Notes under the pieces: model-generated | Seen by the model: the letters and a program-made list of their open reading frames with translations, nothing else | What the model was told of the DNA's origin: nothing | Databases searched by the model: none | Shown: positions 1 through 30,464 of the stretch, in pieces | How the letters are laid out: every line of letters begins with the position of its first letter | Numbering within the stretch: the stretch's first letter is position 1 | Translations under genes and position numbers: made by a program | DNA from: a virus | Virus record (IMG/VR): IMGVR_UViG_3300040810_000205 | Coordinates: 1 to 30,464 of that record | Strand: one strand, 5' to 3' | DNA length: 30,464 nucleotides

Positions 1-1
1 G

Positions 2-277
2 GCGAAGGAAGACATCTCACACAAAGAAGTTGCATCGCCTGAAGAGATCGAGATCGTCGAGAAGAAGATCAAGCAGGCCAAGACAGTCAATGGGCTGAAC
101 AAGATCGCTGCGTCGATCACGAACATGACGCTCGATCAAGAGTCGCTGATCGCGTTGCGTGCGCAGTATTCGCAGCGCAAGCACGAGATCGAAGAGCAAG
201 CAGAGATCGAGGCTGAGATCGCTGAGCAGAACGCTGAACTGGACGAGCAAGAGCAGACAGATTTGGAAGTGAACTAA
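2..277 (+). CDS. C-terminal end of an unknown protein (partial, 5' end outside window)
   Basis: An open frame enters from the left edge and ends at TAA 275-277, giving 91 visible residues. The visible part is highly charged and helical, with an Ile/Leu-spaced segment (NGLNKIAASI, then LIALRAQYSQRKHEI) followed by a very acidic Glu/Gln-rich tail, so a coiled coil is likely. Spaced helices of this kind occur at the C-termini of phage single-strand annealing proteins (RecT/Erf type), and the next genes include a Holliday junction resolvase, but this is only a contextual guess. The stop overlaps the next start (TAATG), so the frame is clearly real and belongs to the same operon. Confidence 0.7.
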   Translation, partial: AKEDISHKEVASPEEIEIVEKKIKQAKTVNGLNKIAASITNMTLDQESLIALRAQYSQRKHEIEEQAEIEAEIAEQNAELDEQEQTDLEVN

Positions 278-675
278 TGGGTAGGCAACGATTCTTTCCG
301 ACAGGTGAACTGCCTCCCGATACTAGGCCGAGGTTTGTTCCTGAATACACAGCGACAGACACGATCAAGACGTTGCTGCCTGCTTGTGTTGCTCTCGTCG
401 TCGATGTCTGGTCGAACGCTGACGACTGCAAAGTGATTAGCGCAATCGATCGAGATGGAGTCGATCTACTTGATGACTATTCATTAGGTTCTGACGGCGA
501 GACGATCATCTGTCACGCGATGATGCATGACATCGATCAATGGATTCGTGCTGAGAAGTTGCCTGATCTTCGAGGCTACTATCCGTCCGAGTATCGCATC
601 TGGCAATGGACACAAGCGCACAACATCAAGCCGCTTGGTCCGTTTCAGCCTTATCAGTATTACGAGAAGGTCTGA
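277..675 (+). CDS. Hypothetical phage protein, 132 aa
   Basis: The ATG overlaps the stop of the preceding gene (TAATG) and the frame runs 132 codons. I recognise no family. The N-terminus is polar with prolines (TGELPPDTRP), the middle contains a short hydrophobic strand (LLPACVALVVDVW), and the C-terminus is rich in Trp, Tyr and Pro. There is no signal peptide, membrane segment or zinc motif. Translational coupling with both neighbours in the recombination/replication operon supports it as a real gene. The function is unknown. Confidence 0.7.
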   Translation: MGRQRFFPTGELPPDTRPRFVPEYTATDTIKTLLPACVALVVDVWSNADDCKVISAIDRDGVDLLDDYSLGSDGETIICHAMMHDIDQWIRAEKLPDLRGYYPSEYRIWQWTQAHNIKPLGPFQPYQYYEKV

Positions 676-676
676 C

Positions 677-988
677 ATGAGAGAGAATCTGCGCGACATG
701 ATCGAAGCGCATTTGCGCACACGACAAACGCAGTTGAAGACGATTTTGAATGACGACTTCACAGGCGATCGTCTTGTTGCTGTTCTTGGTTGGGCGGCGA
801 ATGTGTTAGAGGACGAAGCGAACGAACTTGAATCAGATGATCGACACCCTGAGGCTGTGATCGCGTTGCGTGATCTCGCAGCGTGCTTCTGGTCAGAGTT
901 CGTCAACGAAGCAGCAGCGCATGGTGATGTGGCAATTGTCGCTGATCAAGCATTAGGCCTGCGAGTTATCAAAGGTGGCAAGTCATGA
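677..988 (+). CDS. Hypothetical acidic helical protein, 103 aa
   Basis: The start is the ATG at 677, one base after the previous stop; a longer reading from 527 would overlap the previous gene by about 150 bases and is unlikely. The 103-residue product is mostly helical and acidic (LEDEANELESDD) with a basic C-terminus (RVIKGGKS). No catalytic motif or known domain is recognised. Its stop overlaps the next ATG (ATGA), so it is probably translated with the RusA-like gene. The function is unknown. Confidence 0.65.
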   Translation: MRENLRDMIEAHLRTRQTQLKTILNDDFTGDRLVAVLGWAANVLEDEANELESDDRHPEAVIALRDLAACFWSEFVNEAAAHGDVAIVADQALGLRVIKGGKS

Positions 989-1413
989 ACAATCGCTTTC
1001 GATACGAACAGATCAAAGCATTCTTCATCGACGGGGTGCCTGTTCCTCAAGGCTCGATGCGCACAGTCGGTCGCGGTGTAGTCATTCACAGCAACGCAAA
1101 GAAACTGAAAGAATGGCGCACGACTGTCGCATGGCAAGTGCGTGCGTTCTTTCAAGATGACGATCAGATTGATGATTCGATGCGTGTCGATCTGGAGTTC
1201 TATCTGCCACGACCAGCGAGTGTGAAGCGCATCTTCCCTCATCGCAAGCCTGATCTCGACAAGTTGATTCGCGCTGTGCTCGATGGTGTCACAGAGTCGA
1301 ACGCTGTCACAGATGATGCACGCTTCATCGAGATCAACGCAAAGAAGTTCTATGCGCGAGATCGAGTCGGTGTATTCGTCGAGTTCTATCGAGTCACAGA
1401 GGAGCAAGCATGA
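985..1413 (+). CDS. rusA: RusA-like Holliday junction resolvase
   Basis: Expected to cut four-way DNA junctions in the cytoplasm during phage recombination and before packaging. The 142-residue length fits the RusA family (about 120-140). The family signature is visible: an N-terminal strand with GVPVPQGS, then the catalytic block KPDLDKLIRAVLDG with Asp90 and Asp92, and a third acidic position at Asp110/Asp111 in VTDDARF. This reproduces the Asp70/Asp72/Asp91 spacing of E. coli RusA. The ATG at 985 overlaps the upstream stop (ATGA) and has AGGTGG a few bases before it. Its position beside a DNA methyltransferase and SSB fits a replication/recombination operon. Confidence in the family is high; activity is inferred. 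Confidence 0.92.
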   Translation: MNNRFRYEQIKAFFIDGVPVPQGSMRTVGRGVVIHSNAKKLKEWRTTVAWQVRAFFQDDDQIDDSMRVDLEFYLPRPASVKRIFPHRKPDLDKLIRAVLDGVTESNAVTDDARFIEINAKKFYARDRVGVFVEFYRVTEEQA

Positions 1414-2489
1414 TGGACACGCTCTTCGAGATCACCAAGACACCTTACGACAAAGCCATGGCAAAGCGAATCAAGATGCGCAATGGCCTAACTGCTGTAT
1501 CGACATTCTCAGGCTGCGGCGGTTCTTCACTTGGCTTGAAACAGTCGGGCTGGTATGTGCCCTACGCAGTCGAGTTCATCGAGAGTGCTCGCGAGACATA
1601 TGAAGCGAACTTCCCTGACACATTCGTCGACAGTCGAGACATCAGAGACATCAGCGGTGCTGACATCTTGAAGCGACTCGATCTCGACATCGGAGAACTT
1701 GATCTGTTTGAAGGCTCGCCTCCGTGTTCATCGTTCAGCAGCGCGAACGTCAGCAAAGACGCACGCATCGGCTCGATGAAAGTGAAGTCGTACAGCGATG
1801 GCGTCGAGCAGACGACAGATGATCTGTTCGATGAATGGCTGCGACTCGTGGACGAACTGCGACCTCGAGCGATCTTGGCTGAGAACGTGCCTGGCATGTT
1901 GCAGGAAGACGCGTATCCGTTTCTGCGTCATGTCACGAGCACTCTGCAGGCTCTTGACTATGTGCTGAACGTCGATGTCTACAAAGTCACGAACTATGGC
2001 TCTGCGACAGCGCGTAAGCGTCTGATCTTTCAGGGAATACGAAGAGATCAGAACGTCAAGCCTACGCCGCCTGCGATGCTCTCAGAGCGTTACACGCTGC
2101 GCGATGCGCTCGACACTCTGCCGGTGAAGATTCCCGATGATGAGATGAAGCACGCACGCAATCTCGCGCCGTCGTATCTACGCGAATGGAATCTGCTCGA
2201 ACCTGGCCAAGGCTCTGATGTGATCTTTCAGATCACGAAGGCTAACTTCGATCAGCCATTGCCGACGATCACAGTCGGCGGTTCGAAGTCAGCAGCAGAC
2301 CCGCTGCACCCTGTCGAGCCTCGCAAGTTCACAGCGACAGAAGTCGCATGGGTAACAGGCTTCCCTGCTGACTTCGTGCTCACAGGCACACCAGCGCAGC
2401 GTTATGAACGCATCGCCCGCGCTGTGCCACCACCGTTGTATTACGCTCACGGCGCACACATGGCGCAACTGTTAGAGAGGACGAAGTGA
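1410..2489 (+). CDS. C5-cytosine DNA methyltransferase
   Basis: Transfers a methyl group from S-adenosylmethionine to carbon 5 of cytosine in DNA. The 359-residue protein has the conserved motifs in order: motif I FSGCGGSSLG (33-42), motif IV with the catalytic Cys in SPPCSSFS (Cys106), motif VI ENVPGM (158-163), motif VIII ATARKRLIF (about 199-207), then the target-recognition region and the C-terminal motifs IX/X (TGFPADF and the Ala-rich end). The ATG at 1410 overlaps the upstream stop and is preceded by GAGGAG. No partner restriction enzyme is encoded nearby, so it is an orphan enzyme, probably protecting phage DNA from host restriction. The target sequence cannot be read from the protein. 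Confidence 0.95.
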   Translation: MMDTLFEITKTPYDKAMAKRIKMRNGLTAVSTFSGCGGSSLGLKQSGWYVPYAVEFIESARETYEANFPDTFVDSRDIRDISGADILKRLDLDIGELDLFEGSPPCSSFSSANVSKDARIGSMKVKSYSDGVEQTTDDLFDEWLRLVDELRPRAILAENVPGMLQEDAYPFLRHVTSTLQALDYVLNVDVYKVTNYGSATARKRLIFQGIRRDQNVKPTPPAMLSERYTLRDALDTLPVKIPDDEMKHARNLAPSYLREWNLLEPGQGSDVIFQITKANFDQPLPTITVGGSKSAADPLHPVEPRKFTATEVAWVTGFPADFVLTGTPAQRYERIARAVPPPLYYAHGAHMAQLLERTK

Positions 2490-3142
2490 AAGTTCCATCT
2501 AACTGGACGTTCAAGTCAGACGAAATCGCATCGAACTTCGATCAGCATGTGCGAGAACAGTTGCCATGGTATGACTTGGCGACAAGTGCTGTCGTGACGA
2601 TCGCTCGACATTACATTCACGACAAAGCGCGTGTGTATGACTTGGGTGCATCGACGGGAAACATAGGTCGAGCATTGTCAGATGTGCTGCGTGATCGAGA
2701 TGCACGCTTCACGCCAATCGAAGTCAGTCGAGAGATGGCCAAGTTGTATGAAGGCCCAGGTCAGATGATGAACAGAAGCATCATCGATGTCGAGCCCGAA
2801 GCGTTCGATCTTGCTGTTGCGTTTCTTGTGTTCATGTTCTTGCCACCTGATCAAGTCGAGCCAACATTACGACGATGGACGCAAGCAACAAAGCCAGGTG
2901 GCGCTTTCATCATCGTTGAAAGATTTCTTCCCCCCGGTGGGTATCTCAGCATCGTCAACAGTCGCTTGACGTTGACAGAGAAACTGAACGCTGGAGTCGA
3001 TCCGTTAGAGATCATCGAGAAAGAACTGTCACTTGCAGGAGCACAACGACCACTCGAGGCGTACATCGTAGAAATGTTCGGCGGCGTTGAGTTCTTTCGC
3101 TTCGGTGACTTCGCTGGCTACATCATCGAGCGTGAACGATGA
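2486..3142 (+). CDS. Class I SAM methyltransferase, CmoA-like
   Basis: A 218-residue Rossmann-fold methyltransferase. The N-terminus (WTF, then SNFDQHVREQLPWYD) and motif I YDLGASTG (51-58), the acidic second strand, FLVFMFLPP and KPGGAFIIVERF follow the order seen in CmoA, the enzyme that makes carboxy-SAM for the cmo5U34 modification of tRNA wobble uridine. The C-terminal FRFGDFAG also matches the CmoA end (FNFGSLVA). The start is GTG at 2486 in a GTGA overlap, with AGAGAGG upstream. No CmoB partner or tRNA gene is visible in the window. The SAM-binding fold is secure; the CmoA-like assignment is from remembered family pattern, and it could instead be another phage methyltransferase. Confidence 0.8.
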   Translation: MKVPSNWTFKSDEIASNFDQHVREQLPWYDLATSAVVTIARHYIHDKARVYDLGASTGNIGRALSDVLRDRDARFTPIEVSREMAKLYEGPGQMMNRSIIDVEPEAFDLAVAFLVFMFLPPDQVEPTLRRWTQATKPGGAFIIVERFLPPGGYLSIVNSRLTLTEKLNAGVDPLEIIEKELSLAGAQRPLEAYIVEMFGGVEFFRFGDFAGYIIERER

Positions 3143-3525
3143 GCACACTCAGATGGGTGCGACTCGATACAAGCCTGCCACGCAACAGCAAGATGCTCAC
3201 TCTGCTGAACAACCGTGATGGCTATCGAACTGCGTTCGTCTATGTCTGCTCGCTTGCTTACGTCGGCGAACAAGGCACAGACGGCTTCATACCTCGAGAG
3301 GCTTTGGTGTTGCTTCATGCACGCAAGAGCGACGCACAGCGACTTGTTGAAGTGAATCTATGGTGGGAAGAAGAAGGCGGCTGGCGCGTCAACGATTGGG
3401 ACGAATATCAGCCCAGCACGAAAGAGATGAAAGAGCGATCCGCGCGAGCAAGAGCAGCAGCAGCAGCGCGTTGGAACAAACGTCGAGAGAGAGGAAACGA
3501 TGAGACCGTACAGAGTGCCAAGTAG
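3139..3525 (+). CDS. Replication-initiation-like winged-helix protein
   Basis: The 128-residue protein begins WVRLDTSLPRNSKM, continues with a helical region (GYRTAFVYVCSLAYVG, then DGFIPREAL) and a strand pair around WWEEEGGWRVNDWDEYQ. It ends with an Ala/Arg-rich basic tail (RARAAAAARWNKRR). This is the usual look of the N-terminal winged-helix domain of phage replisome-organiser proteins, which recruit the host helicase; the helicase-loading C-terminal part found in full-length homologues is missing or very short here. The ATG overlaps the previous stop (ATGA). Its position ahead of WhiB and SSB fits DNA replication. The family assignment is moderate and no activity can be seen directly. 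Confidence 0.6.
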   Translation: MSTLRWVRLDTSLPRNSKMLTLLNNRDGYRTAFVYVCSLAYVGEQGTDGFIPREALVLLHARKSDAQRLVEVNLWWEEEGGWRVNDWDEYQPSTKEMKERSARARAAAAARWNKRRERGNDETVQSAK

Positions 3526-3805
3526 TCAAGAGATACTGCGTATGAGTAAGCGTCAACGCGATCAGTTGTCGAGACTGTTGATGGATTCGATCGTTGAACT
3601 TGGCACAACGCGCATCACGGCAAGTCTTATGGCAGAAAGTGCGATCGAGAAGCGCAAGCAACTTGCACGAATCGAGACAGAGCAGAAAGGCCTGCATGTC
3701 AGCATCGAGATGATCGAAGCAAGCGAACTGCTTGAAGCAATGCCGCACGAAGATGCAACAGTCACAGCGCGTCGCAGGCGAGATTTGCTTGAGGCGGTGC
3801 GTTGA
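3500..3805 (+). CDS. Hypothetical small helical protein, 101 aa
   Basis: The chosen ATG at 3500 has a strong ribosome binding site (GAGAGGAAACG) and makes the gene overlap its neighbour by 26 bases; an ATG at 3544 is the alternative but has a weaker site. The product is helical, basic at the start (MSKRQRDQLSRLL) and rich in Glu/Lys/Arg, ending with ARRRRDLLEAVR. No domain is recognised. Coupling to the WhiB gene downstream (TGATG) suggests co-expression. The function is unknown. Confidence 0.65.
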   Translation: MRPYRVPSSQEILRMSKRQRDQLSRLLMDSIVELGTTRITASLMAESAIEKRKQLARIETEQKGLHVSIEMIEASELLEAMPHEDATVTARRRRDLLEAVR

Positions 3806-4305
3806 TGAATCTGTTCGCAACTGATCACCCATCATGGATGGACAGGGCTGCTTGCCATGGTCTTGGTGACTTGTTTTACACAGAGTCGAAAGAAGACGAA
3901 GGGCACATGCGTCAAGCAAAGCGCGTTTGTGCTTCGTGTGCTGTGCGTCTTGATTGTTTGTCATATGCGCTTGAACGTCGAGAACGTCACGGCATATGGG
4001 GTGGGTTGTCGTCGCACGAACGACGCAACATGCACAAACGCGAAAACAAAAACAGCAGCATCGATCGAGTCGAGATCGAGCGAGTCGTTGAAGTGCTGCT
4101 GTTCGATAATCAACGTGGCTTTCAGTCGTATCAGCGACTCAACGCATTCGAGAAAGCCATTGTGATTCGCATACTCGTTCATCAGCATCGATGGACGCAG
4201 ACAATGATCGGCCGTCACCTGCGCATGAATGGTGTAAGTGCCGCAACTAAGTATCACGCAGCATTAGACGCTGGTGATGTCAATCTGTTGAAGGAGATCG
4301 CATGA
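3805..4305 (+). CDS. whiB: WhiB-family iron-sulphur transcriptional regulator
   Basis: WhiB proteins are found in actinobacteria and their phages; they bind a 4Fe-4S cluster and usually act with the principal sigma factor. The four cluster cysteines are present at Cys17, Cys42, Cys45 and Cys51, followed by the family turn GIWGG (63-67) and a basic stretch. The start is the ATG at 3805, overlapping the previous stop (TGATG); a TTG three bases earlier is possible. At 166 residues it is roughly twice the minimal phage WhiB length: residues about 85-166 form an extra domain with a helix-turn-helix look (QTMIGRHLRMNGVS). It probably tunes host or phage transcription. The family call is very secure; the role is inferred. 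Confidence 0.93.
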   Translation: MNLFATDHPSWMDRAACHGLGDLFYTESKEDEGHMRQAKRVCASCAVRLDCLSYALERRERHGIWGGLSSHERRNMHKRENKNSSIDRVEIERVVEVLLFDNQRGFQSYQRLNAFEKAIVIRILVHQHRWTQTMIGRHLRMNGVSAATKYHAALDAGDVNLLKEIA

Positions 4306-4748
4306 GCACGCAAGTCAACCTGAAAGGCCGTTTGTCGAGTGACCCTGAACTGAAGTTCACAGCATCAGGCAAAGCACTCGTTCGCATTACAGTCGTCACA
4401 TCACGCAACCGTAAGACAGACGAAGGCTGGAAAGAAGAAGACACAACGTTCTGGGACGTAACGCTGTGGGAGCAAGACGCAGAAGCAGTCGCCGATTCAC
4501 TCAGCAAAGGCGATCAAGTCATCGTCATGGGTGACGCCTACTCGCGCAGTTGGGACGACTCGAATGGTGAGAAGCGATCACGCGTCGAGATTCGTGGCCG
4601 CACAGTTGCAGCGATCGTCGATCGTCGTCAGCGCGTGAAAGTGAATCGCGTGCAGCGACAAGCAGCGCAGCAGATCGCGCAAGAGAACGATCCGTGGGCG
4701 ACACCTGCACCTATCGTCGGCGACAGCATTGACGAGATGCCTTTCTAG
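4302..4748 (+). CDS. ssb: Single-stranded DNA-binding protein
   Basis: Coats single-stranded DNA during replication and recombination. The 148-residue protein begins VNLKGRLSSDPELKFT, has an OB-fold with the typical TTFWDVTLW strand and GDQVIVMGDAYSRSW hairpin, a flexible Gln/Ala-rich linker, and the acidic C-terminal tip DEMPF that recruits partner proteins. Length and order match bacterial-type SSB, with a short linker. The ATG at 4302 overlaps the WhiB stop (ATGA) and follows AAGGAG. It lies in the same operon as the RusA-like and replication-like genes. Confidence 0.96.
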   Translation: MSTQVNLKGRLSSDPELKFTASGKALVRITVVTSRNRKTDEGWKEEDTTFWDVTLWEQDAEAVADSLSKGDQVIVMGDAYSRSWDDSNGEKRSRVEIRGRTVAAIVDRRQRVKVNRVQRQAAQQIAQENDPWATPAPIVGDSIDEMPF

Positions 4749-4750
4749 TC

Positions 4751-5110
4751 ATGTCGACTCATTCTGATGTGCGCAATCTGTCGCTGTATCAAGACAGAAC
4801 AGTTCAAGACTGGCATCGTGATTCGTTCCCGTCGACCTATCACGCAATCGATCTTGATCTGATGGGCTGCTGTCACTTGTGTCGTGAGCCGTTGTATCTG
4901 ATCGAAGCGACAACGAACCCACAGAAAGGCTATTCGATTCTGCGTCGACTCGCGCTGCGCTCGAATCTGCCTGGGTTTGTTGTGTATCACGATCGCGAGC
5001 AAGTGACATCAGCCCTGCACATCAATGACGGCAGGCGATTCAATCGAGTCGAATACGAGCAAGTCATTCACAAGATCAGACAGCATCACTCGATCAAGGA
5101 GCATTCATGA
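4751..5110 (+). CDS. Hypothetical protein with a single CxxC knuckle, 119 aa
   Basis: The 119-residue product starts two bases after the SSB stop. The only recognisable element is GCCHLCREPLY around residues 39-49, a Cys-x-x-Cys turn that could be half of a metal site, followed by a strand-rich region (LPGFVVYHDRE) and a His-rich end (IRQHHSIKEHS). Positions of His and Cys would allow one zinc ion, but no known family is recognised. Its stop overlaps the next ATG after AAGGAG, so it is translated with the zinc-finger/HTH gene. The function is unknown. Confidence 0.65.
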   Translation: MSTHSDVRNLSLYQDRTVQDWHRDSFPSTYHAIDLDLMGCCHLCREPLYLIEATTNPQKGYSILRRLALRSNLPGFVVYHDREQVTSALHINDGRRFNRVEYEQVIHKIRQHHSIKEHS

Positions 5111-5898
5111 GCGACGAAGAAGCACAGCAGCGTTGTGAGCGTTGCAATCGAGCGAGCAGCGACATTCTGTGCTTGAACTGTGTGACGCGTCTGCATCGAG
5201 CACTCGATGAGATTCACGAGTTCTCGGCGATGGTTGATTCTGCTGTGCCAGCGACTCGAGGTGTGAATCCGACGCGATCAAGTGAGCGCACTCTTGGCGT
5301 GAACATTGATGCGCTCGATGTCATCGCCGGCAATGACACGTTGCCTTTGATGGAGTCGTGGGAGATCGCGATTCGTCATGACTTCGATCTCACGCCGTAT
5401 GGGGTTGTCACCGAACAGCAGAAACACAGCGCCATGCTGCGTGAACGAACTGACTTCATCAAAGCATGGCTAACTCGATTACTAGAGACGCGCTGGCCTT
5501 TGCTGCTCGACATGCATCGAGAGATCACAGCCGAAGCGGCACGACTCGCTCGTGTCGCTTGTGTCGATGAGCACGATGGTTGGCGCGTTGAATGTCCAAC
5601 AGATGTCGAAGATGGAATGTGTCGTCGACGATTGCGTGTGACGCGTGACGATCTCGACAGCGACGCAGAAGTGCTGTGTCGATCATGCAAGCGCATGTGG
5701 ACTGCGCGTCGTCTCGTTGTCGTGTCTGCTGCTGCGCAAGACATCGATGTCTGGGTTCCCGCTGAGACGCTCGCCGAATGGTACGGAGTCACGAAGCGCA
5801 CGCTGCGTCGATGGGTGAAGCAGGGTTTGATCGAGCGTCGAGGTCGTCTGCTGTCAGATCGTTCGATGCGTCGTCAGATCGCTCTTGACAGCGTGTGA
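5107..5898 (+). CDS. Zinc-finger and helix-turn-helix DNA-binding protein
   Basis: Three parts can be seen in this 263-residue protein. The N-terminus has two CxxC pairs (Cys10, Cys13, Cys22, Cys25), a likely zinc ribbon. The middle (about 30-150) is helical. A second Cys cluster near residues 150-195 (ending VLCRSCKRMW) could bind another zinc. The C-terminus (about 210-245: VPAETLAEWYGVTKRTLRRW, then VKQGLIERRG) is a MerR/excisionase-style helix-turn-helix. It probably binds DNA as a phage regulator or replication accessory. The ATG overlaps the upstream stop (ATGA) behind AAGGAG. It is the last gene before the SOS-type operator; its stop codon touches that site. Confidence 0.75.
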   Translation: MSDEEAQQRCERCNRASSDILCLNCVTRLHRALDEIHEFSAMVDSAVPATRGVNPTRSSERTLGVNIDALDVIAGNDTLPLMESWEIAIRHDFDLTPYGVVTEQQKHSAMLRERTDFIKAWLTRLLETRWPLLLDMHREITAEAARLARVACVDEHDGWRVECPTDVEDGMCRRRLRVTRDDLDSDAEVLCRSCKRMWTARRLVVVSAAAQDIDVWVPAETLAEWYGVTKRTLRRWVKQGLIERRGRLLSDRSMRRQIALDSV

Positions 5899-5914
5899 TC
5901 GAACAGTTGTTCGA
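5899..5914. promoter_or_regulatory. LexA/SOS box (actinobacterial consensus)
   Basis: TCGAAC-AGTT-GTTCGA is a perfect match to the inverted-repeat LexA operator known from actinobacteria (TCGAAC-N4-GTTCGA). It sits directly after the stop of the zinc-finger/HTH gene and 145 bases before the SprT-like gene. A longer palindrome, GTTGTTCGAACAAC (5906-5919), overlaps it. A TTGACA hexamer lies at 5885-5890, with the SOS box where a -10 element would be, though no good -10 hexamer is visible. The likely effect is repression by host LexA and induction after DNA damage. Confidence 0.75.
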
Positions 5915-5919
5915 ACAAC

Positions 5920-6058
5920 CCCTCTGATGGGGCGATTCGGGGCGATTTCCGCTGTTTGTGAGAAAAATTCCTGAAGAATCTGCCTGAATGAACTTGTGTG
6001 CAGGCCTGTTTCCTGGGACGCTTCTCTTGTCAGGCAAACGAGAGAGAGCGAGAGAGAC
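5920..6058 (+). other. Leader region of the SprT-like gene
   Basis: Non-coding spacer after the SOS box. It holds a small hairpin (CCCC-TCTGAT-GGGG), a 9-base sequence GGGGCGATT present twice close together, and an A-rich stretch (GAGAAAAATTCC). A purine run (GAGAGAGCGAGAGAG) just before the ATG at 6059 serves as ribosome binding site. The repeats may be a second operator or an attenuator; none is a confident promoter. Confidence 0.4.
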
Positions 6059-6646
6059 ATGAAGAAGCAAGTCACACGCGAAGAATGGCTGAACATCGCA
6101 GTCAAAGAACTGCGTCCGCTGTTCAAGAAGATCAACGTCGAACTGCCTGAGCAGATCGATGTCACCTGCTCATGGCCAGGCGGCGGCAGCGCGAAGAAGC
6201 GCATCGGCGAATGCTGGTCACGTTCAGCGAGCCCGTCAGGCGTGAATCAGATTTTCATCAGCCCTGCACTTGGCGACGATCCTGTGGCGATGATCGACAC
6301 GCTGCTTCATGAGATGTGTCATGCAGCAGACGACTGCAAGAACGGTCATCGAGGTCCGTTCGCTCAGATGATGCGTGCGCTTGGCTTTGTCGGCAAGATG
6401 ACCACATCAACGCCAGGCGAAGAACTGAAGGCGACACTCACAGCGATCAACGAGAAGATCGAGAAGCGCGTTGGCAAGTACCCGCATCGCAGCATGAGCC
6501 CGAAGGCTGGCCGCGCGAAGAAGAACTGGTACAAGGTCTATTGCACCTGCGGCTGGTACTGCAAGATGAACATGAAGCACATCGACGCTGGCATTCCGCT
6601 GTGCCCCGTGTGCGGTGATGAAACATACGTTCACGGTCTCGACTAG
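6059..6646 (+). CDS. SprT-like zinc metalloprotease
   Basis: SprT/Spartan-type proteases cleave proteins, in eukaryotes including proteins crosslinked to DNA. The active-site motif LLHEMCHAADD gives HExxH at residues 84-88 with Glu85 as catalyst, and GHRGPF supplies the usual downstream His (His97). A C-terminal zinc ribbon follows: CTCGWYC then CPVCG near the end. The 195-residue length fits SprT-like proteins. The ATG at 6059 is preferred over an in-frame ATG at 5996 because a purine-rich ribosome binding site is directly before it. It is the first gene behind a perfect SOS box, which suggests damage-inducible expression. Family confidence is high; the substrate is unknown. Confidence 0.88.
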   Translation: MKKQVTREEWLNIAVKELRPLFKKINVELPEQIDVTCSWPGGGSAKKRIGECWSRSASPSGVNQIFISPALGDDPVAMIDTLLHEMCHAADDCKNGHRGPFAQMMRALGFVGKMTTSTPGEELKATLTAINEKIEKRVGKYPHRSMSPKAGRAKKNWYKVYCTCGWYCKMNMKHIDAGIPLCPVCGDETYVHGLD

Positions 6647-6653
6647 AGTCGAA

Positions 6654-6671
6654 ACGAGGCTTAGGCCTCGT
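6654..6671 (+). terminator. Stem-loop after the SprT-like gene
   Basis: ACGAGGC-TTAG-GCCTCGT is a perfect 7-bp stem with a 4-base loop, eight bases after the stop codon. A second small inverted repeat, TCGACT-AG-AGTCGA (6639-6652), spans the stop itself. No T-run follows, so it may be a weak terminator or an mRNA-stabilising hairpin rather than a classical intrinsic terminator. Confidence 0.5.
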
Positions 6672-6729
6672 CATGCAGAGTTCGCCACCTGCATCTGATG
6701 AGACAGGCGACACAGAGAGAGAGCAGCAC

Positions 6730-6945
6730 ATGAACGACAAGCCAACGAAGATGAAAGAAGTGACCTGGGTGCGCTTCATCGTCGGCGACGCGATTCAAGG
6801 CGAGATCAAGACGACAATCGACTTCCCTAACGCGAAGATGGCCGCTGACTACATTCGCCAGATGCCATATCTCGTTGATGCATCGAGCAGCGATGTCATC
6901 GACTACATCACGCAAGACTGGACAGACGACAGCGAAGAGGTGTGA
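6730..6945 (+). CDS. Hypothetical small acidic protein, 71 aa
   Basis: The start at 6730 is chosen because GAGAGAGAGC precedes it; an upstream in-frame ATG at 6673 would run through a weakly placed region close to the hairpin. The product has a strand-rich core (EVTWVRFIVGDAIQGEI) followed by a helix (AKMAADYIRQMPYLV) and a very acidic end (DDSEEV). The layout resembles small phage proteins of unknown function. Its stop overlaps a GTG start of the next gene. Confidence 0.65.
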   Translation: MNDKPTKMKEVTWVRFIVGDAIQGEIKTTIDFPNAKMAADYIRQMPYLVDASSSDVIDYITQDWTDDSEEV

Positions 6946-7151
6946 TCGAGATGCTGTCACGCGAACTGCAAGCATGGCTCGACAAGCAGTCTGAGAGCGT
7001 CATAGTCGAGATAACTCGCTCAGAAGCATCGATCATACGCAGCGCACTTGCTAGGGCTGTCACAGCGACGAGACAGCCTGAACGCAAGCAGATGTTCGAC
7101 GGTGCATTGATGCGCTGGATCAACACAGTCGATTGGGGTGAACAAGACTGA
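6942..7151 (+). CDS. Hypothetical small helical protein, 69 aa
   Basis: The frame can start at GTG 6942 (GTGA overlap, the style used elsewhere here) or at ATG 6951, which has better spacing from AGAGG at 6936-6940; both give nearly the same protein. It is helical and contains a basic patch (ATRQPERKQ) and a Trp-rich end (LMRWINTVDWGEQD). I recognise no family. It is the last gene of the early operon, ending 17 bases before a perfect 13-bp hairpin. Confidence 0.6.
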   Translation: MIEMLSRELQAWLDKQSESVIVEITRSEASIIRSALARAVTATRQPERKQMFDGALMRWINTVDWGEQD

Positions 7152-7167
7152 CACAAACGCAACAAAC

Positions 7168-7203
7168 GAAGAAGGCGCTGGCTCATACGTCAGCGCCTTC
7201 TTC
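7168..7203. terminator. Perfect 13-bp hairpin at the end of the early operon
   Basis: GAAGAAGGCGCTG (7168-7180) pairs perfectly with CAGCGCCTTCTTC (7191-7203) around a 10-base loop. It follows the last early gene by 16 bases. On the + strand no T-run follows; on the minus strand the sequence after the stem is T-rich, simply because this region is A/C-rich on +. It most likely terminates or attenuates the early transcript, or protects its 3' end. Confidence 0.7.
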
Positions 7204-7563
7204 AATCATGGATGTCCGAATCACACGATGAACAGACTCTATCATCGAGCACAACATGAACAGCACACACTATGCGAAACGCAATGCGCGACGCATAGCA
7301 GAAAGCAATCCACGAACGAACGAACGAACTAACGCATCTCACTCACTAGATACATCTTCACTCACTTACGAGACGCACACGCACACGCAAGAAGCAGCAA
7401 ACTCGACACAAACACGAACGATCCTTGCAACGAACGTGTCAACACACAACACAAACACGCACACACAATCCGACACGAAACCTGCACAACAGACAAACCC
7501 ATGTCCGCCTGCTTCACTATGATCGAGCGCCTGCTGCAACACCACTGCTAGAAAGGCGAATCG
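7204..7563 (+). other. A/C-rich non-coding gap between early and packaging genes
   Basis: No convincing gene lies here: possible frames have low-complexity Thr/His/Asn translations and no good start. The + strand is strikingly poor in G and T, with CA/AC runs around 7370-7495, four copies of CGAA in a row (7313-7328) and an inverted repeat CTATGCG/CGCATAG with 15-base spacing (7270-7298). A TATGAT hexamer at 7518-7523 is a possible -10 element, 40 bases before the next start, but no -35 hexamer is at the right distance. The most natural reading is a regulatory region for the downstream operon, possibly including an origin. Confidence 0.5.
7270..7298. repeat. Inverted repeat CTATGCG / CGCATAG
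   Basis: Two perfect 7-base arms (7270-7276 and 7292-7298) are separated by 15 bases that themselves contain GCAATGCGCG. It lies alone in the non-coding gap and could be an operator or a short hairpin in the leader RNA. No protein partner can be assigned. Confidence 0.4.
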
Positions 7564-7794
7564 ATGACACAGCAACCATCACGCGATGTCCATATGAGAA
7601 TCGCCTACGGCGACCTCGAGATCGTCATGATCGCAGAAAACATCTCCTACGCAGCAGACGCCGTACACGACCTACGCAATCGAACACTCGAAGCATTCCA
7701 ACACGCACTCAACATGATCGAGCCATTCGAACGCGCACTAGAACTCGTAGCCACAAGCGACGAAGAAACAGAAGACGAGGACACAGACGAATGA
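7564..7794 (+). CDS. Hypothetical protein with acidic tail, 76 aa
   Basis: The ATG at 7564 follows GAAAGG. The product has a strand-like start (VHMRIAYGDLEIVMIAENIS), a long helix (YAADAVHDLRNRTLEAFQHAL) and ends with ten acidic residues in the last thirteen or so (DEETEDEDTDE). No family is recognised. Codons here end mainly in A or C, unlike the terminase genes just downstream. Its stop overlaps the next ATG (ATGA). Confidence 0.65.
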   Translation: MTQQPSRDVHMRIAYGDLEIVMIAENISYAADAVHDLRNRTLEAFQHALNMIEPFERALELVATSDEETEDEDTDE

Positions 7795-7988
7795 ACATCA
7801 CTCGCGAACAAATAACCCAGGCAGTCAAGAAAGCCACAGGGGACCCATCAGTCGGACCCGTCGCAGTCGTCCTACCAGCAATCATCGACGCCATCGACGC
7901 CCTAGCCAACCCGAAGCAAGCAGTCAAGCAAGACAAAGAACAAAGAATCATCAAGGCAGAAGAAACACGCAGCAACGAAGACAAGTGA
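7791..7988 (+). CDS. Hypothetical small protein, 65 aa
   Basis: The start at 7791 overlaps the previous stop (ATGA); a frame extending upstream to 7425 exists but runs through the previous gene and the A/C-rich gap and is rejected. The product has a helix starting TREQITQAVKKATG, a short hydrophobic segment (VAVVLPAIIDAIDALA) and a charged tail (EETRSNEDK). No family is recognised. It overlaps the HNH endonuclease start by four bases. Confidence 0.65.
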   Translation: MNITREQITQAVKKATGDPSVGPVAVVLPAIIDAIDALANPKQAVKQDKEQRIIKAEETRSNEDK

Positions 7989-8305
7989 CACAACTGCAAC
8001 GACCATGCCTTGACTGCGGCGCACTCACACAAGCAAAGACACGCTGCGACGACTGCCGCAAACAGCGACAACGAGAACGAAGCAAGACACGAGCCAAGCG
8101 CGAGCACTACGCAGGCGACTACAAACGCAGAGCAAAAGCCATACGCGACAACGCAACAACCTGCTGGGTATGCGGCGAGGGACCACGAGCAGATGACCCC
8201 TTTCAAGCAGACCACATCTGGCCAGCAGACGTAGCCAGCCCACTCGCCGCTGCTCACCGATCTTGCAACATTCGACGAAGCAAACAAACATCGAGAAAGA
8301 CCTGA
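7985..8305 (+). CDS. HNH endonuclease
   Basis: A small HNH nuclease encoded beside the terminase genes, where such enzymes are known to work with the terminase at the packaging cut in HK97-like phages. The 106-residue protein has an N-terminal CxxC pair set (Cys8, Cys11, Cys21, Cys24), a basic linker, then CWVCG (60-64), the DHI core (Asp76-His77) and AHRSCN (90-95), giving the zinc-bound beta-beta-alpha fold. The start is GTG at 7985 in a GTGA overlap. Codon choice is A/C-ending as in the two genes before it. Family confidence is high; cooperation with the terminase is inferred from position. Confidence 0.9.
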   Translation: MTQLQRPCLDCGALTQAKTRCDDCRKQRQRERSKTRAKREHYAGDYKRRAKAIRDNATTCWVCGEGPRADDPFQADHIWPADVASPLAAAHRSCNIRRSKQTSRKT

Positions 8306-8464
8306 CACACATCCACGCCAGCGGTGGTCATCCCCCGCGAGTGGGGTCAAACCGTTGCAGAACGGCGACCGAGGAACCCTGCGCCCCTGCATACACACAG
8401 CGACGCAGTTCAAGGCTTTCTCTCAAACCGTTGCAACCACCTGCGAGCACACGAAGGACGACAC
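8306..8464 (+). other. Spacer before the terminase genes, candidate packaging site
   Basis: This 159-base gap separates the HNH and small terminase genes. It contains the 13-base sequence TCAAACCGTTGCA twice (8347-8359 and 8423-8435, 76 bases apart), a short hairpin CCCC-GCGAGT-GGGG (8333-8346) and CCGTT-GCAG-AACGG overlapping the first repeat. Base preference of the + strand changes from A/C-rich to G/T-rich across it. Cos or pac sites often lie here in related phages, so terminase binding or a genome end is plausible but unproven. The end of the gap has AAGGA as ribosome binding site for the next gene. Confidence 0.45.
8347..8435 (+). repeat. 13-base direct repeat in the terminase leader
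   Basis: TCAAACCGTTGCA occurs at 8347-8359 and again at 8423-8435. An exact 13-base match within 90 bases of non-coding DNA directly before a small terminase gene is suggestive of protein-binding iterons. Confidence 0.55.
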
Positions 8465-8908
8465 ATGCCGAATCCAGCAAAGCCTGTCGAGCGCAAGCGC
8501 AAGTCTGGCAATCCAGGCAAGCGGCCTTTGCCGAAGTTGTCGAGTGTGACTGCTCTTCCTGCTGCTGAGTCTGTGCCTGAGCCGTTGCGTGATCTCGGTG
8601 CAGAAGGTTCGAAGATGTGGCATCGCATCTGGACGGCTGGCGCGTCATGGTTGTCTGTGTCGACTGATGTCGAGTTGGTGCAACTGTTGTGCGAATCGAT
8701 GGACGAGCGAATGTTCTTGCGTTCGATCGTGTTGACGGGTGAAGGCGAATGGCGTGATCGTGTTGCGTTGCGCAACATTGAAGATCAGATTCATCGCTGG
8801 CTTTCTGTGCTTGGCTGGAATCCGAGTGAGCGCGGGAAGTTAGGTGTCGCTGAGGTTCGTTCGATGTCTGCTCTTGAACGTTTGCAGGCGAAGGCTGCTT
8901 CGAGGTAG
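8465..8908 (+). CDS. terS: Terminase small subunit (P27 family)
   Basis: Recognises phage DNA and brings it to the large terminase for packaging. The start at 8465 is chosen because AAGGACGACAC precedes it and the protein then begins like P27-type small terminases, with KRKSGNPGKRPLPK (18-31). The rest is helical (DLGAEGSKMWHRIW, then ALRNIEDQIHRWLSVLGWNP, ending MSALERLQAKA), and the 147-residue length is normal. A longer reading from 8324 would cover the candidate packaging spacer and has no binding site. The gene sits just before the large terminase (two-base gap). Its codons end mainly in G or T, a clear break from the HNH gene upstream. Confidence 0.9.
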   Translation: MPNPAKPVERKRKSGNPGKRPLPKLSSVTALPAAESVPEPLRDLGAEGSKMWHRIWTAGASWLSVSTDVELVQLLCESMDERMFLRSIVLTGEGEWRDRVALRNIEDQIHRWLSVLGWNPSERGKLGVAEVRSMSALERLQAKAASR

Positions 8909-8910
8909 TC

Positions 8911-10419
8911 ATGAAAGCGTGGCCGCCTGCGCTGCTCACGCCTGTTTCTGCTGCTGATCGTAAGCGCGGCGATGGTGCTCTTGTGAGTGAGTTCATCGAG
9001 AGTCTGTGTGTTCAGGTGAAAGATTCGATCGGAGGTCATGCTGGTGAGCCGATCGAGTTACGAAACTGGCAGCGCGAACTTCTCGATCATGTCTTCGCTC
9101 GTCGTAGTGACGGCAGGTTTCGTCACAGGATTGCTCTTGTGGGAATGGCTCGCAAGAATGGCAAGTCGGCGTTAGGTTCTGGCATTGCTCTTTATGGGCT
9201 GATGATGGGTCCGAAGGGCGGCGAGGTTTACTCGTGTGCTGCTGATCGTGATCAGGCTCGTATCGTGTTTGGGTCTGCTCGCACGATGGTCGAGAAGAGT
9301 CCTGAACTGTCTGCTGTGACGAAGGTGTATCGCGACGCGATCGAAGTTCCCGAGACTGGTTCTGTGTATCGAGTGCTGTCGAGCGAAGCGTTCACGAAAG
9401 AAGGCTTGTCGCCTTCGCTTGTGTTGTACGACGAACTTCATGCTGCGCCGAATGATGAACTGTTCAACGTCATGCAACTTGGTCAGGCTGCTCGCAAGGA
9501 TTCGATGATGCTTGCGTTGACGACTGCTGGCGTGAAGTACGACGCGACTGGCCGTGATAGCACTTGCTTTCGTTTGTTTCAGTACGGCGAGCAGATCGCG
9601 AAGAAAGAGATCAGCGATGACTCGTTCTTCATGGGCTGGTGGAAGAGCGTCGATGAGAGCGATCATCGTGACGAGTCGAACTGGGTTGCAGCGAACCCTG
9701 GTTACGGCGACATCAACGATCCTGAGGACTTTCTTTCAGCAGTCAAGCGCACACCCGAGGCTGAGTTTCGAACGAAGCGCATGAACTTGTGGGTGAACGC
9801 GCAAGAGGCATGGCTGCCTGCTGGTGTGTGGGAATCGCTCGACGAGAGCGTCGAGATCGACGAACAAACACCAGTGATCATTGGCTTCGATGGTTCGTTC
9901 AGCAATGACGCGACAGCGATCGTTGCTGTGACTGTTGAAGAGCAACCGCGCATCGCTGTGATCGATGTGTGGGAGAAGAAACAAACAGACACCGATGACT
10001 GGCGTGTTCCTATGACAGAAGTTGATGCTGTCATGATGCAGACATGCGCGAGACTGAATGTTGTCGAGATCGTGTGCGACCCGTATCGCTATCAGCGCGA
10101 GATGGAGAACTGGGCTGCTAACGGTCTACCTGTTGTCGAGTATTCGTCGAGCAGTCCTGCTCGTATGGTGCCGGCGACAGCGAAGTTCTACGACGCAGTT
10201 GGAGCGCAAGAACTGACACACGATCACAACCCGACGCTCGCTCGACATATCGACAACTGCGTCATCAAGTACGACCGTCTCGGACCTCGTATCGTGAAAG
10301 AGCATCGAGGCTCGCCACGCAAGATCGACTGCGCTGTCGCAGCAGTCATGGCGTTCGATCGAGCGACACAAGTGCGAGAGCAAGAACCTGAAACTGTTGA
10401 ACCCTTCTTCATCTCATAG
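8911..10419 (+). CDS. terL: Terminase large subunit
   Basis: ATP-driven motor and nuclease that fills the head with DNA. The 502-residue protein has a Walker A-like loop GMARKNGKSAL (78-88), Walker B LVLYDELH (170-177, Asp174/Glu175) and a coupling motif ALTTAG (about 203-208). The C-terminal RNase H-like nuclease has acidic residues in GFDGSFSNDAT (about 324-334), CDPYR (about 390) and DCAVAAVMAFD (about 473-483). Length and motif order match the HK97-type Terminase_1 family. It follows the small subunit directly and precedes a small membrane peptide and the portal, the standard packaging order. Confidence 0.97.
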   Translation: MKAWPPALLTPVSAADRKRGDGALVSEFIESLCVQVKDSIGGHAGEPIELRNWQRELLDHVFARRSDGRFRHRIALVGMARKNGKSALGSGIALYGLMMGPKGGEVYSCAADRDQARIVFGSARTMVEKSPELSAVTKVYRDAIEVPETGSVYRVLSSEAFTKEGLSPSLVLYDELHAAPNDELFNVMQLGQAARKDSMMLALTTAGVKYDATGRDSTCFRLFQYGEQIAKKEISDDSFFMGWWKSVDESDHRDESNWVAANPGYGDINDPEDFLSAVKRTPEAEFRTKRMNLWVNAQEAWLPAGVWESLDESVEIDEQTPVIIGFDGSFSNDATAIVAVTVEEQPRIAVIDVWEKKQTDTDDWRVPMTEVDAVMMQTCARLNVVEIVCDPYRYQREMENWAANGLPVVEYSSSSPARMVPATAKFYDAVGAQELTHDHNPTLARHIDNCVIKYDRLGPRIVKEHRGSPRKIDCAVAAVMAFDRATQVREQEPETVEPFFIS

Positions 10420-10426
10420 GAGTCTC

Positions 10427-10576
10427 ATGGCTGCAATCATTCAACTGCTCGGCGTGGCAGCCATCATCGCTGGTGCAGCATTGATCTCGCCTAGCGTCGG
10501 CTTGATAGTCGGCGGCCTGCTCATCACCGTCGTCGGTATCTCGATGGAACCTGTTCGTCGTGGTGGTGACAACTGA
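10427..10576 (+). CDS. Small two-segment membrane peptide, 49 aa
   Basis: A short gene between terminase and portal with a clear ribosome binding site (TAGGAG, four bases before ATG 10427). The product is almost entirely hydrophobic: IIQLLGVAAIIAGAALI, a short SPSVG turn, then LIVGGLLITVVGISM, ending in a basic tail (PVRRGGDN). Two transmembrane helices in a hairpin are likely. Small membrane peptides at this place are common in actinobacterial phages but have no agreed role. Its stop overlaps the portal start (TGATG). Confidence 0.75.
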   Translation: MAAIIQLLGVAAIIAGAALISPSVGLIVGGLLITVVGISMEPVRRGGDN

Positions 10577-12153
10577 TGCTTCGCAATCTGTTCAATCCTC
10601 GAGAGAGCGAACGTGCGCTGTCTTATCAGTCGCTCTTCGCTGCTGGTGCTGACATCGCGCCTCGCACGTGGGCAGGCACAGTCGTCAATCAAGACACCTC
10701 TCTGAAACTAGGCACCGTCTATGCGTGCGTGCGTCTTCTGTCTGACACGATCTCGACGTTGCCGGCTGACACATTCATTCGACGCGACGGCGATCGCGTA
10801 CCGTTTAGGCCTCGTCCAGCATGGGTGACACAACCTGACATTGGCGTGAGTCGAGAAGATCACTTGCAGCAAGTCATGGTGTCGCTGCTGATCGACGGCA
10901 ATGCATTCATCAGAATCTTTCGCAATCCTCGAGGCGAAGTTGCTGCGCTTGTCGTGCTCGATCCGTCTCGTGTGAAAGTGCAACGCAATCGAGAGACACG
11001 CGAAGTCGAGTTCGTGTACGAAGACAAGACTGTCATTCCTCGTCGCGAGATGCTTCACATCACCGAACTTCGCAAGCCAGGTTCGTTGCGTGGTGTGTCT
11101 CGAATAGATGAAGTGAAGCAGACACTTGGCCTTGCTGCTGCGCTCGAAGAGTTCAGCGCACGCTTCTTCGGTCAAGGCTCTGTCATGTCAGGCTTGATCG
11201 AGACGCCAGCGATGATGAACAGCGAGCAAGCGATCGAACTAAAGAACGCTTTCGAATCGACACATAAGGGCGTCAACAAGTCACATCGCATCGGCGTGCT
11301 CGGCGGCGGTGCGAAGTTCACGAAGACAAGCATCGATCCTGATGAAGCACAGATGCTCGAATCTCGACAGTTCGCTGTCGAAGAGATCGCTCGCATCTTT
11401 CGCGTGCCGCTTCACTTGCTGCAAGTTGCGACGCCAGGTGCGATGTCGTATGCGTCCGTCGAGCAGAATGCGATTCAGTTTGCGCAATACACACTCAGGC
11501 CGTATGTGTCGAAACTTGAAACAGCCTATTCTTCACTCATTCCATCAGAGGGCTTCTTACGCTTCAATCTTGATGCGATCTTGCGTGGCGATCTGCAAAC
11601 AAGATTCAGCGCATACTCAACAGCAATGCAATCAGGTTTCTTATCGATCAATGACATTCATCGACTCGAGGACATGCGTCCAGTCGATGGAGGCGATGAA
11701 TATCGCGTGCCACTTGCGAATGTGAATCTGGGTGCAGCAAACATTGTTGAAACTGAGAAGCGCGTACTCATGGCGCAGCGTTTGATTCTTGCTGGCTTTG
11801 ATCCAAGTCAAGTTATGCAAGCAGTCGGCTTACCTAATGTTGCCCACACAGGGCTGCCATCTGTGCAGTTGCAGGGCGTCGCACAGATCGACCCTGAAGA
11901 CCCCGAGTCTGTTTATCCTGTTCGCGATCTCGAACCTGAAGACTTCACGATCGCCATTCGAGAAGCAATCAACACAATGCAACCTCCTGTCGTGAATGTG
12001 CATGTGCCAGAAACTCGACAAGATAAGCAGCGAGCACGCATTCGCAAGATCGAACGCGACGATCAAGGCAACATCGTGAAGATTCACGACGAACAGTCGA
12101 CAAGCGTCGAACGTGACGATCATGGAAACATCACAGGCATCGTGGAGGACTAA
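10576..12153 (+). CDS. Portal protein (HK97 family)
   Basis: Forms the twelve-fold ring at one capsid vertex through which DNA enters and leaves. The 525-residue protein has the HK97 gp3-type order: SLKLGTVYACVRLLSDTIST near residue 41, LLIDGNAFIRI, LDPSRVKV, a central GVSRIDEVKQTLGLA and RFFGQG, the VEEIARIFRVPLHLLQ segment, and LRPYVSKLETA followed by the RFNLDAILRGD strand. The C-terminus carries a short duplicated motif (IERDDQGNI and VERDDHGNI). The TGATG overlap and its place before the protease and capsid genes support the assignment. The C-terminal duplication is probably a flexible tail. Confidence 0.95.
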   Translation: MLRNLFNPRESERALSYQSLFAAGADIAPRTWAGTVVNQDTSLKLGTVYACVRLLSDTISTLPADTFIRRDGDRVPFRPRPAWVTQPDIGVSREDHLQQVMVSLLIDGNAFIRIFRNPRGEVAALVVLDPSRVKVQRNRETREVEFVYEDKTVIPRREMLHITELRKPGSLRGVSRIDEVKQTLGLAAALEEFSARFFGQGSVMSGLIETPAMMNSEQAIELKNAFESTHKGVNKSHRIGVLGGGAKFTKTSIDPDEAQMLESRQFAVEEIARIFRVPLHLLQVATPGAMSYASVEQNAIQFAQYTLRPYVSKLETAYSSLIPSEGFLRFNLDAILRGDLQTRFSAYSTAMQSGFLSINDIHRLEDMRPVDGGDEYRVPLANVNLGAANIVETEKRVLMAQRLILAGFDPSQVMQAVGLPNVAHTGLPSVQLQGVAQIDPEDPESVYPVRDLEPEDFTIAIREAINTMQPPVVNVHVPETRQDKQRARIRKIERDDQGNIVKIHDEQSTSVERDDHGNITGIVED

Positions 12154-12506
12154 TGGCGCTCAATGACAATGGATTGAACAGTTTCATCTCTGGACTCACA
12201 GATGTTGCGGCCTATGCAAGTTTGCACACCGCTGAACCTTCAGCAGCAGGCAGCAACGAAGTGTCTGGTGGATCATATGTTCGCAAGGCAATCTCATGGG
12301 CTGCTGCATCATCGGGATCACGTTCAACTGATGCAGACATCGACTTCGATGTTCCTAGCAGCACCACAGTCGCCTACATCGGATACTGGTCTGCAAGCAG
12401 TGGAGGAACTTTCTATGGATCGCGTGCTCTTGATGCGAGTCAAACTTTCTCCAATGCAGGAACATTCACTATCGCAGCAGGGAATCTTTCTGAGTCTGTG
12501 TCATAA
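12153..12506 (+). CDS. Putative structural protein, LHTAEP-type beta domain, 117 aa
   Basis: The ATG overlaps the portal stop (TAATG). The sequence has the recurring pattern of a small phage structural family: NDNGLNSFI, then YASLHTAEPSAAGSNEVSGG, SYVRKAISW, a DIDFDVP strand and TVAYIGYWSA before a final FTIAAGNL. Members are usually annotated as tail-fibre-like or minor structural proteins. The all-beta, Ser/Gly/Ala-rich composition fits an outer virion decoration. It sits between portal and protease, an unusual place for a tail gene, so a head-fibre or head-decoration role is equally possible. Family recognition is moderate and no binding target is known. Confidence 0.65.
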   Translation: MALNDNGLNSFISGLTDVAAYASLHTAEPSAAGSNEVSGGSYVRKAISWAAASSGSRSTDADIDFDVPSSTTVAYIGYWSASSGGTFYGSRALDASQTFSNAGTFTIAAGNLSESVS

Positions 12507-12509
12507 GTC

Positions 12510-13097
12510 ATGGCTGGCTTATTCACTCTCGACAGCGACACTCTAGGAATTCTCGACACATCAGTTCTAGGCGGATTCGGAACTGACTTCTTCGACACGC
12601 AATCGACTTCAGCCTTCGCGATAACAGAAACAGTCACACTCACAGCATCAAGCATCACAGTCGCAAGCAGCAGCATCTCTGTGACATCGACTGCGACGAT
12701 GTTTGCATCAAGCAATACGTCAGCAACATCGAGCGAATCTGTTGTCTCTACGAGCACACTCAAAGCCAGCAGCGTCAGCAGCAGCATCTCAACTTATTCG
12801 ATTACAACAGCATCACCACCGTCATCGAATGTCGTTGTCGCTGGTGATGCTCGACATCTCAAATATCTGTTGCCAGACAGAAAGCAAGAACACTTTACGG
12901 CGTCTAGCATCAATAGATCGCGAAACACATACACGATCAAGTCAACGATCAAACTTGCGACTCGAAGTATCAGCAAGATTGAAAGTCGCGCAACGATCTA
13001 TGCCACACACGCATTGCACCCAGTTGTCATTACGATCGATAAACAACAGATCAGGCAACAGCGTGAAGAGGAACTTCTCTTGTTGGAGATCATATGA
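12510..13097 (+). CDS. Ser/Thr-rich structural protein, 195 aa
   Basis: Residues about 33-110 are dominated by Ser, Thr, Ala and Val (for example ASSSISVTSTATMFASS), giving an extended mucin-like or beta-fibre segment. The N-terminus (FTLDSDTLGILDTSVLGGFG) resembles attachment segments of small phage structural proteins. The C-terminal third is basic and helical at its end (DKQQIRQQREEELLLLEII). No enzyme motif is present. Its place between head genes suggests a virion protein, and the Ser/Thr tract would be a natural acceptor for the glycosyltransferases encoded 3.5 kb downstream (inference). The stop overlaps the next ATG. Confidence 0.6.
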   Translation: MAGLFTLDSDTLGILDTSVLGGFGTDFFDTQSTSAFAITETVTLTASSITVASSSISVTSTATMFASSNTSATSSESVVSTSTLKASSVSSSISTYSITTASPPSSNVVVAGDARHLKYLLPDRKQEHFTASSINRSRNTYTIKSTIKLATRSISKIESRATIYATHALHPVVITIDKQQIRQQREEELLLLEII

Positions 13098-13810
13098 CCA
13101 TCAGCAGCACACGATACACAGTCGGCACAGCAACGATCGAACTTGCTGCACCTTCTGTCGATCCGCAACGTGTGACGATCACGAATCTGCAACCTGAACC
13201 GAATGCTGAATCTCTCGCTCGTGATGGGTATGTGTTCGTCGCTGCTGATCGTTTCACTATCTCGAACAATGGCACAGCACACTTGCAGATCACCACTGGC
13301 GAGCATGGTGCACAGATTCAGTTCTATGAGATCGTCGCATCTTCAAGCGCGATCTCTGCTGAACTGATCGAAGGAGCGACGTTCGGTAGTGCAACTGCTG
13401 TGCCGTCGTACAACTTGAACAGAAACAGCAGTCGAGTCGCGTCGAGCACTCTCAGCGCAGCAACAGCAGTCAGCGGTGGAACAGTCATCAGCGAAGAGTT
13501 CGTGCCAGCGAGTAATCAATCCGCTGGCGGTTATGCGTTCACGAAGATTCACACGCTCGAACCTTCCACGAGTTATGTCATGCGCTTCATCGATGTCGGC
13601 GGCAATGGTGCGACAGCGTTTCTACAACTAGGTTTCGCTGAGCAATACGACGGCGATCATGACGTCCATCTGAATAACAGCGCAGGCAGCGCATGGATAC
13701 TTGCAGCAGGACAGACATTCAATCAACTGCTGTACGCAAGTGAGTCAATCAACGCACGCACAGAATCGCAAGAATGCGATGTCGCAGTTCTGCGGCAGGT
13801 GCAGCAGTAA
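13094..13810 (+). CDS. Beta-rich virion protein, possible head decoration or fibre
   Basis: The 238-residue product starts in an ATGA overlap. It consists of alternating strands: an N-terminal domain (RVTITNLQPEPNAESLARDG, then ADRFTISNNGTAHLQI) and a second domain that begins SYNLNRNSSRVASSTL and continues TVISEEFVPASNQ, SYVMRFIDVGGNG and HDVHLNNSAG. The pattern of the second domain, with NLNR-S followed by a beta-sandwich, recurs in phage head/tail decoration proteins. It precedes the protease gene with a TAATG overlap. A structural role is likely; whether head or tail cannot be settled from sequence. Confidence 0.6.
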   Translation: MTISSTRYTVGTATIELAAPSVDPQRVTITNLQPEPNAESLARDGYVFVAADRFTISNNGTAHLQITTGEHGAQIQFYEIVASSSAISAELIEGATFGSATAVPSYNLNRNSSRVASSTLSAATAVSGGTVISEEFVPASNQSAGGYAFTKIHTLEPSTSYVMRFIDVGGNGATAFLQLGFAEQYDGDHDVHLNNSAGSAWILAAGQTFNQLLYASESINARTESQECDVAVLRQVQQ

Positions 13811-15036
13811 TGCCGTACTTCATCAGCGATCGCAATCCTGACTGTCTTGGTTGGGCTGTCGAGAAAGAAGACGGCGAAGTGATCGGCTGTCATGAGAACA
13901 AGCAAGACGCAATAGATCAGATGGTTGCTGTGTCAATCGCAGAAGACATGGAGCCAGGTGGGGAACGCTCGATCGAGTTTCGTGCAGTCGACGTTCCCGC
14001 ATATGTGCGCAGCGCAGCACGACGAGGACTTGAACTTCGCAACGAAGGCTACGGCGGAGACGGCTTGACTGCTGGAACAATTCGAGAAGCACGCGCAATG
14101 GCGAACGGTGACATGAGCGACAGTAAAGTCATTCGAGCGAACGCGTGGGCTGCGCGTCATGCAGTCGATCTCGAAGCAAGCAAGAACAGCAACAGCGACG
14201 ATCCTGAATGGCCAGGTCCAGGTGCAGTCGCGCATTACCTCTGGGGAATCAATCCCTTGAATCCCGGACCTGCGCGACGCTGGCTAGAAAGACAAGCCGA
14301 ACGCATTCAGGCTGATAGGAGTCACATGAGCACGATGGAAACTCGCGAGATTCACGTTGACGATCTCGAACTGCGCGAGACAAGCAAAGGACGCACATTC
14401 GCTGGCTACGCTGCTGTCTTCGACAGCGACAGCGAACCCTTGCCGTTCACGGAGCGCATCTCACCTGGAGCGTTCAAGCGATCTTTGCAATCACGCAACA
14501 ATGTGAAGATGTTCGTCAATCACAACGACGATCAAGTGCTCGCCACGACAAGATCAGGCACTCTGCGTTTGCGTGAAGACTCTCGAGGTCTGTTCGCAGA
14601 AGCAGACTTGCCGAACACTTCCTACGGCAACGATCTCGCTGAACTGCTGCGCACTCGCGTCGTCGATTCCATGTCCTTCGGCTTCTCAGTTCCGAACGGT
14701 GGAGACGCATGGTCAGACGACGGCTCGACTCGCACACTCAACGAGATTCGCTTGCATGAGGTCAGCGTTGTCACAGGCTGGCCAGCGTACCCTGCGACGA
14801 CAGCGATGATTCGCAAGATCGAGAAACTGAGCGAACGCACGAAGACTGATGCAGACGCTCTTGCAGACGCTCTCAGCACGTTAGAAGCGGGAGAAACGCT
14901 CGACGATGATCAAGCAGCGATGCTGCGCAATGTCGTCGATACGCTCGCTCCAGAGCCACAAGAGACTGCACCAGAACCGAAGATGCCATTGTCACTTCTA
15001 CGCCAGCAACTGGAACTGATCTACAAGGCCATCTGA
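13810..15036 (+). CDS. Composite HK97-type prohead protease, three modules
   Basis: Matures the procapsid by cleaving capsid and scaffold domains. The 408-residue reading has three parts. Residues 1-45 (GWAVEKEDGEVIGCHENK) are a small domain seen in other actinophage head proteins. Residues about 55-170 (VPAYVRSAARRGLELRNEG, then GTIREARAMANG and GAVAHYLWG) form a helical module also known from phage head proteins. Residues about 190-335 are the serine protease domain: FAGYAAVFD, the catalytic His238 in FVNHND, Ser289 in DSMSFGF, and LHEVSVVTGWPAYP. The start at 13810 overlaps the upstream stop (TAATG). An internal start at 14326 has a strong ribosome binding site and would yield the protease domain alone. 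Confidence 0.92.
   Translation: MPYFISDRNPDCLGWAVEKEDGEVIGCHENKQDAIDQMVAVSIAEDMEPGGERSIEFRAVDVPAYVRSAARRGLELRNEGYGGDGLTAGTIREARAMANGDMSDSKVIRANAWAARHAVDLEASKNSNSDDPEWPGPGAVAHYLWGINPLNPGPARRWLERQAERIQADRSHMSTMETREIHVDDLELRETSKGRTFAGYAAVFDSDSEPLPFTERISPGAFKRSLQSRNNVKMFVNHNDDQVLATTRSGTLRLREDSRGLFAEADLPNTSYGNDLAELLRTRVVDSMSFGFSVPNGGDAWSDDGSTRTLNEIRLHEVSVVTGWPAYPATTAMIRKIEKLSERTKTDADALADALSTLEAGETLDDDQAAMLRNVVDTLAPEPQETAPEPKMPLSLLRQQLELIYKAI
14317..14328 (+). promoter_or_regulatory. Internal ribosome binding site and start in the protease gene
   Basis: AGGAG (14317-14321) lies four bases before an in-frame ATG at 14326, Met173 of the protease. The arrangement TAGGAG-TCAC-ATG is almost the same as TAGGAG-TCTC-ATG used by the membrane-peptide gene at 10427. 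It falls exactly at the boundary between the helical module and the protease domain, so it is likely functional. Confidence 0.65.
14326..15036 (+). CDS. Predicted internally started protease product, 236 aa
   Basis: Starting at Met173 of the longer reading, this product would be 236 residues, close to the size of stand-alone HK97-type prohead proteases (HK97 gp4 is about 225). It keeps the whole catalytic domain, with the His and Ser in VNHND and SMSFGF, and the C-terminal low-complexity and helical tail (LSLLRQQLELIYKAI). The strong ribosome binding site and the domain boundary support it. Whether both forms are made, or only one, cannot be told from sequence. Confidence 0.55.
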   Translation: MSTMETREIHVDDLELRETSKGRTFAGYAAVFDSDSEPLPFTERISPGAFKRSLQSRNNVKMFVNHNDDQVLATTRSGTLRLREDSRGLFAEADLPNTSYGNDLAELLRTRVVDSMSFGFSVPNGGDAWSDDGSTRTLNEIRLHEVSVVTGWPAYPATTAMIRKIEKLSERTKTDADALADALSTLEAGETLDDDQAAMLRNVVDTLAPEPQETAPEPKMPLSLLRQQLELIYKAI

Positions 15037-15043
15037 ACAAACT

Positions 15044-15093
15044 TCGACGCAGCGGAGCCGCGCGTCGATCCCTGATTGCGGAGCCGCATCGGG
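15044..15093 (+). ncRNA. Twin hairpins with identical apex before the capsid gene
   Basis: Two adjacent stem-loops share the apical sequence GCGGAGCCGC (15052-15061 and 15078-15087). The first has the outer stem TCGACGC/GCGTCGA with one unpaired A; the second pairs CCC-GAT with ATCGGG, with single-base bulges. Lower stems differ while the apex is identical, which suggests selection for the apex. They lie in the capsid leader, 53 bases before the start, and may act in mRNA processing, stability or translational control. Confidence 0.55.
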
Positions 15094-15117
15094 AAGCACC
15101 TGCGCGAAACACACAAC

Positions 15118-15129
15118 ACACAACTAGCC
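15118..15129 (+). promoter_or_regulatory. Leader motif ACACAACTAGCC (copy 1)
   Basis: This 12-base string, inside an AC-rich run, directly precedes the ribosome binding site (AAAGGAG) of the major capsid gene. The same 12 bases precede the ribosome binding site of the tail chaperone gene at 20286-20297. Shared leaders of two highly expressed structural transcripts may help translation. Confidence 0.45.
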
Positions 15130-15145
15130 GAAAGGAGTAGTCCGA

Positions 15146-16342
15146 ATGTCGGATTACATCAAGAGGCAGCATGAAGAGCGTTCTCGCGCTTACGAGGCGG
15201 CCAAGGAGATCATGGATCTGGCTGCCAGCGAGAATCGCGAACTGTCTGCCGACGAAGAGCAGTCTGTTCAGGCTGCGTTTGCTGACATGGATCGTCGCGG
15301 ATCGATCATCACCGAGATGATCTCGCAGGAGCGTCGTGACGCCGAGATCGCTGATGCGGTTCGCGGCTTCGAAGATGTTGCTCGCCCCGATGAGTCTGTG
15401 CAGGTTGCAGAGGTCAACGATGTTGACATCATTCGCTCTCTCGCTCGTGGCGAGATGCGCAGCGCAACGTTCGAGCAGCGCGACGTTACGAAGGGCAGCA
15501 CCGGCGCACCAGTGCCTACGTCCTTCTACGATCAGGTCCTCTACCTCGCTCGCGCGGTGGGACCCATGCTCGATGTCGCCACTGTTCTCAACACCGCCGG
15601 TGGCGAGAACCTGCAGATTCCGTCGCTGTCTGCATACAGCACTGGAACTGTCACCTCCGAAGCATCAACGATCGGCGAGTCTGATCCGACGATGAACGCG
15701 TTCGTCACTCTCAGCGCGTACAAGTATTCCTTCCTCACTCAGGTCTCGACCGAACTGATCGAGGACAGCGGAGTCGACATTCTCTCGCTGATCAGCACCA
15801 ACGTTGGTAACGCTCTGGGTTACGCGGTCAACACCGCCTTGACGACTGGGACCGGAACTGTCCAGCCCAAGGGCATCGTCGCCGCAGCCGGCTCTGGCAT
15901 CACGGGCGGCACCGGCGTATCGGGCGCCTTCACCTACGACAACCTCGTCGATCTGATCTACTCGACCGACGCGGCTGCTCGTATGCTTCCGGGCTTCGGT
16001 GTCATGGCTTCCGGCAACGCGATCGCTCAGATGCGCAAGTTGCAAGACGGCGCTGGACAGTACGTCTTCCAGCCGTCGCTCGCAGACGGCACGCCTGATC
16101 GCGTTCTCGGTTACCCGCTGATCGAGAACCCGGCAATGGCCTCTGTGGCAACTTCTGCCAAGAGCGTCATCGCTGGTCACTTCCCGTCGTACATCGCTCG
16201 CACCGTCGGTGGCATCCGCCTCGACCGTAGCGATGACTACGCCTTCGCAGATGGTCTGGTCACGTTCCGCGCGACGTTCCGCGTCGACGGCAACCTGCCT
16301 CAGACTTCTCATGTGAAGTATTTCGCTGGCGGCGCTTCTTAG
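15146..16342 (+). CDS. Major capsid protein (HK97 fold)
   Basis: Builds the icosahedral shell. The 398-residue protein has a charged helical N-terminal part (about 1-75, like the HK97 delta domain that the protease removes), a linker ending near residue 115 (TKGSTGAPVP), and the HK97-type core: YLARAVGPMLDVATVLNT, NLQIPSLSAYSTGTVTSEAS, YKYSFLTQVSTELIEDSGVD, NPAMASVATSAKSVIAGHF and IRLDRSDDYAFADGLVTFRA. AAAGGAG lies before the ATG at 15146. Codons end in C more often than in neighbouring genes (ACC, GTC, AAC), as expected for the most heavily expressed gene. It follows the protease gene and twin hairpins and is followed by a 13-bp hairpin. Confidence 0.96.
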   Translation: MSDYIKRQHEERSRAYEAAKEIMDLAASENRELSADEEQSVQAAFADMDRRGSIITEMISQERRDAEIADAVRGFEDVARPDESVQVAEVNDVDIIRSLARGEMRSATFEQRDVTKGSTGAPVPTSFYDQVLYLARAVGPMLDVATVLNTAGGENLQIPSLSAYSTGTVTSEASTIGESDPTMNAFVTLSAYKYSFLTQVSTELIEDSGVDILSLISTNVGNALGYAVNTALTTGTGTVQPKGIVAAAGSGITGGTGVSGAFTYDNLVDLIYSTDAAARMLPGFGVMASGNAIAQMRKLQDGAGQYVFQPSLADGTPDRVLGYPLIENPAMASVATSAKSVIAGHFPSYIARTVGGIRLDRSDDYAFADGLVTFRATFRVDGNLPQTSHVKYFAGGAS

Positions 16343-16360
16343 TCGTCAACGAACACAAAC

Positions 16361-16406
16361 GTCTGTCAGGGCGTCGGGGCGCGCAGGACTCGGCGCCCTG
16401 ACAGAC
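16361..16406. terminator. Perfect 13-bp hairpin after the capsid gene
   Basis: GTCTGTCAGGGCG (16361-16373) pairs perfectly with CGCCCTGACAGAC (16394-16406) around a 20-base GC-rich loop, 18 bases after the capsid stop. No T-run follows on +; the next bases are ACCCCACC. It may be a partial terminator that lowers expression of downstream genes relative to capsid, or a 3' stabiliser of the capsid message. Confidence 0.7.
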
Positions 16407-16432
16407 ACCCCACCTGCGCACAGAAAGAGAGA

Positions 16433-17674
16433 ATGATGTCGAATGCTGATCGACGTTCAGGGAACCCTGCTCGACGTTCCCCCGCATCTAGGACAACTGC
16501 TGATTCAAGCGAGATTCGCCGCACCATACTCTGGGCAAGCAACAGCCCCCACGCCTCAACAGGCTACGGCCAGCAAACCGCGCAAGTCACGAAGCGCCTC
16601 AAAGAAGACAAGCACGCGATCGCGATCGCGTCGAACTACGGACTAGAAGGCGCGACAACGATCTGGGAGAACATCAAAGTCTTCCCTCGAGGTTTCGATC
16701 TTCACAGCAACGATGTGATCCCAGCGCATCTCTTCGCATGGTCGCACGAGAATCAAGACGACAATCCGTTGCTGATCACGCTGTATGACACTTGGGTGTT
16801 CAAAGGCAAGCAATGGGACATGGTCGAGAAGATCGCATCATGGGTGCCAATCGATCACATGCCTTGTCCACCTGACGTTCTCGCATGGTGCAAGCGATCG
16901 AACGTCACACCGATTGCGATGAGTCGCTTCGGTGAAGAGATGCTGCGCAACGCTGACATCGACTGCTTCTACATTCCGCACGCGATCGAAGATGTGTTCA
17001 AGCCGACAGAGAAGATCACAACACCTGAACGAAACATGACGGGTCGAGAGATCATCGAGATCGATGAGTCGAAGTTCGTCGTAGGAATGAACTCCGCAAA
17101 CAAAGGCATCGTTCCGAATCGCAAGTCATTCCCTGAAGCGTTCCTCGCGTTCGCGATGTTCGCGCAGAAACACGATGATGCTGTGCTGTATCTGCACACA
17201 GAAGATCGCGGCGCGATGGGTGGAATAAATCTGCACGATCTCGCGCAAGCGTGCGGCATCAAAGATGAGCAGATGAAGTTCGTCGATCAGTACGCGTACC
17301 GTTCAGGAATGACACAAGAAGTTCTCGCAGCGATCTACACAGCGATGGACGTGTTCTTGCAACCGTCGATGGGTGAAGGCTTCGGCATTCCCGCGATTGA
17401 AGCGCAAGCATGTGGCACGCCTGTGATCATGAGCAACGCGACAGCACAAACAGAACTGTGCGGCGACGGCTGGCTAGTTGATGGTCAACCGTGGTGGGAC
17501 GCGATGCAGAAAGCATGGCTTGTGTCGCCTCGAGTCGCGAGCATCGTCGACGCTTTGCAACAGGCCTACGATCGAGGTCGAGCACGCAGCGACAAGGCGA
17601 TCGAGTTTGCATCGCAATACAACGCAGACTTCATCTTCGACAACTTCTGGCGACCAACGATCAAGGCGCTGTAA
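16433..17674 (+). CDS. Glycosyltransferase, GT4-like (GT-B fold)
   Basis: Transfers a sugar from a nucleotide-sugar donor. The 413-residue protein starts, after a basic Ser/Arg-rich stretch, with ILWASNSPHASTGYGQQTAQ, a Gly-rich acceptor-side loop, and has the donor-site hallmark GEGFGIPAIEAQACGTPVI near residue 313, containing the E-x7-E motif of GT4 enzymes. Preceding strands (VLYLHTEDRG, then VFLQPSMGEGFG) fit a GT-B fold. The start is one of two adjacent ATGs (16433 or 16436) behind AAAGAGAGA. It opens a three-gene cassette with a GT2-like enzyme and a methyltransferase inside the head-tail operon. The acceptor is unknown; virion protein or DNA base are both possible. Confidence 0.9.
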   Translation: MMSNADRRSGNPARRSPASRTTADSSEIRRTILWASNSPHASTGYGQQTAQVTKRLKEDKHAIAIASNYGLEGATTIWENIKVFPRGFDLHSNDVIPAHLFAWSHENQDDNPLLITLYDTWVFKGKQWDMVEKIASWVPIDHMPCPPDVLAWCKRSNVTPIAMSRFGEEMLRNADIDCFYIPHAIEDVFKPTEKITTPERNMTGREIIEIDESKFVVGMNSANKGIVPNRKSFPEAFLAFAMFAQKHDDAVLYLHTEDRGAMGGINLHDLAQACGIKDEQMKFVDQYAYRSGMTQEVLAAIYTAMDVFLQPSMGEGFGIPAIEAQACGTPVIMSNATAQTELCGDGWLVDGQPWWDAMQKAWLVSPRVASIVDALQQAYDRGRARSDKAIEFASQYNADFIFDNFWRPTIKAL

Positions 17675-18330
17675 TGATCGACGCGATGATCACGCCGATC
17701 TTGACTAAGCCTGATCTGCTGTATCGAATGATCGACAGCATCGATCATGACATCGAACATCTAGTCATCATCGATAACGGACAATGTGTTGATCGTGAAC
17801 TGCTCGACACTCGATGGAGGCATCACATCAAGCGCATGTCGCTGATCAGTATCCCAGCGAATCTTGGTGTCGCTGGTTCATGGAATCTCGGTATCAAGGC
17901 GACACCGTTCGCTCGATCATGGCTGATCTGTAACTTCGACATCAAGTGGCCGACAAGTTCGTTGCGCATGTTTGATGATCTGCAACGCTCAGACATGCTC
18001 GTTCTTTCAAACGGATCGCCAGAATGGTGCGCATTCATGCTCGGAGAAGATGTCGTCAAGACAGTCGGCTTATTCGATGAAGCACTACACCCTGCCTACT
18101 TCGAAGACAACGACTACGAACGACGCACACGACAGATGCAGTTCACAGTCATGCGCACAACAATTCCTGTGCATCATGACAACAGCAGCACATTGAACGC
18201 AGGCTATCGCGAGAAGAACGACTTCACGTTCGCTCAGAATCGAACCTACTACGAACGCAAAGTGTTTCGCTGCGACGACTCTGCAGGCGAATGGTCGTTG
18301 CGTCGTCGACGAGAACTAACGTGGGATTAG
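17674..18330 (+). CDS. Glycosyltransferase, GT2-like (GT-A fold)
   Basis: A 218-residue protein with the pattern of short GT2/rhamnosyltransferase-like enzymes: MIDAMITPILTKPDLL, HLVIIDNGQ, the acceptor-side SIPANLGVAGSWNLGI, the metal-site region ICNFDIKW (an NxD variant of DxD), and the closing block FMLGEDVVKTVGLFDEAL, HPAYFEDNDYERR. The start at 17674 overlaps the previous stop (TAATG); a longer frame from 17491 would be buried in the first glycosyltransferase. It probably adds a second sugar to the product of the upstream enzyme. Sugar and target are not predictable from the sequence. Confidence 0.87.
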   Translation: MIDAMITPILTKPDLLYRMIDSIDHDIEHLVIIDNGQCVDRELLDTRWRHHIKRMSLISIPANLGVAGSWNLGIKATPFARSWLICNFDIKWPTSSLRMFDDLQRSDMLVLSNGSPEWCAFMLGEDVVKTVGLFDEALHPAYFEDNDYERRTRQMQFTVMRTTIPVHHDNSSTLNAGYREKNDFTFAQNRTYYERKVFRCDDSAGEWSLRRRRELTWD

Positions 18331-18333
18331 AAC

Positions 18334-18867
18334 ATGGCGCACGCTGAACAGCGACACTTCTTCGAACAAGTACGCAATCGCTTTGCTGACTTCTTTCACG
18401 ACAAGAAAGTTCTCGACATCGGCTCTCTCAACATCAACGGCACAGCACGAGACTTCTTCACCAACTGCGACTACACAGGAGCAGACGTAGGCGAAGGTCC
18501 AGGAGTTGACATTGTGTGCGCCGGTGAAGACTTGCAGTTCGATGACAACAGTTTCGATGTTGTGCTGAGCGCAGAATGCTTCGAGCACAATCCTCAATGG
18601 ATTGCGACGTTCGCGAACATGATTCGCATGTCACGACATCTCGTGATTATGACTTGCGCGACAACAGGTCGAGCAGAACACGGAACACATCGAGCAACAC
18701 CTGGCGCATCACCACATACTGTTGGCTGGGATTACTACAAGAACCTGACAGAAGAAGACTTTCGTGAAGCATTCGATCTCGATGAACTGTTCACAGAACA
18801 CACTTTCGAAGTCAATCAACAGTCACATGATCTCTACTTCGTAGGCATCGTCAAGGAGAACGCATGA
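18334..18867 (+). CDS. SAM-dependent methyltransferase of the glycan cassette
   Basis: A 177-residue class I methyltransferase (Methyltransf_11 type). Motif I is KVLDIGSLNINGTARDF (about 25-41), followed by the acidic strand YTGADVGEGPGVDI, the AGEDLQFDDNSFDVVLSAEC block and FEHNPQW. It starts three bases after the second glycosyltransferase and overlaps the connector gene by four bases. Association with two glycosyltransferases suggests sugar O-methylation, but a protein or lipid target is possible. The fold is secure; the substrate is inferred from neighbourhood. Confidence 0.85.
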   Translation: MAHAEQRHFFEQVRNRFADFFHDKKVLDIGSLNINGTARDFFTNCDYTGADVGEGPGVDIVCAGEDLQFDDNSFDVVLSAECFEHNPQWIATFANMIRMSRHLVIMTCATTGRAEHGTHRATPGASPHTVGWDYYKNLTEEDFREAFDLDELFTEHTFEVNQQSHDLYFVGIVKENA

Positions 18868-19457
18868 CTCTGTACGCAAGCACAGCGCAGATCAAAGCCG
18901 CATTGCGGATCACCGATGATGTCGACGACTCGCTGATCTCAATGGCAGGCAGCGCAGCAAGCGAACTGATCGACGGTCATTGTCAACGCACCTTCGGCAC
19001 AGTAAGCGAGACACGCTACTTCGCAGCGCACGACTCTTACGTTCTCAACGTCGACGACATCGCAGGCACAGCACTCACGTTGCAAACATCAACGCTGTCT
19101 GATCAGGTGTACGACGTAACGTGGGCAGCAAAGGACTATCAACTAGAACCGTTGAACGCTGTGGCAGATGGACTGACTTGGCCGTACACTCGTATTCGTG
19201 CAGTGGACGACTATCTGTTCCCGACAGCGTATGGCGAGAGAACAGTCAAGATCACAGCAGTCTTCGGATTCCCAAGCATTCCAGCGAGCGTCACACAAGC
19301 AGCAATCATTCAGGCGAGTCGCATCTTCAAGCGCCTTGACTCACCACTTGGCATTGCAGGCTTTGGAGAGATGGGTGCGATGCGCGTGAGCAAAGGACTT
19401 GACCCTGATGTTGCTCAACTTGTGCAGCCTTACATTCGCAATCGAGGCGTGGCGTGA
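18864..19457 (+). CDS. Head-tail connector protein (gp6-like)
   Basis: Joins the portal to the tail. The 197-residue protein begins LYASTAQIKAALRITDDVDD, a helical pattern typical of HK97 gp6-type adaptors (DDSLISMAGSAASELIDGHC), followed by a strand region with RYFAAHDSYVLNVDDI and a C-terminal helical part (VTQAAIIQASRIFKRLDSPL, then LDPDVAQLVQPYIR). The ATG overlaps the methyltransferase stop (ATGA). It is the first conventional morphogenesis gene after the glycan cassette, so the cassette appears to be inserted between capsid and connector genes. Confidence 0.88.
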   Translation: MTLYASTAQIKAALRITDDVDDSLISMAGSAASELIDGHCQRTFGTVSETRYFAAHDSYVLNVDDIAGTALTLQTSTLSDQVYDVTWAAKDYQLEPLNAVADGLTWPYTRIRAVDDYLFPTAYGERTVKITAVFGFPSIPASVTQAAIIQASRIFKRLDSPLGIAGFGEMGAMRVSKGLDPDVAQLVQPYIRNRGVA

Positions 19458-19861
19458 CAACGCTCACCTCAATGCGGTCAGGCATTGCAACAAATCTTGC
19501 AACGATCTCAGGCCTGCGAACAGCATCAACGGTACCTGATCAGCCTAACCCACCAATCGCTGTTGTCATACCACGCACCATCTCATATGACACAGCCTAC
19601 GCTCGCGGACTCGACACCTACGAGTTCGTTGTGATCGTCATCGTCGGTCGAGTCAGCGAGCGCACAGCACAATCGACTCTCGATGCATACTGCAACCCAA
19701 CAGGCGCGTCGAGTATCAAGACCGCAATCGAGTCAGACAGAACACTCGGCGGTGCAGCAAGCGACCTGCGTGTGCAAGAGATGAGAAACTATCAATCTCT
19801 TGCAATAGGTGAAATCACATATCTGGCGGCGGAGTTCGTCGTTCAGGTCATCGCACAATAA
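19454..19861 (+). CDS. Tail terminator protein
   Basis: Caps the growing tail tube and docks it to the head. The 135-residue protein starts at GTG 19454 (GTGA overlap) with a helix (LTSMRSGIATNLATISGLRT), then PPIAVVIPRTISYDTAYARG, the strand YEFVVIVIVGRVSERTAQ, and DRTLGGAASDLRVQEMRNY with a closing strand EITYLAAEFVVQVIA. This order and length match actinophage tail terminators placed between connector and tail tube. The next gene follows after 12 bases with AAGGAG. Confidence 0.82.
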   Translation: MTTLTSMRSGIATNLATISGLRTASTVPDQPNPPIAVVIPRTISYDTAYARGLDTYEFVVIVIVGRVSERTAQSTLDAYCNPTGASSIKTAIESDRTLGGAASDLRVQEMRNYQSLAIGEITYLAAEFVVQVIAQ

Positions 19862-19873
19862 GGAGAAACACTC

Positions 19874-20281
19874 ATGGCAAAGTTCGTGGCTACGGACTAC
19901 TCTGTGTCTGTCAATGGCACAGACTTCTCGACTTCGCTCGCCAGCGTGGAGTTGACTGTTGAAAGCGACGATGTGGAGACGACCGCCTTCGGAGGCGAAT
20001 GGCGTACTCGCGTCGGTGGCTTGAAGCAGGCTTCGCTCACCCTCGAGTTCCATCAAGACTTCGGTGCTTCGAGCGTCGACGCAACGCTGTTCCCGCTGCT
20101 CAACACGATCGCGACTGTTGTGATCTTGCCGACCAGCGACAGCGTGGCAGCGACGAATCCCTCGTACACCGCCGAATGTCTGGTGAATCAGTATCAGCCG
20201 TTCGCATCGAGCGTCGGCGATCTCGCAACGCTGTCTGTGACGTGGCCTGTCTCCGGCACCGTTGCTCGCGCAACCGCATAA
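19874..20281 (+). CDS. Major tail tube protein
   Basis: Forms the hexameric rings of the long tail tube. The 135-residue protein has the typical short tail-tube pattern: DYSVSVNGTDFSTSLASVEL, VESDDVETTAFGGEWRTRV, GGLKQASLTLEFHQDF, and SVGDLATLSVTWPVSG at the end. AAGGAG precedes the ATG at 19874. Codon choice is richer in C-ending codons, fitting high expression. It lies between tail terminator and tail assembly chaperones, the standard order. Confidence 0.9.
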   Translation: MAKFVATDYSVSVNGTDFSTSLASVELTVESDDVETTAFGGEWRTRVGGLKQASLTLEFHQDFGASSVDATLFPLLNTIATVVILPTSDSVAATNPSYTAECLVNQYQPFASSVGDLATLSVTWPVSGTVARATA

Positions 20282-20285
20282 CACA

Positions 20286-20297
20286 ACACAACTAGCC
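20286..20297 (+). promoter_or_regulatory. Leader motif ACACAACTAGCC (copy 2)
   Basis: Second copy of the 12-base leader string also found before the capsid gene at 15118-15129. It is followed by CCCCTGAAAGAAGGAG, the ribosome binding site of the first tail chaperone gene. Confidence 0.45.
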
Positions 20298-20319
20298 CCC
20301 TGAAAGAAGGAGTCCTGCA

Positions 20320-20604
20320 ATGCGATTGATCTTGACGGTGACCTACACGGACGAGTCGACTGCCGATGCAGTCGTGTCGGCAGTCGACTTTGTTCGCTTC
20401 GAAGAGAAGTACGAGCGTAGTGTTGCGAAGTTCGAGAAAGAGATGCGCTTCACCGATCTATGCTGGCTCGCCTGGCATTCATTGAAGCGACGCAAGAAGA
20501 TTGATCTCGACTTCGATGCATGGCTTGACACAATCGAAGAAGTCTCGTTCTCAGATGAAGACGCAGAGATCGCCCCTTTGGAGAACACAGCCAGCACTTC
20601 ATGA
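20320..20604 (+). CDS. Tail assembly chaperone, upstream frame (gpG-like)
   Basis: The unshifted product of the paired tail chaperone genes, 94 residues, needed to assemble tail tube subunits round the tape measure. It begins LILTVTYTDESTADAVVSAV, then FEEKYERSVAKFEKEMRFTD, LCWLAWHSLKRRK and FDAWLDTIEEVSF with an acidic end; the W-L-AW-H-S pattern is typical of these proteins. AAGGAG precedes the ATG. Its last codons contain the slippery heptamer CCCTTTG that allows a -1 shift into the next frame. Confidence 0.87.
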   Translation: MRLILTVTYTDESTADAVVSAVDFVRFEEKYERSVAKFEKEMRFTDLCWLAWHSLKRRKKIDLDFDAWLDTIEEVSFSDEDAEIAPLENTASTS

Positions 20605-20735
20605 TCGCGCATCTGGCGTATGAGTATCACATTGCGCCAAGTGTGTTGCTGGCTGAAAGCGATCGCATGATTGTTACCATGCTCAGGTATCTGCGCTGGC
20701 GAGTAAGCAACGAAAGAAAGGCTGCGCAGAAGTGA
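20320..20735 (+). CDS. Tail assembly chaperone, frameshift fusion (gpGT-like)
   Basis: Ribosomes slipping back one base at CCCTTTG would read 87 codons of the upstream frame, then 51 residues in the -1 frame, giving a 138-residue fusion. The added part (GEHSQHFMIAHLAYEYHIAP, then SVLLAESDRMIVTMLRYLRW) has the AYEYHIAPS pattern typical of the second chaperone. The -1 frame could also start independently at ATG 20601 (44 residues). Its stop overlaps the GTG of the next gene, which shows that the short frame is maintained. This matches the known gpG/gpGT arrangement. Confidence 0.82.
20574..20580 (+). other. Programmed -1 ribosomal frameshift site CCCTTTG
   Basis: The heptamer C-CCT-TTG fits the X-XXY-YYZ rule exactly in the frame of the upstream chaperone gene (codons CCT and TTG). 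It lies 22 bases before the stop of that gene and the -1 frame is open from here to 20735. The position between tail tube and tape measure is where this frameshift is conserved in long-tailed phages. Confidence 0.82.
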
Positions 20736-21256
20736 TCGTTCGACTCGAAGGATTAGAGAACAGCATCAACGCTCTTGCAACTCTTGATAAGAAAGCCTAC
20801 GGCGCGATCGTGAAAGAGATCAAAGGCGAGAGTGAATCCGTTCTCAGCGATGCTCGCAAACTGACACCACCTATCGCTCTCACCAACTGGGGAATCTGGC
20901 GTCTAGCACGCGATGGACGTGACTTCTCTTACGACCCGATGCGCTTGAAGAACACTTTGAAGACAAGCGTTCGTCGTCGATCTGAGAGCGTGCGTCGAGG
21001 TGTTGTGCGCAAAGCAAGCATTCGAGTCGTCGCGTATTCAAATGATCCTGTTGCTGTCATTTTTCAAACAGCAGGCAGAGGCGACAAAGGCGCCGATCCG
21101 TTTGCACGCAATCTCACCAAGAACTGGGGCGACACTTCGAAGCGTTATCTCTGGGGAGCAATCGAAGACGCAGGCGACGGACCTCGCCAGAGCATCAACG
21201 CTTTGATGGACAAGGCTGCGCGTGAAGTGCAGTCACTACTAGATAGGGCTGCGTAA
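20732..21256 (+). CDS. Minor tail or joining protein, HK97 gp10-like
   Basis: A 174-residue protein starting at GTG 20732 (GTGA overlap with the frameshifted chaperone). It begins IVRLEGLENSINALATLDKK, a helix like that of HK97 gp10-type proteins, and continues with ARKLTPPIALTNWG, SVRRRSESVRRGVVRKAS, a strand IRVVAYSNDPVAVIFQTAGR and a helical C-terminus. The central pattern (conserved basic patch, then a beta strand with an aromatic/Gly end) fits tail-completion proteins. It is located after the chaperones instead of before the tail terminator, which is less usual. Assignment is tentative. Confidence 0.6.
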   Translation: MIVRLEGLENSINALATLDKKAYGAIVKEIKGESESVLSDARKLTPPIALTNWGIWRLARDGRDFSYDPMRLKNTLKTSVRRRSESVRRGVVRKASIRVVAYSNDPVAVIFQTAGRGDKGADPFARNLTKNWGDTSKRYLWGAIEDAGDGPRQSINALMDKAAREVQSLLDRAA

Positions 21257-24165
21257 TGCCAAGAACACCAGCGGTGAACGTACTTGTCGCAGGCAAGTAC
21301 GACGGCAAGGATCTTGAACGCGCCTACAAAGATTTGAACAAACTGCGTCAGCAGGTCACGACATCGAGCGACAAGTTCAAAGCCTTCGGCGACAAGATGC
21401 AATCTGTCGGCAAGCAAGTTTCATCTGTCGGCAAGAAGATGACACTTGGTGTCACTCTACCTATCGTCGGCGTCGGCATCGCAGCATCAAAGATGGCGAT
21501 GGACTTTGACACATCAATGTCGAAGATCGTTGGCCTTGTCGGTATCGCACAAGATGAAGTCGATGCGATGCGTCAACCTGTGATCGATCTCGCATCAGAG
21601 TTCGGACGCACAGGCGCAGAAGCAGCAGACGCACTCTTCTTCATCACATCAGCAGGCTTGCGTGGAACTGACGCGATGGACGTTCTCGAGGCGTCGCTGA
21701 AAGCATCAGCCGCTGGTCTTGGTGAAGTGCAGACAATCGCTGATCTTGCAACGTCAGCGATGAACGCTTACGGCTCTGACACGTTGAAGGCTAGTGCTGC
21801 GACAGACGTACTGACAGCAGCAGTTCGCGAAGGCAAACTTGAGCCCGCTGAACTTGCAGGCGCGATGGGTGCAGTCTTGCCGATCGCATCTGCGATGGGT
21901 GTGTCATTCGATGAAGTGGGTGCAGCGTTCGCATCGATGTCACGAACCGGCACAGGCGCGAGCGAAGCAGCAACACAAGTGCGTGGCATCTTGTCGCAGA
22001 TCGCGAAAGAAACACCAAAGGGCAAGAAGGCTCTGAAGAGTGTTGATCTGACCTACAAGCAACTTCGCAAGACACTACGCGAAGAAGGTTTGCTTGCAAC
22101 GCTGCAACTCTTGAAAGATCGCTTCGGCGGTAACACGATTGCGACAGCAAAGTTCTTCGGCAACGTTCGTGCTCTCACTGGTGTCATGGACATGCTCGGC
22201 GCAGGCGCTGAAACGACAGAAGACATCTTCGGTCGCATGTCTGACACGACAGGCATTCTCGATGACGCATTCTCAGCAACAGCAGAGACATCAGGCTTCA
22301 AGTTGCAGCAGGCTTTGTCGAGTGTCAAGAACAGTCTGATCGAGATCGGTGACGCGATCGCGCCTTTCGTTGAACAGGCCGCTGAGAAGTTGCAGCAACT
22401 TGTTGCAGCGTTCAAAGCGTTGTCACCTGAGCAGAAGAAGATGGCGATGATGTTTGCTGCTATCGCAGCAGCAGTCGGACCTTTGCTTCTTGTTTTGGGA
22501 ACTGTCATCACAGCACTAGGCGCGATCGTCACAGCGATCGGCGCAATCAGTCTTCCTGTTGTCGCTGTCGTTGCTGGCATTGCAGCGTTTGTCGCTGTGC
22601 TTGTGCTGCTATGGAATAGAAGCGAAGCATTCCGCAACGGCGTGATCTCGATCTGGAATGCGATACGCGCAGCAGTCTCGCAAGTGATTGATCAGTTGAA
22701 GCAGAAACTCGATGAGAACAGAGAGAAGATCGATCAGTTCAAGCGTGGCTTGTCGATCATGTGGGACTTCTTGCAGAAGTACGTCATTCCAGCGATCGCG
22801 AAGTTCTATGAAGTGTACCTGAGCACTCTTATCAAGGTGCTTGGTTTCGTCATCGGCAAAGTCATTGACTTCGCATCATTCTTGTTCGACGTAGGTGTCG
22901 AGGCTTTCAAAGTAGGCCAGAAGATCTATGACTTCGGACAGACAGTAGGCGAAGCAATAGGCGACGCGATCGACTTCGTACAAGAACTGCCAGAGAAAGT
23001 TCGCGAAGGATTAGGCAACGCGAAAGAGTGGCTGCTTCAAACAGGCAAGGACATGATTCAAGGCTTGCTCGATGGAGCAGGCAGCATCTTGCCAACAGTA
23101 GGTTCGTTCATGCTCGACAAGTTGCCTGGCTGGATCATTGGTCCGTTCAAGCGTGCGATGGGTATCGCGTCACCATCGAAAGTATTCGCTGGCTTCGGCG
23201 CTAACATCATCGAAGGCTTGACTGGTGCTCTTGAAGCAGGCGGCGACAACGTTCGCGAAGCGATGCAGACATCAGTCATCGAGCGCATCAAGAGTGTGCG
23301 TGCTGATCTGAAGGCTGAACTAGATTCGCAACGTCAACTGTTTCAGGACTACGCATCGAACGTGTCGTCAGCGATCATGGGCAGCATCAACTTTGCAGAA
23401 GCAGCACCAGAGTTTGATGAAGACGGCAATCGCGTAGGTATGACTTTCATCGAAGCATTGAAGGCTCAGGCTGATCGAGCGAAAGAGTTCAGCGACAAAG
23501 TGAAGACTCTTGTCGCTGCTGGTTTGTCACAAGAAGCACTCGCGCAAGTTCTATCTGCAGGTGTCGAGGCTGGCACGCGTATCGCTGACGAACTAATCGC
23601 CGGCGGAAAGACTGCGATCGATGACACGAACGATCTCGTGAAGTCAACGCAAGACGCAGCAGACGAAGTTGGATTGCTCGCCGCGCAACAGTTCAAGAGC
23701 GCAGGCGTCGACAGCGCATGGCAAACAGTCAAGGGCTTCGACGAGCAGATGGGCAAAGGCGGCAAGGGTCGCAAAGAACTGATGCGCATCATGGACGATC
23801 TCGCAGCGAAAGCAGATCGCAAGGTTCGCATCGATGTCGCTGTCACACGCTCGATCAACGAAGTCGTGACACGCGTTGTCAGCACGATCACAGCACCACC
23901 TCGAGCGATGGGTGGACCCGTCACCGGAGGCTCGCCGTATCTCATCGGCGAGAAAGGTCCCGAACTGTTCGTGCCAGATGTATCAGGCTACGTCGTACCG
24001 AACAATGCACTCTCGACGAACACTCGCGCAGGCCTAGGCTCAACGATCAATCTGACAGTCAACGCTGGCATGGGAACTGACGGCGCAGAAGTTGGACGTC
24101 AAGTTGTCGACGCGTTGAAGCGTTATCAGCGCACGAACGGACCTCTGCCAATTCAGGTGGCGTAA
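21256..24165 (+). CDS. Tape measure protein
   Basis: Sets tail length and is ejected with the DNA. At 969 residues it is the largest protein here. The N-terminus is a coiled region (YDGKDLERAYKDLNKLRQQ) leading into the TP901-type tape-measure domain (MAMDFDTSMSKIVGLVGIAQ, EFGRTGAEAADALFFITSAG, LEPAELAGAMGAVLPIA). Residues about 394-455 are strongly hydrophobic and probably cross the host membrane. The rest is helical, and the C-terminal part has the common GGPVTGGSPYLIGEKGPELF stretch near residue 885. The stop of the gp10-like gene overlaps its ATG. Tail length would be about 145 nm at 0.15 nm per residue (inference). Confidence 0.95.
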   Translation: MPRTPAVNVLVAGKYDGKDLERAYKDLNKLRQQVTTSSDKFKAFGDKMQSVGKQVSSVGKKMTLGVTLPIVGVGIAASKMAMDFDTSMSKIVGLVGIAQDEVDAMRQPVIDLASEFGRTGAEAADALFFITSAGLRGTDAMDVLEASLKASAAGLGEVQTIADLATSAMNAYGSDTLKASAATDVLTAAVREGKLEPAELAGAMGAVLPIASAMGVSFDEVGAAFASMSRTGTGASEAATQVRGILSQIAKETPKGKKALKSVDLTYKQLRKTLREEGLLATLQLLKDRFGGNTIATAKFFGNVRALTGVMDMLGAGAETTEDIFGRMSDTTGILDDAFSATAETSGFKLQQALSSVKNSLIEIGDAIAPFVEQAAEKLQQLVAAFKALSPEQKKMAMMFAAIAAAVGPLLLVLGTVITALGAIVTAIGAISLPVVAVVAGIAAFVAVLVLLWNRSEAFRNGVISIWNAIRAAVSQVIDQLKQKLDENREKIDQFKRGLSIMWDFLQKYVIPAIAKFYEVYLSTLIKVLGFVIGKVIDFASFLFDVGVEAFKVGQKIYDFGQTVGEAIGDAIDFVQELPEKVREGLGNAKEWLLQTGKDMIQGLLDGAGSILPTVGSFMLDKLPGWIIGPFKRAMGIASPSKVFAGFGANIIEGLTGALEAGGDNVREAMQTSVIERIKSVRADLKAELDSQRQLFQDYASNVSSAIMGSINFAEAAPEFDEDGNRVGMTFIEALKAQADRAKEFSDKVKTLVAAGLSQEALAQVLSAGVEAGTRIADELIAGGKTAIDDTNDLVKSTQDAADEVGLLAAQQFKSAGVDSAWQTVKGFDEQMGKGGKGRKELMRIMDDLAAKADRKVRIDVAVTRSINEVVTRVVSTITAPPRAMGGPVTGGSPYLIGEKGPELFVPDVSGYVVPNNALSTNTRAGLGSTINLTVNAGMGTDGAEVGRQVVDALKRYQRTNGPLPIQVA

Positions 24166-25382
24166 TGACAATGCCAGATGTGAAAGTGATCTTTGCATTC
24201 GACGAAGGCGCCGGTGGCGTGACAAACTTCTTCACACTCGATGACAGCGTGAAGGGCGTGCTCGATAACACAACCTACACACTCGGCGGACCTTTCTCTC
24301 TTGTCGATGTGACGCAGTACGTTCGCAGCGTGTCGATCTCTCGAGGTCGCTCGCGTCTGCTCGATCGCACACAAGCAGCAACAGCGAGCATCGTGCTCGA
24401 CAACAGAGATCGACTGTTCGACCCGACAGCAGGCACAGCAGTAAGCCCGTACTCGTCAAGCATTCTGCCTCGCAAGAACGTGCAGATCACTTCGAACGAT
24501 GAGCCGATCTTCTCTGGCCTTGTTGATGACTGGAACATCGAGTTCATGCAAGATGACTCAACGACAACTGCCGCATGTCTCGACGGCTTCATCACACTCG
24601 GTCAAGTCACAGTCGGCACAGCAACACGAACAGCGCAAACATCAGGGGCGCGTGTCGGCGCGATCTTGACAGAGGCGAGTTGGCCTACAAGCAAACGTGA
24701 CATCGATACAGGTCAAGTCACGCTGCAAGCAGACACGCCAGAAGCAGACACGAATGTTCTTGACTATTTGCAGCGCGTCAACGACACAGAGTTCGGCGCG
24801 TTCTTCATGTCGCGTCAAGGCAACGCAACTTTTCATGATCGAGCGACTGTGCAGAACTTCGCAACACCAACACTCATTGGTGGCACAGGTATTCCGTTCG
24901 TGCAAGTCAGCGTTGATTACGGCACAGAACTTCTCTACAACAGCATCACACTTTCGAGAGTCAACGGCGGCACAGCAATCGCAAGCGACGCGACATCGCA
25001 AACAGCCTACGGAGTCAGCGATCTGTCCAAGTCGAATCTGCTATTCGATGACGACACAGAGATGAGCAATCTTGCTGACTATCTACTGAGCCGCTACAAA
25101 GATCCGCTGTTACGCATCAACAGCGTGGACATCAACATGCACGCACTCACAGACGCACAGCAGAAAGACATCGCCGCTATCGACATTGCTGCGCCAATCG
25201 AGATTACGTTCACGCCAGCAGTCGGCCCAGCGATTACACAATACGCATCACTCGATCGCATCGAACACTCGATCACACCACAGACACACAACGTTCGCCT
25301 ATCAATGTCCAGAGCACAAGCATCATTCATACTTGACTCAACGATCTTCGGCGAACTTGACGACGACGTTCTAGGATTCTAA
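24165..25382 (+). CDS. Minor tail protein, tail-hub type
   Basis: A 405-residue protein directly after the tape measure (TAATG overlap), where distal tail/hub proteins are encoded. Its N-terminal domain (LVDVTQYVRSVSISRGRSRL, then ATASIVLDNRDRLFDP) has the pattern of actinophage minor tail proteins that form the hub at the tail tip. The middle (about 165-230) is helical and beta mixed, with LDYLQRVNDTEFGAFFMSRQ typical of hub domains, followed by ITLSRVNGGTAIASD. The C-terminus is beta-rich with a closing hydrophobic/acidic end. Codons end mainly in A or C. It is expected to hold the adhesin proteins encoded next. Confidence 0.8.
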   Translation: MTMPDVKVIFAFDEGAGGVTNFFTLDDSVKGVLDNTTYTLGGPFSLVDVTQYVRSVSISRGRSRLLDRTQAATASIVLDNRDRLFDPTAGTAVSPYSSSILPRKNVQITSNDEPIFSGLVDDWNIEFMQDDSTTTAACLDGFITLGQVTVGTATRTAQTSGARVGAILTEASWPTSKRDIDTGQVTLQADTPEADTNVLDYLQRVNDTEFGAFFMSRQGNATFHDRATVQNFATPTLIGGTGIPFVQVSVDYGTELLYNSITLSRVNGGTAIASDATSQTAYGVSDLSKSNLLFDDDTEMSNLADYLLSRYKDPLLRINSVDINMHALTDAQQKDIAAIDIAAPIEITFTPAVGPAITQYASLDRIEHSITPQTHNVRLSMSRAQASFILDSTIFGELDDDVLGF

Positions 25383-25390
25383 GGAGCAAC

Positions 25391-25603
25391 ATGGCTGGCG
25401 CAGGATTCAAAGACTTCACAGCAGGCGACGTTCTCACAGCCAGCGACGTACAGACATACATGATGGATCAGATGTTCATGGTCTTCGCAGGCACAGCAGC
25501 ACGCGGATCAGCAATCGCAACACCAAGCGAAGGCATGTTCACATATTTGAAAGACACAGATACCATCGAGTATTACGACGGCTCAGATTGGACAGCACTC
25601 TAA
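25391..25603 (+). CDS. Small tail-tip protein, single FTAGDVLT domain, 70 aa
   Basis: AAGGAG precedes the ATG at 25391. The whole protein is one copy of a small domain: FKDFTAGDVLTASDVQTYMM, VFAGTAARGSAI and TPSEGMFTYLKDTDTIEYYD ending GSDWTAL. The next gene starts with a second copy of the same domain, and a 26-base exact direct repeat (25415-25440 and 25627-25652) shows recent duplication or exchange at DNA level. The domain is common in actinophage tail proteins. It may be a stand-alone linker or a remnant of a shortened adhesin. Its stop overlaps the next ATG (TAATG). Confidence 0.75.
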   Translation: MAGAGFKDFTAGDVLTASDVQTYMMDQMFMVFAGTAARGSAIATPSEGMFTYLKDTDTIEYYDGSDWTAL

Positions 25604-25652
25604 TGGCAGCAGGCGGCTACAAGACATTCACAGCAGGCGACGTTCTCACAGC
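25415..25652 (+). repeat. 26-base direct repeat in paralogous tail domains
   Basis: The segment beginning TTCACAGCAGGCGACG is identical over 26 bases at 25415-25440 and 25627-25652 (212 bases apart). It encodes the FTAGDVLTA part of the two neighbouring tail genes and could permit homologous exchange or deletion between them. Confidence 0.8.
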
Positions 25653-27336
25653 AGCAGATGTCGATGACTATCTCATGCAAGGCGTTCTCGTCTTCGCTGG
25701 AACGGCGGCGCGTGCGTCTGCTATCCCTTCACCTGTTGAAGGTCAGGTGACGTTCCGTACTGATGATGACGCGCTGGAATATTTTGATGGGTCTGATTGG
25801 ACTGCGGTTTCTGGTGGTGCTCTTGGTGGTGCTGCGATCTCTGACACTCCGACGGGTAACTACACCTCTGGTGGGGTGACGTATGACTATTGGGAGTTTG
25901 ATGCGTCGTCGTCTTTGACGGTTTCGCAGGCGGGGTTGGCTGATGTGCTGGTCGTCGGTGGCGGTGGCGGTGGTGGATCGGGCACGGGTTCTGGTTTCTA
26001 TGGTGGTGGCGGCGGAGCCGGTGGATACATCGAACAGGACACGCTCTATCTTGCGGCTGGAAGTCACACAGTAACTATTGGCGCTGGTGGTTCTGGCGCT
26101 ACGTCACCCGTTTGGCAAGCAACCAAAGGCGCTGCATCTGGTCTTGATTCGTTGCTCGTTGCTATCGGTGGCGGATTGGGGGCCACTAACAGCAACCCCG
26201 GTGGCTCTGGTGGCTCTGGCGGCGGCGGCGGTCGCAACGGCGCTAACTATGGCGCTGGTGGCGCGAGCGAGTACACGGGGCAAGGATTTGCCGGTGGCTT
26301 GGCGACGAACAGCGGCGGTGGTGGCGGCGGCGGCGCTTCTGAAGTTGGCGACAGCCTTGGTGTCGGTGGTGATGGTCTTGCCAACTCGTATACCGGATCG
26401 TCAGTTACCCGCGCTGGTGGCGGTGCTGGGTATTACGGTTCCGGTGGCGCAGGTGGCGGTGGCGCTATTGGTACTGCGGGAACAGCCAACACAGGGGGCG
26501 GGGGCGGTGGGAACCTGTACGCCGGAAATGGCGGCAACGGTGGCAGCGGTAAGGTTGTTGTTCGTGTAGCGCGTCCGTACACCCCGGTCGCTGGTTTCGC
26601 TTCTATCGGTAACACCGCTACGGGAACTTATAGTTCTGGTGGCGCGACGTACGCTTATTACGAGTTCACGAGTAGTGGCACGTTGACGGTGAATCAGGCT
26701 GGTTTCGCTGACATTCTTGTAATCGGCGGCGGTGGTGGCGGAGGTGCTGGCGGCGGTGGTGCTGGGGGCCATGTTTATTTGACTAACGCTTACCTTTCGG
26801 CTGCCTCTCATACCGTAACCGTCGGCGCTGGTGGTGGTGGCGTTTCCGGTGGCAGTCCATCTGTGCCCGGAAATACAAGTTTTATCGGACCATATTTTTC
26901 ACCCGCAGGTGGTGGCGGCGGTGGCCGTGGGCAGCATGGCGGCTCTGGCTCTGGCGCTTATCAATCGTTCCGAGGTTTGGGTACATCAACTATTGGTAAT
27001 GATGGGGGTATCGGGTCGAATGTCACTAGTTGCGGTGGCGGCGGTGGCGCTGGTGCTCCCGGAGCAGACGTAGTTAATAACACTAACGGCGGGGCTGGTG
27101 GAAACGGTCTAGCCAACTCCATTACAGGATCAAGCGTTACACGCGCTGGTGGCGGGGGTGGCGCTGGTAGTTCAAGTGGTGGCGCTGCTGGTTCTGGTGG
27201 CGCAACCGCTGGCACACCTAGCGGGGGTACTTCATCTGCTACGGCAAACACAGGTAGCGGTGCGGGTGGAACATTCGGTGGATTGGCTGGCAACGGCGGC
27301 AGCGGTGTTGTGATCGTGCGAGTGAGGACAGCATAA
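25603..27336 (+). CDS. Glycine-rich tail adhesin with internal duplication
   Basis: A 577-residue protein starting at 25603 (TAATG overlap). Residues 1-65 are a second copy of the FTAGDVLT domain. Then two tandem repeats of about 250 residues follow, the first beginning SDTPTGNYTSGGVTYDYWEF and the second near residue 330 with GNTATGTYSSGGATYAYYEF. Each runs into LADVLVVGGGGGGG or FADILVIGGGGGGG, long Gly-rich loops, a shared GLANSYTGSSVTRAGGG or GLANSITGSSVTRAGGG block, and closes with GGSGKVVVRVA or GGSGVVIVRVR. Such polyglycine-helix proteins are receptor-binding adhesins in several phages. Codons switch from A/C-ending to G/T-ending near 25690, after the first domain begins, suggesting acquisition by recombination. 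Confidence 0.85.
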   Translation: MAAGGYKTFTAGDVLTAADVDDYLMQGVLVFAGTAARASAIPSPVEGQVTFRTDDDALEYFDGSDWTAVSGGALGGAAISDTPTGNYTSGGVTYDYWEFDASSSLTVSQAGLADVLVVGGGGGGGSGTGSGFYGGGGGAGGYIEQDTLYLAAGSHTVTIGAGGSGATSPVWQATKGAASGLDSLLVAIGGGLGATNSNPGGSGGSGGGGGRNGANYGAGGASEYTGQGFAGGLATNSGGGGGGGASEVGDSLGVGGDGLANSYTGSSVTRAGGGAGYYGSGGAGGGGAIGTAGTANTGGGGGGNLYAGNGGNGGSGKVVVRVARPYTPVAGFASIGNTATGTYSSGGATYAYYEFTSSGTLTVNQAGFADILVIGGGGGGGAGGGGAGGHVYLTNAYLSAASHTVTVGAGGGGVSGGSPSVPGNTSFIGPYFSPAGGGGGGRGQHGGSGSGAYQSFRGLGTSTIGNDGGIGSNVTSCGGGGGAGAPGADVVNNTNGGAGGNGLANSITGSSVTRAGGGGGAGSSSGGAAGSGGATAGTPSGGTSSATANTGSGAGGTFGGLAGNGGSGVVIVRVRTA

Positions 27337-27369
27337 ATGAGTAACCAACTAGACGGAGGTCAGAACTAA
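27337..27369 (+). CDS. Possible 10-codon leader frame
   Basis: An ATG directly after the adhesin stop (TAA-ATG) opens a ten-codon frame (MSNQLDGGQN) whose stop overlaps the next gene's ATG. It contains CGGAGG, the ribosome binding site of that gene. It may only serve to couple translation between the two genes, and could be chance. Confidence 0.25.
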   Translation: MSNQLDGGQN

Positions 27370-27626
27370 TGGCACATGCGGCACGCATCGAGGACGGCAT
27401 CGTTCGTGAAGTGATCGTCGTCCCTGATGATCTTGGCGGTGACGAGAACGACGCAGCGGTGGAGGCGTACATTCACGGCATCGGTTTGCACGGTGAGTGG
27501 ATTCGCACCTCATACAACGGAAACATTCGTGGACGCTATGCAGGTATCGGTTACAAGTACGATGAGGCTCTTGATGAGTTCGTCGCTCCTGAACCGCCGG
27601 ATGAGGACGAGGCTCTTGCAAAGTGA
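27369..27626 (+). CDS. Tail-associated protein, YAGIG family, 85 aa
   Basis: An 85-residue protein following CGGAGG. It has ARIEDGIVREVIVVPDDLGG, then EWIRTSYNGNIRGRYAGIG and YKYDEALDEFVAPEPPDEDE. The segment from W to F is a widespread module (R-G-Y-A-G-I-G followed by YD) found in tail-fibre-associated proteins and fibre C-termini of many phages, including marine ones. It lies directly after the adhesin and before the lysis genes, so it is likely part of, or a helper for, the tail tip. Its stop overlaps the next GTG (GTGA). Confidence 0.75.
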   Translation: MAHAARIEDGIVREVIVVPDDLGGDENDAAVEAYIHGIGLHGEWIRTSYNGNIRGRYAGIGYKYDEALDEFVAPEPPDEDEALAK

Positions 27627-27847
27627 ACGCACCTGATGTTCTCGCAATGATCGTCGGCGGGACAGCGATCTTGTCAGCGTTACTTGCTGGCATCATCTGG
27701 TTGATTCGTGCTCAGGTTTCTATGCAGCGCGAGTTCAAGCCGAACGGTGGATCGAGTACGCGTGACTCATTGAATCGCATCGAGAAAGATGTGCGCGAGA
27801 TTCGTGGCAAGATAGATGATCACATCGAATGGCATCTGAACGATTAG
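27623..27847 (+). CDS. Membrane protein with coiled coil, DUF2746-like
   Basis: A 74-residue protein with one N-terminal transmembrane helix (VLAMIVGGTAILSALLAGI, then IWLIRA), a short linker PNGGSSTRDSLNRIEKDV and a charged helix ending DDHIEWHLND. The NGGSS-RD motif after the membrane helix is typical of DUF2746-type proteins encoded near mycobacteriophage lysis genes. The start is GTG at 27623 in a GTGA overlap. It may help holin function or act in the membrane. The next gene begins nine bases after its stop behind TAGGAG. Confidence 0.75.
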   Translation: MNAPDVLAMIVGGTAILSALLAGIIWLIRAQVSMQREFKPNGGSSTRDSLNRIEKDVREIRGKIDDHIEWHLND

Positions 27848-27856
27848 GAGAGCAGC

Positions 27857-28078
27857 ATGTGGGAACTGAGTTTCTGGAAGAAGACAGTCGAGAGAGCAAT
27901 CCGTACAGCGGCTCAGGCCTTGCTCGCTCTCTGGGGCACGCAAGTGTCAGGCGTGCTCGATGTCGACTGGATGCAAGCAGGCAGCGTTGCTGCGCTTGCT
28001 GCTCTGACGAGTGTGCTGATGAGTATCATCGCGACAGGTGTTGGTGATCACGAGTCGCCGTCGTTTGTGAGTGACTGA
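27857..28078 (+). CDS. Holin, phage r1t-like
   Basis: Forms membrane lesions that let the endolysin reach the cell wall. The 73-residue protein starts FWKKTVERAIRTAAQALLAL, matching the FWK-ERA-TAAQALLA pattern of r1t-type holins, has a second hydrophobic stretch (VAALAALTSVLMSIIATGVG) and ends polar (DHESPSFVSD). Two transmembrane helices are predicted. TAGGAG lies before the ATG at 27857. The stop overlaps the start of the amidase gene (TGATG), the usual holin-endolysin pairing. Confidence 0.9.
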   Translation: MWELSFWKKTVERAIRTAAQALLALWGTQVSGVLDVDWMQAGSVAALAALTSVLMSIIATGVGDHESPSFVSD

Positions 28079-28680
28079 TGAGTTTTCATCGACGACTTGA
28101 TGATGCTCTTGTTGAGCGTCTAGGAGTGAAGGTTCAGTTCGTTCCTGGTTGGGATCGTCAACGTCGAGGTCCGTGGGCTCGCGCAGGTAAGCCCGTTGCG
28201 CTGATGGCGCATCATACTGCTGGGGCTGCGACGAGTTCACGCAATCCGAAGAATGCTGGCAATCAGAAAGGCGCGAACGCTGGCATCATCAACTTCGTGC
28301 AGAAGCACTATCGAGTTCCTGCAGCGAACTTCACGCTCGATCGTGACGGCACGGTGTACGTCCACGCTGCGTATCCTGTGTGGCACGCGGGTAAGGGATC
28401 ATTCAAAGATGTCAAGCCGTTCAATCGTCTGCGCATTCCTGATGACATGGGCAATGACTACATGATGGGAGTCGAGATCGTGTCGAAGGGTTTGCATCGA
28501 GATTTCACAGCAGCGCAGAAAGAATCGTTTGGCAAACTTGCGAATGCTGTGCGTGACTCTGCAGGCTGGAAAGGTTTCACGCTGCGTTTGCCTAATCATA
28601 AGACGTGGGCGCCGACGCGTAAGGTTGATACTCGATACACACTTGCAGCATTGAAGCGGTGGGCGAAGAGGTTCAAGTGA
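28078..28680 (+). CDS. Endolysin, N-acetylmuramoyl-L-alanine amidase
   Basis: Cleaves the bond between muramic acid and the peptide stem of peptidoglycan. The 200-residue protein is a single Amidase_2 domain. Zinc ligands fit His45 (in LMAHHTAGA), His174 and Asp184 (NHKTWAPTRKVD); the WHAG segment (102-105) lies in the substrate cleft. No cell-wall binding domain is present beyond the catalytic domain, so targeting may rely on charge (basic C-terminus RWAKRFK). The ATG overlaps the holin stop. It has no signal peptide, so the holin is needed for release. Codons end mainly in G or T. Confidence 0.92.
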   Translation: MSFHRRLDDALVERLGVKVQFVPGWDRQRRGPWARAGKPVALMAHHTAGAATSSRNPKNAGNQKGANAGIINFVQKHYRVPAANFTLDRDGTVYVHAAYPVWHAGKGSFKDVKPFNRLRIPDDMGNDYMMGVEIVSKGLHRDFTAAQKESFGKLANAVRDSAGWKGFTLRLPNHKTWAPTRKVDTRYTLAALKRWAKRFK

Positions 28681-28943
28681 GTTTGTCTGAGCGTCTGAGA
28701 GAAACGCGAAGCAAAGAGAAGCGTGGTATGCCTTGTCCTGTGTCTGTGATCTTGCAGCAGTTGAATGATGATGATCGAGGTTCTCTCGAGGCACAGTTGA
28801 CCATTGAGCGTGATGATCCTGCTCGTATCACAACGATTGAACTGACACGCATCTTGAATGAGGAAGGCTTTCGCATTCATTACAAGGGTGTGGAACGTCA
28901 TCGAAATCAACTGTGTCGCTGCTTCATGAATGGTGACGCGTGA
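28677..28943 (+). CDS. Hypothetical actinophage protein, possible helix-turn-helix, 88 aa
   Basis: The start chosen is GTG 28677 (GTGA overlap); an ATG at 28659 lies inside the amidase gene and is less likely. The protein begins SLSERLRETRSKEKRGMPC, has helical parts (SVILQQLNDDDRGSLEAQL, then TIELTRILNEEGFRI) and ends GVERHRNQLCRC. The layout (basic N-terminus, two short helices, H-R-C cluster at the end) is a frequent actinophage family of unknown role and looks like a small DNA-binding protein with helix-turn-helix. Its stop overlaps the next start (GTGA). Confidence 0.7.
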   Translation: MSLSERLRETRSKEKRGMPCPVSVILQQLNDDDRGSLEAQLTIERDDPARITTIELTRILNEEGFRIHYKGVERHRNQLCRCFMNGDA

Positions 28944-30163
28944 GTTTGTCTAAGCAGTTGAAGCGCATCGGCGATCAGTCTGAGAGCGTGCGTCGAGATC
29001 GCGCTGCAACGCCGACTGGTTTCGAACCTGGCGTGAAGTACGAGTCTGATGGTTCGCGTCTTGTGACGACACCACCGATGACAGAAGTGCTTGATGATGA
29101 GTCAGCGTGGCGTGATGCTGTCGAATCGCTTGGCGTGTCTGTGCCTGATGGTTGGCGTGTGCGTCTTGTCGAGATGCGTTTCGATCCTGCTGCGTGGCAT
29201 CGAGACAAAGACGGTGACGGTACTGCATACACATCACCAGTGTGGCGTTATCGCTTCGCTGTTGAGCAGAATCCTCATGCGCTTGCTGATCTCGATCTTG
29301 ATGACTTGTTTTCGTCTGTGCGTCGTCGTAAGAGCGTCAAGAGCGCATCGTGTGTCGATGATGTCGCTTTCGTTGTCGCGTTCGCTGATATGCAGATCGG
29401 CAAGAAAGATCAGCAAGGCGGCGTTGATGTCATTGTTGAGAAGGTGCTGACATCGACGAGTCTTGCTGTCGATCAGTTGAAGCATTTGCGCAAGATGAAC
29501 ATCAAGCCGAAGACTGTTGTGCTCGCGTATCTTGGCGACTGCATTGAAGGCTTCGTGTCACAGAACGGTCGTCTTGCATGGCGCACCGATTTGACTTTGA
29601 CAGAGATGCTGCGCGTGTATCGGCGTTTGGTGTTGCATGCGATCGATGAGTTCTTGCCTTACTGCGAGGACATGCTTGTCGCTGCTGTACCTGGCAATCA
29701 TGGCGAGACAATCAGAACACCTGTCACGACTCGCGCCGATGACTCGTTCGACACGGACGCTGTTTCTGCTGTTGCTGATGCGTGTGCATTGAACGTCGAT
29801 CGATACGGCAAAGTCTCTTTCGTGTTCCCTCGAGATGATGAGATGACTGTGACGCTTGATGTCAATGGCACGATCATGACGCTTGCGCATGGTCATCAGT
29901 TCCGTCGAGGCGACGCAATCAGTTGGTGGTCAGGTCAAGCAACAGGCATGACAAGCGCAGGCGATTCGACGTTGCTGCTCGCTGGTCATCTGCATCACTT
30001 GAAGATCGAGACTGCAGGCCCTCGCACATTCATTCAAGCACCAGCACTTGATTCTGGAAGTGCATGGTTCAAAGAAGCCACAGGTCTAGCAGCACCTTCA
30101 GGTCTTGTCACTTTGATTGTCGGGAGAGGTTCGTGGGATCATCTGCGCGTCGTGACTGCATAG
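28940..30163 (+). CDS. Calcineurin-like metallophosphoesterase, 407 aa
   Basis: Phosphodiesterase/nuclease fold with two metal ions. The motifs appear in order: ADMQIGK (Asp and Gln variants of D-x-H), GDCIEGF (GD), VPGNHGE (GNH), LAHGHQF and AGHLHH (H and GHxH). The N-terminal 110 residues are a separate polar region without motifs (SLSKQLKRIGDQSESVRRDR). The start is GTG 28940 in a GTGA overlap. Similar proteins are common in actinophages near replication genes and are thought to act on nucleic acid, but the substrate is unknown. It could also be a SbcD-like nuclease subunit without its partner. Confidence 0.88.
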   Translation: MSLSKQLKRIGDQSESVRRDRAATPTGFEPGVKYESDGSRLVTTPPMTEVLDDESAWRDAVESLGVSVPDGWRVRLVEMRFDPAAWHRDKDGDGTAYTSPVWRYRFAVEQNPHALADLDLDDLFSSVRRRKSVKSASCVDDVAFVVAFADMQIGKKDQQGGVDVIVEKVLTSTSLAVDQLKHLRKMNIKPKTVVLAYLGDCIEGFVSQNGRLAWRTDLTLTEMLRVYRRLVLHAIDEFLPYCEDMLVAAVPGNHGETIRTPVTTRADDSFDTDAVSAVADACALNVDRYGKVSFVFPRDDEMTVTLDVNGTIMTLAHGHQFRRGDAISWWSGQATGMTSAGDSTLLLAGHLHHLKIETAGPRTFIQAPALDSGSAWFKEATGLAAPSGLVTLIVGRGSWDHLRVVTA

Positions 30164-30417
30164 TTGATGAGTCGATCTGTAACGAAGCACTCGATCTGTT
30201 GTCTGTTGATCGAATGCTTGATTACGGTCACCCTTCTGAGAATCTGACACGCACCGCAACTCTCTGGTCTGTTGTGCTTGGTGTCGATGTTGATGCATCG
30301 CAAGTCGCAACATGCATGGCCTTGATGAAGATCAGTCGTCAATGCCATACGCCATTGCGTGACAACACAGTTGATGCGATCGCGTATCTGCTCATTGCTG
30401 ACTCACTCATGCACTAG
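30133..30417 (+). CDS. DUF6378-like protein, 94 aa
   Basis: The sequence CNEALDLLSVDRMLDYGHPS, then ENLTRTATLWSVVLGVDVDA, VATCMALMKISRQCH and DNTVDAIAYLLIADSL has the pattern (RxxxYG-P-x-N, LWS, LKISR, DN-D-YL) of DUF6378, found in many phages and often linked to nucleotide-metabolism genes. Start GTG 30133 is chosen because GGGAGAGG precedes it, overlapping the phosphoesterase by 31 bases; an in-frame ATG at 30064 would overlap by 100. Function is not established; a role in nucleotide pools is possible. Confidence 0.78.
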   Translation: MGSSARRDCIVDESICNEALDLLSVDRMLDYGHPSENLTRTATLWSVVLGVDVDASQVATCMALMKISRQCHTPLRDNTVDAIAYLLIADSLMH

Positions 30418-30464
30418 AGTCTCGATGTGTTCGTGTCAGTTCACGCGAGCGTAGGTCCACTCTC

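Follow-up and report, generated by a model that had tools for sequence, protein, structure and literature searches.

A few mycobacteriophages are known to have glycosylated capsids, and the modification has been discussed as an immune shield. It is established that phage-encoded glycosyltransferases (GTs) glycosylate the virions of Che8, Corndog and Myrna (PMC12363180, PMC11256854), and Che8 gp110 is reported to be essential for capsid glycosylation (Freeman et al. 2023, as related in PMC12363180). The 30,464-base virus record analysed here in full (hereafter the window) carries a cassette that appears, by analogy, to be of the same kind as the Che8 system, though with a different architecture and with GTs of no detectable homology. 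Both combine phage GTs with a methyltransferase domain, in Che8 within gp108-110, of which gp108 is a fusion of a GT2 and a TylF/Methyltransf_24 domain. However, the Che8 cluster lies near the right end of its genome whereas the window's cassette sits beside the capsid gene, and the four pairs compared with gp108-110 yielded hhalign probabilities below 10%. The initial annotation had taken the methyltransferase to make the cassette a candidate for a less described glycan system; given the Che8 fusion this is not supported, and the pairing of a methyltransferase with GTs is not new, as it is already present in phages phiPsal1, S-CBS4 and Zuko.

The closest cultured relative is phiPsal1 (MG835450), a Pontimonas phage with its own WhiB gene. 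Its genes 9-13 encode a major capsid protein, GT4, GT2, methyltransferase (43%, 41%, 40% and 56% identical to the window proteins, respectively) and neck protein in the same place as in the window, except that the methyltransferase gene lies between GT4 and GT2 on the opposite strand. These cassette genes are annotated in the record and left undiscussed in the accompanying paper. The same opposite-strand methyltransferase gene occurs inside the structural operon in the phiPsal1 branch (L002, L008, L170, L171, L173, L175 and L240), so that it either needs its own promoter or has been flipped. As the window encodes WhiB as well (3802-4305), this gene and the relationship to phiPsal1 point to an actinobacterial host; a search of GTDB contigs for the host gave only six matches, including Microbacteriaceae bins in whose phage contigs the cassette is absent. 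Gp14-16 of the Synechococcus phage S-CBS4 share the order GT4-GT2-methyltransferase (methyltransferase 56% and GT2 28% identical to the window), but the GT4 is only about 23% identical and the genes of this cyanophage lie between portal and capsid. The Microcystis phage Mae-JY09 has a GT4 (35-38%) and an NAD epimerase between its capsid and head-tail adaptor genes, but one gene separates capsid and GT4 and its capsid was not found as a relative; no methyltransferase of the window's family was found in it. In a partial literature search we found no description of a capsid-adjacent GT4 followed by a slot of exchanged genes. The features of the locus in the window are as follows:

15146-16342, + strand: HK97-fold major capsid protein, proposed acceptor (PF05065, E = 6.7e-54; phrog_10)
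16361-16406, + strand: RNA hairpin of 18 pairs after the capsid gene (MFE -39.8 kcal/mol, z -3.75)
16433-17674, + strand: GT4-type (GT-B) glycosyltransferase, proposed initiating enzyme (PF13692, 1.5e-12, 48.4 bits, cut-off 27; PF00534, 2e-12, 47.4 bits, cut-off 26.4; phrog_2170, 4e-37)
17674-18330, + strand: GT2-type (GT-A) glycosyltransferase, proposed to add the second sugar (phrog_29879 'galactosyl transferase', 1e-40; AlphaFold/Foldseek)
18334-18867, + strand: class I SAM methyltransferase, proposed to cap the glycan, swapped part of the cassette (phrog_32762, 1e-78; PF08241/PF13489, about 2e-6, above cut-off)
18864-19457, + strand: head-tail connector, downstream boundary of the slot (phrog_442, 1.9e-18; Pfam connector match below cut-off)

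The region thus reads protease, capsid, hairpin, GT4, GT2, methyltransferase, connector, tail terminator and major tail protein. All three enzyme genes have intact frames and significant family matches, confirming their presence between capsid and connector as first annotated. The GT4 stop and the GT2 start (ATG 17674) have one base in common, and the end of the methyltransferase gene shares 4 bases with the beginning of the connector gene; these overlaps suggest a single coupled transcript. This ATG is the most likely start of the GT2 gene, in preference to GTG 17491, which lies further upstream in the raw open reading frame. An alternative frame at 16443-16646 was rejected as a gene because relatives keep the GT4 frame there (RSGNPARR). 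With dN/dS of 0.09-0.22 against close relatives, all three enzymes are under purifying selection.

Judged by its sequence, the first enzyme belongs to the GT4 (GT-B) type, having a C-terminal nucleotide-sugar domain above cut-off and the E-x7-E nucleotide-sugar motif (EGFGIPAIE at residue 315). The second has no Pfam match in the window protein; its phiPsal1 orthologue passes PF00535. Its AlphaFold model (pLDDT 91) retrieves GT2 structures in Foldseek (E = 1e-8), with best matches to AvpGT, WrtF, GlfT2 and TarP, i.e., GT2 enzymes acting on polysaccharides, teichoic acid or natural products. The predicted fold and the acidic metal and catalytic motifs (invariant YFED.D; invariant residues D89, E144, D145 and D147) assign it to the GT2 (GT-A) type. 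The GT2 proteins of this group share the C-terminal tail W-x-L-x-x-R-R-R-x-x-[ST]-W-D (18292-18330 in the window), which is conserved and the codons of which overlap the start region of the next gene, and this tail region may serve as a recombination seam. The third enzyme is a class I SAM methyltransferase with a predicted Rossmann-like SAM fold (pLDDT 78, Foldseek E = 6e-6). The structure predictions proposed at the outset placed the GT2 among GT2 structures as anticipated, whereas neither structure nor sequence gave the methyltransferase a match specific to sugar methylation, and the fold does not show the substrate. In all the phage contexts inspected, its homologues adjoin genes for GTs or for sugar-nucleotide enzymes; these contexts are phiPsal1, S-CBS4, Zuko, LR745206 (RmlD, epimerase, GT11) and the relatives L009 and L010 (GT-D). 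This genomic association supports the earlier reading that the enzyme would act on a glycan. A second class I methyltransferase follows a C5 cytosine DNA methylase in the early region of the window (1410-3142).

The hairpin after the capsid gene had been described as 13 bp long; it is present, and its stem comprises 18 pairs. It is kept in the sister locus L091, where one pair has undergone a compensatory change from C-G to A-T. Terminator-type hairpins with a T-run also occur in the same place after the capsid gene in relatives without sugar genes, and for this reason the hairpin is assigned to the capsid gene and not to the cassette. It probably limits read-through into the cassette.

Comparison of related genomes drew on about 240 IMG/VR loci (80 fetched by GT4, 80 by the window's capsid and 80 by the phiPsal1 capsid), with genes labelled by profiles. 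GT4 was the next labelled gene in 60/60 distinct capsids that were found by capsid alone and had at least 500 bases downstream, and it was next to the capsid in 49 of the 60 from the phiPsal1-capsid branch. Over both branches, and counting the loci retrieved through GT4, the capsid gene is followed by GT4 in 156 of 166 distinct relatives; eight run from capsid through hairpin to connector and two have a GT2 only. In the capsid tree the cassette-less phages form two clades nested inside GT4-bearing ones, which indicates at least two losses; GT4 is the ancestral, near-universal neighbour of this capsid family, and a connector directly after the capsid a rare, derived arrangement. The proposed search for gain or loss of the block has thus revealed losses; the description of the block as inserted between capsid and connector is not supported, and a recent insertion was rejected on the basis of the capsid tree. 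Three phages without GT4 have 0.7-2.7 kb of unexplained sequence between protease and capsid (L239:4323-6980, L216:6271-6971 and L218:5790-6986); this interval lacks long sense-strand open reading frames and may contain antisense genes.

Behind the near-constant GT4 the gene content changes. Between GT4 and connector there are 116 distinct slots with a median length of 1.5 kb; together they comprise 36 protein families and 48 architectures, counting sense-strand open reading frames only; those on the reverse strand are probably shadows. Assigned families belong to sugar chemistry, i.e., glycosyltransferases, sugar-nucleotide enzymes, an acyltransferase and methyltransferases. They include NAD epimerase/dehydratase (PF01370), Gfo/Idh/MocA (PF01408), hexapeptide acyltransferase (PF00132), cytidylyltransferase (PF01467), GT17, GT2s and several methyltransferases (among them Methyltransf_24/RMNT_CmcI-like), besides an NTP_transf_3 match below cut-off and a weak sialyltransferase-like match; the family to which the window's methyltransferase belongs occurs in a minority of slots. 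The relative L011 is 88% identical in DNA to the window over 16226-18314, shows no similarity across the methyltransferase and is 94% identical again from 18854 on. Three other genes, including a cytidylyltransferase, replace the methyltransferase there, two of which recur together in other relatives, and the breakpoints of the swap fall at the GT2 end and the connector start. Exchange of slot genes by recombination at the borders, with GT4 as the fixed part, would be the best explanation of this pattern. A second flexible head-gene site is the ~1.9 kb block at 11911-13810, which contains three Ser/Thr-rich genes (a Gp80-like fibre protein with PF23140, a 33% Ser/Thr protein and a phrog_5335 protein) and is missing in L091, otherwise >80% identical.

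The reading that best accommodates these observations, to which we assign a probability of about 0.72, is a late virion-glycosylation locus in which GT4 initiates, GT2 extends and the methyltransferase caps a glycan, with the capsid as the likeliest acceptor; it upholds the initial interpretation of the three genes as one glycan cassette acting on the virion. Transcription would proceed from the capsid gene through the hairpin into the coupled enzyme genes, so that the enzymes would be made when the capsid protein is. GT4 would draw on a host sugar nucleotide to place a first sugar on one of the virion proteins, most probably the major capsid protein, GT2 would add a second sugar, and the methyltransferase would cap the product. 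Border recombination, by swapping the genes between GT4 and connector, would give related phages a common first step and a different outer glycan.

The major capsid protein is favoured as the putative acceptor because the GT4-capsid adjacency is fixed. The alternative that these enzymes add their sugars to a tail component instead (the tube, the tape measure or a fibre) and tune adsorption is unlikely, although it retains some footing: mycobacteriophages glycosylate the tail tube as well as the capsid (PMC12363180), and the slot sits between head and tail genes. GT4-capsid co-divergence (r 0.92) is no stronger than GT4-portal, and in matched sets of 18 it does not beat GT4-tail and so does not separate the two acceptors. 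Parallel loss of Ser/Thr in the cassette-less clades affects two capsid columns, within residue stretches 241-270 and 326-345 of the window protein, but connector, tail tube and portal each show just as many such columns, and the loss is not specific to the capsid protein. What tells against a tail acceptor is that GT4 is locked to the capsid gene across the relatives, while the divergence of tail genes is less closely tied to that of the capsid. The Ser/Thr-rich proteins encoded upstream of the capsid (12153-13810), an acceptor class named in the initial annotation, are not required, as L091 has the same cassette without those genes; of these genes, the one at 13094 alone has a relative in the GT-positive L170 and L199.

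Modification of the host cell envelope for superinfection exclusion or receptor masking, as by Gtr-type systems, seems improbable. GTs of freshwater actinophages have been read as serving superinfection exclusion or DNA protection (PMC10202952), and polyrhamnose walls as well as numerous GTs are documented for hosts such as Pontimonas (PMC6106888). However, the block has no flippase or membrane GT, no membrane segment was found in GT4, GT2 or the methyltransferase, no Gtr-like membrane protein occurs among the slot families scanned in relatives, and genes in a late structural position come too late to serve exclusion. Placement of the sugars on phage DNA to block restriction, the other role proposed for such GTs, is very improbable despite the C5 cytosine methylase at 1410-2489, since that enzyme's product is 5mC and not a hydroxylated base, no base-hydroxylating enzyme occurs among the Pfam-scanned window proteins or in the phiPsal1 annotation, and capsid linkage and slot diversity would be left unexplained.

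The cassette is ordinary in kind, and what is unusual is its architecture, that of a probable virion glycan locus which is linked to the capsid gene and recombines. With GT4 nearly fixed beside the capsid gene and an exchange of the genes that follow, it is probable that these viruses cover their own particles in sugars that vary. More tentatively, and with the odds somewhat against it, the locus may act as a virion 'serotype' determinant, in which a capsid-locked GT4 and a swapped tailoring cartridge continually change the head glycan in a large, uncultured actinophage group; the selection would come from particle recognition in the environment and not from antibodies. In a large group of environmental phages, which presumably have no contact with antibodies, a GT next to the capsid gene is close to obligatory. 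The natural role of virion sugars thereby becomes testable, with the cassette-less relatives as natural controls, and a capsid-adjacent GT with exchanged sugar cassettes speaks against annotating such GTs, as is usually done, as DNA protection.
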